Below are positions 1 through 64,000 of a stretch of DNA of 64,000 nucleotides, piece by piece. The notes beneath the pieces were generated by a model. It saw nothing but the letters and a program-made list of their open reading frames with translations. It was not told where the DNA came from and did no database searches. Source of the DNA: Prasinococcaceae sp. CCMP 1430 (Eukaryota; Prasinodermophyta; Palmophyllophyceae; Prasinococcales; Prasinococcaceae); the NCBI GenBank assembly GCA_013416795.1, contig RQSC01000033.1:98944-162943 (forward strand), in the 5' to 3' direction. The position numbers and the translations under genes are program-made. Numbering within the stretch: the stretch's first letter is position 1; each line of letters opens with the position of its first letter.

Positions 1-1190
1 GGGGGGGGGGGGGCTGCGCGCGCGCGCCCTCTGCCGGGGCCGCCTCGCGTGTTCGTCCTGGCGGGGACCGTACGTACCATCACATCAGATCTGGTGGTAC
101 AAAAAATCGCACGGCAGTCCCTTCAAGTCTTGGGGTCTGGCGGCGGGACGTAACGCGATGGACCACGCGAAACGAAAAGTTCAACACCCACGGGCGACTC
201 TTTCACGCCGAGCATCACAGCATCCCATGCGGAAGCTGCCGGGTGACTTGCCTTGCTGCGGTTGGGAGCTTGAGGGGATTTTTTTTTTTTTTTTTTGCGG
301 TGTGCAGGTGGTCGGTGTTCACGCTACGCACAGTACTCTGTACCACACACAGACAGAGGTCTCCAGCAGGATCGCCCGCCTCGCCAGGCGGATGTACGCC
401 CCCCCCAAAGACGGCCCCGGCGCGCGCCGCTCGGCCGGGGCGCGCGAGCTTCGCCCCCGCGACTCATCCAGACTTTCGTCGACGCTTCTCGCACCGCAGC
501 GAGTGCAGCGCGTACGTCCCTTTTTTTCTTTTTTTTTTCTTTTTCAAGATGTGTGCAGCAGGGCTGCTGTATGTAGAGTACGTATTTTCCTCTTCTTTTT
601 AAATTTTTTTTTGAAACGTGGGTCGGCGCGTGTTCCAACGGAGGCGAGACGTTACCGTTACCGTTCCCCGAGCGTACGAGTTCCCCGAGCGTCGGCGGTG
701 CGCGCGGGCGCGCGCGCGGCGCGCGGCGAGGGAGGGAGGGCGAGCGGGCGAGCGGCGAGGGTGGGAGGGCGAGCGGGCGAGCATGATGGAAATCAAGGAC
801 GCGCGCATGGAGGAGCGCGTCGCGGAGATCGAGTGCACCCGACGCCGCGCCGCGCCGCGGGCTCGCGCGGATCCGCCGCGCGCGCGCGACGCCGCGCTCT
901 GATTGGCCGACAGCGCCGCACGCGCGCAGTTTGCCAATCAGAGCGCGGAAAGAGGCGCGCGCACGCAGGATCGCGGGCGTTTGGGGGGAGGCCCCCCCAT
1001 GGGGGCTCGCACGGTACTCGCCGTGCGCGCGCGCGGAGCTCGAGGAAAAACAAACACACGCGGCCGGGGGGCCGGCGAGCAGCGGGCGGCGGGGGCGCGG
1101 GGGAAGGCGGCGAGCAGGGAGGGACTCGCTCTCCCTCCCTCCCCTTGCTCCCCCACCCCTCCCCACCTCCACCCGCTTCGCCGAGGGGCG
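1..1190. other. No gene recognised at the window start
   Basis: I see no coding region with support here. The stretch opens with 13 Gs, carries an 18-base T run at 279-296 and further T-rich runs near 520-612, and then becomes very CG-rich. Frames stay open only because stop codons are rare at this composition. The right-hand part probably contains the promoter and 5' UTR of the PH-PLAT gene that starts at 1191. Confidence 0.6.
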
Positions 1191-4100
1191 ATGGCGGGGC
1201 GCGCGCCGGACGCGCGGCAGCTCGCGATGATGGCCGGCGACGCGGGGGGCGCGATGCGCACGCAGGGGTACCTGTACAAGCAGGTGCGGGGCAGCGTGGC
1301 GCGCCGGCGGCATCGCGCGCCACGGCGGCATCGCGCCCCACGGCGGCATCGCGCGCGCGCTCCGCTGACGCGCTGCCCGCCGACGCGCGCGCGCGCGAGT
1401 TCAGTACGAGCGCGCGAGCACGCCTGGGAGTCGCGAGTGGCGGCGTCGGTGGTTCTTCCTGTCTGGCGATCGGCTGTGCTACCGCGACGCCGAGGCGGAG
1501 GACCCCGCCGACGCCTCGCTGATGAAGTACTTGCCGCTGGACCGCATCACCGTGCGTCCATTGCCAGAAGGCTACAAGCCCTCCATCGCGGTGCGCATGC
1601 TGCACTCGCACGCGGTCGTGCCGAAGAAATGGCAGGGCATGGCGTTCTCCATCGCGTGCGGCAACCATGACCACGTCTTCGTGGCGCCGCAAGGGGCGCA
1701 GGCCGCGCGGGAGTGGGTCGATGCGATCACGCGGCAGTGGTTCAGCTGCGTGCACCACTCGCGCCGCTCGCAGCGCATGGAGCCCTCCTACGTGGACGCG
1801 CAGGAGCCTGCGCGGCTGCGCTCTGAGCTGCAGGAGCTGCGCGCGCGGCTCGCGCAGCGCGATGCGCAGCTCGCGCGCGACGGCTCCGACCGCCGCGACA
1901 CGGACGCCGTGTGGCAGCAGTACCTGCTCGCCCAGGCGCGCATCAGGGAGCTTGAGGCATTGCTCGCCGCTGGCGCGCCGCCGGCGGCGTCCACCAGCGC
2001 GTCTGCCTCGTCCGGCCGGCGCTATCGCGCGGTGGTATGCACGAGCAACGTGCGCGGCGCGGGCTCGACTGCGCGCGTCTCCATCTCTTTTCACGGCGCG
2101 GGGGCTGAAAGGCCCACCGTGTAGCTGGAGGCCGGCCCACACGACTTCGAGCGAGGCCGCAGGGACACCTTCGTGGTCGGCGCCGAAGAGCTGCTCGGCG
2201 ATGCCGCGAGCAGCGCGATCGACTGCAATAGCGCGCCGGAGCTGCCGCAGGCGCTGGTGGTGTCTCACGACGGCAGCGGCGCCGCGCCCGCCTGGCACCT
2301 CGCGTACGTGGAGCTGCACGCTCTGGCTGCTGAAGACGCGGACGACGCCCCGAGCGCGCCCATGCGCTACTACGAGCTGCACGATTGGATCGGGGCCGGA
2401 AAGGGTGCCGCGAGCGAGCTCTGCGTGGGCGAGCGCGCGGTGCGCCTGCCCGCTCGCCGCGCGCGTGGCCCCCGCCCAGACGTGTACGAGCTGCGCGTGC
2501 ACACCTCCGACGTGCGCGGAGCGTCCACCGACGCCTCTGTTTGGGTAGCGCTCGTGGGCGAGCGCTCTCGCACGCGGCGCGTGGAGCTTTCATCGGACGC
2601 GGAAGCGTGTTTCGTGCGCGCCGGCACGGACGTGTTTGAGGTGGAAGGACGCGACCTCGGTGACCTCTCGGCGCTGGTCATCGGCCACGACGGCCGTGGC
2701 TTCGCTCCCGCGTGGCACCTCGCGAGCGTCGAAGTGCGCTGCAAGACGCGACCGGAGATGGCGACGCTGCACTTTCCGTGCCACGACTGGATTCGCAAAG
2801 AGGGAGGTACGGCGAAGTCGTCGCCCGCGAGGGACGGCAGCCGCGCAGCGCATCGCACGCTCCCTGTAGGCGCAGCAGCGGGCGCCGAGGCGGACGGCGG
2901 CGTGTGGCGAGTGAGCGTCCAAACGTCAGACATGCGCGCCTCGGGAACCACCGCGGCTGTGCGCCTCACCATGTACGGCACGGATGGCACCGCCGAGACC
3001 GTTGCTGGGCCTTTTCTGCTAGAGAGCGGCCCCGCCGACTTTCAGCGCGGCCGTGCAGACGACTTCGGCGTGCGCGTGCCGCCGTCCTTCGGATTTGAGG
3101 TCACACACATCAGGGTGGAACACGACAACGCGGGTCACAGCCCGGCGTGGCACCTTCGCGCCGTGGAGATCACCACCGCGAAAGGGCGCACAATTCTGTT
3201 TCCCTGCGGGCGCTGGCTAGCGGTGGGAGAGAGGGACAGCACGAAGATTTCTTTATATCCATCGGGCAGCGGCGCAGAGCTCGTGAATCGCTCAATGGAG
3301 TACGCCGTGCGACTGGTGACGGGTAGCGCGCGCGGCGCGGCAACCGACGGCATTGTGAGCGTCCGGATGGTCGGTGCGCTGGATGGCGAAAGGCACGTGC
3401 TCCATGGTGACAGAGAGTCATTCGAGCGAGGGCGCACAGATACCTTCACTGTGAAGGATCAGCCGCTGGGCGACCTCACAGGCCTTGAGGTAGAGGTGGA
3501 GGGCGCGTCTCCCGGGGCCGACTGGTTCGTCGAGTCAGCGCGCGTGGACTGTGCGGCAACCGGCCAGGTGTGGCATTTCGACGCGGCGCGGTGGCTTGAC
3601 GCGGCGCAAGGCAAGAGGTGCGTGCTTCGCACGTGCGCAGAACCGAGTGGAGACGTTGCGGCGCTTCATGTGGTGACAATAGCGACGGCCGCCGAACGAG
3701 GCGCGGGGACTCGAGCGGATGTGTCCATATCCTTCGTCGACGCCGGCGACGATGGTGCGCACACTTCGCCGGAGCGGCTCGATGCCAAAGCAGACGCCTT
3801 CGCACGCGGAGGCGCCGATGTCTTCAAGGTGCGCCTGCCGGCGTTGCTCGACCCTGTCGCAGCGGTACTCACGCTTTCGGGCATAGAGGATGACTTCCTC
3901 GTAGACTATGTGCGCCTTGAGCGCCCCTCCGACGGCCGCTCGTGGCTCTTCCCGAGCGGCGACCGCTGGACAGGCCGCGACGGCGTTCGCACCATTCGCA
4001 TTGCAGCGGGCACGCTGTCAGACGCTGCGCCAGCACAGTGTGGCGTCGTTGTGCGCACTGCGGACGCTCGCTGCGCCGGCACGGATGCGGGCATCTCGGT

Positions 4101-5904
4101 CGAGTTCGTGGGGGCGGAGGAGGGCGCGCGCAGCGGCCCACATGCCCTCGACCACTTTTGCTGTACCGATGCGCTGGTGCCGAAGGATGAGTCGGGGCGC
4201 GCGCGCTCTGGAGCGCTCGCGGTCTCGCACAGCGGCCTGTTTCAGCGCGGTGGGTCCGATGCGTTCGCATTCGAGGTTGCGGGCGGTGCGCGCCTATTGC
4301 GGGGTGGGCTGCGCGAGGTGATCGTCTGCTCGGATGGAATGGGGGTCAGGCCTAACTGGTGCATGGAGGAACTCGAGCTCACGCTTGGCGACCAAGTGTA
4401 CCACTGCTTGCCGCCAAGCGGCGAGGGTGGCCACGACGATCATTGGTTGGGGCCAGGCACATCCTCGGGCGCGCTGCGGCGGACATTCGCCGCTTGCTCG
4501 GGGCCGGCGCCGCGTCGCACGTCGGCGCTATACACCGTGCGCGTGCAGGCCGCCGACCTTCGTGGTGCCGGCACCGACTCCGACTTGCAGCTCACCCTGC
4601 GCGACGAGCACGAGCGAGTTCTCACGGCACCGCTACCTCTAGAGCTACGATCCCATCCCTCTACGTCTTGCCTCCGCCGCGCCGAGCTGAGCGTCTTCAA
4701 GGAGATGCGTTTCTCTCCCGACATTGGCTTGCCCGCCTCGCTGCTGCTGCGCACCAACGAGATGGGCCCCAGCCCGGCATTCTGCGTGCGCTGGGTGGAG
4801 ATCGAGCACGCGCCGAGCGGGGAAAAGGAGACGTACGGGGCGCGCACTCCGCATGGGTGGCTGGGCACGGGCAAAGCTGGCAGCGAGTCGGGAGGCAGCA
4901 CGCTGGAGCTCAGGCCAAGGGCAAAAGACACGCACACGGTGAGCTTCTTCACGGGAGACGAGAAGGGTGCAGGCACGGATGCGGCCGTGCACTGCGAGCT
5001 GCACGGCGAACTGAACGGCGCCAAGGCGAGCTCCGGGCGTATCTTAATCGCCGACGCCGAGGGTGGTGGCGGTGCGTTCGAGCGTAACCGGCGCGACGAC
5101 TTCTGCCTGCCGATCCCCTCGCTCAGGGGGTGCCCGCTCACGAGCGTGACGTTCGGCCACGATGCGGGCGGCGTCGGAGCGGCGTGGTATGTTGACCGTA
5201 TCGAGGTGGTGTGCCTCGAGACTGGGGCGGAGTACGTGGCGGAGTGTGCGTGCTGGTTGGGCCGTGAAAAGAGGCCCCTCGAGACCACCGCCAAGCTGAT
5301 GTCGAAGGCGGAGTGGGAGGCGAGGCTGAAGGACAGGACAGCACTGGCTAACACGCAGGTGAGGGTCGCGGCCGTGCCGCCCTCCGTCCCGATTCCGTCT
5401 GCTCCCGCACCCAAGCCCGCACCGGTACCTGTGGTCGTGGCGTCGCCGACGGCAGAGGCCGAGGCCGCGCCCGCGCAGGCAGTAGGCGAGGGTGAGGACA
5501 CGCTGTACATCGTGCGCATGTTCACCGAGAGGGCGTTCGGAGCGGGGGGCGGCGCGCGCCTGTCGTTTGCGCTGCAGGGCACTGCCGACGTCAGCGTGGA
5601 CGTGACACCGCCGCAGCAAGCTGGCTGCTTTGCAGAAGGTGGGGTGGACGAGTTCGAAGTGAGGCAAGCAGATGTTGGCGACCTGCGCGCCATACGCGTT
5701 GCGCTTTCCGGCGAAGGCTTCGGCGCGGGCATCAAGCTTGCGCGCATCGAGGTGGTGCGGCGAGGGGGCACGGCCGGCGAGGACACGACATGGCGCGTGG
5801 CCGGCGGTGTTTGGTTGGGTGGGCAAGAGGGAGCACCGGTCTCGAGGGAGCTCGAAGTGCAAGCAGACACAGAGGAAACGCAGGCGGGCGGTGCGGCCGC
5901 GTAG
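1191..5904 (+). CDS. PH domain protein with nine PLAT/LH2 repeats (LOXHD1-like), interrupted by an in-frame TAG
   Basis: Exons are 1191-1283 and 1405-5904; the intron 1284-1404 is GT-AG, phase 0, and contains three copies of an 18-base GGCGGCATCGC-type repeat. Joining them rebuilds a PH domain (GYLYKQ in exon 1, then RRRWFFLSGDRLCYRD). A short coiled coil follows, then about nine PLAT domains, each recognisable by a 'RGAGTDA' strand, an 'FERGRxDxF' strand and a 'GHDGxGxAPAWHLxxVEV' strand. PLAT domains are beta-sandwiches that bind membranes or proteins; tandem arrays are typical of LOXHD1, a ciliary stereocilia protein in animals. The frame is about 1,530 codons but has one TAG at 2122-2124 inside the first PLAT, with homology continuing on both sides in the same frame. 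That is either a sequence error, a real null allele or readthrough. A proline/alanine linker lies between repeats 8 and 9. The domain calls are firm; the biological role is inferred. Confidence 0.8.
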
Positions 5905-6074
5905 AGCGCGCCGTGGGTGCGCATGGTATTCGCATGTCCAGTACCCGCGAGCGATTTCAGTCTGTTGCGATTATGTGTCGTTCCTACGATTGCGCAGGGT
6001 GGCACCGCGCGCTCCATGCGCGCGGCGACGCGTGCCTTGCGCACTGGCGTCCCACGCCCGTCCGTCCCACTTTC

Positions 6075-6791
6075 TTATGACCTGCGCTGCTGTAGGAGCG
6101 TCATGCCCATGAAGAGCGTGAGCAGGATCTGCAGCACACAGAAGCCCGCAGCCACGCCGTTGAGGAAAAGGTCTATGCGCAGCACGTACGTTTGGTACGT
6201 CAGAAAGTACATGTACAGCAGCGCGATGGGAAGCCCGAGCCCGAGGCTCCATACCAGCGGCGCGAGCGTCTCTGTGAGATTGCCCTTGCTACACAGGAAG
6301 CATCGCGAGGGCTCGGCAACGAGCCACAGGAACAGGTAAGTGAACTCGGCGCCAAAGATGTGGTCCGGGTACGGGAGCGTGAAGCCCTGCACGCGCGAGC
6401 GAGCGAGCGCGTGTTGGTGCATGGGCGCAGGCGGGCGAGGAGGGGGCATGCGGGGGGAAGGGGGGGGGAAATATGAAAGGGGGTAGGGTGGGGGTGGACG
6501 GGTGGGTGGGGGTGGCGTTCTGGTCAGCCTGGGCAGCCGAGTGCCACGCACGCTGGAGGCTGCCAGCGATATTTCGACAGTGTCCGGCCATCGCCGCGCC
6601 TCGCGGCGGCATTCCGGGCGAGCGCACAGCGCGGCGTGGGGCGACTGCGCGTGCGGCAGGGGCGACTGCGCATGCGTCACCTTGTACAGGAAGATGAGGA
6701 AGCTGAGGACGAAGTAGATGACGTCGTACCACTTGCCGAAGTACAGCGCCGCCTGGAGCGTCAGGCTCGTGAGCACCGGCCGCGGCGCCAT
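6075..6791 (-). CDS. TMEM216: TMEM216 homologue, ciliary transition-zone tetraspan protein
   Basis: Exons on the minus strand are 6791-6681 and 6386-6075; the intron 6387-6680 has a GTGACG donor, a GTGCAG acceptor and a long pyrimidine-rich interior. The 140-residue product matches the family's usual length (human about 145). It has the TMEM216/TMEM17 pattern: 'GKWYDVIYFVLSFLIFLYK', then 'TLPYP', a helix ending in 'SKGNLTE', and 'QTYVLRIDLFLNG' before the last helix. Four membrane segments are evident. In other eukaryotes TMEM216 belongs to the MKS/B9 module that gates the base of the cilium. The gene is head-to-head with FCF1, about 520 bases apart. A second ciliary gene, BBS1, lies at 17442-19259. 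I chose the ATG at 6791 because the predicted protein begins directly with the conserved first helix. Confidence 0.85.
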   Translation of the reverse strand: MAPRPVLTSLTLQAALYFGKWYDVIYFVLSFLIFLYKVTHAQSPLPHAQSPHAALCARPECRREARRWPDTVEISLAASSVRGTRLPRLTRTPPPPTRPPPPYPLSYFPPPSPRMPPPRPPAPMHQHALARSRVQGFTLPYPDHIFGAEFTYLFLWLVAEPSRCFLCSKGNLTETLAPLVWSLGLGLPIALLYMYFLTYQTYVLRIDLFLNGVAAGFCVLQILLTLFMGMTLLQQRRS

Positions 6792-7191
6792 CGCGCCCCG
6801 CCCTCCGCGCTGCAGCGCGCGGGACACCCCCTTCCCTCTCCTCTCCCCCTCTTTAAAGACAGCGAGCGCAGCGCCCCCTCTCCGAAGGCCCTGCCCCGCC
6901 TGTCCAGCCGCGCGCCGCCGCCGAGCCACGCGCAGCACGCCGCCCGCTCGCGCTGTGGCGCGGCGAGCGCGGGCGGGCCGGTTCGCGCACGCGCGTGCGT
7001 TCCCCTGCGGCCAAAACCAAAAACCGCTCATCGAAATGCGGACCCTCGCGCCCGTTTTTCGGATGCCTTTCGATGACGATTCCCCAAAAAGACGCGGAAT
7101 GCGAAAACTTCGAACCGCGAAATGAGTTTTTGAATCGCGCGCGCGCGCGCGCGCCCCGGGGAACCGCGCCGAATCATAAGGGTGTGAAATA

Positions 7192-7199
7192 TAGGGTTT
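7192..7199 (-). promoter_or_regulatory. Telo-box motif upstream of FCF1
   Basis: TAGGGTTT on the plus strand (AAACCCTA on the minus strand) sits in a locally AT-rich patch about 115 bases before the FCF1 ATG. In land plants this exact motif (telo-box) is common in promoters of ribosome-biogenesis and translation genes. Its function here is inferred only. Confidence 0.4.
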
Positions 7200-7312
7200 G
7201 TGTATATATTCATTTTGATGTGTGATTGTGGCGTGATGTTTGGGTTGGCGGGGGCGCGCGGGCGCGGCTGAGGCGAAGGCGCGCGCGCGGGGGGTGGGGT
7301 GGGGCGGCAGCC

Positions 7313-7945
7313 ATGAGCTCGCGCATGCGCAAGACGCGCAAGTTCGCGGAGGTGAAGCGCCTGCTGAACCCTAAGGAGGCGCGCACGCACGCCGAAGAGG
7401 TGCTGACGCCCAAGGGCAAGGCGGGCGTCGCGAAAAAGAAGAAGGCCAAAGGCAAGGACGACAAGCCGCTCGTGCGGCACGTGGAGAAGGCGTCGTCGTC
7501 GCTCTTCTTCAAGTACAACGAGGCGCTCGGCCCGCCGTACCGCATCCTGGCGGACACCAACTTCATCAACTTTTCCATTAAGAACAAGCTCGACCTGGTG
7601 ACGGCCGCGGAGGACTGCCTCTGCGCCAAGGTGACCATCTGCATCACCGACGCGGTCATGGCCGAGCTCGAGAAGCTCGGCGGGCGGTACCGCCTGGCGC
7701 TGCGCGTCGCCAAAGACCCGCGCTTCGAGCGCCTGCCCGCGATGCGTGAGGGCGCCACATACGCGGACGACGACCTCGTGGAGCGCGTGCAGGCGCACAG
7801 GTGCTACATCGTCGCCACGTGCGACAAGGACCTCAAGCGCCGCCTGCGCAAGATCCCGGGCGTGCCCATCATGTACATTCACAACCATCGCTGCTCCATC
7901 GAGAGGCTACCGGACGCCACGCTCGGCAACGCCCCTAAGTGGTGA
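7313..7945 (+). CDS. FCF1: FCF1/UTP24, PIN-domain endonuclease of the small-subunit processome
   Basis: A single exon encodes 210 residues (yeast 189, human 198). The N-terminus is basic, with a KKKK-type tract around residues 41-45. A PIN domain follows with the first catalytic aspartate in 'ILADTNFINF' (D81) and the later acidic pair in 'CDKDLKRRL' (D171, D173). The C-terminus carries the family's 'IPGVPIMYI' segment. FCF1 is the nuclease that cleaves pre-rRNA at the 5' end of 18S rRNA (site A1) and contributes at A2, acting in the nucleolus. I start at 7313 rather than at upstream frame-open codons because the family begins close to 'RKTRKFAEVKR'. A telo-box lies upstream, and TMEM216 is divergent across the same upstream region. 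Confidence 0.95.
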   Translation: MSSRMRKTRKFAEVKRLLNPKEARTHAEEVLTPKGKAGVAKKKKAKGKDDKPLVRHVEKASSSLFFKYNEALGPPYRILADTNFINFSIKNKLDLVTAAEDCLCAKVTICITDAVMAELEKLGGRYRLALRVAKDPRFERLPAMREGATYADDDLVERVQAHRCYIVATCDKDLKRRLRKIPGVPIMYIHNHRCSIERLPDATLGNAPKW

Positions 7946-8066
7946 TGCCGAGGCCGCATGGCCGCGCGCCTGGCGCCAGCGCCGACCTGTACGTGTATGC
8001 AAGCTCCGCTGTACTGTAATTCGCCTGACGGACTACGCCGCGACAGCACGCGCCCGGGCCCGCCTC

Positions 8067-9979
8067 TCACGAGAAGGTCGTCATGCGGATCCATCGTGTG
8101 ACGATGTGCTTCTCACCCTCTTTGACCGGGCAGCCTCCGTGGAGGGCACGCTTGTCCGGGCTCATGTTGGGATGAAAGTTGTAGAAGAGCAGAGCATCCC
8201 CTGCGTTGGGCGCCACCTTCAGGACTGCGGGGAGAAGCGCCGCGCGCGGGTCAGACGGCCAGCGGAATCGCGCACGAGAGCGCGCATCGCCCATTCTCAA
8301 CCCTTGCGAGCAGAGCGGGCGCGTGCTGGCTGGCGCGCACGGCCCACGAGCGCGCGAGTCGCACCGTCCTCCTTCGTGCACCAATCCTTCCAGTATTCGT
8401 CACTCTGGCGCTTGTTCTCGGAGCGGATGTCGAAGTCACGGGCGGCGGTCGCCGAGCCGTCGCCACCCATGTAGCGCGCATTGGCTGGCAGCATCATGCG
8501 ATGAAAGCTTGGCAGGTCGGTCGGTGCGTCTTCGCCTGCGGAGGCGATTCCGTAGTTGACGGGCAGGCCCTCTGGGTCGGCGTGCGCGAAGGCCGTCTCG
8601 CCGCCGCGGTCGGGCGACTTGATGTAGAACAAGAAGGTCGCCCACCGGTCCTTGCCCCTGCGCATGAACTCCAGGCAGCTCGTGGCCATTCCGGAACCGA
8701 TAGGCTGGCCCTCCGGGGGGTCTTCGTAGCAATAATCAGTGTGCGGTTCATACTGCTGGTCGTGCTCGTACCTCAGATAGTACATGCCCTCGCCGTTGTC
8801 TCGGGGTGTGTGCGTGGCGTTGGCGATGCGCTCCTCAATGGCAAGCACAACTTCATCGCGTAGCCCGCCCACGAGGAAGACGCCACTGCTCGTCCTGGAG
8901 CGATCGACGGCCTTGTTTTCGTCGTCGGAGACCACCTTGGAGCGCGAGAGGTGACCCGCCACGAGATCTTCAATGTGCGCGCGCTCTGCCTTGCTGATAA
9001 AGTTGCGATAGATCACCGCCCTGGGGGCCCACGAAACCACCTCGGTCACGAAGGCGCTCCCGTCGTTGGCGGCCGTGCGCAGGTGTACGTGTGACTCGCG
9101 ACGGGCAAAATCCCGCGCTGAGGCACTTGAGAGTGACGTGCTCCGCTCCGAGTGGGCCGCGGCTATGGCATCCTCCTCCTCCGCGAGATGGCGGCGCACA
9201 GAGCCAAGGCTGCCCCCAGCGGCGGCTTTCACCTCCATTTGCTGCGTGCGCACGCTCTGTGCCTTCTCGAGGTCGCGCTGCAGCTCCTCGAGCCTGCGGA
9301 GGTGGGTAGCGGCGTCGTCCTGCGCGCCCTTTGTGCGCTTTCTCTGCGCGCGCTCTGCGTCGTTGGCGCTCTCGACGGCCGCGGCTTTCGCATCCAGCTC
9401 AGCGGCACTGGCTTTGCGAGCGTCCGTTACCTCCGTGATGCGCGTGAGGAGCTTGGCACGCGTCGCGCTGGCAGGAGCGTCCAGACGGGCGTACAGGAAG
9501 CCGCACATTGCCCATGCCAGAACAAGCATCACCAACGCGACCACGCGCATCATACCGCTGCTGCTCCCGCGCGACCCTCGCCCGCGACTGTTGCCGGCAT
9601 CGCCGTATCCGCGGGCGGGCGCGGTCGAAGGGGGCGCCCAGTGCGATCCAGTACTTATCGCACTACTGTCCGCGGCGCCCGTCGCGATGCCGCCCGCGAA
9701 CGTGTCGCTCACTCGCGAGCGCTGCTGTTGCGCCGCCGCGCCCTGGCCAGCAGGATGATGGTGGTACACGTCGAGCGAGTCTGCGAGCGCCCTGTGGCCC
9801 GCCATCTCTGCAGGCGCTCCGAGCGAGGGTCGACCATCGCCTTCGGCGGCCCCCGGCGCCCCGCCGCAACGCGCCCCCAGTGGCGCTCGCGCGCGCGGTA
9901 CGCCGCCGCCACTGCTTGCCGCGCCGCGCAACGCCCGCCCAACACCCCCCGGGCATCCGCAGGGTCCATCAGATGGCAA
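8067..9979 (-). CDS. Type II membrane prolyl 4-hydroxylase (2-oxoglutarate/Fe(II) dioxygenase)
   Basis: Minus-strand exons are 9979-8365 and 8224-8067; the intron 8225-8364 splits an aspartate codon and restores the C-terminus. A hydrophobic signal anchor follows 'SSGMMRVV' near residues 145-165 of the long frame, then about 110 residues of Lys/Glu/Ala-rich coiled coil, then the P4H catalytic domain. Iron ligands are seen as HxD in 'YEPHTDYC' and the distal His in 'ALHGGCPV', with the 2-oxoglutarate-binding Lys in 'GEKHIVTRW'. In plants and green algae such enzymes hydroxylate prolines of cell-wall and secreted glycoproteins in the ER and Golgi. The start is uncertain: ATGs at 9979, 9805 and 9553 are all in frame, and the last would put the anchor at the N-terminus as is usual. 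Confidence in the family is high. Confidence 0.88.
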
Positions 9980-10202
9980 GGGCCAGAATTAAAGGTTTCA
10001 CGCTTTGAAGGGTTTGTGTTCCCATGACGCGCACGACGCATGATGGCCTTGTCGTTGGTGCGATGCCGAGGCACACCCGCAGCTCGGGTTTGGGTTTGGT
10101 TTCGTCCCCCCCCCCCCCTCCGCGCGCGCGGCGTGCGCTGCGTGTGGCGCGCGAGCGCGACATGCGGGAACCTGCACACACACGCACACACACACACACA
10201 CT

Positions 10203-10233
<31 letters not shown>

Positions 10234-10790
10234 CCACGCCCTCCCCCCCTCCTCCACCCTGCGCACCCACGCACGCGCGCGCTCACAGCACGCGCGTCGT
10301 CGCGTCCCACGCTGCATGCGTTTCGATGGTTGATGGCGCCGCATGCGTTTCGATGGCGGAACCGGAGTGGCGCGACAAAAAAAATAAAAAATAAAACGCG
10401 CGACGGCGGACGCGGACGCGTTTCGCGGATCCGGATCCGTCCGTGCATCCATCGGCGGGAAGCTTTTAATTTTTTTTTCGACGCCCCTTTCCGCCGACGG
10501 ATGGATTTCCCGGTGGATCGATCCATCGCCGTCGATCGACGCCGAGCCATCGATCGCCCGCCCGCAGCGTTTTTTTTATTTTTTTTTATTTGGGTGCGTT
10601 TTGCGTGTGTGGTCCGGCATTCGACGCAGTGCGTTTTGATGGCGGCGTGGCGAGGCGCGCGCGGGCGCGCGGGCGCGCCACACCGCGCGCGTCTGCGTCG
10701 GCCGCGCGGGCGCTGCGCGCGCCCCGCGCCCCGCCAGCGGGTGCGCTCACCGCACGGTGCGGGCCGACGGCATGCACGGTCGCGCACACG
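9980..10790. other. Shared upstream region of the P4H and TML-like genes
   Basis: No coding region is supported. The stretch holds a 13-base C run (10106-10118), a long CA microsatellite, A/T-rich patches at 10376-10395, 10467-10480 and 10569-10590, and clustered GATC/CGATC motifs near 10515-10560. It lies between two divergent genes and probably contains both promoters, and possibly an upstream exon of the TML-like gene. Confidence 0.5.
10174..10232 (+). repeat. (CA)n microsatellite
   Basis: Nearly pure CA dinucleotides with a few CT/CG interruptions over roughly 59 bases, in the divergent intergenic region between the prolyl hydroxylase and the TML-like gene. Confidence 0.95.
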
Positions 10791-12218
10791 ATGGTGGGGT
10801 CGGTCAGGTGCATGGCCATGGTGCCGACCAGCCGCGCGTCAGACGCTGCGGGCATGTACGTCAGCGGCGGCACGGTCGACCTCGCAGCGCTCGCGGCCAA
10901 GGCTGTGGACGCAATCGTGCGCGCGTGCGGCCCCGCAGCGTCTGCACAGGCGGTGCAGGCCAAGTACGCGACGATATTTGTGGCGATCGACGCGGCACTG
11001 CGCGGAGCGGATGCAAACTCCGCGCTTGCGGGCCGCCCGTCGCCCGTGCAGGGCCGCTCGTGGACGCAGGCGCGCAAGGCGACGATTGCCGCAAAGGAGG
11101 CTGCAAATGAGCTCGCAACGGTCAGGTTTGACGTTCCTGTGGGCGCGCTGCCCGTGCCACCGCCACGCATGCCGTACAAGCCTCCCGCGAACGCCGATCT
11201 GCCGCCCGTGACGTCGCTGGACGAGCTGGCGCCGCAGAGCAACACCAGTCACGACGGGTCCGGCGACGCCGACTTCTTGGCAGGCGGGCTCAGCGACGCC
11301 GACGCTGACGACTTTCTGGGTGGCTTCGAGGAGGACGCAGATGATTGGGAAGTCACAGATGCCGGGGAATGGGGTGGGGTTGGCGAGGACGGCGGCTTTG
11401 ATGACCTCGGCGGGGAGCGCGGCGCGGGGGCGTTCGGGGGGCTGCGGGCCGGTGAGGACGACGAGTTCGGTGACCTCTTCGGCGGCAATTTCGGGGGGCT
11501 GGGCGACGGGGACGATCCCTTCGATGCCTTTGGGAGTCACGGCGGCGGGGACGAGCTAGGTCCGGGCGGAATGGGCGGTGGCGGTGCGTTGGAGCAGGAG
11601 CGCGACAGTGGTGGCACGTTCGATGCGTTCTCGCTCGCGTCGCCCGCTGCAACGCCTCATGTTGCCTTCGGGAGTGGTCTCACCAAGCTGCCTCCTCCCA
11701 GCGCGAGCAGCGGGTTCGCGTCCGCAGGGCCTAGCCAGACCCTTGACTTTGACGTCGCGCCCGCGAGCTTCGGCCGCGGCGGGGGCACGCGCGCCGTCGA
11801 CCTGCCACTGCAGGTCGCCGGCCGGTCGCTGTTTGACGAGCCACTGTCACCTGCCGTCGCGGGTGCCCCCCCCACACGGGAGCTCATCGCGCGTGTCCTG
11901 CCGGCGCTGGGCGGTGCGTACGTGGACGTCCTCGTGGAGCTGCCAGAGCCTACCCAAGAGGCATACACTGCGACCCTGACGGTGCCGAGCACGTGCGAGC
12001 TGCAGCAGGCGTGGCCGCGCGCAGAGTGGGACAGCAAGGTTCGCGGGGTCACGTGGGTGGGCGAGGCTGGCCGTACGCCGTCTGGACGGACGGCGTGTGC
12101 CGCGCGCTTTGTGGCCGCCGCGGGCGTCCCCCCCGCCTCAGCCGCGGCACAGCTGCGCGAGCGAGCGTCAGTCACGCTCTCGTGTGGGCGCGACAGCTAC
12201 GTGTACATGCGCTCGTAA
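10791..12218 (+). CDS. Probable TPLATE-complex muniscin-like subunit (TML/TCUP) of TSET
   Basis: The frame gives 475 residues from the ATG at 10791 to TAA. The N-terminal part resembles plant TML as I know it: a short beta region, then 'AKAVDAIVRACGPAASAQAV' leading into 'KYATIFVAIDAALRG', matching the 'KYAEIYMALDIVLRG' type block. The middle is acidic, Gly-rich and disordered, with repeated 'DDFLGGFEED'/'DPFDAFG' motifs of the kind that bind adaptor ear domains. The last 130 residues look like part of a mu-homology domain ('AYVDVLVELPEPTQEAYT'). TSET/TPLATE is an ancient clathrin-associated adaptor at the plasma membrane. The mu-homology region is much shorter than the roughly 250 residues usual, so the C-terminus may be reduced or the model incomplete; an upstream exon may also be missing. 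A disordered endocytic protein of another family is the alternative. Confidence 0.5.
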   Translation: MVGSVRCMAMVPTSRASDAAGMYVSGGTVDLAALAAKAVDAIVRACGPAASAQAVQAKYATIFVAIDAALRGADANSALAGRPSPVQGRSWTQARKATIAAKEAANELATVRFDVPVGALPVPPPRMPYKPPANADLPPVTSLDELAPQSNTSHDGSGDADFLAGGLSDADADDFLGGFEEDADDWEVTDAGEWGGVGEDGGFDDLGGERGAGAFGGLRAGEDDEFGDLFGGNFGGLGDGDDPFDAFGSHGGGDELGPGGMGGGGALEQERDSGGTFDAFSLASPAATPHVAFGSGLTKLPPPSASSGFASAGPSQTLDFDVAPASFGRGGGTRAVDLPLQVAGRSLFDEPLSPAVAGAPPTRELIARVLPALGGAYVDVLVELPEPTQEAYTATLTVPSTCELQQAWPRAEWDSKVRGVTWVGEAGRTPSGRTACAARFVAAAGVPPASAAAQLRERASVTLSCGRDSYVYMRS

Positions 12219-12294
12219 GCACGAGCCCAGCCGCCCGCGGGCCGGCGGGTGGCCTACTGTACGATCACCTCTCAAACTCTCAACTGTAGTCCCT

Positions 12295-12311
12295 CCCCCC
12301 CCCCCCCCCCC
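12295..12311 (+). repeat. 17-base poly(C) tract
   Basis: Uninterrupted C run in the intergenic region between two convergent genes, just downstream of a TGTAG-containing 3' end. It is one of several C or G runs of 12 or more bases in the window. Confidence 0.95.
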
Positions 12312-12437
12312 GCTGCCCCGGAAGCCACGCCGGCGCTCTGTAGACGTCCGCGCACAGCTGCGGCAGCGCTCCTCTCTAGGGGAAAAGCGACCCACAGCAC
12401 TTGAGGAAAAAATGCAACGCTCGAGAGCTGTAACTTC

Positions 12438-12995
12438 TTACTTGGCTATCTTGGGCGACCACGCAAAAACAAAGTCCTTCACCCTCTCCCCCCGCGCACC
12501 CTCACGCCTCGCCTTGCGCTGCTCGAGCGCCGCCTTGCGCGCAACAGCACCCTTCTCGAACATCGCGTTGTAGCGCTCGATAAAGCGCCGAAAGCGCAGA
12601 TTCTCGGCCTTGAGTTTGTTTCGGCGCGCTCCGCGCATGAAGACGGGCTTCTTCTCGCTGTAATCGCGCTGCGAGATGCCGCCCGCCACCCGCCCAGGCA
12701 TCAGGATGTGCTGGTGCTTGTGCAGCCGCTTGACGTCCTGTACGTAGTTGTACGGTGCGATCTCCATCGACACATTGGCGCCTTCGTCCGCTCCCACGTC
12801 GTCCTCCTGCCGGCGCGAGGAGCTCCGCCCACCGGCCTCCTGTCGGCGCACGGCCTCTTCGTGGCGATCCCAGCCGTCGCGTGGCGTCCGAAACTGGCTG
12901 AACTTGCCGAAAATCATGGCGTACCCTCGCGAAAGCGCGGGGGCTGTCGACGCCTGCGCTGCCACGCTGCTTGCTGCACGTGCGGCGGCCGCCAT
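12438..12995 (-). CDS. Unknown protein with mitochondrial-type presequence
   Basis: This 186-residue protein is not one I recognise. From the chosen ATG at 12995 it begins with an Ala/Arg/Ser-rich, acid-free segment ('MAAAARAASSVAAQA') typical of a mitochondrial presequence. It then has 'GYAMIFGKFSQFRTPRDGWD', an acidic/basic linker, and a strongly basic C-terminal half ('FMRGARRNKLKAENLRFRR') rich in Arg and Lys helices. That composition suits an organellar ribosomal or RNA-binding protein, but no motif proves it. In-frame ATGs also exist at 13043 and 13022, next to a 12-base C run. It lies on the same strand as COX17, whose 3' end is about 85 bases away, so the two sit tandemly. Low similarity to anything I know limits the call to the targeting signal. 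Confidence 0.6.
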   Translation of the reverse strand: MAAAARAASSVAAQASTAPALSRGYAMIFGKFSQFRTPRDGWDRHEEAVRRQEAGGRSSSRRQEDDVGADEGANVSMEIAPYNYVQDVKRLHKHQHILMPGRVAGGISQRDYSEKKPVFMRGARRNKLKAENLRFRRFIERYNAMFEKGAVARKAALEQRKARREGARGERVKDFVFAWSPKIAK

Positions 12996-13079
12996 CGCGC
13001 CGCTGCACCGCTGCGTGAGCATGCCCCCCCCCCCCACACACACACCCTTTGTTCCCCGACCCCCCTGGACACCGAGCGC

Positions 13080-13579
13080 TTAGACCTACAACCGCCCACC
13101 GGGCAGAGGGCACACAGAGGGGGGCCAGGCACGCGAGCGTCAGCGACGGTCGAATGGCGCTGCTCGACAGACGCACACACTCTAGGGTTGCCACGCAAGC
13201 ACAATGGCAGCAGCGGCATGCGCGGCGCGAGAGCGCGCGACGCACGTCGAAGCCCTCGGCGCGCAGGCACTTCTTGTGGGCCTCGATGAGGTCCTTGCAC
13301 TTGTCCTCGCCGTTGAGCGCGATGCACTGCGGTGCGTGCGCGCATGTCAGCGCCAGATTGCTGCCGCGGCCTCGTCACCCCCGCTGCTGCGTGCATCCTG
13401 CGCCCCCAGCGCAGGTGCGCGAGCGCGTGTGAGCGCGCGCGCGCGCGCGCGTGTTCGCGCGGCTGCAAGCGCACCTCGTCGCGCGGGCGCTTCGTCTCCG
13501 GACACGCGCAGCAAATCTTCTTCTTCGGCTTGGCGCCGCCTGCCGGCGCCGCCGCCGCCGCCGCCTCGCCCGCCGACAT
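13080..13579 (-). CDS. COX17: COX17, copper chaperone for cytochrome c oxidase
   Basis: Minus-strand exons are 13579-13475, 13326-13246 and 13085-13080, giving 63 residues, the family's normal size. Introns (13327-13474 and 13086-13245) are both phase 0 with GTGCGC/GTGCGT donors and CCGCAG/TTGTAG acceptors. The protein shows the metal-binding 'KKKICCACPETK' and then the paired CX9C motifs ('CIALNGEDKC', 'CKDLIEAHKKC'), ending 'EGFDV'. COX17 carries Cu(I) to SCO1 and COX11 in the intermembrane space. The last coding exon is only GTC TAA (Val-stop); without it the frame would run on through non-conserved sequence, and it restores the family's terminal valine. The gene is head-to-head with TIM21, another mitochondrial biogenesis gene, about 330 bases away. 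Confidence 0.9.
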
Positions 13580-13909
13580 GCCCGCAGCACACGCACGGTG
13601 TGGCAGCAGCGCCGCGCGCGCCTGCATAACCCGTCCGGAGCAGTGCCGATATTCGGGTCCTGGTCCCCCTCATCAAGTCACATTGGTGGCGGAAAATGGA
13701 ACGTACTCGATGTGAGTGTGTGTGTTTGATCTACGGCACGTCACTAACGTCAAGACGCTGCTGGCGATGGCGGCCGGCGGCGACGCGGCGGCACAGAGCG
13801 TGCGGGCGGAGCGCAGGCGCGCCCTTGCGTCCCCTGGTGGGGGACAGGGTGGGGGGGCGCTGGCCGGTGCCGACGCGGGAGAGCCGCGGCGGAACGCGCG
13901 GGAGGCGCG

Positions 13910-14550
13910 ATGGCGTTGCGGAGGGCCGCCGCGGCCTGGACGCGGCGAGGGCGCGGGCCAGGGGGGGCGGCGCGGCGCTCGCGCGCGCGCGGCCCGTGTC
14001 GAGCAGCTCCGTGGCGGCGCAGGCGGGCAAGCAGCAACGGCAGGGGGGCAAGCAGCAGCGCTCGCTGGCCGCGGCCGAGCAGCAGAACAACCAGATCACC
14101 GATCGCATCCCGGAACCGCCCGTGACTGCGCCCGAGGCGGCGGGCTACTCGATCTTCATCGCGGCAGGCTTGGGCATGGCGGGGTACGCCGCGTACAGCG
14201 TCGGGTCTGAGCTGCTGATCACGCCGAAACACCAGAGGGTGTTCGACGAGGCGCTCGAGATCGTGCGCAAAGACCGCAACGTGCAATCGAGGCTAGGGTC
14301 GCCGCTCAAGGGCTTCGGCGCAGACAGCCGCAACCGCTCCGCGCGGCAGCAAATCCCGCACAAGCTTTACAAGGATGAGGCCGGCTTGGAGCATGTGTAT
14401 GTTGAGTTCCAGGTCTCCGGTCCGGGGGGGCAGGCGCGCGTGTCGGCCGACAAGCGCAACGACAGCGACGACTTCTCGTTCCTGTATGTCGATCTGCCTG
14501 TGGGCGGGGCGCGATCGAGGAGGGCTCAGCGTGTGCAGCTCAGGCCATGA
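13910..14550 (+). CDS. TIM21: TIM21, mitochondrial inner-membrane translocase subunit, with probable frameshift near the start
   Basis: The conserved region is clear: 'AAGYSIFIAAGLGMAGYAAY' membrane segment, then the intermembrane-space domain with 'VQSRLGSPLKGFG', 'HVYVEFQVSGPGGQARV' and 'DFSFLYVDLP'. TIM21 links TOM and TIM23 and helps sort proteins into the inner membrane. The conserved part lies in one frame (13696-14550), but that frame has no plausible start. The best presequence, 'MALRRAAAAWTRRGRGP' from the ATG at 13910, is one frame off. The switch point coincides with a run of seven Gs at about 13959-13965; one extra G would join presequence and body smoothly. I therefore treat it as one gene with a likely homopolymer error. 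The C-terminus after 'VDLP' is divergent and may hide a further splice. Confidence 0.82.
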
Positions 14551-14690
14551 ATGGCCGACTGGCAGCGCGGACTGGCACATGATAAGTTGGTCTCAAGTTT
14601 TGAATAATGTGTCACACATTTGTACTGTACAATGTTCGCGGAGCGACTCTGCACGCGATCAGCACGGGAATGCAGTCCCTCGCTGGGAGC

Positions 14691-15788
14691 TCACGAGGCG
14701 AGCACGGCATGCTGTTGAATTGGCGACGGCTGCTGCTGCTGCTGCTGCTGCCCCGTGTGCTGATGATCCTCGGCGAGATTCAGCACCCCAATTTCCAACC
14801 CCTGCCGAGCGGGTACGCCAGCCTCAGCGCCAGCAGCTGCTCCAGCGGCTGAACCCTCGTCGATGAACGAGAGCAGCGACCTGTGCGCACCTAGTGGCCG
14901 CAGCAGGAGTGTTCCGCCGAGCCACCGATTGTAGATGAAGAGCCGCTCCGGCAGCTCGGCGTCAGGCGGGCAGGTGTCTGTCACGACGAGCATGCATGGC
15001 GCCAGACCACGCCGCGCTCGGTCTTCGCTAGCATAGTCACGGGCCGCTGCCAGCGCCGCCAGCGTGCGAACGAGCGCTCGGTCTGCGAAGCGTCCGCTGC
15101 CGCCGGTGCCACCACCGGGTGCACTATTGGCTCCCACCAGACCGCCGCCGTAGGCACATGCATGCAGCTCGCCCAGGTCGTCCACGAGGATCGCCGAGGG
15201 GGGCGGGTGCTCTGAGAGGTGCACGCTGGCCGCCCACTCGCGAAGCTCCTCCTCAGAGCGCACGTACTTTGAGGCAGGCAGGAATGACCCGTGCCCGCGT
15301 CGGAGAGTGCGGGCAGGCCACATGCACATGAACCAGAGCGATTTGAATCGAGTTGGCGGGAAAACATCAGCGCAGAGGCATGGGGCGCAGCATCCGATGT
15401 CAGAAGGCAGCAAAGGCAAAGCCACGGCGTTCGCCGCGAGAGCAGTGTCCGCGCGGGGGGCACACGCTGGCTGGCGGCTCACCTTCACGAGGACCCTTTC
15501 GAGCGCTGCATCGCCCTCAGGCGGCGCGCCTGCGAGCGCGTCGAACTCCTGCCCGGCTCGCACGACGAGCCACACGGCCCCAGCACGGCCGCCCGCACCC
15601 TCCCCATCCCCCGAACTCTCCTCCTCGGCCGCGGTGGCGGCGGCAGCCACCGCCATCTGACACAGTGCCGCCGTGCGCCCCGACCGCGGGGCTCCCGCCA
15701 GCAGCGCGCCGCGGGCCGGCAACGCAGCATCCGCGCCGCAACGCGACTCGTCGCGCGCACGAAGGAACGCGTGCGCAGCGAGCGCCAT
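14691..15788 (-). CDS. SWSAP1-like P-loop ATPase (RAD51-paralogue type), tentative
   Basis: Minus-strand exons are 15788-15483 and 15266-14691 (293 residues). The intron 15267-15482 is a multiple of three and lacks stops, so the unspliced frame also stays open. The N-terminal half has a Walker A-like loop 'LLAGAPRSGRTAALCQMA', but Arg stands where Lys is normal. A hydrophobic Walker B strand with acidic end follows ('PSAILVDDLGELH'). The segment before it ('VRSEEELREWAASV') lines up with the SWSAP1 region between the two motifs. SWSAP1 pairs with the SWIM-domain protein ZSWIM7/SWS1 to promote RAD51 filaments in recombination repair. A His/Gln-rich tail (QQQQQQQ from CAG codons) ends the protein. 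The assignment rests on motif order, so another RecA-fold ATPase is possible. It is divergent from the mTERF-like gene. Confidence 0.45.
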   Translation of the reverse strand: MALAAHAFLRARDESRCGADAALPARGALLAGAPRSGRTAALCQMAVAAAATAAEEESSGDGEGAGGRAGAVWLVVRAGQEFDALAGAPPEGDAALERVLVKVSRQPACAPRADTALAANAVALPLLPSDIGCCAPCLCADVFPPTRFKSLWFMCMWPARTLRRGHGSFLPASKYVRSEEELREWAASVHLSEHPPPSAILVDDLGELHACAYGGGLVGANSAPGGGTGGSGRFADRALVRTLAALAAARDYASEDRARRGLAPCMLVVTDTCPPDAELPERLFIYNRWLGGTLLLRPLGAHRSLLSFIDEGSAAGAAAGAEAGVPARQGLEIGVLNLAEDHQHTGQQQQQQQPSPIQQHAVLAS

Positions 15789-16161
15789 CGGCACACACGA
15801 AAAGGAGACGGAAAGGGCTGCGCGTCCGCGCCCCGAGTCAATGCCGCGCGCACTGTGGCGAGCGCTGCTCGTGGCGCCCCGCCCACGAAAGCCCGAACCA
15901 GACCCGACGCTCACAAAACCCGGTGTGTGATCGTCCTCTCCGGGTCTATCGGGGTCGGCCCTTTTGTGCACGCACGGCCGGGGCGAGACCCCGGTCTAGC
16001 ACGTGTCTGCGGGCTTTCCCGGGACGCGCCGACCCACCACCACCTGAGCTCTCCGACGATCGATCCAGGAATTTCTTGGAGATCCCAGCCACTCTGCTTG
16101 GCTGGATGGCTGGCAGGCGGGCAGCTGGCAAGGTTGATCAAACGCACCGATTGATTGATTG

Positions 16162-17319
16162 ATGGTCGTGCAGCAGTGTGGCGCCGTGCCGGGTGCGGGT
16201 GCGAGCCGTCGGCCGCCGGCGCCAGGCAGCGCGCGGCCGTCGGGCGGACCGCGGCGCGCGAGACGGCGGCGCCTGCGGATGTGCCTCGCCAAGTCGCCGG
16301 GCGCCGCGCTCGAGCGCCTGCAGCAGCACGACTCGGGGCGGGGTGCCCTTGCGGGGAGCGAATACGATGCCTATGCCTCTCGCGAGGCAGACCTCGGCGG
16401 CGCGAGCTGCGCCACGCCGTCGTCGTCGCGTGGTGCGCCCGCGGACTGTCGCCCAAGCGAGCAGCAACTCTACGCGATGCTCTCCCTTGACAAGTATTTC
16501 TTCGGGCGACACGAGGATGCGCGCCGGCACCCGTCCACGCAGACGCTGAACATCCCGCTGCTGGCCGCGCGACAACCGGCGCTGCTGACTCTCCCCGCAC
16601 CCGAGGTGGTGGCTTTAATCGCGCGCGTGCGCGCTGTGCTCGGAGCAGGCGCGCCGCTGTCCTCGCTTCTCGAGTCCCACGCCAACGCGCTTGTGGATGG
16701 CGCGAGCGACGTGGTGGCGGTGCTGCGTCGTATCGAGGCCGCGCACCCCGGCGCCATCGGTGGCCACGCGCAGCGTGCACGCCTGCGCTCGTACGAGCCC
16801 GCCGCCGCCGTGCGCCGGCGCGGACCGATGAGCGCCCAGGAGGCCGTTGCCATTGCGCAGTCCAACGACGCCAGGCAGAAGAATGGGGAGGCCAACGCGC
16901 GCACGCGGGCGCCTCGCCGCGAGCGCGAGCTCGCGTATCGCGAGAGGTTCCCTGTCGGCGGTACCTACAAGGGCGTTGCCGACCGTGACGCTGATTTAGT
17001 CGTGCGGTTCTGGAATTTGTGGGGCGGTAGCAACCGGTGCCGTGGCATCATGAGCGCCTCGAGCAAGCGCTCGGTCTACCGCTCGCCGCAGGATCTCGAA
17101 CGAATAGTGGTGAATGTCGACCGCGCGCTCCCTTACGTCGACGCGCCCATGTTGCTGACAAATGAACCCGAGCTGCTGCAGTTGACCCCTACGGAGATAG
17201 TGCGCGCGTATGTGCGCGTGGGTCTGCAAGGCGGCTGGGAGCGCGACGTCGTCGCAAGGGTCGCGGACGACCCCACCGTTCTGCTCGGCGCCGTTCAGTC
17301 CGAGGCAGCGACGGCCTGA
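16162..17319 (+). CDS. mTERF-like helical-repeat protein, tentative
   Basis: A single exon gives 385 residues. The first 40 residues are Arg/Pro/Ala-rich and acid-free, fitting an organelle-targeting peptide. Two regions carry the mTERF spacing of 'P-x-LL' turns between helices: 'ARQPALLTLPAPEVVALIAR' and, near the C-terminus, 'MLLTNEPELLQLTPTEIVRA' followed by 'VADDPTVLLG'. mTERF proteins are organellar nucleic-acid-binding solenoids that act in transcription termination or RNA splicing. The number of full repeats is low and the middle (residues 200-290) is basic and looks disordered, so this could be another helical-repeat family. The start follows a TTGATTGATTGATGG run; the ATG at 16162 is the first in frame. 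Confidence 0.4.
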   Translation: MVVQQCGAVPGAGASRRPPAPGSARPSGGPRRARRRRLRMCLAKSPGAALERLQQHDSGRGALAGSEYDAYASREADLGGASCATPSSSRGAPADCRPSEQQLYAMLSLDKYFFGRHEDARRHPSTQTLNIPLLAARQPALLTLPAPEVVALIARVRAVLGAGAPLSSLLESHANALVDGASDVVAVLRRIEAAHPGAIGGHAQRARLRSYEPAAAVRRRGPMSAQEAVAIAQSNDARQKNGEANARTRAPRRERELAYRERFPVGGTYKGVADRDADLVVRFWNLWGGSNRCRGIMSASSKRSVYRSPQDLERIVVNVDRALPYVDAPMLLTNEPELLQLTPTEIVRAYVRVGLQGGWERDVVARVADDPTVLLGAVQSEAATA

Positions 17320-17441
17320 ATGTCTGCACACCACAGCGTGCTATGGCTATTCGTCTTCACATGTATAATTACGGGGACCTGTGGTGAGCAGTAAGTTTTG
17401 TTCATTCTTTCGCAACTCGCACAGCACGTGCGGTCGCCCGC

Positions 17442-19259
17442 TCACAGCCCCTCTTCGATGTCGGGTTCGCTCACGGGCATCTTGACGACCGCACTGAGCA
17501 GCGGGGTGCGACTGTTGCCCACGACGTATACTTTCACGACTCCTGACACGCCTGCCTCGGGCGCTAGACATGTCATGCGCACTGTGTAGGTGTACGTAAG
17601 ACCCGGCACGAGCACGGGCACCACGAGCTGCGAGCGCTCGAGTAAGTATAGGGAATCGTCGCAAGCGAGCGTAATCGGCACGTGGCGCACAGCCTTCGCG
17701 CCAGTGTTCTGCACCCCAAGCTGCAGGTTGAAATGCGGCCCGAAGCCCTGCACCTGCGCATTGAGCCTGAGGCTCGAGCCCGCCACGTAGCTCACCGGGC
17801 CCTGCCCGTCGGTGAGCACCTTCACATACGCCCGCGCGGTGTTTAGCCTCAGCTTGCACAGGTCGCGCTGGAAGATGCGGTGCATGTCCACGCCTTGTTC
17901 GCGCTCTCGTTGGGTCTGCTCGACGAACAGGCGCGTCTTGCGCGGAACTGCAAGCGGGATGTCCTGCTCGGGCGGCGGCCCGCTGGACTGGGCCTTTGCC
18001 TCGAGATCTGTAGAGCGCGGCAGGATCTTGATTGCGAGCGCGCCACCCACGTACGAGAGCGACAGCACGGCGTCCTCGCGGCCGTAGGATCCGAAGCACA
18101 TACCAGCAATAGGTTCTCCCCCGCCGGGTGCGTACGAGCCTACCAAGTTTTTGCCGAGGTACACGCGCACCTCCCCCGTCCGCAGCGCCACGATCGAAGC
18201 ATAGAGCTGGCGATTCCGCTCCAAAGTGAGCGCCTCCAGCGCCACCGCGGGGCTGGGCAAGTACGCGGAGTGCTGCCGCCGCCCCTTGAGCGAGAAAGTT
18301 TGCAGCGTCGAGTTCATGCAGGCAACAACGATGAGCTTGTTTGCACGCGTGAGCCCACATGACTGCGAGTCGAGCTCGATGGTCCCCCGCTGCAGCACGC
18401 CGTCTTTGATGGTGTATACATGAGCGTCGCGGCACGCCACCACGATGCGGTAGTCAACTTTCATGCTGCCCGTGCATTTGAGCACGACAGGCGCACTCGG
18501 CAGCCGCACAGTCACCAAAGCCTTCGAGGTGGACTCGTCCAGCACGAGCACCGTGCCGTCCTCGAGCCCAAGAACGAGCAGCCCCACGCCGTTCTCGTCT
18601 TCCTCGCCGTCGCGCGAGAGCACCCCCATGCACGTGGTGACCGTGGGCGGAGCGAGCGGCTCGCCTGCGACGCGAGACGCCCACTCCGCGACGAGCTCGG
18701 CCTCTCCCTCAGAACTCTCTGCGAGCTCGAGCAGCTCGTGCGAGCGGTCCGCAGTCAGGCCATGCGGCGCGTCGCGCAGCCCGGCGAGCGTGTGCAGGGT
18801 CGTTTCGAGGGTAGCTGAGCGGTCTGCGAGCGCCCGCCATGCGGCTGCCTCTGCGGGCGCGACGTGCGTGCGCGGCAGCGTGAACTTGAAGTACGGTCGC
18901 ATCTTGCGGTAGATGAAGACCTGCGAGCCCGCAGCAACGGCGAGCATCGGCATCCGTTTGCCACCCGCGACGCGCGAGGCACTCTCGTTGTCGGGGCAGA
19001 ACGAAATGATGCAGCTCGGGCGCTCCAGCAGCGCGTGCTCACTGATCATCTGCGTGCCCTTGAATACCTTGAGCTTCTTGCCCGTCGCAACGACGAGGCG
19101 GTTCTCGCCGTCGCCCGCCAGGTCGGCGTAGCACATGCACGAGCTCGGTGCGGGCGCCGCTGCGACTGGGTCGTGCCACGCATCCAGCCACAGCGGCGCG
19201 GCCTTTGCGTGCTTCGTGCTGGCTGCGGCATCCGTTGCGGGGGGCGCCGCCGCGGCCAT
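17442..19259 (-). CDS. BBS1: BBS1, BBSome subunit
   Basis: An uninterrupted 605-residue frame (human BBS1 is 593) from the ATG at 19259. Family hallmarks are visible: 'WLDAWHDPVAAA' at the start, 'CYADLAGDGENRLVVAT' of the first propeller blade, 'TTCMGVLSRDGEEDENG', 'LVLGLEDGTVLVLD', 'FGSYGREDAVL', and the long beta-sandwich ending with 'TYTYTVRMTC'. BBS1 is the subunit of the BBSome coat that binds ARL6/BBS3 and carries membrane cargo in and out of cilia. No intron is needed, unlike animal BBS1. Forty-four bases upstream of the ATG the minus strand carries an uninterrupted run of 44 Gs. The 3' side is tail-to-tail with the mTERF-like gene; the 5' side is divergent from the light-harvesting gene. 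Confidence 0.95.
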   Translation of the reverse strand: MAAAAPPATDAAASTKHAKAAPLWLDAWHDPVAAAPAPSSCMCYADLAGDGENRLVVATGKKLKVFKGTQMISEHALLERPSCIISFCPDNESASRVAGGKRMPMLAVAAGSQVFIYRKMRPYFKFTLPRTHVAPAEAAAWRALADRSATLETTLHTLAGLRDAPHGLTADRSHELLELAESSEGEAELVAEWASRVAGEPLAPPTVTTCMGVLSRDGEEDENGVGLLVLGLEDGTVLVLDESTSKALVTVRLPSAPVVLKCTGSMKVDYRIVVACRDAHVYTIKDGVLQRGTIELDSQSCGLTRANKLIVVACMNSTLQTFSLKGRRQHSAYLPSPAVALEALTLERNRQLYASIVALRTGEVRVYLGKNLVGSYAPGGGEPIAGMCFGSYGREDAVLSLSYVGGALAIKILPRSTDLEAKAQSSGPPPEQDIPLAVPRKTRLFVEQTQREREQGVDMHRIFQRDLCKLRLNTARAYVKVLTDGQGPVSYVAGSSLRLNAQVQGFGPHFNLQLGVQNTGAKAVRHVPITLACDDSLYLLERSQLVVPVLVPGLTYTYTVRMTCLAPEAGVSGVVKVYVVGNSRTPLLSAVVKMPVSEPDIEEGL

Positions 19260-19300
19260 GTCGAGGGCCCGCGAGGCCGCCAGGCCGCGGGGCCGCGCGC

Positions 19301-19303
<3 letters not shown>

Positions 19304-19347
<44 letters not shown>
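19304..19347 (+). repeat. 44-base poly(C) tract in the BBS1 5' region
   Basis: Forty-four consecutive Cs on the plus strand, therefore poly(G) on the BBS1 sense strand, ending 44 bases before the BBS1 start codon. The printed length may be approximate, because homopolymers of this size are hard to sequence. Confidence 0.9.
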
Positions 19348-20281
19348 TGCGCCGCGCCACGCCGCGCCGCGCGCCACGTCTGCCTGCCTGTGCGGCGCGT
19401 GCGCGGGGAACGCGGCTGGCTGCAACGGGAGCACCAGAGTGCTGACCGGGCCCGGCCGGACCCTGCCAGGAGACGAACCCAACCCCAAACGCGCGCGCTC
19501 GCCTGTCGACGTGTCTGTTGGCGCGCGGTTCGAACGAACCCCGCCGGCGGACGTTTTCGGCGCGGGTTCCGTCGAGGGCGCACGCGCGCGCGATGGCGGG
19601 CGGCGTTTCCAACTCCGGAGAAAAAAGCGCGGGGACGCGCGGCGCGCGCCGGGGTCGGAACGCATGCGCGGCGCGGAGGCCGCTCCGGTCGGGTGCGTTC
19701 GGAGGTACGAATGGGATCTCCCGTGGGGGAATTTTGAATTCGGCCGCGGCGCGCTGCTGCGCCGCGAGCGCGAGCGAAAAGCGCGGCGCGGCGGCGCGCC
19801 ACATGCCCCCTGTGCTGCCAGCGCGGCAACGATGGCACTCGCGGCGCTGCCGCCCACGGACGCCTCATTGCGGTTCGTTCGCTGAAAGGGTCCATATCTG
19901 GGGCGCGAGGGCGCCCGCGAACCTGACATTGAATGAGGCCCTCGCGCCCGGACGGCGGCCCCGGCGGGAGCGGGAGGTTTAGGTTTCGACGGGGGGCGAC
20001 CGGACCCGCCCGCGGCGCGTCCCATCCGGACGCGACGCGCGGATCTTTCGGCTGCACGCAACGCGACGAATTACGACCGAACCGCGTTGCGCGCGCGGAC
20101 CAAACCGGACCGAACCTCCCCTTCGCGCGCGCGTTTCGGTCGGTTGCGCGTTGCGGTCGGCGCGGCTCGCGCGCGCGCGCGCNGGGGTGGCGGGAGGGGA
20201 GCGCGCGCGCGCGGGCGCGGGGAGAACGCGGCGCGGATGCGGTGCCACACTGCACCTGCAGCAACACCCCCTACAGTCACC
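19348..20281. other. Divergent upstream region between BBS1 and the light-harvesting gene
   Basis: No coding region is supported. It is extremely GC-rich, with a single N at 20183 inside a CG-dinucleotide run, an AATTTTGAATTC patch at 19731-19741, and repeated TTCGG/CCGAA words near 20040-20150. It must hold the promoters of both flanking genes. Confidence 0.5.
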
Positions 20282-21455
20282 ATGGCCGCCATCACCTCCT
20301 CCTTCATGGGCGCCGCCGTGCAGGCCAAGGCCGTGCGCAAGGCGCAGGCCTCGAAGCAGCTCGCCGTGCGCGCCGACATCTACCCGGTGCGTCGAGCGGC
20401 CGCGCGAGCGCTTGCGCGGGCGGGCATGTGAGCGCGGCGCGCACGAGTCGGGAAGGGGATGGGGGAGCGCGCAGGCGAGCGGCGGCGCTGCGGAGCGCGG
20501 CACGCGCGCGCAGCTGTCGCGGCCATCGCGGCTGGCGCCCGCCATTGGGCTGGGCTGCTAGAGCGCCACTCGGATGCGCGCCGGTGCAAGGCTTGGCGGC
20601 GCAATCGATGGCTGTGGCGCGCGGGCCCGCCAACGCCGCTCGCGCTCGCTCGCTGGTGCCACAGCCGCGATCGACGCGAGGCCCGACGGCCCCGACGGCG
20701 CGCATCGCCGCTTTTGCGCGTGGGACACTCGGCCCGACCGTGACCGCGCGGCGTGCCTGGCACCGCCTCGCCGCTCCCCTCTCCGGCGTGCAAAAGTGTG
20801 CTGCAATCAATCGGGCGCTGACTCCCCCGCCCTCTTCCGCGCCCCCTCGCAGGAGTTCGGCACGTACCCGGGCGGCGGCGAGTCGCCGATCATGCCCTTC
20901 TCGGAGGAGAAGAACGCCGAGCGCGAGATCATCCACGGCCGCTTCGCCATGCTCGGCGTGACCGGCGCGTGGGCGTCGGAGAACGGCACCGGCATCCCCT
21001 GGTTCGAGGCGGGCGCCCTGTGCACCCCCGACGACTGCACCGCCATCGCGGACAAGTTCCCGGGCGCCGTCGCGCCGCTGGCCCCGGAGGGCTCCGGCTA
21101 CCCGTCGTTCGCGGCCGTGCTGGGCATTGAGATCGTCCTCATGGGCCTGGCCGAGGGCTACCGCACCGGCGTGGTGGACCCGGCGTTCGACGAGCTCACC
21201 GTCGGCGACGCCAACCCGGGCGGCCGCTTCGACCCCCTCAACCTGTCGGAGTCGAACGACCTCGAGGAGCTGAAGATCAAGGAGCTCAAGCACTGCCGCC
21301 TCGCCATGTTCGCGTGGAACGGCTGCATCAACCAGGCCATCGTCACCAAGGAGGGCCCCATCGCCAACTGGTCCGCGCACGTCGCCGACCCCATCCACGA
21401 GAACATCATGGCGCCGGGCTTCTGCAAGGACTTCACCCTGTACTGCATCCACTAA
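20282..21455 (+). CDS. Light-harvesting chlorophyll-binding (LHC superfamily) protein
   Basis: Exons 20282-20386 and 20853-21455 (intron 20387-20852, GTGCGT donor, CCCTCGCAG acceptor, phase 0) give 235 residues. The first 31 residues are a typical chloroplast transit peptide (Ala/Ser/Lys-rich, ending 'LAVRA'). The mature protein has the two LHC motif helices: 'AEREIIHGRFAMLGVTGAW' and 'LKIKELKHCRLAMFAWNG', with the E/R and H/N side chains that bind chlorophyll and lock the helices. A middle helix 'LGIEIVLMGLAEGYRTG' lies between them. It would insert in the thylakoid membrane as an antenna. Two clustered cysteine pairs ('ALCTPDDC' and the C-terminal 'CKDFTLYCIH') are unusual in plant LHCs. 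I cannot place it firmly as Lhca, Lhcb or a prasinophyte-specific type. Confidence 0.93.
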
Positions 21456-21751
21456 ATGCCTCGCGCACGGAGGGGCGGCGGCGACGGATTCGACCACCGC
21501 GGCCGCGCCGCGCGATTTTTGCCAGGGCACCCTGTAACACAGCTGAGCAGTGATGTTACTCACGCACTCCCATCTCGGCGGAGCCGCATTCTTGCTATGG
21601 GCGTGTGGCGCCACCAGAGCGTCGGGCGCCGCCCGCGCGGCTGCGGCGACTTTGTACAGGTCGGTATTGTTACATTGGCGTGCGGCTGCTGGCGCGCGCG
21701 TAGACAGCGGCGTTGCTCGCGCCCTCGCGCGGGTCGCCGGACGGTCCCCTC
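21456..21751. other. Convergent intergenic region
   Basis: Between the 3' ends of the light-harvesting gene and the VOC gene. A TGTAAC near 21534 could serve as an algal-type polyadenylation signal for the former. Nothing else is recognised. Confidence 0.4.
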
Positions 21752-22912
21752 TCAGACGTCAGCGCGCCTTCCCTCCATGCCCTCGAGCAGCGGGCACATC
21801 TTGGTCTGGAGGCTTCGCACCTCATGCTCGAGGCTGAGCAGCAGCTCGCCTCCAGGCGCGCGCAGGTCCGTGCAGCGGAACTGCACGGGCTCGAGCGGAG
21901 CATCCAGCGCGGCGAACCTGTCCGATGGCTTGGCGACGCCCGCGGCGGTCGCGCGCTCGCGCGCCTCGGCCCACCCGCGCACGTAGACGCACAGGTGCCA
22001 GCCGCGCGTGCGCCTGCTGGTCCAGTACTCTCGGGGATCGGGGGCGTCGGCGCTCTCGACGAAGGTCAGACGCTGGTAGGGGCCTACCACCACCGACCAC
22101 GCGGCGGCCTGCGCGCTCTCCAAGCCCGCCGCCTCGAAGACCTCCATGCCGAAGACGTCTCCGTACATCGCGGCGAGCTTGCGGGCGACGCCCGGCCTGA
22201 CCGGGAGCTCGAGGCCAGCGAGTGCCAGGCATTCGTCGCCGCCGCCACCCGGATGCGCGCCGATGGCGGACGGCTCCAGCGCCTCGCGCACGTCCTCAGG
22301 CGCCTCTACGAGCTCGAAAGCGTTGCCCCATGGGCAAGTCACGCGCACCACCGGGCCTGGGCAGCCGAGCTCGCCCGCGCGCGCAGACTCGTCCTTTGCG
22401 AAGGCGAACTGGGTGCCGGCGAGCGCAGGCTGCGCCCGGGCGGCCCTCAGCCGCGCCAGCGACCTCGACGCGCTGCGCACCCACAGCCGCACCACCCCTG
22501 CTAGCACCTGCGCCTCCCCTACGTACGGGCTGCCGTCCTCAACGCGTGCCTCGCGCAGCGAGTCCGACCCGCCCTCCAGGTCGCGCACGGCCTCACCGAC
22601 ACCGTCGGGCGGAGTGTCGGCGAACGGCGCGTGCACCTGCGAAACGCCGAGGTTGACGTGCAGCTGGTGCCGGCGCGTGCCGAGCGGGTGCACGGCACCC
22701 CCGAGCGCGCCCACGTAGAATGCGTGTGCCGCCGCACGGTCGGGCACGTTGAGGTTGACGTGCTCGAGCAGCGCTCCGTTGCCGCCGCCTCGCGTCAGCG
22801 AAGGCGTCACCGGGTCCATCCCCGCCGCTCTCGCACGGGGTCGGACGCGCCCCACGCCGCCACCGCGGCCTGTCCTCCGAAGAGCACCGCGCGTGCGCAG
22901 TGCGGCGCGCAT
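21752..22912 (-). CDS. Two-module VOC/glyoxalase-superfamily protein
   Basis: A 386-residue single exon. After about 30 Arg-rich residues suggesting organelle targeting ('MRAALRTRGALRRTGRGGG'), a vicinal-oxygen-chelate module begins with 'LEHVNLNVPDRAAAHAFYVG' and its metal-site-like 'RRHQLHVNLG' strand. It ends with 'CPWGNAFELVE'. A second module follows ('LELPVRPGVARKLAAMYGDV' through 'WHLCVYVRGWAEA' and 'APGGELLLSLEHEVRS'). Such proteins include glyoxalase I, extradiol dioxygenases and resistance proteins; plants and algae have uncharacterised members of this layout. The likely metal ligands in the first module are the His of 'EHVNL' and the Glu of 'AFELVE', but the reaction cannot be read from the sequence. 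The start lies only 32 bases from that of the divergent coiled-coil gene. Confidence 0.75.
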   Translation of the reverse strand: MRAALRTRGALRRTGRGGGVGRVRPRARAAGMDPVTPSLTRGGGNGALLEHVNLNVPDRAAAHAFYVGALGGAVHPLGTRRHQLHVNLGVSQVHAPFADTPPDGVGEAVRDLEGGSDSLREARVEDGSPYVGEAQVLAGVVRLWVRSASRSLARLRAARAQPALAGTQFAFAKDESARAGELGCPGPVVRVTCPWGNAFELVEAPEDVREALEPSAIGAHPGGGGDECLALAGLELPVRPGVARKLAAMYGDVFGMEVFEAAGLESAQAAAWSVVVGPYQRLTFVESADAPDPREYWTSRRTRGWHLCVYVRGWAEARERATAAGVAKPSDRFAALDAPLEPVQFRCTDLRAPGGELLLSLEHEVRSLQTKMCPLLEGMEGRRADV

Positions 22913-22944
22913 GAGCTGGTAGCGCCGCGCCGGCCGCCTCCCCC

Positions 22945-23835
22945 ATGCGACCGCTTGCGCACGCTGTGGCACGCATGATGATAGCGAATTTTGCCGCCGC
23001 ACGCACGCACGCACGCACCGCACGCCACGCGCGCGTTGCGTTTGCGCCACAAAGCGCGCGGCGCTTGCGGCCGCGGCGATGCGATCAGCCGTGCGTGGCG
23101 GCAACCGCGGCAGCGGCGCACAGGCCCGTCGCTGCGGAGCTCGCGTCAGAGCGGCTGCGCGTGGCCCAGCTCGAGGCGGCACTGGTGCAGTACGAGCAGA
23201 CGCTGCAGCGCACGCTGGACGACCGCGCGCGCGAGCGCACGCAGGCGCGCCTCGCAGCCGAGCGCGCGGTGGCAGACGTGCACGTGGCGCGCAAGGACGC
23301 GGAGGGCGCGCGGGAGACGCTCGCCGCGCTCAAGCAGCGGTACGAGGGCTCCAAGGCGGCGCTCTCCGACGCGGCGCACAATGAGAGCACGTGGCGCGCG
23401 GCGCTCGCCGCGGCGAACGAGCAGGTCGAAGCGGTCAAAGCGGAGGCGGAGGCTGCGCGCGCGGAGCGCGACGAGGAGCGCAAGCAGGCCCAGGAGCTAC
23501 TCGCGGATCTGGCGTTCACTAAGAACGAGCTGGAGATGATGGCACCACTGAAGGACCGGGTGAAGGACTTAGAAGCGGAGCTCGACGCAGCAAAGGGGGG
23601 GGTATCGGCGGCGGAGAACGCGGCGGACGCTGCGCGCACCGCCCAGGCTGAGGCGCGTACGCGGCTTGCGGACCTGCAGCACTCGCTCGACGAGCACAAG
23701 ACGATCAACTTGCGGCAGGTCAAGGCTCTCGCCAAGGAGAAAGACGCCAAAGAGAAGCTCGAAAAGGAGAATGTTGAGCTCAAGCAGCTGCTCGAGGAGG
23801 CCTTCGCCCGACTCGAGGCCGCCGGAGCGCAGTGA
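22945..23835 (+). CDS. Coiled-coil protein of unknown function
   Basis: The 296-residue frame is not one I recognise. From about residue 62 to the end it is an almost continuous alpha-helical coiled coil, rich in Ala, Glu, Arg and Lys with heptad-spaced Leu ('RVAQLEAALVQYEQTLQRTL', later 'KEKLEKENVELKQLLEEAF'). The first 55 residues are Arg/Ala/His-rich and may be a targeting peptide or non-coding, since the start is unclear (ATGs at 22945, 22975 and 22978). The C-terminal segment resembles TACC or other centrosomal coiled coils in composition only. It shares a 32-base start-to-start interval with the VOC gene on the other strand. Confidence 0.6.
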   Translation: MRPLAHAVARMMIANFAAARTHARTARHARVAFAPQSARRLRPRRCDQPCVAATAAAAHRPVAAELASERLRVAQLEAALVQYEQTLQRTLDDRARERTQARLAAERAVADVHVARKDAEGARETLAALKQRYEGSKAALSDAAHNESTWRAALAAANEQVEAVKAEAEAARAERDEERKQAQELLADLAFTKNELEMMAPLKDRVKDLEAELDAAKGGVSAAENAADAARTAQAEARTRLADLQHSLDEHKTINLRQVKALAKEKDAKEKLEKENVELKQLLEEAFARLEAAGAQ

Positions 23836-24088
23836 TGCGCTGCAGTCGCCCGCTGCACTATGGCGTGTACAGACGACTACGTTCGGGGGGTGGGGTGGGG
23901 CCGATTCGGGAGGAGCGTCGACGATGGTCGAAGGGCGAGCGAGAGGCGCAGGTCGGCACTGCGACCTACGCGCCATGCACCTGCATCATTTAGCAGATCG
24001 AGCAGCGCGCGTCAAGCGTCACGCGATAGAATGCCGCTGGCGGGGGGGTGCGCGAGCGTAAGACGAAGCAATTACTCGCCGTCGCTCA

Positions 24089-25480
24089 TCAATGGCCTGC
24101 TTTGGCGCCGCCTGCGTGGGCGCCCATGGCGCGCTCTGCAGCATCATCCGCGAGGCGCTTTGCCTGGTCGAGCTGCTCGTCCATGTCTCTGCCCTTTTCG
24201 ATGGCATCAAAGTCCTCGTTTGCGGCAGCGTGCTCGTCTTCTAGCCACGCGTCCATCTCTTCAGCCCAGCCGTCGGCCTCGCGAGCGAGCTCCGCCGCAT
24301 CGGCGGCACCGGCCGGAGGGATGCGCGCGAGCTCCGCCGCGGACTTGATCAGCGGCGCGATATAAGCCTTGGCCGCCTCGGCCGCGCGAGCTGCCAGCCC
24401 GCCAAGCCCACCGCTGGCACCAGCGGCCGCTGCTTCGGCCTCTTGCAGACGCTCCGAGCCGTACGACGTAAAAGGTGTCGATCCCCTCTGCGTCGCGGGC
24501 GCCATCTGGATCGCAACGCGCTCGCCTGCCACCGCCCGCCGCGGCGGCCGAAGCGGACCGCTGGCAGCCGCCCCGCCGCCCAGCCTCAGCGCACTTAACG
24601 CGTCACCGACCGCCCGTGCGTCTCCCGCGCTGCCGGTCTCCTCCGACACTCCGCCCAGCTCGAGTGTTGGCGCGAGCTCTCTATCTGTGAGCAGCGCGTC
24701 CCCGAGCGCGCCCTGGCCGTCGAGGCCGTCGAGGCTCGTCTCGGCCTCCGCGCCGGCCAGGGGGTTGCGAGCCACGCTTCCCCGCTGTCCCTTCTCAGCG
24801 GGCGCGTCGCTGGCACCGACTGTCGCTGCCGCACCAGCGGCGGGCGCCTCTAGCCTGGCCTTTCTCTCCGCGGCTGCGAGGCCATCCTTGTAGCCATCCA
24901 TGTAGCCCGCCGAGTACGCGCTGTCCTCAGCCTCGACGCGTGCGGCACGCGCCGCCCGCGCGTCGTCGTCTCGGCGCGCGCGCTCTGCGCGGAGCTCCCT
25001 CGCGAGCAGCCTGATGCGTCCAACGGCGGAGAGTGCAGTGCGGCGCATACCATCATACCGTGCCCGAATCGACGCGTTGAGCCGCGCGAGGCGAAGCGCG
25101 CGCGCCTCAGCCAAGCCGAGCCCTTCAAGAACGGCCGCGCGCTCCTTGGTACGGTCGCCAGCGACGCGCTCGCGTTCGGCGGCAAGCGTGTTCTCAGCTT
25201 GTGCCTGTGCAGCTGCTCGGTCCATCGCCGCGCGCTCGGCGCTCGCCGCAGCGTCTGCTGCTGCGCCGAGCTCGGTGCGCAGCGCGTCGACCTCGCGTCG
25301 CAGGTGCTCGCTGCGCTCGTGCTCGTGGCCGTACCGTGCAGCGCTCATCTCCGCCTGGGCGTGTGCTGCCGCGGCAGCAAGCCATGGCTGCGCCGCGGGG
25401 GCAGGCAGTTGCGTGCCGGTTAAGCCGCCCGTGTAAAGCGGCACGTTGAACGCGTGCCCCTGCTGCAGCAGCGAGGTTTG

Positions 25481-25578
<98 letters not shown>

Positions 25579-26035
25579 GTTGCTGCAGCCCCAGGTCTGT
25601 GCTGGCGGGCGTATGTCTGTGACGGTGCCGTTGTCTGTATGAACTGGGCGCATGGGGCGCGTCCGAAGACAGCTCGCCCGCGCCAGGGGCACCCATGCCT
25701 CCCGCACGTGCGCCGAGCGCGCGCAGCCACTCAGCGAGCATATCGTGGCCGGCCGCAGTCGCAAGCGCGAGTGCGTCGTCGCCGCTGGCGTTGCGCAGGT
25801 CGATGTAGGTGAGGTCGGGCGGGTCGGTGTCGTAAGCGCACGCGCGAAGCACCGCCTTGGCCGCGCGCTTGGCACCCGCGCGGCACGCGACGTGCAGCAG
25901 CGTGTCGCCGCTCGCCGCGTCGAGCGCGGCGCGCGGTGGCAGGCGCGACAACGCGAGCGCCTTCTTCAGCGCCTTGGCATCGTTGCGCTGCGCAGCGGCG
26001 AACGCAGCCTCGATCTCAGGCGACGGGTACGCCAT
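24089..26035 (-). CDS. Ankyrin-repeat protein with long polyglutamine tract and coiled coil
   Basis: A single exon of 648 residues. Residues 1-105 form two to three ankyrin repeats ('GDTLLHVACRAGAKRAAKAV', 'NASGDDALALATAAGHDMLA'). A glutamine tract of about 35 residues broken by two Arg follows, encoded by almost pure CAG. Next comes a coiled coil (about residues 235-380, 'HLRREVDALRTELGAAADAA'). The remainder is Ala/Gly-rich and disordered, with a C-terminal acidic helix ('WAEEMDAWLEDEHAAANEDF'). The combination suggests a scaffold; I know no named family with this layout. I start at 26035 because the ankyrin repeats begin immediately after and the frame upstream is low-complexity. It is tail-to-tail with the coiled-coil gene. 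Confidence 0.75.
25479..25588 (-). repeat. CAG/CTG trinucleotide repeat encoding polyglutamine
   Basis: CTG units on the plus strand (CAG on the coding strand) with CCG and TTG interruptions, inside the ankyrin gene. A tract this pure is expected to be length-polymorphic. Confidence 0.95.
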
Positions 26036-26298
26036 GCCGGACCCACCGCGCACACACAGTGGAGTAGTGGAAGAGGGGAGGGGGCGCGTGGGGCCACGCA
26101 CGCCGCCGCAGGCGCCGCACGCCCCGTGCACGCACAGTGGCACGGTGCCTGTGCGCCGGCACAACTTGTCTTTCTGTCCCGAGTGCATGCGCATGCACGC
26201 ACATGCACGCGCGCGTGCGTCGGTGTGTATGTACACGCGCACACGCGCGCTGTGGAATGGCGATGCGCGGCCGTGTGTGAATGTGTGTGGGGGGAATA

Positions 26299-27306
26299 TT
26301 ACAACGTGTCTGGCGTCACCACCGGCTCTGCTGCGGGCGTCGCCACCGGCTCTGCTGCGGGCGTAGCCACCGGCTCTGCTGCGAGCGCCGCCGGCGCAGC
26401 GGGCGACGCGGACGGTAGTGTGCCCCGTAGTCTGAGCACGCAGAACGCCGCCGCGCAGAAGATCACCCCTGCCCCCGACGCCGCCGCCATGGAGGCCGCC
26501 ATGCGTGTGGCAGGCGCCGCCCCGAGCCGGCGCAGCAGCGACGGTGGCGGCAGCGCGATGGGCCTTTCGGCGAGCTGTGCACGCGCGCCCGGCAGCGTGC
26601 CTTCCGTGCGAAGCAGCGCAAAGAGCGCGTTCACAACGTCTGCCATCGCACCCTGAGATAGCCGCACTGGGACCATGGACGGCGTCTTCACGCCCTCGAT
26701 GGCAAGCGTGTGCACGAGCGTGCCACGGGCAGGCTCGCGTGTCGCCGCCGCACGTGCCTGCGGCGCATCTTCAATCCACCCTATAGCATGCGCAGCGTGA
26801 CGCTCGTCCGAGATGGCGGCGCTGTCGGCCAGCGCATCCACGTCCACCACGTCGAACTTGCACGAAACCGCACCGTGCCTGCACCACTCACCCTCGCGCA
26901 CGTCGCCGCACAGGAGGCGCTCCGTGTATCTCCGCGTGCCTACGACGAGGTCGGTGAGCAGCTCCTCACTACCGTCCACCGCCCACGCGACCCGCGGCGG
27001 TTGTGGCGTGATGCCGTCCCATGGCCTTGCGTACGAGCCCAGCACCGCGCGCTCGAAGAGCTGCAGACGCACGCCGCCCTCGCCGCGCGCGCGTGCGAGC
27101 AGCGCCACGTGCCCGCAGCAGTGAAACTCGTCGCCCGCAGCTGCGGACGCGCCCGACGGCACTGCGTACGCCGCGTCGGGGACGGTGTACGTGTCGGCGG
27201 AGGCGGCGGCGGAGGTGGCGTCGCGCGCGCGNCCACACAGCACGCCGCACTGCGTGTGTGCCGAGGGCGGGGCCGGGGGCACCAAGGGGCGTGTGGCGTG
27301 CGTCAT
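26299..27306 (-). CDS. Unknown C-terminally membrane-anchored protein
   Basis: I do not recognise this protein. The better-conserved-looking part is a mixed alpha/beta region ('DEFHCCGHVALLARARGEGG', 'LFERAVLGSYARPWDG', 'WCRHGAVSCKFDVVDVDALA'). One hydrophobic segment near the C-terminus ('AASGAGVIFCAAAFCVLRLR') would make it tail-anchored. The tail is a threefold eight-residue repeat (AAEPVATP) encoded by a 24-base tandem repeat. The 5' end is uncertain: the first in-frame ATG I use (27306) overlaps the divergent DCC gene's ATG, and an N at 27232 plus a possible intron lie in between. A longer frame reaches 27474. Confidence 0.45.
   Translation of the reverse strand: MTHATRPLVPPAPPSAHTQCGVLCXRARDATSAAASADTYTVPDAAYAVPSGASAAAGDEFHCCGHVALLARARGEGGVRLQLFERAVLGSYARPWDGITPQPPRVAWAVDGSEELLTDLVVGTRRYTERLLCGDVREGEWCRHGAVSCKFDVVDVDALADSAAISDERHAAHAIGWIEDAPQARAAATREPARGTLVHTLAIEGVKTPSMVPVRLSQGAMADVVNALFALLRTEGTLPGARAQLAERPIALPPPSLLRRLGAAPATRMAASMAAASGAGVIFCAAAFCVLRLRGTLPSASPAAPAALAAEPVATPAAEPVATPAAEPVVTPDTL
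26315..26386 (+). repeat. 24-base tandem repeat, three copies
   Basis: Units at 26315, 26339 and 26363 differ at three positions in all. They encode an AAEPVATP-type octapeptide repeat at the C-terminus of the minus-strand membrane-anchored protein. Confidence 0.95.
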
Positions 27307-28164
27307 GCGCGCGGCGGGGACTCCGCATGGGACGTGTGCAGGCGCGGTCGTGGCGGCGCGTGGCGCGCAGCGCGGCCGCCGCGCGGGCACGCTGCGTCGT
27401 GCGGCTGCGCGTGCCGCAGCGGCTGCACGTCCGGGCGACGAGTTCTTCGCGGCGGGCGACGAGCGGCCCATCATCCTATTCGGTGCGAGCGCGCCGCGCC
27501 TCGTCGCGTGCGCCTCAGCGCGCGTGGCGCTGCGCGTGCGGCCAAGAGGCGCTACTCCTCGCGGCGCCCCCCTCCTGACCTCTTCGCGGCGCTCTGCACG
27601 TCACGCCTCGCCCGCCTGCGCCGCTCTGCCTGTGGAACGCACACGCGGGCCCTGGCCACGGCTTGGCGTGCTGCCAGACGGTGTGTGCAACCTCTGCAAC
27701 AACGGCGTAAACCTCGTGCTGGACCTCGACTCGGTCGGCCGCGTGCGCATGGCCGCGATGCAGAGCGAGGCCGGGCGCACGCTTCTGCGCCGTGCAGGTC
27801 GCGCGGAGGATGACCACACGTCGGTGGTCCTGGTGACTAAAGAGCGCGCGTACACGCGCTCCGAGGCGGTCTTGCGCATCGGCGAGCTCATGGACCAGGT
27901 GCGCTCCATCAGCGGGCGTGCAGGAGCGCGACGCCGCGCGTGCGTTGGCTGCGCGCCTAGTCGTGACCGATCGACGCGCTGACATGCGCGCTGCCCATTC
28001 TCCAGCCGTTCCCGCTCCCTGCGGTGGCAGCGCGCTCGCTCGTGCCGAGCTTCGTGAGGGACACGCTCTACGATGCCGTCGCAGGGTCGCGCTTCGATCT
28101 GTTCGGGCGCTCGGACGAGTGCAGACTCTCCGACGAGCGCGCCGAGGCGCGCTTCATCGCTTGA
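27305..28164 (+). CDS. DCC-family (DUF393) thiol-disulfide oxidoreductase-like protein
   Basis: Three exons, 27305-27482, 27678-27898 and 28006-28164, give 185 residues. The first intron (GTGCGA donor, CTGCCAG acceptor) splits the aspartate of the signature and its removal creates 'IILFDGVCNLCNNGVNLVLD', the diagnostic D-G-x-C-x-x-C of DCC proteins. The second (27899-28005, phase 0) joins 'RIGELMDQ' to 'PFPLPAVAARSLVPSFVRD' and the conserved ending 'YDAVAGSRFDLFGRSDECRL'. The first 40 residues are Ala/Arg/Gly-rich and look like a plastid or mitochondrial transit peptide. The family is predicted to have a thioredoxin-like redox fold, but no substrate is known. Its ATG overlaps, on the opposite strand, the possible ATG of the neighbouring gene. 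Confidence 0.85.
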
Positions 28165-28383
28165 TGCGTTGTACAAAAGTGTAAGATGTGTTCCGTGTTC
28201 AGCCGTGCGCTCTCGAGCGCTCGACATTCAAGGCGCTCAGAGCGTGTGCGTGTCGAATGCGTGCGCCTCTGTTCGCGGCACCGACGACAGGGCCCGAGGC
28301 GCGGGCGCTGGCGACGGCGAGCGGAGGCGAGCGACTCCTCAGACGAGGCGGTGACGTCGAGCTTGACTAGCAACAATAGAAAC

Positions 28384-29675
28384 TTACACCATCGCGAGCT
28401 GGCGCTCGACCTCCTCGATCTTACCCCTGATCGAGAGGTCGATCTGCGTGCTGCCGTCCGAGCCGAGGGTGAGCACCAGGCCACCGATCACCGACTCGTC
28501 CACCACCGGCTTGAGCTTGACGCTCTTGGCGCCGGTGATGTCCTGCACCTTCTTGGCGATGAGCGCCTGCTGGCCCTCCTCGAGCGCCACCGCCGAGGTC
28601 ACGGTCGCCAGCGTGGTGTTGGTCTTCGCGCAGTAGAGCGAGTCGAACTCCGACACGATCGCCTCCACGATGCTGATGCGCTGCTTGTCCACCAGCAGGC
28701 ACAGGAAGTTCTGCAGGAGCAGGCAGGGCGGAGGAGGCTTGGGTCAGCATATGGGGAATCCACGCGCGAGGGGCGGCTACGCAAAGGACCACGCCACCGG
28801 TGCGCCTACCGGGCGCTGAGCGCGCGAGAGAGGCGAGGCAGTGAAACTGGGAGGAGGCGAGGCGCGCGGCTGCACACACGGCGGGCCACCAGGCCAGGGA
28901 CACACCGGCCCTCGCCAAGCGGTTCGGAGTGGACCGGCACATCCGCCGTCGCCGCACGCCGCGATCCGCGCCCGAGCGGCGCGAGCCGGTGCGGCTTTCA
29001 ACACGAGCGAGCGAGCGAGCGAGCGAGACGGCGCAGTCCGCGACTTCTCCGAGCGCGACGCGCCGCAGCGCGCCCATGCGCACCAGGCCCCGCGGCCCCG
29101 CGCGGCCCACGCGGGCCCCGCGGCGGCGCACCGCGCCAGCCACACTTTTTTGTTTTTGATTCTGGGACCGTCGGTGCACACCGCGCGCGCGCGCACGCGC
29201 GCGCGAGGGGCTCTCCCGGCACCCTCTGTGCGCAATGCGGCGCGCTCGCGGCGCGAGCGGGCTGAAAAGAGCGTGACGATGCCTGCACGCAGGGCGGGTT
29301 CCCCCCGGATGCGGCTCGCGCCGCATGCTGGCTGCGTTTTGCAGCGGTGCGCATGCGCTCGCGCGCGCCAACCGCTGGGCATTTTTTTTTTTCGCGGCCG
29401 CGCTCGCGCGGCGCCCCGTACCTTGGTGTAGGTGCACAGCTCGAGCTCACCCGCGAGCTTGCCGAGCACGTCCTTCTTGTTCTCCGCGTCCATGACCGGG
29501 TTCATGAGGAACTCGCGCAGCTCGGCGTTGGCGAGCGCGCCCGACACCTTGTCGAGGTCGGCGTGCACGGCGTCGAGCACCTTGTTCTCGCTCGCGAGGT
29601 CCATGAGCGCGTTGGCGTAGCCCGCCGCCGGGCCGTTGTCGCCGGCCGCGCGGCACGCGACGCGGCGCGGCGCCG
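28384..29675 (-). CDS. ATPD: Chloroplast ATP synthase delta subunit (5' end lost in N gap)
   Basis: Minus-strand exons are about 29675-29422 (running into the gap) and 28710-28384; the 711-base intron 28711-29421 has a GTACGG donor and CTCCTGCAG acceptor in phase 0. The joined protein reads '...AAGYANALMDLASENKVL' through 'LCTYTK|NFLCLLVDKQRI' to 'LIAKKVQDITGAKSVKLKP' and 'TQIDLSIRGKIEEVERQL'. That is the F-type delta/OSCP family, with the C-terminal sequence of the plastid form. The delta subunit sits on top of CF1 and joins it to the peripheral stalk in the stroma. Upstream of 'AAGDNGP' the Arg-rich sequence looks like the end of a transit peptide. The gene being nuclear supports green rather than red plastid ancestry, since red-lineage plastids usually retain atpD. 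Confidence 0.9.
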
Positions 29676-30031
29676 NNNNNNNNNNNNNNNNNNNNNNNNN
29701 NNNNNNNNNNNNNNNNNNNNNNNNNNNNNNNNNNNNNNNNNNNNNNNNNNNNNNNNNNNNNNNNNNNNNNNNNNNNNNNNNNNNNNNNNNNNNNNNNNNN
29801 NNNNNNNNNNNNNNNNNNNNNNNNNNNNNNNNNNNNNNNNNNNNNNNNNNNNNNNNNNNNNNNNNNNNNNNNNNNNNNNNNNNNNNNNNNNNNNNNNNNN
29901 NNNNNNNNNNNNNNNNNNNNNNNNNNNNNNNNNNNNNNNNNNNNNNNNNNNNNNNNNNNNNNNNNNNNNNNNNNNNNNNNNNNNNNNNNNNNNNNNNNNN
30001 NNNNNNNNNNNNNNNNNNNNNNNNNNNNNNN
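29676..30031. other. Assembly gap (356 Ns)
   Basis: The gap removes the transit-peptide start of the ATP synthase delta gene. Confidence 1.
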
Positions 30032-30728
30032 GCGGCTCACGGCGGCCCGGCGGGCGCCCGGCGGATCATACGGCGGCCAGCGGCCGCGCGCGCCGCAGCA
30101 GAGATCCCATGCGCGCGGCGGCAGCGGCGAGCGCGCGCCCACATACAGCCCACATACACAGCCCACATCCACATGCACAGCCAAGCCGGGCCTGCCCGCC
30201 CTGTGGGCCAGAGCCAGCGCCCCGGCTGGTCGGCGACCACGGACGGTTGAGGTTTGATAAATGGGGTCAGACGCTGTCAGGGTCTCATCCAACCAAGCCA
30301 GCGCCAGGCCAGCCGCGCGCGCGCCCGCGGCCGCGCCCGTTTTTCCGCACGCATTTTCGCGTGATTTTCCTGCCGAGATCTTGGGAAAAAACTTTTTATT
30401 CGTAACGGCCGTGCCCTGGTCGGGAGAGATCAGCAATCGTTCGTTTCATTATCAAAATGGGCGCGTCGCCGCCACCGGCCGGAGCAGCATGGGTCGCCAC
30501 CGTGGGGGCGGGGCATGCCGACGGCCGCGAGCACCCGCGCGAGCCGAGAGCTCGGCGCGGCTGCTTGGGGCGCGCGTATTATCATTTCATTATGCGTGGC
30601 TCGTACTTGGCGTGCCATCGCCGCAGATGTGTGTGTATGGCCGCTTCGAACCACTTGGGCCCGCCGAGGCCTCGCTCCTTTCGCTGGGCTCGAGCGATCG
30701 CCGCGGCGCGCGTCCAGACTGCGCGTTC
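30032..30728. other. Upstream region of ATP synthase delta; no gene recognised
   Basis: Between the gap and the 3' end of the next minus-strand gene. It holds short repeats such as CCCACATACA/CCCACATCCA near 30142-30170 and an AT-richer patch (30380-30460). No convincing coding sequence was found on either strand. Confidence 0.5.
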
Positions 30729-32159
30729 TCACGCGATGTGGAACTGCGTCACGCACAACGCTGCGCGCGGGTGCCCGGGGAGGTCGACCTCCTGCCACGG
30801 GGAGAAGAGGCGCAGCTCGCTGCCCGCGCCGACGAGGGCCGACTTGCCGGGCAGAACGACCACGACGGCGTCGCCGACGTCTCGCGCCTCTGCCATCCAG
30901 GGCGAGCTGGCCGCAGGCTCCAGCACGTCGCACGAGCACGTCAGCGCGGGTCCATCGCGCGCGTATGCCTTGACCCGGAGCGTGGCGTCGGCCGGCATGT
31001 TGGGGCGCTCGGCCAGCTGCCGAGCGAGCCTGTCCGCCGCCGCGCGCTCCTGCGCGACCAGTCTGCCGAGCCGCTTCACGGCGCTCGCGCCGGAGCGCGC
31101 TGCGCCCCCACCCAGCGGGCTCGTCTTGGAGCGCGGCGCCGCGCCCTTGTCGGCGCCAGCGGCGAAGCGCTCCTCGCCCAAGTGCGCGAGGAAGCCCATT
31201 GCCCCACCCGCGGGCAGGGATTGCGACGGCGACGCAGGCTCGGCCTCGGCGGCCGCGCCCTGCTCGGGGGGTGCACTCTCCGCGTCGGGCTGGGCGGTGG
31301 CGTCCATGGCATTTCCGGAAAGGTGCTCCTGAGGCACCTGCGCGCTGTCATCGCTGCAGCCGATGTCGTCGATGGCCACCACATTGCGACGAGTCGGCGT
31401 GCGCTGTTTTCTCGGCGAGAGGACGCGCTCGCCGCGCGACTGCCAAGGTGGGAGCTCAGCTGCGGCCTGTGCGTCTTCTGGCAGCGTCGCCAGCTGCTGG
31501 GCGAAGGTCGCGGCAGCCGGGCGGCTTTCCTCATCCCCGAGTGTTCCTCCTGCCCCGTTGCCGTGGCGTTCTCGCCTCTTCCTCGGCGGTGGCGCTGCCG
31601 AGAACGGGCCGCGGCGCGCTCGTGCCCCTCCCCTCGCCCGACCATCGCGCGCGTGTGGCAGCTGCCTCTTGCGTCGGTCCGAGTGTTCCCGCCGCTGCTG
31701 GTGTGAATGCTGCGGACGTGGCTGCTCTTGAGCTCGTCCGCGCGCCCCCTGCTCTGTCTCCTCCTCCTCCTGCTGCTGCTGCTGTCCCTGCTGCTGTCCC
31801 TGCTGCTGCGGCTGCGCCAGGAACGCCAGCGGTTGTTGCTGCGCCCCGCCGCCATTGCGGGCACCCCCTTGCACGCTGCGCGACGTGGCACCTTCTCCCA
31901 CGCGCGTCGACCCCGACGGATCAGTGGCCTTGGCCGGCCGCTGCGGAGGGCGCGTCGTCTTCTTTTGCCACGGCATGACGACCGCGGGCGCCTCCTGCCG
32001 CTGCTTCGCGCCGCCGCCACCGCCGCCGCGCTCGCGCTTGCGCTTGCGCGTGGCCGCCGCTGTGGCGGGCGCGCTGCGCGCTCTGGCGCCTCCGCGCGTT
32101 TCCGGGCGCGCCTCCGACGACCGACGCGCGTGGTGCCTCTCCCGCCGGCCGGCGTGCAC
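30729..32159 (-). CDS. Unknown, largely disordered Gln/Arg-rich protein
   Basis: The 476-residue frame is not one I recognise. The first 310 residues are low complexity: basic ('RKRKRERGGGGGG'), then Gln-rich (CAG/CTG repeats at about 31770-31815), then Ala/Pro/Glu-rich. A coiled coil follows ('AVKRLGRLVAQERAAADRLA'). The last 100 residues look folded, with alternating strands ('LRVKAYARDGPALTCSCDVL', 'DVGDAVVVVLPGKSALV', 'LRLFSPWQEVDLPGHP') that could be an OB-like beta barrel. Start choice is open: 'MPWQKKTTRPPQ' at 31976 is an alternative. A nuclear protein is plausible from the basic clusters, but that is inference only. Confidence 0.5.
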   Translation of the reverse strand: MHAGRRERHHARRSSEARPETRGGARARSAPATAAATRKRKRERGGGGGGAKQRQEAPAVVMPWQKKTTRPPQRPAKATDPSGSTRVGEGATSRSVQGGARNGGGAQQQPLAFLAQPQQQGQQQGQQQQQEEEETEQGARGRAQEQPRPQHSHQQRREHSDRRKRQLPHARDGRARGGARARRGPFSAAPPPRKRRERHGNGAGGTLGDEESRPAAATFAQQLATLPEDAQAAAELPPWQSRGERVLSPRKQRTPTRRNVVAIDDIGCSDDSAQVPQEHLSGNAMDATAQPDAESAPPEQGAAAEAEPASPSQSLPAGGAMGFLAHLGEERFAAGADKGAAPRSKTSPLGGGAARSGASAVKRLGRLVAQERAAADRLARQLAERPNMPADATLRVKAYARDGPALTCSCDVLEPAASSPWMAEARDVGDAVVVVLPGKSALVGAGSELRLFSPWQEVDLPGHPRAALCVTQFHIA

Positions 32160-32988
32160 CGCGCCCTTACCCCGGTCTTCCGCGGACGAACCCGCCGTAG
32201 CGCCCGGTCATTCTGCCGATCCGTGATATGAATCCAGGTAAGCCCGCCGTAGACCGGGATCGTTCGGCCGCGAGATGTGGCATCGCGAGGGCCGGGTCGA
32301 CATGGCTGGCTGGCTTGGGGCAGCTCGAAATGGCTGTGGTTCCCAGCCAGTTCGAACTCCGTCGAGGTGAGATGAGATGACTGTCGTGCCGGCGGTGGCG
32401 GGTCCCGTACATGCACATACCGGATGGTACACGTGGGGAGAGGGTGTGTCTTGGGACGCGCCGATCGTCGCCCGCGTGGTCACCGTGGCGACGGCGCGGG
32501 TGTGCGGGTGTGTGCCCCCCCATACACACACCCCGCGCGCCTCGTGCGAAAAAAGACTGGCGGAGGAAACTTGGCATGATGAGAACGCTCTTTTTGCCGG
32601 CTCGGCCGGTTTGTCGCGCCGCTTGCCGCGGCCCTCGAATATGAGCTTTCCCGTGGTTTTAAATTTGCTCAGAAACGCATTGGTGGCATTCGAATCGCGC
32701 GTCGCGGCCGCCGCGCCCCTCTTCGCGCCGGCCGAAATTTCGGGGCGTGACGGAGCGGTTCGTTTCGAAAGGGGCCTGTGCGCGCGCTTTTGACGGGCCC
32801 GCTTTTTCGTGCGCGCGCGAAAAGCGCGCCGGCCGCCCTGCCGCCCGGCGGCTGGCATCCTCGCCTATTCGCGCGCGGCGAAAAACGAACGGATGCGCGC
32901 GCGGCCGTTCGAAAAACGGGTTCGAAAGTGGGTGCGGCGCCGCTCCGGCGGGGCGGCGGCGCGCGCGCGCGGGCATGCCCGCAGGCGT

Positions 32989-33018
32989 TTTCGGTTTCGG
33001 TTTCGGTTTCGGTTTCGG
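32989..33018 (+). repeat. (TTTCGG)5 hexanucleotide array
   Basis: Five perfect copies in tandem, preceded by one extra T. It is unlike the TTTAGGG telomere unit of most green algae. Confidence 0.95.
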
Positions 33019-33240
33019 CCGTTCGTCTCCGTTCCAACCAACAAACACCATCATCTTCAATCAATCAACGCACAGACAGACAGACGGCAGCAGTCATCGT
33101 CGTCCAGCCGGCGTGTGCGCTCCGGATCCGCGGCTGGGTGCGGGCCACGCGGTCGCGCGCGGTCGCGCGCGGCGCGGCGCGGCGAGAACGGGGTCCGCGG
33201 CGGGGGTCGGCGCGCGCGGGCGCGCGCGCAAAATTTTCCG

Positions 33241-33276
33241 CGCATTCGCATTCGCATTCGCATTCGCTTTCGCATT
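33241..33276 (+). repeat. (CGCATT)6 hexanucleotide array with one variant unit
   Basis: Four perfect CGCATT units, one CGCTTT, and one more CGCATT, about 220 bases downstream of the TTTCGG array. Confidence 0.95.
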
Positions 33277-33504
33277 CGCGCGCTGGCTTTGGGCGCCGCG
33301 CGAGGCCCCCCGTAAATGCGCCTTCGGTCGGGGGCGGCGGTTTCGCGCCCGCGCTTTCGGGAGGCGCTCGCGGTCGGTTCATGAAGNGAGAGCGCCAGCG
33401 CGAGCAGGCGGCTAGCGCCTCCATACTGAGGCTGACCCCGCACAGCGGCGCTCTGGGCTTGCTCACGACGGTTGGCGTGTGCCTACCGCTCGCCCACGCG
33501 CTCT

Positions 33505-33741
33505 ATGTGGCGAGTGCATGGGCGCAAAAAGCGTGGCCCGCGCCGCGCCGCGCCGCGCGCCGATGCCGAGTTCTCGACGTTCGGCGAGAGCATGAGCGCG
33601 GTCGGCAAGCGCACCGATCTGAAGACCATCATGGTGCTCGGCGCCGGCCCGATCGTCATCGGCCAGGCGTGCGAGTTCGACTACAGTGGCACGCAGGCGT
33701 GCAAGGCGCTCAAGGCGGAGGGCTACCGCGTCGTGCTGATC

Positions 33742-33773
<32 letters not shown>

Positions 33774-34312
33774 GGACACGGCCGACCGCACGTACGTCGG
33801 GCCGATGACGCCCGAGCTGGTGGAGGACATCCTGGCCAAGGAGAAGCCCGACGCGATCCTGCCCACCATGGGCGGTCAGACGGCGCTCAACCTCGCCGTC
33901 GCGCTCGCCACCAACGGCGCGCTCGAGCGCCACGGCGTGGAGCTCATCGGCGCCAAGCTCGATGCGATCAACAAGGCCGAGGACCGCGAGCTCTTCAAGC
34001 AGGCGATGGACAAGCTGGGCTTCAACACGCCCATCTCGAAGACGTGCAAGACCATGGACGAGTGCTGGGCGGCCGCCGAGCTCATCGGTGAGTACCCCAT
34101 CATCATCCGCCCGGCCTTCACGCTCGGCGGCACCGGCGGTGGCATCGCGTACAACCCCACGGAGTTCGAGGAGATCTGCACGGCCGGCATGGACGCCTCG
34201 CTCACCGATCAGGTGCTCGTCGAGAAGTCGCTGCTCGGCTGGAAGGAGTACGAGCTCGAGGTGATGCGTGACCTGGCGGACAACGTCGTCATCATCTGCT
34301 CCATCGAGAACA

Positions 34313-34343
<31 letters not shown>

Positions 34344-35301
34344 CATCACGCTCGCGCCGGCGCAGACGCTCACCGACAAGGAGTACCAGCGCCTGCGCGA
34401 CATCTCCGTCGACATCATCCGCGAGATCGGCGTCGAGTGCGGCGGCTCCAACGTGCAGATGGCCGTCAACCCCAAGGACGGCGAGGTCATGATCATCGAG
34501 ATGAACCCGCGCGTGTCGCGCTCGTCCGCGCTCGCGTCGAAGGCCACTGGCTTCCCCATCGCCAAGATGGCGGCGAAGCTGTCCGTGGGCTACACGCTCG
34601 ACCAGATCCCCAACGACATCACGCGCATGACGCCCGCGTCCTTCGAGCCTTCCATCGACTACGTCGTGTCCAAGATTCCCCGCTTCGCCTTCGAGAAGTT
34701 CCCGGGGAGCGAGCCCGTGCTCACGACCCAGATGAAGTCCGTCGGCGAGGTGATGGCCATCGGCCGCACCTTCCAGGAGTCGTTCCAGAAGGCGCTGCGC
34801 GGCCTGGAGACCGGCGCCGTGGGCTTCTCGGCGCTCGGCAACATGTGCCCCACCATGGACATGGCGGAGCTCAAGTACAACCTGCGCACGCCCAACCCCG
34901 AGCGCATGTACTACATTTGCCGTGCGCTGCAGATGGGCATGACCGAGGAGGAGGTCATCGAGCTCACCTCGATGGACCCGTGGTTCGTCAACCAGCTCGC
35001 CGAGATCGCGAGGACCGAGAGCTGGCTGATGGGCCAGAACATCCAGTCGCTCACCCCCAACGACTGGCGGAACCTCAAGCGCATGGGCTTCGGCGACAAG
35101 CAGATCGCGATGGCCACCGGCGCCGACGAGATGGACGTGCGCGCCAAGAGGGTGGAGGCCGGCGTGAAGCCCGTGTACAAGAAGGTGGACACCTGCGCGG
35201 CCGAGTTCAACGCCGACACGCCCTACCTGTACAGCACGTACGAGGACGAGTGCGAGTCCAACCCCAGCGACAAGCGCAAGGTGCTGATCATCGGCGGCGG
35301 C

Positions 35302-35343
<42 letters not shown>

Positions 35344-36888
35344 TGCCACGCCGCGTTCTCGCTGCACGACGCCGGCTACGAGACCATCATGATGAACAGC
35401 AACCCCGAGACCGTCAGCACTGACTACGACACCTCGGACCGCCTGTACTTCGAGCCGCTCACCGTGGAGGACGTGCTCAACGTCATCGAGACAGAGAAGC
35501 CGGAGGGCATCATCGTGCAGTTCGGCGGCCAGACCCCGCTCAAGCTGGCCGTGCCCCTGCAGAAGTACCTCGAGGAGACGAAGATCCCCGTGGCCTACTC
35601 CACCGGCGACGACTCGGACGCCGTCGTCAAGATCTGGGGCACGCAGCCCGAGGCCATCGACGCCGCCGAGGATCGCGACCAGTTCTCGGCGATGCTCAAG
35701 AAGCTGGGCATCTCGCAGCCCGCCGGTGGCATCGCTCGCAGCGTGGAGCAGGCGGAGACCGTGGCGCGTGACGTGGGCTACCCCGTGGTGGTGCGCCCGT
35801 CCTACGTGCTGGGTGGCCGCGCGATGGAGATCGTGCGCAGCGAGGACCAGCTCAGGGGGTACATCGAGAAGGCGATCGCAGTCGATCCTGACCAGCCGAT
35901 CCTGGTGGACAAGTACCTGGAGAACGCGGTGGAGATCGACGTGGACTCGCTGGCGGACAAGGACGGCAACGTGGTGATTGGTGGCATCATGGAGCACATC
36001 GAGCAGGCGGGCGTGCACAGCGGTGACTCCGCGTGCGCGCTGCCCGCGATGACGGTTCCCGCCGACGCGCTGGACCTGATCCGCAAGCAGACGGTGGCGC
36101 TCGCGCGCGAGCTTGGCGTGGTGGGGCTCATGAACTGCCAGTACGCCGTCAAGTGGGGGCCCGGCGGCAGCGACGTGTACATTTTGGAGGCGAACCCGCG
36201 CGCCAGCCGCACGGTCCCCTTCGTGTCGAAGGCCATCGGCAAGCCGCTGGCGACGTACGCCTCGCTGGTCATGTCGGGCAAGACGCTGTCCGACATCGGC
36301 TTCACCGAGGAGATCATCCCCAACCACGTGGCGGTCAAGGAGGCTGTGCTTCCCTTCGACAAGTTCGCGGGCACCGACACGCTGCTGGGGCCCGAGATGC
36401 GCTCCACGGGCGAGGTGATGGGCATTGACAAGACGCTGCCCATGGCCTTCGCCAAGGCGGAGCTCGCGGCCTTGCAGCGGCTGCCCAAGAGCGGCACCAT
36501 CTTCATCTCGGTGAACGACCTGAGCAAGGGCGCCATCGCGCGGGTGGCCGAGAAGTTCGTGTCGCTGGGCTTTGACGTCTGCGCCACTGAGGGCACGGCC
36601 TCGGCCATCAGGCAGATCAACGTGCCGTGCGAGACCGTGCTCAAGGTGCACGAGGGCAGGCCGAACATCGGCGACCGCGTCGCCGCGGGCGACATCGCCA
36701 TGATGGTCGTCATCTCGAGCGGCGACGAGCGCGACCTGGAGGACGGCAAGAAGCTGCGCCGCTCGGCGCTGCAGTTCAAGGTGCCCCTCGTGACCACCGT
36801 CGCTGCCGCGCGTGCCAACGCCGCGGCCATTGAGGGCATGGCGACGGAGGCCGTCGAGATGCTCGCGCTGCAGGACTACCACAACTGA
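33505..36888 (+). CDS. carB: Carbamoyl-phosphate synthase large chain (plastid)
   Basis: A single exon of 1,127 residues from the ATG at 33505; E. coli CarB is 1,073. The extra N-terminus is basic ('[17 protein letters not shown]'), fitting a short or truncated transit peptide before '[20 protein letters not shown]'. The two homologous halves are complete: the first ATP-grasp domain ('[15 protein letters not shown]', metal site '[20 protein letters not shown]'), and the second half starting '[20 protein letters not shown]' with '[15 protein letters not shown]' and '[18 protein letters not shown]'. A C-terminal MGS-like allosteric domain follows ('[18 protein letters not shown]'). With a separate glutaminase subunit it makes carbamoyl phosphate for arginine and pyrimidine synthesis. 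Third positions are almost all G or C, as in a highly expressed gene. An upstream exon carrying more transit peptide is possible. Confidence 0.97.
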
Positions 36889-37362
36889 ATGCGTGCCTGT
36901 GCATGCGCGCGCCGGGGGCATTGGGAGTGGGCGCGACATGACGTAAATTAATGGAGTCTAAGTCTCTCGTGATCGAGACCAGTTCTCGCGAGCCCGTACC
37001 CCCCACGCGCGCCCCGGCCCACGCCCGCTCCGCCGGCCTCCCATCGGCCTGGCCTGGCCAGGCCCGGCCCAGCCCCGAGGCCGCGCACGGCCGCAACGCA
37101 GCCGCCGCGCCACGAGCATTTATGTCGTAAACCCTATGTGCGAAGAAACCCCACAGACTCCGGGGAGCGCCGGCGGCTGACTGGGCGCCCTTCATGGCAG
37201 TGCAATGGCGGCACAGGCCGCGCGCCGCCGCGCGCCTGCGGCGGTCTCTCCCTGTTGCCCCCCCCCCCCCTCCCCCACACGCACACACACACATACACCA
37301 GCCAAGTATCCCACAACGCCGCTCTCACCTCTGCGCGGCGCACGGCGTACGTGCTGGCTGCC
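36889..37362. other. Intergenic and upstream region of ELP1
   Basis: It contains the 3' end of the carbamoyl-phosphate synthase gene, a telo-box (37129-37136), a 13-base C run (37258-37270) and a CA-rich stretch near 37276-37295. Frames open into this region from ELP1, but no conserved sequence supports translation upstream of 37363. Confidence 0.5.
37129..37136 (+). promoter_or_regulatory. Telo-box motif upstream of ELP1
   Basis: Exact AAACCCTA, about 230 bases before the ELP1 ATG, in an AT-richer patch (ATTTATGTCGTAAACCCTATG). Role inferred from land-plant promoters. Confidence 0.35.
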
Positions 37363-40300
37363 ATGCGCACGCTGCGCACGCGTCGTGTGGTGGCCGCGCC
37401 CGACTTCGTGGCGGCCGCGGCGGAGGCGCTCGCGGCGCGCGGCGGCGCGGCGCGATACGAGGCGCTCGCGTTGGACGTGGACACCGAGGACGGCACGGTG
37501 TACGCGCTGTGCGGGCCCTCCGACGGCGCTGATGGCGATGCGTGCGTGGTGAGCTTCCGCCCCGCCGACGGCGCCGATGACGGCGCGGGCGACGGCGCGA
37601 GTGCGCGTGTTGTCGCGTGCAACGGCTGCTGTGGTGCACCGCTCTTTGCAGCGTTCTGCGCCGATCAGCGCGCCCTCGCAGCTGGCTTTGCGAGTGGCGA
37701 GCTCGTGCTCGCGGGGGCAGACGACGCTCCCGCCGCGGCGGTTGGAGTCGCCGACACGCCAGCAGAGTGTGTGGGCGCGTTCTCCGACGGGCTGGTCGCC
37801 GGAGCGCTCTCGCCCGACGGCGACGCGCTCGCGTTGCTCACAGGCGGCGGCTCGCTGGCGCTGCTGGATGCGACGACGCTGGACGTCCTTGCGGAAGCTT
37901 CGCTACTGGACGGCGCGGGCGCGTCGCGCGCGCGGCTATCGTGGCGAGGAGATGGCGCTTATCTGCTGTGCGCGTGGGTCCCCGCCGTCGAGGGTGCGCG
38001 CACGTGCCAGGCAGCCGTCTTCGAGCGTGATGGCCTCGCGCTGCACTCGCAGCTCGACGTCGGAGAGGGGGCGCGGTACGCGCCGGATACGCCGGGTGCG
38101 ACCGCTTGGCAGCCCGCGGGGACTCTCATCGCTGTGGCGACGCGGTCACCGACGGACGGCGGGGTCGACGGCGCAATGGAGCTCACGTGCTTTGAACGGA
38201 ACGGGCTGCTGCGGCACAGCGCGAAGCTGCCATCGCGCGTGCGCGCGGTGAGCTCGATGGCGTGGAACGCGGACTCAACGCTCCTCGCGGCGACAGTCGA
38301 CGTCTGCGACGGCGGCGACGGCGGTCATGAGGGCTCATGCGCTCTACACGTGTACCGTCGCTCGAACGCTCACTGGTACCTGCTCCACGAGCTGCGCGGC
38401 AGCGGTGGCGGCGCAGCGGACGTGCCGAGAGCGCACTGGGATGCAGAGCGCGCGTACACCCTGCACTTGTGGACAGCGACGGGCGACTACGAACGCCTCG
38501 AGCTCGAATGGGCGCACGCAATCAGCGACGCCGGTGTGGCGGCTGTGGTAGACGGCGCGCGCGCTCTTCTCACGCCTCTGCAACACGCGCAAGTGCCACC
38601 ACCCGCGTGCCTGCTCGTCGCCACGGCACCGCGCGGGAAGGGGGTCGGTGCCATCGCAGCGCTCGCATGGGTGCCGCCGCACAGCGCTGAGAACGACGAT
38701 GGCGAGCGCCTGGTGGCGGCATTCTCGTGCGGGCGCTTCGGCGTGGCACTTCCGCCCCCGGCCCACGCAGTAGATGCGTGGGAGCGCGCAGACGACGATG
38801 GCGGCATCGAGTTCGTCACGGGTGGCTTGGTGATGGGCGCGGGGGAGAGCATCCGCCAGGTCGCCTGGTTGGGAGGACGGCCTGAGGCGGGCGGGACCGG
38901 CGCCGCGCTCGGTGCGCAGACCGCAGTTGACGTGGCGTGCATCACGACCGATCTGTGCGGTGGCGACAAGGTGGTGCGCGTGCGCGGCCCAAGCGTCGCG
39001 GAGCTGTGCATGGCTACCGTGGTAGCACCGTCGGTGCCGTTGCCAATTGACGCTATTGCAGCGCGGGGCGGGATGCTCGCACTGGCTGCGGGCGGAGCTG
39101 TGCGAGTGTGGGCCCTGGAACGCCACGATGCGAGCGACGGCTGCAACGACACTGGCGATTGCAGCGGTGCACTACAGTGGGAGCAACCTGCATCGACGCA
39201 TGGCCTCGGCGGTGAAGGCGCTGAGGGGCGCGCCTCCTGCTCTTGGCTTGCCCTGGTGGACACGCGCAGCGCAGTCAGTGGCGCCACGGCCTCGGACATG
39301 GACGGAAGTGGCGGGGGCTTGTTTCCGGTGTCCCTGTCCTCGTGCGGCGTGCTGCGCTGCGGCACGCGCGTGGTGGATGCCGGCGTCACCAGCGCCTGCG
39401 TGCGCGCGGCAGCGCACGTTGAGTGTGGGGGTGACGGCCTGGCCCGCCTGGTGTACGTGGTCGGCCAAGATGCGCTGGGAATCGGCGTGGTCAACGTCGC
39501 AGGCGACGGCCTGCGTGGTGGCGCACCATGCATGCGCCCCGCCGAGGCGGGCGCGCGCGTTGTATGCGCCCCAAGTGCCGCCTCGTGCGTTGTGTTGCAG
39601 ATGCCACGAGGCAACCTGGAGACCGTTGGGCCGCGTGCGCTTACGGCGCCACGCGTATGTGCTCTGCTGCGCGCGGGGCGCTGGGCCGCCGCCTACGCCC
39701 TCGCAAGACGCGCGCGCGTGGACCTGAACCTCCTCCTAGCTGTGCGCGGCGCGTGTCCGCCTATACTGTGCGGTGGCGCCGCTGTGCTTGTGGAGCAGCT
39801 TGTGGCCGCGCGCGGCCAGGCGGCGGCAGCCGCGGGGGTGACAGATGTGGTGGGATCCCTGCGGAGCGACTGGGCTTCAGCAGCACGCTGCTACGAGGAC
39901 GTACTCGGCCCGGGTGAGCTCTCGCTCGACGTCCTGGAGGGCCATGACAAAGATGGCGGCAGAGACGGCACTGGCAGGGGCGATGGCGGGGAGGATGAGC
40001 GCGACGGTAGTGGCGGCGGTGAGAGTGCAGTGACAGCAGTGTGCACTGCGCTTCGGGAAGCGCTGGATGGTCTGTGCGGGACGGCTGGTGACAGCGAAGA
40101 GATCAACAACAGCAGTCGCGCGCGGTCGCAATCTACCGTCGAGTCGGCAGCGTTGACCACGCTTGTGCGCTCGCAGCCACCGCGCCTCGAGGAGGCCCTC
40201 GCGCGCATCAGGCGGCTGCGCGTTGCAGAGCTCGAGAAGGTACAGTCTGACCAGGCTGTGGGGCGGGCGCGGCAGGCCGCCCAGCTCGAGCAACATCGCC

Positions 40301-41718
40301 ACGCTGTGTCTTCCGCGGCGATGCGCTCACTTCTTGGTCTGTGCAGCATCACCCGACTAAATGCATACGACTGCGCGTTGGGCACGTACGACCTCGACTT
40401 GGCGCTCTTCGTGGCGAGCGAGGACGCGAGAGATCCTAGCGAATACTTGCCGCGCCTGCGCGCACTAGCGGCAATGCCTGAGCGTGCGCGTATGGCCTCC
40501 ATCGACGAGGAGCTCGGGCGACACGAGAGCGCACTTGCCAATCTGGTGGCGGCGGGCGGTGAGCACGCGGCACGTGCGCCGGCGTATGCGCTGCAGCACG
40601 AGCTTTTCGGCGCGGGCCTCAGGCTGCTACCGCAGCGCTCGGAAGGCCTCGCGGCGCTCCTTGCGGCCTACGCGGACCGCGCGAGCCGCGCGGGCGAGCA
40701 CGAGGAGGCTGCGTGCGTGCTCAGTCGCGCGGGGGATCACTCGGGCGCGGCAGCGTGTTATGCCGCCGCGGGCATGCATGTCGAGTCCCTGTGCGCGCTC
40801 TCGCGCACAGGAATGCATGCACCTGCACAACTTCGCGCGCGCGCGCGCGAGGTCGTGTGCGGCCTGCGCGAGGCAGGGGATGCACGTGGTGCCGCCGAAG
40901 TCGCCTCGCAGTGGCTGAGCAGCGAGTGCGAGCTGCTCGTCGAAGTGCAGTGCGAAGCGCACGAGTGGCGTGCGGCAGCAGCGGCGGCGGCGCGTAGCGA
41001 GCGTGCTTCGGATCTCGTCGCATCCACTTTGGTGCCCGCGGCAGCTGCGGCGGCTGTGGCGCTGCTTGACATGACCAAGAGCGCCACTGAGAGCCGTGCG
41101 GCGTACCTGAAGCGCCTGCGCGCGCTGCGCGAGCGCCGCGCGGCAGCCGCTGCACGCCAGGCCGAGCGTGATGCAGCCATGGCCGCCGACGAGGAGGGCA
41201 TCGGTGCCGATTGGGACGCCGCCTCAGAGGCATCAACCGTCGCCATGAGTGGTGTGACAGGTATGACAGGCCTCAGCAAGCTCAGTGCCTATACGTCCGC
41301 CAGTGCTGCTTCGAGCGTCGCCTCTGCCAGGAGCAGTCATCGATCGACGATCATGCGCGGCAACGGCAGCAGTGGGCGCAGCGATGGCGGCGGCGGGCGG
41401 CGGCGGAAGGAGCGCTCGAGCAAGAAGGAACGCAAAGCAAAGGCGGGCTCACCACACGAGGAGGCTAGTCTCGTCCGCCACATGAAGGCGGGCGTGCCCA
41501 CGCCCGACGACAGGCGGCGCTGGCGGGAGCTCTGTGAGCTGCTCGTGCGGGAGGGCCACCACGAGGACGCGCGCGCACTGCAGCGCGCCCTCGGCGCCCA
41601 CGCGGGCGCGGCTGCGGCGGCAGCTGAGGAGGCCCTCGCCGATATGGACGGGGCTGAACGCGCGAAACTGGAGGCGGCCGCCGCTCCCACGTGGGATTGG
41701 AAGCTGCTCGAGCTGTAA
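37363..41718 (+). CDS. ELP1: ELP1 (IKI3/IKAP), scaffold subunit of Elongator
   Basis: A single 1,451-residue exon (human 1,332, yeast 1,349). I start at 37363 because 'MRTLRT' matches the family's 'MRNL' opening. The N-terminal half forms two WD40 propellers ('VAWKPAG'-type blade 'TAWQPAGTLIAVATRSPTDG', 'NADSTLLAATVDVCDGGDGG', 'HWYLLHELRGSGGG'). The diagnostic join to the helical half is 'VVLQMPRGNLETVGPRAL'. The C-terminal TPR region includes 'EYLPRLRALAAMPERARMAS' and the basic, Ser-rich tRNA-binding stretch ('GGGRRRKERSSKKERKAKAG') near residue 1345. Elongator modifies wobble uridines of tRNA (cm5U) with ELP3 as catalyst. Low-complexity inserts rich in Gly, Asp and Ser explain the extra length. 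A telo-box lies upstream. Confidence 0.96.
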   Translation: MRTLRTRRVVAAPDFVAAAAEALAARGGAARYEALALDVDTEDGTVYALCGPSDGADGDACVVSFRPADGADDGAGDGASARVVACNGCCGAPLFAAFCADQRALAAGFASGELVLAGADDAPAAAVGVADTPAECVGAFSDGLVAGALSPDGDALALLTGGGSLALLDATTLDVLAEASLLDGAGASRARLSWRGDGAYLLCAWVPAVEGARTCQAAVFERDGLALHSQLDVGEGARYAPDTPGATAWQPAGTLIAVATRSPTDGGVDGAMELTCFERNGLLRHSAKLPSRVRAVSSMAWNADSTLLAATVDVCDGGDGGHEGSCALHVYRRSNAHWYLLHELRGSGGGAADVPRAHWDAERAYTLHLWTATGDYERLELEWAHAISDAGVAAVVDGARALLTPLQHAQVPPPACLLVATAPRGKGVGAIAALAWVPPHSAENDDGERLVAAFSCGRFGVALPPPAHAVDAWERADDDGGIEFVTGGLVMGAGESIRQVAWLGGRPEAGGTGAALGAQTAVDVACITTDLCGGDKVVRVRGPSVAELCMATVVAPSVPLPIDAIAARGGMLALAAGGAVRVWALERHDASDGCNDTGDCSGALQWEQPASTHGLGGEGAEGRASCSWLALVDTRSAVSGATASDMDGSGGGLFPVSLSSCGVLRCGTRVVDAGVTSACVRAAAHVECGGDGLARLVYVVGQDALGIGVVNVAGDGLRGGAPCMRPAEAGARVVCAPSAASCVVLQMPRGNLETVGPRALTAPRVCALLRAGRWAAAYALARRARVDLNLLLAVRGACPPILCGGAAVLVEQLVAARGQAAAAAGVTDVVGSLRSDWASAARCYEDVLGPGELSLDVLEGHDKDGGRDGTGRGDGGEDERDGSGGGESAVTAVCTALREALDGLCGTAGDSEEINNSSRARSQSTVESAALTTLVRSQPPRLEEALARIRRLRVAELEKVQSDQAVGRARQAAQLEQHRHAVSSAAMRSLLGLCSITRLNAYDCALGTYDLDLALFVASEDARDPSEYLPRLRALAAMPERARMASIDEELGRHESALANLVAAGGEHAARAPAYALQHELFGAGLRLLPQRSEGLAALLAAYADRASRAGEHEEAACVLSRAGDHSGAAACYAAAGMHVESLCALSRTGMHAPAQLRARAREVVCGLREAGDARGAAEVASQWLSSECELLVEVQCEAHEWRAAAAAAARSERASDLVASTLVPAAAAAAVALLDMTKSATESRAAYLKRLRALRERRAAAAARQAERDAAMAADEEGIGADWDAASEASTVAMSGVTGMTGLSKLSAYTSASAASSVASARSSHRSTIMRGNGSSGRSDGGGGRRRKERSSKKERKAKAGSPHEEASLVRHMKAGVPTPDDRRRWRELCELLVREGHHEDARALQRALGAHAGAAAAAAEEALADMDGAERAKLEAAAAPTWDWKLLEL

Positions 41719-41877
41719 TAGTACTGTACTTATTCGGTGTACTTGTGCCGGTAGTTCTTCGTCACACCGCGAGCGCGTGTTTGACGGTCTCCAGGATGAA
41801 AGAAATGATATAGGGGGCTTTTATATATACATCGCCGCGAGCCCGCATTGCTAGCGCAGCCGCCACGGACCAGCCGC

Positions 41878-43574
41878 TCAGCTGACCGCCTGCAAGAGGC
41901 CCCAATTCTGCACGAGCAGCTTTTGGGCGCACATGAGCGCATGCTTCTGCACGTCGGGGTCTGCGTGCGTCATCAGGTTCATCACGGCCTCCTTCCCCTT
42001 GAGGCCAGTGATGACGTGCCTGCCCGACGGGTGGTGCTGCACGAACTTTCCCAGATCGTGGACAGCAACTGCGAGCGTGGCCGAGTCACGCGCGGCGCTG
42101 AGCAGGGCCAGCAGCACGCGTAGCATCTGAAAGTCGTCCTCCTCAAAGCGCGCAGCATTCTCGCGCCAGAACCGGTCGTTTTCATGGCGCGTGCCCCACC
42201 CCAGTGCACCGCTCAGCAGCTGCCGCCGGTACTCTTCAAAGGAGCTCATAGTGCTCGCACACTCGGCAAGGCGCTCCTCTAGCGTCTCCAGCGCGGCAAT
42301 GAGCTCTTCGTCAGCCCAGCTGTGCAGCTTCACCGTCCCGACCACCTTCGCGCAGCCAAGGGCAACGAGCTCGGCCGCGCACTTTTCGGTGAGCGATACG
42401 AGGGCGAGAGCTGCCACACGCACGACCTTCTCTTTGGCCATGCCCTTCAGGAGCGTGATCAGCGCCTGAAGCACGGGCGTGGCACTTAGCGCGGCAGTCG
42501 CCGTTGGCTCATACGTCATCAGCCACAGGCACAGGCCCCCCTCATAGAGCATCTGAATGTCCACCGGGCCATCGGCGGCATCGGTGGCATAATCCTTCAG
42601 GTGCTGCGCCAGCTTGTACGTGCCGTTCGCCTGCAGGAACATGGCTCGCGCCGCTGGATCAGGCAGCAGCGCTGCAAGGCCCTTGCATGCAGTCTTCACA
42701 GACAGAGCGTCGTGCGACGGTCGCTCCAGTTGCCCGCAGAGAAAGTCAATCAGAGCGTGCATTGCAGCGTGCGCCGGCCCGGCATGCGCCACCGACACGC
42801 CTCCACTGCCGCTCGCGCCAGCGCCGCTGTCGTCCATCGACATGAGGTCCATGTCGAGCTCCTGCACGCGCGAGCCCTTGTCGGGGCGCGCCGCCATGAT
42901 CTTGGCAAGCGCCAGCGCTGCGCGGCCGCGCACACCCCAGGCGGGCTTCTGCAAAAGGCGTAGCAGCGGGCCGTACAGCGCGTCCGGCCCACCAGCAGCG
43001 GTCGCGCCGAGGTGGAAGTACGAGGCATGCTTCGTGTTTGCTGTTCACGACGTATTGCAGACGCAAGGCGCAGTAGTCAGCCCGCAGTGTGCACGGGCTC
43101 GCACGCCATCCAAGGGCACGCGACGACAATGATATCCCCGCGGCCGCTACAGCGCGTTTCTGTGGGCACGCCTGCACCTCGCACCCGCAGCCGCAATGTG
43201 TTCTGAGCGAGCGCCAAGCCAACGCGAGAAAAAGGAAGCGTTTGGGGGCGCAGGGATACTGGGCGGCGATACGCCACGCGGCGGCGCGCCCGCGCGCGCG
43301 TACCGGCCAGCATGTCCTCGAGAAGGCAAAGCGTGTACAGCACAGTGTCTTCCTGCCCCGTCACCTTCGCCAGCAGCGAGATGAACAGGTCCGCGTACGC
43401 CGGCCCATCCGCCTCTAGCAGCTCAACCTGCGTGTCGCGCGCGGCCTTGTCATAGCGCCGCACGAGCTGCAGCTCGTGCGCGCTCACGATGCCGCTCGGC
43501 AGGTAGCTGTCCCACGGAACCTCAAGCCTGTACAGCACCTGATCGGTGCTCATGCCATCGCGCGAGGAGTCCAT
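41878..43574 (-). CDS. V-type ATPase subunit H (Vma13), with a 21-base microexon
   Basis: Minus-strand exons are 43574-43304, 43171-43151 and 43040-41878. Introns are 43172-43303 (GTACGC donor, GTGCAG acceptor) and 43041-43150 (GTAGCG donor, GAACAG acceptor). Total 484 residues, equal to the human protein (483). Exon 1 gives 'VPWDSYLPSGIVSAHELQLV' and 'LLEADGPAYADLFISLL'. The microexon supplies 'VPTETR', matching the family's 'NPTRAR'. Exon 3 has 'LYGPLLRLLQKPAWGVRGRA' and the conserved C-terminus 'FWRENAARFEEDDFQMLRVL' with 'VHDLGKFVQHHPSGRHVI'. Subunit H is an armadillo-like protein that couples V1 to V0 and silences free V1. The microexon is my inference from phase and family fit; the flanking exons are certain. 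It is divergent from COG8. Confidence 0.92.
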
Positions 43575-43956
43575 CGCCGCCGCGCCGCGCCGGTGCGGCG
43601 GCGAGCGCGCGCGGTGTGTCCGGGCGCCGGCGGCGCCACCCCACGCACGCCCTCGCACCGCCCACGATGCGCGAAAACGCCCGAAGGCATACTGAGCTCG
43701 TCCTGCGGACAGGCCGCCACCGAAATTGCTGCCGTTTTTTGCGTTTTTTATGGGGCGCGATCTGCCATTTCGGTTTGATATCCGCCGGCAGCGCGGCCGC
43801 GCGCGTTTCGCGTGCCTCTGGGTGTTGACGCGGTGCCCCTGGACGGGTGCGTGCGAGCGTCGGCAGGGTGGAGTTGGGGGTTGGGTGGGTGGCCGGGGAG
43901 GTGCCAGACAGCGCGCGTGAGGGGGCCTGAGAGGGGCCGCGGAAGGAGGACCGCGC

Positions 43957-45414
43957 TTGGAGAGGGGCGCTCGGCCCGCGCCGCGCCGCGCCGCGCCGCG
44001 CTGCGTGCAAGAGGTAGACGTGCGGCTGGGCGCGCTTGCGAGTGCAGTGCCCAAACTGCAGGAGGCGTGCACCACTTTCTCACAGGACGCGGCGGCAGTG
44101 GTGGCGCGGCGCAAGGCGAACAAGGCCGCGCTCTCTGCACACGGCACCTTGCTGGACTTGCTCGAGGCGCCGGCGCTCGTGGATACCTGCGTGCGCAACG
44201 GCTCGTTCGATGAGGCGCTCGATTTGGAGGCTTTCGTGTCCAAGGTGGCCGCCGTGCATGGCAACCTCTCGGTGGTCAGGAAGCTCAAGGAAGATGTTGC
44301 GCAAACGGCAGGCCAGATGCGCGAGCAGCTTCTGGGACGCCTACGCGGCAACGTGCAGCTTCCGGACTGCCTACGCGCGATTGGGTACCTGCGACGGCTT
44401 GGAGGGTTCTCAGAGGAGCAGTTGCGATTGGAGTTTCTGCGCTGCCGGGAGGCCTTCATCGCCGCGACCATCGAGGCTCTGGATCGCAGCTCGCCGTATG
44501 ACTTCTTGAAGCGCCTCACGGACGCGCATCGCGTGCACTTGTTCGATATCGTCATGCAGTATCGCGCGATATTTGCGGTGCAGGAGAGGGACGACGCGCA
44601 GGGCAAACACGAGGACGCTGGAGGCTCGTTCGGTGGCGATGCGCTGCTACTTAGCTGGGCCACGCGGCGCATCGACGCATACCTCGCCGAGCTGGCCGCC
44701 CTGCTTCCGCACATCGAGGACGGCGGCTCGCTTGCCAGCGTTCTCGAGCACTGCATGTACTGCGGAATGAGCCTGGGCAGGGTCGGGTTGGATTTTCGTG
44801 GCCTTCTCCCGCCGCCCTTCGAGGAGTGCTCAAAGGCCATGTTCACGGATGGCATCAACGCGGCCGCGGCGGCCTTCGACGATGCCTTGCAGACGCACCG
44901 CTGGGTGGCACTGCCCGCCATGGCAGCGGCCACGAGCCGCGTCGTTGCGACCAAGGCCGCCACAGGTGGGAGTGAGGGCGGCAGCGATGTGGCTGCGCAT
45001 TCCGGTGGTGCCGACGGCGGGCCTCCATACGCTCTGATGGCTCACCCTCCTCTGGCCTCGTTTGTCAACGGAGGCCTGGCCTCCCTGAATGAGCTGAGGC
45101 ATTGCGCTCCGCCGAGCTTACAGAAGCCGCTGAGTGCCGAGCTGGGCAAGGCCATACAGTTCGTGGTGGATTCGTTGGCGAGGTATCAGGCAGCACGATC
45201 GCTGCAGGGCGAGCAGCTAGCGCTCTTCGGCGCGATGGCGAGCGCGCTCGCCGACGTGGCGGCCCCGTACTTGCAGGCGTGCTTCGCGCGCGTCTTCAAC
45301 ACAGACGGAGTGGTGCCCCCCGTTGCTGCCCGAGCGGGCGCCAAAGATGGCCCGATCGCCGCCGCCGCCGCCGCCGCGCGCTCGCTCGCAGCTTCGGTGA
45401 GCCCCGATGCCTAA
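43957..45414 (+). CDS. COG8: COG8 (Dor1), conserved oligomeric Golgi complex subunit 8; N-terminus unresolved
   Basis: The frame holds the COG8 core: 'LLDLLEAPALVDTCVRNGSF', 'LRGNVQLPDCLRAIGYLRRL', 'RVHLFDIVMQYRAIFAVQE', and 'LEHCMYCGMSLGRVGLDFRG'. COG8 is part of lobe B of the tethering complex for retrograde vesicles within the Golgi. There is no in-frame ATG before residue 118 of the frame, and about 70-100 N-terminal residues of the family ('Y...EL' helix region) are missing. A first exon must therefore lie upstream, probably in 43575-43956, with an acceptor near 43985-44010; I could not identify it. The C-terminal 150 residues are Ala/Gly-rich with 'AHPPLASFVNGGLASLNELR', a recognisable late COG8 segment. 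It shares a 380-base upstream region with V-ATPase H. Confidence 0.9.
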   Translation: MERGARPAPRRAAPRCVQEVDVRLGALASAVPKLQEACTTFSQDAAAVVARRKANKAALSAHGTLLDLLEAPALVDTCVRNGSFDEALDLEAFVSKVAAVHGNLSVVRKLKEDVAQTAGQMREQLLGRLRGNVQLPDCLRAIGYLRRLGGFSEEQLRLEFLRCREAFIAATIEALDRSSPYDFLKRLTDAHRVHLFDIVMQYRAIFAVQERDDAQGKHEDAGGSFGGDALLLSWATRRIDAYLAELAALLPHIEDGGSLASVLEHCMYCGMSLGRVGLDFRGLLPPPFEECSKAMFTDGINAAAAAFDDALQTHRWVALPAMAAATSRVVATKAATGGSEGGSDVAAHSGGADGGPPYALMAHPPLASFVNGGLASLNELRHCAPPSLQKPLSAELGKAIQFVVDSLARYQAARSLQGEQLALFGAMASALADVAAPYLQACFARVFNTDGVVPPVAARAGAKDGPIAAAAAAARSLAASVSPDA

Positions 45415-45737
45415 TAGCGCGTAATGGGAGTGTGTATGATAATGGCAAATTCCACGTCATTGGTGGTTGCGGAGCCAGAGCTTGCCTCCTTGGTCCATCA
45501 GCGCTTCTGTCGCATGGTCTAGGCGCTCCGGCGCCGCCTCTGCAGCCAGTCGAGGAGGAGGTCTGAGTAGGCGTGGTTCCGGGTAAGCTTTAGGGTATAG
45601 GGTTTACTGTATTACCACCTGTACCTGATGCATGGTGAAAACGTAAGCGGAAGCGAGCTCGATCGGCGAAGGGGCAACGCGAGGCGCGCCCGTTCGCTGG
45701 GAGCTTATCTGCTCGCGGCCGCGCCGCGGGGGCGAGC
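45415..45737. other. Intergenic region between COG8 and the GIY-YIG/methyltransferase gene
   Basis: It includes the COG8 3' end, an AT-richer patch with a telo-box at 45598-45605, and a possible first exon of the next gene (ATGs at 45628 and 45632 followed by a GTAAGC donor-like site at 45641). Confidence 0.45.
45598..45605 (-). promoter_or_regulatory. Telo-box motif upstream of the methyltransferase fusion gene
   Basis: TAGGGTTT on the plus strand, third exact copy in the window, about 140 bases before the open frame of the following gene. Confidence 0.3.
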
Positions 45738-47195
45738 GTGGCGTGGCGAGGCTCCAGCGCCACAGCGGGGGCCGCGCGCGCCCGGCAGCCTCGCGAGGCC
45801 GGCGCCGGGGACGCCAGCCCAGGCGGCGGCGACGCCAGCGGCGAGCGCATAGACCTGCGCACGCCCGACGGCGGCGCGCCTGCGGCGCCGGCGGCTGCAG
45901 GAGTGTACGTCGTCCTTGACGATGCTGGCGCTACGCAGTACGTGGGTATGTCGCGGAATCTGCGCGCGACGCTCGCAGCGCACGCCGCGGAGCTCCCCGA
46001 GGTCGCCGCGAGCGCGTCCCTTTCGCCGATGCCTGCGGCCACGAAGGACCAGCTCGTCGCCGCGTGGAAGCGCGGGCTCGCAGCGCAAATCAAAGAGAGC
46101 GGCGCGCTGCCGCCGGGCAATGCCAAGGGCGCGCCGGCGGCGTGGGCGAAGCCAAACACAGGCGCCGCAGCTGCCGCCCGGCGAGCGCTCTCTAGCCCCC
46201 GCACAGGCAGCAGCAGCGGCGATGTAGAGGCCGAGGCGGTTGCCGCCTGGCGCGCTGCGCCGGCCGCAGAGCGCAGGCGCGCGGCCAAGGCTGCGCTTGA
46301 GGCGGACGCGTCTGACGCCGAGGCAGCATTTGCGCTCTACGAAGCGGAGGACGAGCTTGGTGATGGCGACGCTGCTGTCGCTGCGCTGCGCGCGGCGCTC
46401 GCAGCCGACCCGTCGCACGCGGCAGCAGCGCGGCTGCTCGCGGCCGCGGAGGGCGGGGCTGATGCCGCCTCTGCGGCGGCGAACGATGCCGCCGGTGCCG
46501 CGGAGTACGCGCGTCAGATATTTGATGGCTACGCCACTACGTTCGACGAGCATCTGACCGGCACCCTCAAGTACAGCGTGCCCAAGGAACTCGCGCTCGC
46601 CGCAGACGCGGCCAGCGGCGGGGGGCGTAGCGGCGTCGACCCGCCGCGATACGCGTGCATCGTCGACGCCGGCTGTGGCACGGGCCTCAGCGTGGAACCT
46701 TTCGCTGGCCGCGCCGACAGCGTGATCGGCATCGACGTGAGCTCGAAGATGCTCGAGGTTGCGCGCGGCAAGGGGCTGTATTCTACGCTTCTATGCGATG
46801 ACCTGGTCTCTGGCCTCGCGACGCTCGCTCAAGGGCAGTGCGACCTGATAATCTCGGCCGACACACTCATGTACGTCGGGCGGCTCGACGGGTTTTTCGA
46901 ACAGGCCGAGCGAGTGCTGGCGAGCGGCGGCGTGCTCGCTTTCAGCGTAGAGAGCGCGGAGAGGGCGACTTCGCAGGGGGATGCCGGCAGCGTGGCGCTA
47001 GGCGAGGATGGCATCGGGCTGCAGCCGAGCGGGCGCTTCTGCCACACGCGCGGATACGTGGAAGGCCTGGCGGCGCGGTCAGGCGATGGCGATGGAGGAG
47101 CGTGGGAGACCGCCGCCGAGCCGCGAGACGTGATGGGGCGCATGGACGGCGACAAGCCAGTGTATGCCACTCTGCATGTGTTCGTGAGGCGGTGA
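45738..47195 (+). CDS. GIY-YIG-like / TPR / methyltransferase fusion protein
   Basis: The 485-codon frame has three parts. Residues about 54-130 resemble a GIY-YIG fold: 'GVYVVLDDAGATQYVGMSRN', with the GVY and YVG strands in correct spacing and the Arg of 'SRNLRA'. Residues about 185-250 are Ala-rich helices of TPR type ('EAAFALYEAEDELGDGDAAV'). Residues about 255-485 are a class I SAM methyltransferase of the TPR-linked bacterial type: 'QIFDGYATTFDEHLTGTLKY', motif I 'CIVDAGCGTGLSVEPFAG', 'VIGIDVSSKMLEVARGKGLY', 'DLIISADTLMYVGRLDGFFE'. Substrate unknown. Whether the nuclease fold is active is doubtful, since the usual late Glu/Asn are not evident. The frame opens without an ATG, so a first exon (perhaps encoding a transit peptide) is missing. 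It is convergent with the thylakoid-protein gene, about 60 bases apart. Confidence 0.75.
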   Translation: MAWRGSSATAGAARARQPREAGAGDASPGGGDASGERIDLRTPDGGAPAAPAAAGVYVVLDDAGATQYVGMSRNLRATLAAHAAELPEVAASASLSPMPAATKDQLVAAWKRGLAAQIKESGALPPGNAKGAPAAWAKPNTGAAAAARRALSSPRTGSSSGDVEAEAVAAWRAAPAAERRRAAKAALEADASDAEAAFALYEAEDELGDGDAAVAALRAALAADPSHAAAARLLAAAEGGADAASAAANDAAGAAEYARQIFDGYATTFDEHLTGTLKYSVPKELALAADAASGGGRSGVDPPRYACIVDAGCGTGLSVEPFAGRADSVIGIDVSSKMLEVARGKGLYSTLLCDDLVSGLATLAQGQCDLIISADTLMYVGRLDGFFEQAERVLASGGVLAFSVESAERATSQGDAGSVALGEDGIGLQPSGRFCHTRGYVEGLAARSGDGDGGAWETAAEPRDVMGRMDGDKPVYATLHVFVRR

Positions 47196-47255
47196 ATGAT
47201 GGGGGCGCGACACACCCTGCTTTTGGTACAATAAGACTACAGTGGCAGGATCTCC

Positions 47256-48161
47256 TCAGCGCCGCCCGCGCGCTGCCAGCCTCTCCTGCCGCTGCTGCTC
47301 GCGCAGGAGTTTGGCATCTAGCCTCGCCTGTTGCTGGGCGCGCTTGGCTTCTGCCTTAGCCTCCTCCTCAGCGGCCTTCTGTCGCGCGAGGTCCTGCTCA
47401 CGCTGGTCTTTCACACCCTGCACGACGGATTTGCCCTGCGGGAGCGCAGGCAGCGGCGTCAACACACGTCCATTCGCGACGCATTTGCGTCGCAGGCGGT
47501 CGCACGCGCCGCGCAGCAGACGCAACGCAACAGCCACGCCGCGCCCGCGCATGTCTGCGCACGCACCACCTCGAGCACCGCCTTGCCGAACAGGCCCGCG
47601 CCCTGCTTCACGACCGGCATCGCCGCATCCACCCCCTCCTTGACGTACGGCGCGGCCGCCTTCGCTGCCTCGTAGCCGAGCTTGCCCGCCTGCTTCGCGC
47701 CCTCGAGCACGACCGGCGCCGCCACTTCGACCCCCTTCGATGTGAGCTCGCCCGCCCTCCTGGCGCCCTCGAGGACGACGGGCGCCGCCGCCTCAGCCCC
47801 GGTGCGCACCAGCTTTGCCGACCCCTCGATCACGGGAGCGGCCTTTTCGGCGCCAGCCTTTACCGTCGGGGCAGCCGCGCCGGCGAGATCTTTCAGCTGC
47901 CGCGCGGCCTCCGCACTCTCGCCCTTCAAGTCGCTCACGTAGTTGCGGCCGAAGCTCACAAGGGAGTCGACCGGTGTGCCGGCGGCCGCCGCTGCGTCCG
48001 CCGCGAGCGCAGGTGGTGCCGGCGGCAGCGCCGTCGCTCCAACGCACAGCGCCGCCACGGCGGCCACCGCCGCAGGCGCCGATGGAGCGGGATCGCCCCC
48101 GTGCCACGCCCCCGCTCCCCTGTCCTGCGGCCGCGCGGTGAGCGGGCGGGCGGGCGCGGCA
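47256..48161 (-). CDS. Unknown protein with thylakoid-lumen-type targeting region (5' end in N gap)
   Basis: Minus-strand exons are about 48130-47567 and 47435-47256; the intron 47436-47566 has a GTGCGT donor and a CTCCCGCAG acceptor, phase 0. The preserved part begins with a hydrophobic segment ending in an A-x-A site ('VGATALPPAPPALAADA'), as in lumen-transfer domains or signal peptides. The mature part contains repeated amphipathic helices: 'TVKAGAEKAAPVIEGSAKLV', 'AAAPVVLEGARRAGELTSKG', 'AAPVVLEGAKQAGKLGYEAA'. The last exon is a charged coiled coil ('DLARQKAAEEEAKAEAKRAQ'). Unknown function; a membrane-associated apolipoprotein-like or LEA-like protein is one guess. Upstream, an acceptor-like GGCCGCAG at 48132-48139 suggests another exon in the gap 48162-48779. 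Confidence 0.6.
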
Positions 48162-48779
48162 NNNNNNNNNNNNNNNNNNNNNNNNNNNNNNNNNNNNNNN
48201 NNNNNNNNNNNNNNNNNNNNNNNNNNNNNNNNNNNNNNNNNNNNNNNNNNNNNNNNNNNNNNNNNNNNNNNNNNNNNNNNNNNNNNNNNNNNNNNNNNNN
48301 NNNNNNNNNNNNNNNNNNNNNNNNNNNNNNNNNNNNNNNNNNNNNNNNNNNNNNNNNNNNNNNNNNNNNNNNNNNNNNNNNNNNNNNNNNNNNNNNNNNN
48401 NNNNNNNNNNNNNNNNNNNNNNNNNNNNNNNNNNNNNNNNNNNNNNNNNNNNNNNNNNNNNNNNNNNNNNNNNNNNNNNNNNNNNNNNNNNNNNNNNNNN
48501 NNNNNNNNNNNNNNNNNNNNNNNNNNNNNNNNNNNNNNNNNNNNNNNNNNNNNNNNNNNNNNNNNNNNNNNNNNNNNNNNNNNNNNNNNNNNNNNNNNNN
48601 NNNNNNNNNNNNNNNNNNNNNNNNNNNNNNNNNNNNNNNNNNNNNNNNNNNNNNNNNNNNNNNNNNNNNNNNNNNNNNNNNNNNNNNNNNNNNNNNNNNN
48701 NNNNNNNNNNNNNNNNNNNNNNNNNNNNNNNNNNNNNNNNNNNNNNNNNNNNNNNNNNNNNNNNNNNNNNNNNNNNNNN
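48162..48779. other. Assembly gap (618 Ns)
   Basis: The gap lies between the thylakoid-type protein gene and the AlaRS gene and removes the former's 5' end. Confidence 1.
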
Positions 48780-48831
48780 CCGCGCCGGCCGCCGCCCGCC
48801 CGCCTCCCCCGCGGCCGCCACGCGCGCTCAC

Positions 48832-48887
48832 CACGGCAGCACGTCGCCGTTGAACTTGTGGAAGCTGCCGTTGTCCTCGGGGGTGAG
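48832..48887 (-). other. Possible minus-strand exon next to the gap
   Basis: Read on the minus strand, this short stretch gives 'LTPEDNGSFHKFNGDVLPW' with every third codon position G or C, followed immediately by a GTGAGC donor-like site. The plus-strand reading lacks that bias. An acceptor-like CACCCCCGAG sits before GAC at 48875. It could belong to the gene whose 5' part is lost in the gap, or to another gene cut by a misjoin. I do not recognise the peptide. Confidence 0.3.
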
Positions 48888-48898
48888 GCGAGACAGAG

Positions 48899-51800
48899 AT
48901 GATGGCGATGCGCCTCGAGGGCGGCGCCGGCGACGCGTGCGCGGCCGCGGCGCTCGTGGCCGCGGCGATGAACGGCCTCAGCCTCGAGGACGCGACCGCC
49001 ACGGGGGCAGCGTGCGCGCTCGTCGCGGGCGGCGAGACCCTCGCTGAGGGATCTGCGGCGGCAGCCAAGTACGTCGCCGGCGCGGTGGCCAGCGAGTTCT
49101 ACCCCACGGGCCCCAAGCGCGCCGAGGTCGACGCGTGGGTCGACGCGGCGGCTGCGGGCGACGCCGCGGCGCTGCTCGCCAAGGCCGAGGCCGCCCTCGC
49201 GGAGCGCACGTACCTGGTGGGCGACTGCGCGACGCTCGCCGACGCCGCGGTCGCGGCGGCGCTTTCGGGCGCCAACATGGGCGCCGCCCCCAGCGCCGCG
49301 CGCTGGCTCAACACTGTCTCGCCGCAGCTCGAGACCGCGCGCGCGGGCGCCGCTGCGGCGGTCGACGACAAGGGCTGGCCCGCCAAGCGCGTGCGCGACA
49401 CCTTCGTGGACTTCTTCGCCGAGAAGAAGGGCCACACCAGGTGGCCGTCGTCGCCGGTGGTGCCCCTGGACGACCCGACGCTGCTGTTCACGAACGCCGG
49501 CATGAACCAGTACAAGCCGATCTTCCTCGGCAAGGCCGACCCCAAGACCGACCTGGCGAAGCTCACGCGCGCCACCAACACGCAGAAGTGCATCCGCGCC
49601 GGCGGCAAGCACAATGACCTCGATGACGTGGGCAAGGACACGTACCACCACACGTTCTTCGAGATGCTCGGCAACTGGTCGTTCGGCGACTACTTCAAGC
49701 GCGAGGCCATCACGTGGGCGTGGGAGCTGCTCACCGAGGTGTACAAGCTCGACCCGGAGCGCCTGTACGCGACGTACTTCGGCGGCGACGAGTCGCAGGG
49801 CCTGCCGCCCGATGATGAGGCCAAGGCCATCTGGCTCGAGGTGCTGCCGGCGCACCGCGTGATGCCCTTCGACTGCAAGGACAACTTCTGGGAGATGGGT
49901 GACGTCGGCCCGTGCGGCCCGTGCACGGAGATCCACTACGACCGCATCGGTGGCCGCCAGGTGCCCGAGCTGGTCAACATGGACGACCCGGACCTCATCG
50001 AGATCTGGAACAACGTGTTCATCCAGTTCAACCGCGAGAAGGACGGCGAGCTGCGCCCGCTGCCCGCAAAGCACGTCGACACGGGCATGGGCTTCGAGCG
50101 CATCACCTCCATCCTGCAGGACAAGCCCTCCAACTACGACACCGACGTGTTCACGCCGCTGTTCGATGCCATCCAGGCGTCGACTGGCGCGCGCGCGTAC
50201 GCGGGCAAGCTCGGCGACGAGGACGTGGGCAACGTGGACATGGCGTACCGCGTGGTGGCGGACCACATCCGCACGATCACCTTCGCCATCGCCGACGGCG
50301 CGCGCCCCGGCAGCGACGGCCGCAACTACGTGCTGCGCCGCGTGCTGCGCCGCGCCGTGCGCTACGGCCGCGAGGTGCTGAACGCGAAGGAGGGCTTCTT
50401 CTCCAAGCTGGTGGGCACCGTGGTGGCCACGATGGGCGATGTTTTCCCAGAGATCGTTCGGGAGCAGGCCAACATCGAGGAGATCATCGCCGAGGAGGAG
50501 GCCTCGTTCGGGCGCACGCTCGTCAAGGGCTGCGAGCGCTTCGCCTCGGTTGCCAAGAGCGTCAAGGCCGCGGGCGGCGAGCTGGTGTCGGGCGAGGACG
50601 CCTTCCTGCTCTGGGACACCTTCGGGTTCCCGGTGGACCTCACCCAGCTCATGGCCGAGGAGAAGGGGCTGAACGTGGACATGGATGGCTTCAATGCGAC
50701 CATGGAGGCGGCCAAGGAGCGCTCGCGCGCCGCGCGCAAGGCGGGCGCCGTCGAGCTCAAGATGGAGGCCGAGGCCACCGCGGCGCTCAAGGACATGGGC
50801 GTGCTGCCGACGGACGACGCGCACAAGTACGGCGCCACCGGCAAGGTCGGAGGCGTGGTCAAGGCGGTGTACACCACGAAGGGCTTCGTCAAGTCCACCG
50901 CGGAGGTGGAGGAGGGCGCACCGCTCGGCCTCGTGCTCGACAAGACCGCGTGCTACGCCGAGCAGGGTGGTCAGATCTTCGACACGGGCGCCATCAAGGC
51001 GCCCGGTGGCGCCGAGTTCACCGTGGTCGACGTGCAGGTGGCGGCGGGCTTTGTGCTGCACATTGGCAGCGTCAAGGGCGCTTTCGCCGTCGGCGACGCC
51101 GTGGAGGTCGAGGTGGACATGGAGCGCCGCGCGCTGGTGACGCCCAACCACACCTGCACGCATTCGCTCAACTTGGCGCTGCGTGAGGTGCTGGGTGACC
51201 ACGTTCAGCAGAAGGGATCGCTCGTGACCGCGGAGCGCCTGCGCTTCGACTTCAACCACCCCAAGCCCGTGACGCCCGCGGAGCTGGAGAAGGTCGAGGG
51301 GATCGTGCGCAAGGCCATCGCCGACAAGCTTCCGGTGTACGCCAAGGAGACGCCGCTGGAGGACGCCAGGGCCATCAGCGGCCTGCGCGCGGTCTTCGGC
51401 GAGACCTACCCCGACCCCGTCCGCGTGGTGTCGGTGGGTGCGTCCGTGGAGGAGCTGCTGGCGGCGCCGGGCGACAGCAAGTGGACGCAGCTGTCCATCG
51501 AGTTCTGCGGCGGAACGCATCTGAGCAACACATCGGAGGCCGAGGCCTTCGCCCTCGTGCAGGAGGAGGGCACGGCCAAGGGCATCCGCCGCGTGCTGGC
51601 GGTGACGCGCGACGCCGCCAAGAAGGCGATCGCCACGGGCGAGGAGTTCACCAAGCGCGTGGAGGCCGCCAAGAAGCTCGCGCCCAAGGAGATGGACAAG
51701 GAGAGCACGGCCATCCAGCGCGAGCTGCCCGAGGCCGTCATGCCGTGCGCGGCGCGCGCGGTCGTCGTGGCGGGCGTCGCCGAGCTCAAGAAGAAGCTCA

Positions 51801-52213
51801 TCGCCGCGTCCAAGAAGGCCGGCGGCGCCAACAAGGAGAAGGCGATCGGCGAGGTTCGCGACGCGGTGGCCGCCGCCGGCGGCGCGCCCTTCGTGGTCGT
51901 GCGGTCGGAGATCGGCCTCGAGACCGCCGCATTCAAGGAGGCGGTGGACGCCGAGGGCGTCAAGAAGGGCGTGGCCGTCATGATCGTGTCGTCGGACGCC
52001 GCCAAGGGGCGAGTGCTCGCGTACTGCGGCGTGCCCAAGGACGTCGAGGCCAAGGGCCTCGACGCGCTCGGCTGGCTCAAGGCCACGTGCGTGCCCATCG
52101 GCGGCAAGGGCGGCGGTGGCAAGAACGGCGTCGCGCAGGGGCAGGGCGGCAACATCGATGGCGCTGCCGAGGCCGCCGCCGAGGCCACCAAGTACGCGCA
52201 GGGCAAGCTGTAA
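48899..52213 (+). CDS. AARS: Alanyl-tRNA synthetase with GST-like N-terminal extension
   Basis: A single exon of 1,104 residues (human 968, E. coli 876). Residues about 1-150 are not part of standard AlaRS. They look like a GST fold, with 'LVAGGETLAEGSAAAAKYVA' and the GST-C pattern 'WVDAA...LLAKAEAALAERTYLVGDCATLADAAVAAAL'. The class II catalytic domain starts at about residue 158 ('RVRDTFVDFFAEKKGHTRWP') and includes 'LFTNAGMNQYKPIFLG', 'HHTFFEMLGNWSFGDYFKRE' and 'HVDTGMGFERI'. The editing domain keeps its zinc ligands: HTCTH (His751, His755) and CGGTH (Cys870, His874). The C-Ala domain follows. It charges tRNA-Ala; no transit peptide is obvious, so it is probably cytosolic. GST-like domains on other synthetases mediate multi-synthetase or EF1 complexes. 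The start ATGATGGCGATG offers three in-frame ATGs. Confidence 0.96.
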   Translation: MMAMRLEGGAGDACAAAALVAAAMNGLSLEDATATGAACALVAGGETLAEGSAAAAKYVAGAVASEFYPTGPKRAEVDAWVDAAAAGDAAALLAKAEAALAERTYLVGDCATLADAAVAAALSGANMGAAPSAARWLNTVSPQLETARAGAAAAVDDKGWPAKRVRDTFVDFFAEKKGHTRWPSSPVVPLDDPTLLFTNAGMNQYKPIFLGKADPKTDLAKLTRATNTQKCIRAGGKHNDLDDVGKDTYHHTFFEMLGNWSFGDYFKREAITWAWELLTEVYKLDPERLYATYFGGDESQGLPPDDEAKAIWLEVLPAHRVMPFDCKDNFWEMGDVGPCGPCTEIHYDRIGGRQVPELVNMDDPDLIEIWNNVFIQFNREKDGELRPLPAKHVDTGMGFERITSILQDKPSNYDTDVFTPLFDAIQASTGARAYAGKLGDEDVGNVDMAYRVVADHIRTITFAIADGARPGSDGRNYVLRRVLRRAVRYGREVLNAKEGFFSKLVGTVVATMGDVFPEIVREQANIEEIIAEEEASFGRTLVKGCERFASVAKSVKAAGGELVSGEDAFLLWDTFGFPVDLTQLMAEEKGLNVDMDGFNATMEAAKERSRAARKAGAVELKMEAEATAALKDMGVLPTDDAHKYGATGKVGGVVKAVYTTKGFVKSTAEVEEGAPLGLVLDKTACYAEQGGQIFDTGAIKAPGGAEFTVVDVQVAAGFVLHIGSVKGAFAVGDAVEVEVDMERRALVTPNHTCTHSLNLALREVLGDHVQQKGSLVTAERLRFDFNHPKPVTPAELEKVEGIVRKAIADKLPVYAKETPLEDARAISGLRAVFGETYPDPVRVVSVGASVEELLAAPGDSKWTQLSIEFCGGTHLSNTSEAEAFALVQEEGTAKGIRRVLAVTRDAAKKAIATGEEFTKRVEAAKKLAPKEMDKESTAIQRELPEAVMPCAARAVVVAGVAELKKKLIAASKKAGGANKEKAIGEVRDAVAAAGGAPFVVVRSEIGLETAAFKEAVDAEGVKKGVAVMIVSSDAAKGRVLAYCGVPKDVEAKGLDALGWLKATCVPIGGKGGGGKNGVAQGQGGNIDGAAEAAAEATKYAQGKL

Positions 52214-53106
52214 GCCCGGCGCGTGGTGTGCGTGACCAGGCCGGACGCGCGCGGCGGGCAAGTGCGCTGCTGTAAGTTATCTTCGGGAGCACCTCGGCTG
52301 CGACGCGGCAATCGCGCCCGCCCGCCATCGCCCCGCGCGCGCGCGCGCGTGCGCGCCGCAGCATGCGGCGGGGCTCAAAAGGCAGAAACGGGAGACCTAG
52401 CATTCATCATACGCATGTGCGTTCGGCGCACGGTGTGCGCCGCGATGCGGCCGATGGTGGTCGATTCGATTGATTTTTGGTATTGGCACGCACATGGGGG
52501 CGTGGGCCCCTGGGCGGAGTGGAGCGCGCGCAAAGTGCGCGGGAGCAGGCGCGGATTTGCCATGCGGAAGGACCGCAGCAGGATTGGGCGCCGCAGATAT
52601 GCGAAAGCGAAACGACGTCACGCGCGCCCTCCCCAAACGTTGTGCACTCATACTATTCGGCGCGCCCGATTTCTCGACGAAGGGATGGGGCGACTCGCGC
52701 CCCTCCGTTGGTTGATATATTTCTCCCCCTCTCGGAGCGCGCGCCGGGCGAGGGCGCGCTCGGCGTGGTTCGATTCGGTGGCGAAACTATGGGCCGATTA
52801 TGATTCCACGGAGAGCGCGGGAGCGAAAGCGGCGCGCCCGTAAAGTGCGAGGTGCGCCCGCACCAGCGATTGCGCGGCCGCGCGAGCGCGAAACGGCCGT
52901 GGGAGCATCTGCGGGGCGCGCGCTCGTTGGTGGGAGCGCGCGCCCGCGCGGCGCGCGCGTGTTGCGAGGCCGCGCCGCGGGGGCGAGGGCTGGGCGGGGT
53001 GTTGCGTTGCGGGCGGGGTGTGGGGTGTTGGGGGGGGGAGGGGGGTGGCGGCCCGGCGGGGTGCCACAGCGCGGCCATCCCGCGCGCACACTCGACCGAG
53101 CGCGCG
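52214..53106. other. Intergenic region, no gene recognised
   Basis: About 0.9 kb after the AlaRS stop. A TGTAAG at 52271 may be the polyadenylation signal. The rest is moderately AT-richer (52390-52720), then extremely G-rich (52960-53060). Frames are open on both strands but show neither conserved motifs nor consistent codon bias. Confidence 0.5.
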
Positions 53107-53630
53107 ATGGACGACGAAGCATCGGTGAGCGGCGCCGGGCGCGGCGCGGGCGCTCGCGGGCGCCGGCGCGCGCGCGCGCCGCGGGTGAGCAGCGGGCCTG
53201 CGCGAGTGACTGCGCGCAATTTTTTTTTTTCGACGCCGGCTACACCTGTGGCCGCCTGTTGGCGAATCTGACTGCGTGAGGCGCGTGTCGTGCGTACGCT
53301 GACTTCCCCGCCTCCTGGCCCCACCCTCGCGTGCGCTTGGCGCAGCCCCCGGTCCCTCAGATGGGCCCTGACTCTCCGCTTCCTCGGACTACTCCAACCG
53401 AGGGCCTGGTGCCGTCGCTCAGCGGCGGCAGCGAGCCCGTGGCCATGAAGGCCAACGAGCTCAGCGAGGACGGGAAGCGCGGTTGGAAGCGCGGCGCAGA
53501 TGCCAGCCCCCCAGGCGCCGACGCCGAGACGCGCCTGCCCGTCAACAAGCGCAAGTGCACGCACGAGGGCGAGGGTGAGGACGAGCACGCCAAGGAGCGC
53601 TCCTCCGCCGCGGTCCGTGGGCTTCTCAAG
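53107..53630 (+). CDS. Two 5' exons of unknown protein, destination ambiguous
   Basis: ATG at 53107 gives MDDEAS, then a GTGAGC donor at 53125. A good acceptor (CCGGTCCCTCAG) precedes exon 2 at 53361-53630, whose product is hydrophilic and probably disordered ('MGPDSPLPRTTPTEGLVPS', 'KRGWKRGADASPPGADAETR', 'ERSSAAVRGLLK'), ending at a GTACGC donor in phase 0. Two downstream acceptors fit that phase: CTCCCGCAG at 53867-53875, leading into the SNF2 frame, and CGCCAAAG at 55528-55535, leading into the ELF3-like frame. The exons could start either gene. No domain is recognised. Confidence 0.45.
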
Positions 53631-53875
53631 GTACGCGCCTTGGTCGAGATGGCAATACGTGAATGCGCCCTTGCTCGCTTCACCGCAGCGCATTTGGCGG
53701 CGATGGGGGCGGCTTTCCAGCTGTGCACCACGCACGCGGTGTCGCTTCCTCAAGACTGCTCGCGCTCGCGTGTCGCCTGGGAGGGGTAGCGAATGAGCCA
53801 GGGGGGAGGAGAACACGCGCCGCCGCCGCGCCCAGGCGCGCTCTTCGCGCGGCGCGTTTCTTTGGTCTCCCGCAG

Positions 53876-55543
53876 CAAAGTGCGCGACGCCGCGCGCGAC
53901 GCCGCGGCGGGGTGCGCCGCATCGCGGCGGCCGGCTCGGCCGCCGCGTCGGCCGACGAGCTCGCGGCGCTCCTGGGGGGATCCCTCTCCATCAAGGAGGG
54001 CGGCGCACCCAACGCCGCCGCGGAGGCCGCCGCCCCGACACCCGCCGCCGGCCCCGCCGCGAGGGACGATGCCGACCGGAGGGCCTCCCGACGACGAGAT
54101 GCGCTCGACCCGGACGACCTCGCTGGTCTGGTGGAGAGCGCGCTGTCGCTCTCGGGGCGCCAGGCGTCGGCGCCCGCGGGGCCGGTCAAGTCGAAGGCGC
54201 CCGCGCGCCTCACGGACTCGCACGGCTCGCTGGACGCCCTGCTGGGCGCGCCGCGGGCGGCGCCCAGGCCGCCGCGGGCGCGCCAGGAGGCGGCGTCCGG
54301 CGCATCAGCAGGCATCCCTCGCCGCGGGGTTCGCGCGCCGCTCGAGTCCCTGAGCTCCAACACGGCCGAGGCGAACCAGCGCGAAACGAGCAGCAGTACC
54401 AGCAGCACCACCACAACTACCACCACCACCACAACCACCACCACCACCACCGCCACCACCACCACCAGCGGCGCCCCTCGCCGCCAGACGCAGTCCGCGC
54501 CGGGCGCGCTGCCGGCGCCGGAGGACCCGCTGCGCGACACGGCCCAATCGCGCCAACTCGCGCCATCGTCATCTTCAGACGCGACCCTCTCCCCACACCT
54601 GCGCTCGCTCCTGAAACACGCCGACCCGAGCGCGCCGCTCACCGACGACGGCGACGACAGGCGCACGCTCTACCCGTACCAGCAGTCCGCCGTGCTCTCC
54701 ATCCTCAAGCAGGAGCGCGTCATTCTGGCGTACGACATGGGGCTGGGCAAGACGCTCATCGCGCTGGTGGCGGCGCGCGCGTGGGCGCGGTCCCGAGGCG
54801 CCAAGGTGGTGGTGCTGGCCCCAAAGAGCGTGTTGGAGAGCTGGCGCCGCGAGGCGGCCGCAGCGGACGTCGCCATCGACGCGCACTCGTGGGCGAAGGT
54901 GCCCTCCGTGCAGCAGCTCGACCTCGCCCCCGACAACAGCAGCAACGACAGCAGCAAAAACAGCAGCAAAAACAGCAGCAAAAACAGCAGCAACGACAAC
55001 AGCAGCAACAAACCCCGGCCCTTCGTGCTGCTGGCGGACGAGGCGCACTACATGCAGTCGCCCAAGGCCAAGCGCACCCGGGACGCGCTGGCGCTGGCGC
55101 TCGCGCCGTCGTGCGTCGCCTGCGTGCTCATCACGGGCACGCCCATGCGCAACGGCGACGTGGCCAACCTCGTGCCGCTGCTGCAGGCCGCGCGCGAGCG
55201 CCGCCTCGCGGACGACCCCAAGGGCTTCGTCAGGCGCTACAAGGGGGACCTCGCGGCGCTGCACCGCGCCACGCGCCACGTGGTCCTGCGCCGCACCAAG
55301 GCGCAGTGCGTGGACCTGCCGCCCAAGACCCGCGTGGTGCTGCGCGCCGACCCGTCGGCCGCCGAGCGCTCGGCGTACGCCCGGGCGGTGGCGGAGGCGC
55401 GCCGTCGGCGCGGGGGGGAGGGCGGGCGCGCAGCGACCCAGCGCGGGTGGTGGGGGCGACGAGAGAGCAAGGGGGGGGGCATGCGGGCGAGCGCGGCTGA
55501 CGCGCGCGGCGCGCTTGGGCGCCTGCTCGCCAAAGGAGCCTGA
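53876..55543 (+). CDS. SNF2-family ATPase lobe 1 without the helicase C-terminal lobe
   Basis: The frame runs from a strong acceptor at 53875 (TTTGGTCTCCCGCAG) to TGA at 55543. The first 230 residues are disordered and Ala/Pro/Thr-rich, including a run of about 20 Thr. The SNF2 N-terminal ATPase lobe follows: 'LYPYQQSAVLSILKQERVIL', Walker A 'AYDMGLGKTLIALVAARAWA', motif Ia 'VVVLAPKSVLESWRRE', DEAH box 'LLADEAHYMQSPKAKRTRDA', motif III 'VLITGTPMRNGDVANLVPLL' and the closing 'VVLRRTKAQCVDLPPKTRVV'. A repeated Asn/Ser/Lys insert (about 25 residues) lies between Ia and II. Motifs IV-VI of lobe 2 are absent here and I find them nowhere downstream, so the protein as read could not translocate on DNA. 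Relatives are SMARCAL1/ZRANB3-type remodellers. It may be a truncated copy or lack a 3' part through misassembly. Confidence 0.75.
   Translation, partial: QSARRRARRRGGVRRIAAAGSAAASADELAALLGGSLSIKEGGAPNAAAEAAAPTPAAGPAARDDADRRASRRRDALDPDDLAGLVESALSLSGRQASAPAGPVKSKAPARLTDSHGSLDALLGAPRAAPRPPRARQEAASGASAGIPRRGVRAPLESLSSNTAEANQRETSSSTSSTTTTTTTTTTTTTTTATTTTSGAPRRQTQSAPGALPAPEDPLRDTAQSRQLAPSSSSDATLSPHLRSLLKHADPSAPLTDDGDDRRTLYPYQQSAVLSILKQERVILAYDMGLGKTLIALVAARAWARSRGAKVVVLAPKSVLESWRREAAAADVAIDAHSWAKVPSVQQLDLAPDNSSNDSSKNSSKNSSKNSSNDNSSNKPRPFVLLADEAHYMQSPKAKRTRDALALALAPSCVACVLITGTPMRNGDVANLVPLLQAARERRLADDPKGFVRRYKGDLAALHRATRHVVLRRTKAQCVDLPPKTRVVLRADPSAAERSAYARAVAEARRRRGGEGGRAATQRGWWGRRESKGGGMRASAADARGALGRLLAKGA
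54405..54470 (+). repeat. ACC trinucleotide repeat encoding polythreonine
   Basis: Mostly ACC with ACA/ACT/GCC interruptions, in the disordered N-terminal part of the SNF2 frame. Confidence 0.95.
54933..55010 (+). repeat. 15-base (AACAGCAGCAAAAAC)-type tandem repeat inside the SNF2 lobe
   Basis: AACAGCAGCAAA units encode an Asn-Ser-Ser-Lys repeat inserted between motif Ia and the DEAH box. The AT-rich A runs stand out from the surrounding GC-rich coding sequence. Confidence 0.9.
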
Positions 55544-56522
55544 AGTGCTGGGCCGCGTGCGCGAGATGCTTCTGAGCCAGCAGATCGAGTTCACGTGGCA
55601 GCTGGCGGAGATGCACCGACTGGTGACGCGCCAACGCGTGATCGTGGGCGGCGGCACGCGAGAGGAGGCCGACCGCGCCGCGGCGGCCAAGCTCGCAGCT
55701 GTGGCCAGGGCGAAGGCAATCGGCGAGGGTGACGGCGCGGGTGGCGAGGCTGGGGCGCGCGCACACGGCATGCAGCTGCCGCCGCGGCTCGTGCTCAACG
55801 CGAACGGCGAGAACGCGAGTGGGCCTGAGACTCGCAACGGTGGGCTGGATGACATGATGGTCGCCTGGCCGCCGTCCAAAGCCATGGCGGACAACTCGTT
55901 GCGCATGAGTGCCCGCATGGCTGCGATGGCCCGAGCTGCGGCGACGTCCGCCCCACACGGGAGCGCCGTGTCGGGCGCGCCGAGGCGGCAGGCGGCCGCG
56001 ACGGCCAAGGAGATGACGGAGTCGTTCTCGCTTCCGCCGCGCGTGCGCCTCGTCGAGACGAGCACAACGCATCTCATCGAGCGCGTGGCTGAGGGGCAAG
56101 AGGGAGAGCTGGCCAAGCCATCGACGGCGTCGAAGATGAAGCAGCGGGGCGGGCGCAAGGGTGCAGGCAAGGGCGGGAAGAAGGGTGGGGGCGTGCCGAC
56201 CACTGCCCCGCATGGAGAGGATACCCAGACTCCCATAGCGGGTGTGCCTGTCGCCAACCCTCTGTTGTTGGCCCAGCAGGCGCAGGCGCAGGCCGCTGCG
56301 GCGCTGGCCGCGCCGACGGCGGCCGCACAGCAGGTGCAGGCGCAGCAGCAGCAGCTTGCAGCGATGCGGGCCCACTTAGCAGCGATGCAGGCGCAGGTGC
56401 AGGTGCCGCCGCAGCTAGGGGTGCAAGGCCAGCACCTGCCGCAGCAGCAGGCGCAGCAACTGGCGGCGATGCAGCAGCTCGGGGCGTTGCAGCAAATGGC
56501 AGCGATGCTGCAGTTCGACCCG

Positions 56523-56560
<38 letters not shown>

Positions 56561-56776
56561 GCAACAGCAGTCACCTGCGCCCAAACCCGGAACACAACCC
56601 ACCACGCCGCCGATGGCCATGGCTGCCGCCAGCCAGTTCGGGATGGTCCCGAACCCGCAGCTGCAGCTCCTGGGAATGGGTCTGAACCCTTTTCTGGGTG
56701 CGGGCATGGGCATGGCGTCAGGCGCGCAGCAGGTGCCAAGCTTTCCCAACGCGTTCGCACCCGCCGCGGCCCTCGC

Positions 56777-56812
<36 letters not shown>

Positions 56813-56855
56813 GCAGAATCAGAGCGCGTTCGCTCCGTACCCCCCACAAAGCTGA
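55536..56855 (+). CDS. Q-rich protein with an ELF3/EEC-type motif (N-terminus unresolved)
   Basis: The frame opens at an acceptor-like CGCCAAAG before 'EPEVLGRVREMLLSQQIEFT' and continues 'WQLAEMHRLVTRQRVIVGG'. That matches the spacing of the conserved ELF3/EEC block as I recall it from plants (QQ..F..Q..E.HRL...QR.I). The middle is basic and disordered ('GGRKGAGKGGKKGGG'). The C-terminal 220 residues are Gln/Ala/Met-rich with two pure Gln runs (CAG repeats near 56527-56560 and 56779-56815), ending in 'NQSAFAPYPPQS'. In Arabidopsis ELF3 is an evening-complex scaffold of the circadian clock whose polyQ prion-like region senses temperature. No in-frame ATG precedes the motif, so 5' exons are needed; those at 53107-53630 fit by phase but would leave the SNF2 frame inside the intron. 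The assignment rests on one motif plus Q-rich composition. Confidence 0.5.
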
Positions 56856-56952
56856 GCGCGTGCGTCGTTGTGAGGTGTGGTCGCACCAACGACTGCACCT
56901 ATGTCAAAGCAAGAGATTTACTTCTGCCCACCCGCGCGATTGGCCGCCTCGG

Positions 56953-59265
56953 CTAGCCGATGCGCGTCTGCGGCATGTACAGCGGATCTGGCATGGGCAC
57001 GGACACGAACTCAACCCTGCCGCAGAACAGCGTCAGGCCGCCGCGCTTGGTGCGACCCACCGCGCCAGCACAGATAATAACGTCGCCTGCATGACCACGC
57101 ACGCACACGCACCGACAGCCCCGCGCGTCGAGAGGTCTCGTCAGCACGAACAAGGGCCGCCACCGGTGCCCGCAGGTAGCTGGATGCGCTCTCGCAAGCG
57201 CAGGCTGAGGGGAGGCGCGCGCCAACGCCACGCACCTGTCTTGATGGCACTGCTCACGGCGGTGAAAGGTGCCGCATCGGGATATTTCAAATGCGACGCG
57301 CTGAGCAGGACCTGACAGCTTGGCGCCAGTGCGGCCTCGGCCGCGAGCGTCCTCTCGTTCCTTTCATCTGCGCCATCGGCGGCCTCAACGATGTCTGTGA
57401 GCGTGAGGAACGCCAGAAAGCGATTGCGCACACGCACCGATGTCACGCGGCCCTTGACGCGCACACTAGGAAGGCTTTCGAGCGCCACGGTGTCTTCAAG
57501 CTTGGCCTCAAACACCGGTGCATTCGCAGTGTAAGTAGTCACGAACTGCAGCACGGCACTGGCGTCCTCAACGTCAAGTGCATCGGCATCATCCACGCCC
57601 AAAGCGACCGCCCTCGCGCGGGCCGCCTCGGTGCGGTCGCGCAGCGATTGCTCCACGAGCGCCACGCGCAGGCGCTCGCGCTCCTGACGAACGAGGATAC
57701 TTCTCTCCTTGAGAACGCGGCCTGCCTCGGCGATCTCCTCCTCCGCCCTATTAGGCTCGTCTCCCTGCACACCCTGGTGTACGGCGCCAACCGCACCCTC
57801 GCTAGCGCCAGCGCCGACGCCCGCGGCCGACCCATCCCGCGGAGGCCGCAGGTGTTGCGTGCTCTCAGTGCCGCCACAGCTCGGATCGCCCTGTTGCTGC
57901 GGGCCCGCAGATGCACCCTGGCCAACAGCGACATCGACCCCACCCGCGGCGTCGCCAACGACGTCGTCTGCACCACTCGCCTGGATGCCCGCCTCCTGCT
58001 GTCGGTGCTGGTGATGGCGATGCTGCTGCTCGCCTCCTCCCTGCTCCTGCTGCCCCGCGGCTTTCTTGCGCGCCTCCTTGGCGCGCTTTTTCCCGGCTCC
58101 CTTCTCCTTGGCGCTGCGCTTAAGCGCACGCACCTGCATCTCAGCCTCATTGGCCGCCTGCTGCGCTGCCTGTGCGGCCATCACGGCCATGCCGACAGAG
58201 CGACTGCCTGCTGCAGCTCGCGTGGCTTCCGCCTCAATGTGCACGTAAGGACCCCATTCATGCGGCAGCGATTGCATCTGCGCCGATCGCCAAGCCCGCG
58301 CCGAGGACGATGAGTCGGCGTCGGCGGGCCGCCGCTGCTCGTATTCTGCCGTGCCCTGCGCCGCGCGACTCGGATGCGAGGTGGCGCCTGCCGGTGCGCA
58401 CACGCTCATTGACAGCCCCGCAATACGCACCGGTCCACCCGGGGGCGCCCACACGCGCACCTCGCGTCGGTCGCTGAGCATCGCCGGATCCTCGTACACA
58501 AAGTTCGGCGCCATGCCGCGCCAGAGCGCCTGCGCGGGTGCCCAGTTGCAGCACGGGCATGCTATGACGCCCTCGCACGCAACACAATCGATGCACTGTG
58601 AAACGACATCCAGGGGGATGTGGGCGTGCATCAATACGATGACCAGCCGCCGCGCACGGATGACCGCCTGCTCCATGCAGCGCGGCACCACACGTAGGCC
58701 CTCCACAGACTGTTCCCATCCGCGCGCCGAGGGTGCGAAGCAGCACCGATGCTGTCAGCGCGCGCAAAATACGCAAGCTGCCCAATTCGCGTCTGCACGT
58801 GTATTGGTGCGCGAAGCGAGCACGAGTGCACGAACGAGCGCCAGCGGCTCGTACCTCCCACGGATGGTGGAATGTGCCGTACTCCTCTGACGCTTCGGCG
58901 CTGCCGTCATATTTGCCGCCGGCGCGCTGCGCGGCGGCCTCCATCAGCGGGTCTACACTCACGCATGTCCAGCCTTTAGTCATGAACGCGAACAACGCGG
59001 CGGTACGCGGCGTCGCGCCGTCGCCAACGACGAGGATGATGTCCTCGCGAGGCGGCTCACCACCACTGGCTGCGGCCGCTGCCGCCGCACCCGCCCCGCT
59101 GCCGGCGTTGCCCTGGCCGAGCGCGAGGAAGCAACGCGCAGCATTGACCATCGCGAGACTCTCAGTGACCTCCTTGGCGTCTGGGAATAGCTTCAGCCGC
59201 ATGAGCTCGGGCGCGCACCGCAGGTTGAGAAGCTCGGTCAGATAGCGCAGCGTCGTGTCTCCCAT
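56953..59265 (-). CDS. Unknown protein with Rossmann-like N-terminus and C-terminal OB fold
   Basis: Minus-strand exons 59265-58855, 58709-57236 and 57086-56953 give 672 residues; both introns (58710-58854, 57087-57235) are GT-AG and their removal keeps frame. The N-terminal domain includes a nucleotide-binding-like strand-loop 'DIILVVGDGATPRTAALFAF' and 'GWTCVSVDPLMEAAAQ'. It continues after the first splice with 'LVIVLMHAHIPLDVVSQCID' and a Cys-rich 'CVACEGVIACPCCNW' that could bind metal. The middle is a charged Gln-rich linker with coiled coil. The C-terminus is an OB fold of the anticodon-binding type: 'SVRVKGRVTSVRVRNRFLAF' through 'DVIICAGAVGRTKRGGLTLF'. A methyltransferase-like or RNA-binding role is possible; I know no named family with this order. 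It is divergent from the GRAM gene. Confidence 0.65.
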
Positions 59266-59874
59266 GTCTCCGGCGCCGGCCGCGGCCCCACGGCGCAGCG
59301 CGCGGGGCGGACACCGCGTCGGGTGGCGGCGCAGGCGCGGAGCGCACAGTGTGACGCTGTCGCCCCTCTCTCCAGCGGTGAGTGTGCACGTGTGTGGTGG
59401 CGGAAAACGAACGTTATGGGGGAGCGGGAGGGGGAGCAGAGGCGAGGGGTGCTGGGCCCGCGAGCAGCCGCCGCGCGCTCCGCACGGCGGCTGCGCGCAT
59501 TAGATAAATCCAATCCGCTGGGCCGCCCAACCTCGAACAGGGGAAGCGCACGGTCTGACCGGGTCTTATTTCGTTAATCCTGGTCTGTGAGTCCTATCCG
59601 TGTAAAATTTTTGCTAACCGCCACTTTACCCAGGGTACGTCACCTGACACGTATTTATGCATGTGCGCCATGTTGGTTCAAAGTTGCCACGTGGGTTGGG
59701 GAACCGGGAGGGAGGAGGGAGGAGCGCGGCAGGGTGGCTGGGCGGTGGCACTGGGCGCGGGCGGCGCAGTGTGGCGGGGCGCGTTGCGCGCCCTCCCGCC
59801 TCGGAAGACGCGAGCACGCGCGGGCGCCGCGCTTCGGTTGCGTGCGAGCGCCGCGCGGGCGCGAGGGGGCGCCG
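59266..59874. other. Divergent upstream region between the OB-fold gene and the GRAM/VASt gene
   Basis: No coding region is supported. It contains the lowest-GC stretch of the neighbourhood (59500-59665, with AAATTTTTGC and ACGTATTTATGC), a likely core-promoter zone for the rightward gene. Confidence 0.45.
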
Positions 59875-62468
59875 ATGGTTCTCAGGGAGGCGTCGCCGCA
59901 GCAGGAGCCGAGGGCGCAGGCGGGCGCATCACCGCGCGCAGAGGTGTCGCCGCAGAGCACGTCCGGCCGCGCGGCATCGTCGCCGGCCTCGCCGTCGTCG
60001 CCGTCGCCAAGCCTCGCGGAGTCGCTTGGAATGGTCCTGACACAACAGAGCGATGGTAGCGGCACCAGATTGAGCGATGGTTCAGACGTCCTCACTCAGC
60101 AGCCCCCGCTGTCGGATGACGAGGTGGCAGGCGTTGGGATTCCCAGGGTGCCCCCGGACCAGAGCCTCTCGCTACCGGCGCACGTGCGGCGCTCCTCCGC
60201 ACATGGCGACTCGCCCACAGCGCCGTCCTCGCAGCGCTCAAGGAAGGTAAGCGGGCGCATCGCACGCGCGCCTGGGTTGGCGCATTGCGGCGATGAGGTT
60301 CCAGTGCTGACTTCTGCGCCCTCTCTGCGCGCCATCGGCTGCGTGCCGCTCGCTCCGAGAATGTCAAGGAGGGGCGCCGGCAGCAACGCAGGTCTCTTGA
60401 GATTCGCACCATGTTCGATCTACAGCGCGACGAGGTCCTATGCGATGACTTCCTGTGCGCGCTGAAGAAGCGCATCTTGCTGCAAGGCCGCATGTACGTG
60501 TTCGAGCAGCACGTGTGCTTCCACTCCAACATCTTCGGATACGAGAAGATCAAGAGCATTCCACTGCGTGACGTCACAGCGCTGCGGCGCACGAAGAATC
60601 TCATCTTTCCAAACTCCATCGAGGTGGTGGCCTACGGCAAAAGAGAGTTCTTTACGTCTTTCATCTCGCGCGAGGACGCTTACAGAGTGCTGGCCACGCA
60701 ATGGCTTCAGTGCTCCCCGTACGCCAAGCTGCAAATGACTCCCCAAGAGCTGAGGCAGTACTCGTCTTTGAGCGCGCGCGCGCATTCGCATGCTTATGGC
60801 AACAGTACATGTGTAGATGAGGACGAGGGCGCGACGATGCTGAGCGAGAACGCAAATGGTGGCGGTGCCAGCGGTAGCCCTTCTCGGAGGAGCTTATCCC
60901 CGCCGCAAGTTGTGGGGCTGTCTATCGAACGGACGGGCTTGAGCTTGGGCCCGAGGGCTCCAAGGAGGTCTGCTGACTCGCCCGTCACCGCACGCCGGGA
61001 GGTGGGCGGAAGCGAGCCCTCGCCGAGGCACTCGGTAGATCACGTGCAACCGCTGCCGCGGGGGCTGGCGCACACTGACATTGCGGTGAAGTCGACATCG
61101 AGCGATGGGGGCGCCGACTTGAACAACAGTAGTGGAGATGGCGGCAAGGACAATGATACCGACACCGACGAGATGGGCGAACAGGCTGATCACTGGTGGC
61201 TGCAGGACAGTATGCCTGATGCATTCCCCGACAGGGCAGACACCTTTGTGACGATTGCCACAGCTACACTGCCCTGCAAAGTGACATCGTTCTTGCCCTA
61301 TTTCTTCAACAATGCAACGTTTGAGGAACGCTTCCGCGCGGCCTCGGAACACGTGGAGCTACGCGTGAGTGAGTGGGCGCCCCTGCCTTTCGGCTACGCG
61401 CGGGACATCTCTTTCCGATCTCCGGTCAAGAGCCCCATTGGCCCCAAGTCAACTGCCTGCCATCAGACGCAGCGCTTCTGCTACGACAAGTCCCGCCGCC
61501 GCATAGTCATCGAAACAAGTCAGGTGCAGCGCGACATCCCCTACGGCGAATACTTCACTGTGGAGACGCGCTGGGACGTGGAGTCTGTCGTCGAGTCCAT
61601 CGACGGCGACAGCGACCAATGCCTGCTGACAGTTTCTCTTGACATCCCCTTCTCGCGACGCACCATCTGGCAGTCGAAGATTGAGAAGTCAACTACTGAT
61701 GAGATGGCAGACAGCGCTGCGCTGTGGATCGGCCTTGCGAAGCAGGCGCTCAAGCCTCCCGCACCGAAACTCAAGCCCATCAGCGTGCCCATGGACGCTG
61801 ACTACATGCATGGCGAGGGCATCTCACACAGCAACCTGCTCCCAAAGTTGCCACCTAAGTATGCCGACCAGATCAGGCGCATGCTTAACCTTCCAAAGAC
61901 TCTCAGCAGGTCATCCTCGATGAATCTGTTGACGAGGTCACCCTCAACAAACTCTCTCGACGGATCGGCGGGACCTGAGAGCGCAGAAAGCGGCGGACTC
62001 TTACAATGGCTTGCAGCGTTCTTCACTACGCCTCTCTCGGATGTTGGTGCGTCCGAGGGCGCCGCACCCGCAACTGTGGGCCGCTTGTCACCGTGGATGG
62101 TTCTGTGGGCGGTGCTCCTGCTCGTTGCCGCCCCGTACCTCCTCCTTCGCGCGGCGAGCATCGCCGCCGGCACGAGCGGCGTACTCCCGTGGGAAAGTGC
62201 ACACGCATACACGCTGCCTCTTGCACATCGCTCGTATCTCAGCTCAGGCTTGTCCGTCCTTGGGTTTAATGCTGCCAGCAGCGATGGCGAGGGCGCGCTC
62301 GTCGAATACTTTGCGGCGCAAATGCGCGAACTGGAGACGGAGGTCTCGCGTGCGCAGCGTGCGCTGCTGCTGCTAGAGGCACAGATGGAGGCGCTGAGAC
62401 AGGGCGCAGAGGCCATCGGCATCGCCTTGCCTGACGAGGCAAGCGTAAAACTCCCACCGCAGCATTGA
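59875..62468 (+). CDS. GRAM and VASt domain membrane protein (Lam/Aster/VAD1-type lipid transfer)
   Basis: Exons 59875-60246 and 60369-62468 (intron 60247-60368, GTAAGC donor, GTCAAG acceptor, phase 0) give 823 residues. The N-terminal 124 are Ser/Pro-rich and disordered. A GRAM domain follows (about residues 133-235: 'SLEIRTMFDLQRDEVLCDDF', 'ILLQGRMYVFEQHVCFHSNI', 'IPLRDVTALRRTKNLIFPNS'). A VASt/StART-like domain lies at about residues 410-575 ('LPCKVTSFLPYFFNNATFEE', 'RDISFRSPVKSPIGPKSTAC', 'VSLDIPFSRRTIWQSKIEKS'). One membrane helix ('WMVLWAVLLLVAAPYLLLRA') is near residue 700, then a luminal coiled coil. Proteins of this design sit in the ER at contact sites and move sterols to or from the plasma membrane; plant VAD1 is linked to cell death. 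The acceptor was chosen because it alone keeps frame. Confidence 0.9.
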
Positions 62469-62503
62469 TTTTTGACTTTTTCTGTCCCTTTCACCGCACC
62501 CCC

Positions 62504-64000
62504 TCAGCGGTGCGGTGGAACCGGTACGCCCCCCAAGCCACCGTCAGTCGGCTGCATGAAGACGTTGCTCCCCCCAAAGAATGCCGCCGCGTTGTGGTTG
62601 TTGACGCCCTGCGCGCTAATGGCGTAGGGATTTGCTGGAGCCCGCGGCGCGTAGTTGTAGCCGCCTGGCACGGGCGTGGGGCCCAGGGGTGCCAGCGGCG
62701 ACTGCGGATCGGTCGCCTTTGGCGGCTGGTATTGATGGTGCTGGGGTCCACCGCCGTTTGCGCGCGAGTTGCGCGGCAGCTGCGCGAAGCCGCGGCGGTA
62801 GTCCGGGTCGTTTTCGTCCGGGTTGTGCGGGTGCCTCCTGCCTCCCTGCCCATCGCCCCTCTGGCCCAACTGGTTCCCGAAGCGGAACTGCTTGGGCGTC
62901 GAAAGCGGCACCAGGCACTGCTTGAGGTTGGAAAGCGAGCCCTCCACGAGGGCTTGCCTGTCGCGGCAGTGCGAAATGAGCGAGTGCCACAGCGGCTGCG
63001 ACGAGAGCATCTTCGGATTTCCCAGCACCACCGTGCCGTACTTGGAGCGTGTGAGGGCCACGTTGAGACGGCGCGGGTCATTAAGAAAGCCCACACCGTT
63101 GTGTTCGTTGCTACGCACGCAGCTGAGTATGATGTAGTCCTTCTCTCTTCCCTGGAAGGCATCCACGCTCGCAACCTCGACCTGCTCGTACAACACCTGG
63201 CGCAGCGCACCCGACCGCAGCAGCGTGGCAACCACGTACGCGCGCTGCCCCTCGTACGGCGTGATCACGCCCAGCTGCGATGGGTGCACGCCGCAGCGCA
63301 AAAAGGTCGTGACGATGCGCTCGACATTGGTGGCCTCCATACGATTGAGATACGACGTGCCACTGCTCGATATTTCTTCCTGGCCCATCTGCGAGTAGAA
63401 CATAAGAGGGCACTCGACCGATGGCCACGGGAAGTCCACCTCCTCGCGCACACGCTCGCTGGCCCCCACGCCGTTCTGCAGGCTACCTTCGTAGAACGTG
63501 TTGGACGGGAACTCGGAGAGCGCCGGGTGCATGCGGTACTGGACCTCGAGCCTGATCGGGCGGATGCCCATGCGGATGCAGCGCTCGAAGAGCGACTGGT
63601 TGAGCCCCGCGCGCGCGGCCTGCTTGCAAACGATGACAGGCCCGAGCTGGCAGTGATCACCGACAAGCACTGCTTGCTTGGCACCCGATACGAGCGGGAT
63701 GAGGCACTCAGGCTCGGTGGCCTGCGTGTTCTCATCGACGAGCACGTGGCGGAAACGGAAGTTGGTCAGCCGCGCGTCGCCTGCGCCCACGCATGTGCAG
63801 CATATCACATCAGCGGCCTGCAGCACCTCGCGCTCGGCCGCTTTCAGCAGCGAGCGATACTTTTTTTCGTCCTTCTCGCTGAGCTCGCCGGTCTCCATTT
63901 TGAGCTGGCTGAGCTTAGTCAACTGCTCGCGCGTGCCTAGGTTGGTCACCTGGTAGTGCAGCGTGAGGTGCTCCACACTACTGGTCATGTCCTCGCGGCT
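62504..64000 (-). CDS. UPF1: UPF1 (RENT1) RNA helicase, C-terminal part, continuing beyond the window
   Basis: The frame enters from the right edge (64000) and ends at TGA 62504; 498 residues are present of an expected 1,000 or more. It holds most of helicase 1A and all of 2A: '[17 protein letters not shown]', Walker B '[20 protein letters not shown]', '[20 protein letters not shown]', '[20 protein letters not shown]', '[20 protein letters not shown]', '[20 protein letters not shown]' and '[20 protein letters not shown]'. These are superfamily 1 motifs II-VI. UPF1 drives nonsense-mediated mRNA decay. Motif II reads DENT instead of the DEST seen in animal and yeast UPF1; the catalytic Asp-Glu is kept. 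The C-terminal tail is Pro/Gly/Gln/Asn-rich and lacks obvious SQ clusters. The CH zinc domain, 1B/1C domains and Walker A must lie beyond 64000. Tail-to-tail with the GRAM gene, 35 bases apart. Confidence 0.96.

Follow-up and report, generated by a model that had tools for sequence, protein, structure and literature searches.

The window analysed here, a stretch of 64,000 nucleotides from contig RQSC01000033.1 of the green alga Prasinococcaceae sp. CCMP 1430, contains a plus-strand open frame in which a preliminary description, made from the letters alone, saw a GIY-YIG-like domain, a TPR segment and a complete class I methyltransferase (MTase) joined in one chain, possibly an organelle protein that uses a degenerate nuclease fold to recognise a nucleic acid or protein, which it would methylate. 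This arrangement raises the questions of whether the three parts belong to one protein, where each of them comes from and what a nuclease-like domain might do for a methyltransferase. The algal genome searched comprises 24.5 Mb in 145 contigs, and the GC content of the window is 65-74% in 28 of its 32 two-kilobase stretches.

Results

One open frame spans the three parts

The plus-strand frame from 45639 to 47195 is free of stops across the GIY-YIG-like, TPR-type and class I MTase parts (Table 1), and no run of N occurs between 45415 and 47195; as neither a stop nor a gap interrupts the joint, the frame is most simply read as coding for a single chain. An MTase gene standing on its own is unlikely, because the stretch from residue 131 to residue 371 offers no in-frame Met and the first exon of such a gene would have to be hidden. 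The single three-part frame of the preliminary description therefore stands, given this uninterrupted frame and the homology of its parts. Upstream, the frame of a COG8-like neighbour ends 224 bases before the fusion frame.

Because the earliest in-frame ATG does not lie before 45948 and the homology of the GIY-YIG-like domain begins upstream of that position, a first exon is missing from the frame, and the gene would be read from one spliced transcript. By codon scores, the frame is favoured from near 45780 as far as its stop codon, and the signal dips at 46140-46230; the scores were trained on an alanyl-tRNA synthetase gene of the window, the COG8 gene and the MTase end (46500-47195), so over 46500-47195 they are partly circular. 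Between 45645 and 45780, none of the three plus-strand frames carries a coding-like signal in these scores. A candidate first exon with an ATG at 45628 and GTAAGC at 45643 could splice in phase to an acceptor that ends at 45788, and is one of 16 models with a donor-like site among the 152 single-intron models listed. The Ala/Pro-rich linker may also contain a small in-frame intron, as a GT at 46142 and AGs ending at 46195, 46210, 46213 or 46216 would give intron lengths divisible by 3.

Table 1. Features of the fusion locus and its upstream neighbour, in window positions
Feature	Position	Strand	Basis or remark
COG8/Dor1-like Golgi tethering subunit, upstream neighbour	43921..45414	+	stop-to-stop frame; PF04124 E 2.6e-70
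Hypothetical first exon (ATG, then GTAAGC donor)	45628..45642	+	candidate only
Fusion open frame	45639..47195	+	518 codons and stop; 5' end without start ATG
GIY-YIG-like domain, GRXS16 type (residues 79-164)	45873..46130	+	2LWF E 7.7e-14; shuffles; profile link
Ala/Pro-rich linker	46131..46223	+	codon score dip; GT..AG pairs
TPR-type helical segment (residues 196-281)	46224..46481	+	alignment with bacterial TPR-MTases; model helices
Class I SAM-dependent MTase (residues 284-518)	46488..47192	+	Pfam, invariant columns, fold matches
MTase motif I	46665-46685	+	

A GRXS16-type domain at the N-terminus

When the whole fusion was compared with the PDB, its best match (among the best 60 of 79) was 2LWF, the N-terminal domain of chloroplast GRXS16, at E 7.7e-14. 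The GIY-YIG match scores 169, as against 24.9 +/- 4.2 in 2000 shuffles, none of which scored as high, and as against 16-39 for the other five frames. In addition, hhalign links the domain profile to UvrC and DnaQ-GIY segments (probability 94.2%, 38 columns), and the GIY-YIG relationship suspected from the letters is thus supported. A search with profile A2 returned 2LWF as the only match below E 1, which it does by construction, since A2 includes the 2LWF stretch. The general Pfam GIY-YIG model falls below its cut-off on the fusion (13.1 of 22.6 bits) and is likewise weak on the alga's own GRXS16 (14.6 bits); no glutaredoxin match was found by Pfam within the 518 residues of the fusion. Because the nearest solved relative of the domain is chloroplast GRXS16, it is plausible by analogy that the fusion is an organelle protein, as had been proposed, and its putative location would be the plastid.

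Alignment of the fusion, 2LWF and the alga's own GRXS16 yields 22 invariant columns and 38% identity between the fusion and the GRXS16 domain; P, GVY, Q.VG, SR, H and PPGN are kept in the fusion. Active GIY-YIG nucleases use Arg, Glu and Asn as catalytic residues. In the ungapped alignment, the fusion reads Ala-Gln where 2LWF and the alga's GRXS16 have Glu-His, 12 and 11 residues before the Asn. By counting along the sequences, a Glu also stands 12 residues before the Asn of the L016 UvrC and the L040 DnaQ-GIY proteins, which suggests that the Ala in the fusion marks a lost metal ligand and that the Glu replaced there may be the catalytic one; this column lies in a gapped region of the MAFFT alignment with UvrC and hhalign stopped before it, so the equivalence rests on counting from the Asn. 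The degenerate nuclease fold of the preliminary description is likely but not proven: the Glu of GRXS16 is replaced, whereas the Tyr, Tyr, Arg and Asn positions of the GIY-YIG domain are all present.

According to a review (PMC5890173), the GRXS16 domain cuts DNA and its Cys123 may pair with Cys219 of the glutaredoxin as a disulfide. In the fusion, the first Cys stands at residue 340; the domain thus lacks the redox Cys of GRXS16, presumably the counterpart of Cys123, and a disulfide like that of GRXS16 cannot form, which counts against redox control in the GRXS16 style. In the predicted full-chain model, residues 81-160, for which the alignment held no homologues, have a pLDDT of 43-69 by 10-residue block, and the domain modelled alone, again with no homologues in the alignment, has a mean pLDDT of 44. 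The strand-strand-helix order of this low-pLDDT part fits a GIY-YIG domain, the fold that the preliminary description expected in residues 54-130 of its own numbering.

The 2LWF stretch finds at least three places in the algal genome, namely a GRXS16 gene on contig C1, the window gene and a protein on contig C59. The C1 gene is a separate one in which GIY-YIG is joined to Grx (PF00462 E 1.1e-16 once two exons had been joined manually). Its first coding stretch (L003 2894-3352) is without an in-frame ATG, and an adjacent frame has a start resembling a transit peptide, MSSVARASRARAHAAVRA; the cause would be an intron or an assembly slip. The third GRXS16-type protein (L138 1400-1987; G000 C59:234199 onward) matches 2LWF at E 1.1e-6 and the domain profile at 96% (hhalign), and has no Pfam match over cut-off, its C-terminal part included. 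A PF01541 search of the genome gave four other GIY-YIG places. PF01106 is found in two pieces, which we read as one mitochondrial-type NFU with its N-domain (L094, G000 C144); none of the at least three places found with the 2LWF stretch lies on C144.

The C-terminal half is a TPR-methyltransferase

Among the segments named in the preliminary description, the MTase passes its Pfam cut-off (residues 342-435, Methyltransf_11, E 2.7e-15), whereas the GIY-YIG model, as noted above, and the TPR model (TPR_14, 14.6 of 23.5 bits, E 0.054) do not. The TPR assignment is made despite this score, on the homology to bacterial TPR-MTases and on the helices of the model (pLDDT 88-97 from residue 201). In the fusion, the TPR helices directly before the MTase, the LFDxYAxxFD..L region and the DxGCGTGL motif are all of the alphaproteobacterial TPR-MTase type. 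Alignment A3 has 46 members, the fusion among them, and 18 invariant columns, each of which the fusion shares; together with the Pfam match, this confirms the earlier reading of a complete class I MTase with motif I, the SAM-binding core of which is intact as judged from its residues.

In the full-chain model, residues 201-518 have a pLDDT of 79-98 by 10-residue block. Among the best 50 of 1850 Foldseek matches are UbiG, METTL6, a phosphatidylethanolamine MTase, WBSCR27 and others, which by their titles are class I MTases or proteins of the MTase fold; SpnF, titled a cyclase, has this fold as well. No GIY-YIG structure is among these best 50. By sequence, the best solved relative of the MTase half in the PDB (best 60 of 79) is METTL27/WBSCR27 (7QCB), at E 5.3e-7. 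The motif IV of nucleic-acid base amino-MTases is [DNS]PP[YFW]. This motif is absent from the fusion MTase, the motif IV region of which reads SADTLMYVG, so methylation of a base amino group is unlikely.

Bacterial relatives of the methyltransferase half

A tblastn search of plasmids returned 494 records, 403 of them from Enterococcus, and the best among the 40 listed are alphaproteobacterial, with S. meliloti at E 4e-24. Nine plasmid relatives align with the TPR-MTase half at 25-38% identity (S. meliloti 38%; in this alignment, A1, L007 and L008 are cut at a later Met), and SSGD before the TPR segment is common to five of the nine. Conversely, when the algal genome is searched with the S. meliloti protein, the window gene is matched at E 3.1e-30 and the next match is at 5.1e-4. 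A scan of genome contigs confirmed at least 417 loci, of which 80 were kept; all 80 entered the tree and the neighbourhood count, 45 of them and the alga make up alignment A3, which was used for the model, and domain scans covered six of the bacterial proteins.

In the tree of the 80 loci and the window gene, the alga stands beside, and outside, a clade of 35 Rhizobiales-type alphaproteobacterial loci, with a support of 91/93 for the group of 36 that is below the star threshold and comes from a bootstrap that had not settled. The algal branch is long (1.33). An old bacterial or mitochondrial origin of the TPR-MTase half would fit this position.

The TPR-MTase profile also found 25 loci in viral contigs, the best at 30% identity and E 1e-13; the same contigs gave no relative with the full fusion protein and none with the GIY-YIG profile, and a search of plasmids with the GIY-YIG domain found nothing at E 1. 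The 89 bacterial and 25 viral-contig TPR-MTase loci yielded no GRXS16-type domain. Three of these loci match GIY-YIG at E <=1: two of them carry UvrC and DnaQ-GIY as genes of their own, and in L090 the match has E 0.76 over 26 residues.

The sister-clade genes often lie near DNA-repair genes

Clustering of the flanking ORFs of the 80 loci gave, among other families, an exonuclease, a ligase and a helicase. Their representatives score over the NCBIfam equivalog cut-offs of TIGR04122 (exonuclease, 466.7 of 325 bits), TIGR04120 (ligase, 821.9 of 400 bits) and TIGR04121 (DEXH helicase, 1104.4 of 850 bits), which together form the 'ligase-associated DNA damage response' set. By tblastn, at least one of the three genes lies near the TPR-MTase in 26 of the 35 sister-clade loci, compared with 0 of the 45 others; because no flank was longer than about 4 kb and several contigs stop before that, the first count is a lower bound and the second holds for the flanks examined. 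All three genes are present in 13 of the 35 loci, and 12 of these 13 share one order, in which the ligase and exonuclease, on the opposite strand, come before the MTase and the helicase, on the MTase strand, comes after it. Examples are L027 (1259-7322), in which the helicase match begins 5 bases after the last sense codon of the MTase, and L056 (1041-7342).

In nine of the 35 loci, none of the three genes was found within the flanks. A ten-locus Rhizobiaceae branch has the helicase only, 1.0-3.5 kb away, in eight loci and none of the genes in two, and in the S. meliloti record, which is outside the 35, a helicase is annotated downstream of the MTase with three genes between them. In a six-frame search of the algal genome, nothing scored above the TIGR04121 or TIGR04122 cut-offs, which algal genes split by introns might fail to reach in a search of this kind. 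We found no open literature linking the ligase-associated DNA damage response cluster with 'methyltransferase'. This neighbourhood, which is not part of the preliminary description, is the best lead to function and lends indirect support to a DNA-maintenance setting; it may also mirror a shared gene order without a shared function.

Discussion

Our preferred reading, which we hold tentatively and at slightly less than an even chance, is that one nuclear gene of this green alga encodes a single chain, composed of a GRXS16-type GIY-YIG-like domain followed by an alphaproteobacterial-type TPR-MTase, in which a non-cutting docking domain brings an active methyltransferase to a protein or small-molecule target. 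In this mechanism, the N-terminal domain would most likely have lost its cutting activity and serve for docking, and the SAM-dependent MTase that it brings to the target would methylate a group on a protein or a small molecule, not a nucleic-acid base, while the TPR helices may help to hold the substrate. The target would probably be a protein associated with organelle DNA or with the redox or Fe-S machinery of the plastid. Two lines point to DNA, namely the cleavage reported for GRXS16 together with the UvrC-like core and the repair neighbourhood of the bacterial relatives; one line, that of GRXS16 and NFU1, points to Fe-S or redox work.

Both halves of the fusion are known from other proteins, and the combination looks new as far as the open literature shows, since no GIY-YIG, TPR and MTase architecture was found in the literature searched. 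GRXS16 (GRX6 in Chlamydomonas; 2LWF) has the same N-terminal domain by sequence, with the GVY..VG..SR..PPGN pattern in common, but its partner is a CGFS glutaredoxin instead of a TPR-MTase, and its domain has a Cys and Glu-His where that of the fusion has no Cys and Ala-Gln. The GIY-YIG-NFU1 fusions described in a review (PMC8003979), from Chlamydomonas and other algae, are chloroplast proteins in which an N-terminal GIY-YIG is likewise joined to another module, in that case an Fe-S carrier domain; the one NifU gene found in our alga looks mitochondrial in type and is without GIY-YIG.

On the other side of the comparison, the alphaproteobacterial TPR-MTases, which we take to be COG4976, align with the fusion over both the TPR helices and the MTase, whereas no GRXS16-type domain was found in the 89 bacterial loci. 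To our knowledge, no function is known for this TPR-MTase family. METTL27/WBSCR27 is a related MTase with a chain of 240 residues, and we know of no TPR or GIY-YIG part in it. According to PMC9240639, this protein has no known substrate. A fusion of a COG4123-type class I MTase with an Slx1-like GIY-YIG nuclease in Lactobacillales, as presented in PMC1564403, likewise has GIY-YIG and a class I MTase in one chain; in contrast to the algal protein, it combines another GIY-YIG family with another MTase family, one with an NPPY motif, and has the MTase at the N-terminus.

Among the alternatives, a role in DNA repair is rather unlikely but has the most to be weighed. The GIY-YIG-like domain would attach to organelle DNA that is branched or damaged, where the MTase would methylate a repair protein and so keep a role of its bacterial relatives. 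The repair genes near the sister-clade MTases (at least one in 26 of 35 loci, the full set in 13), the tight spacing of MTase and helicase in L027, the profile link to UvrC and DnaQ-GIY segments and the DNA cleavage that the text of PMC5890173 reports for the GRXS16 domain are consistent with such a role. However, none of the three genes was found in the flanks of nine of the 35 loci, and a shared gene order does not by itself show a function; moreover, the literature search for the cluster and a methyltransferase drew a blank, the alga gave no over-cut-off six-frame match for the helicase and exonuclease families, and the organelle targeting of the fusion is only putative. A narrower version, in which a UvrC-fold, GRXS16-type DNA-binding module and a Rhizobiales-type repair-cluster MTase form an organelle DNA-maintenance methyltransferase that methylates a repair or nucleoid protein wherever the N-terminal domain lands, seems to us quite unlikely; if it were true, the TPR-MTase would be an unrecognised member of the bacterial ligase-exonuclease-helicase cluster. 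It is unlikely, too, that the domain serves as an adaptor of plastid Fe-S or redox proteins and the MTase modifies a partner there. The GIY-YIG-NFU1 fusions and the GIY-YIG domains of GRX6/GRXS16 in PMC8003979, together with the 2LWF match, would suit this idea, but the redox Cys is absent and the MTase half shows nothing that points to Fe-S proteins.

Two further explanations concern the integrity of the chain and the kind of reaction. It is very improbable that the frame unites two adjacent genes, or exons that belong to different transcripts, by coincidence or because of an artificial join in the assembly: the frame is without a start ATG and its coding score dips in the linker where GT..AG pairs occur, yet the same frame runs stop-free over the joint, no sequence gap interrupts it and a separate MTase gene would lack an in-frame Met from residue 131 to residue 371. 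We give hardly any weight to a working nuclease and methyltransferase in one chain, comparable to a restriction-modification pair. The Tyr, Tyr, Arg and Asn positions are present and the class I MTase-GIY-YIG nuclease fusion of Lactobacillales is in print (PMC1564403), but the fusion has no base-methylation motif, the relatives of its MTase are not DNA MTases by family or by fold titles, and the Glu of GRXS16 reads Ala.

With a glutaredoxin reported as partner of the GRXS16-type domain and NFU1 as that of a GIY-YIG domain, the TPR-MTase is a third, chemically different partner, which suggests a reusable adaptor and makes it possible to ask for its binding target independently of Fe-S chemistry. 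In addition, the bacterial TPR-MTase is frequently flanked by the exonuclease/ligase pair on one side and by the DEXH helicase on the other, which yields a direct and easily tested hypothesis, that of a role in the DNA damage response.

Other genes of the window

The alanyl-tRNA synthetase gene (48890-52210, plus strand) lies close to a run of N; its frame starts with a GST_C-like stretch (PF00043 E 1.9e-4, 22.1 of 20.7 bits), and the synthetase domain follows (tRNA-synt_2c E 4.2e-211). A chlorophyll a-b binding (LHC) gene lies at 20574-21455 on the plus strand, with its PF00504 match at C84:119853-120281, and is a sign of a phototroph. PF00504 gives 22 LHC matches in the algal genome; for two of these 22 proteins, compared with the PDB (best 60 of 438, with a query that included eight stray letters, and best 60 of 402), the top match is 9VFJ (LHCI), followed by chlorophyll a-b binding proteins.
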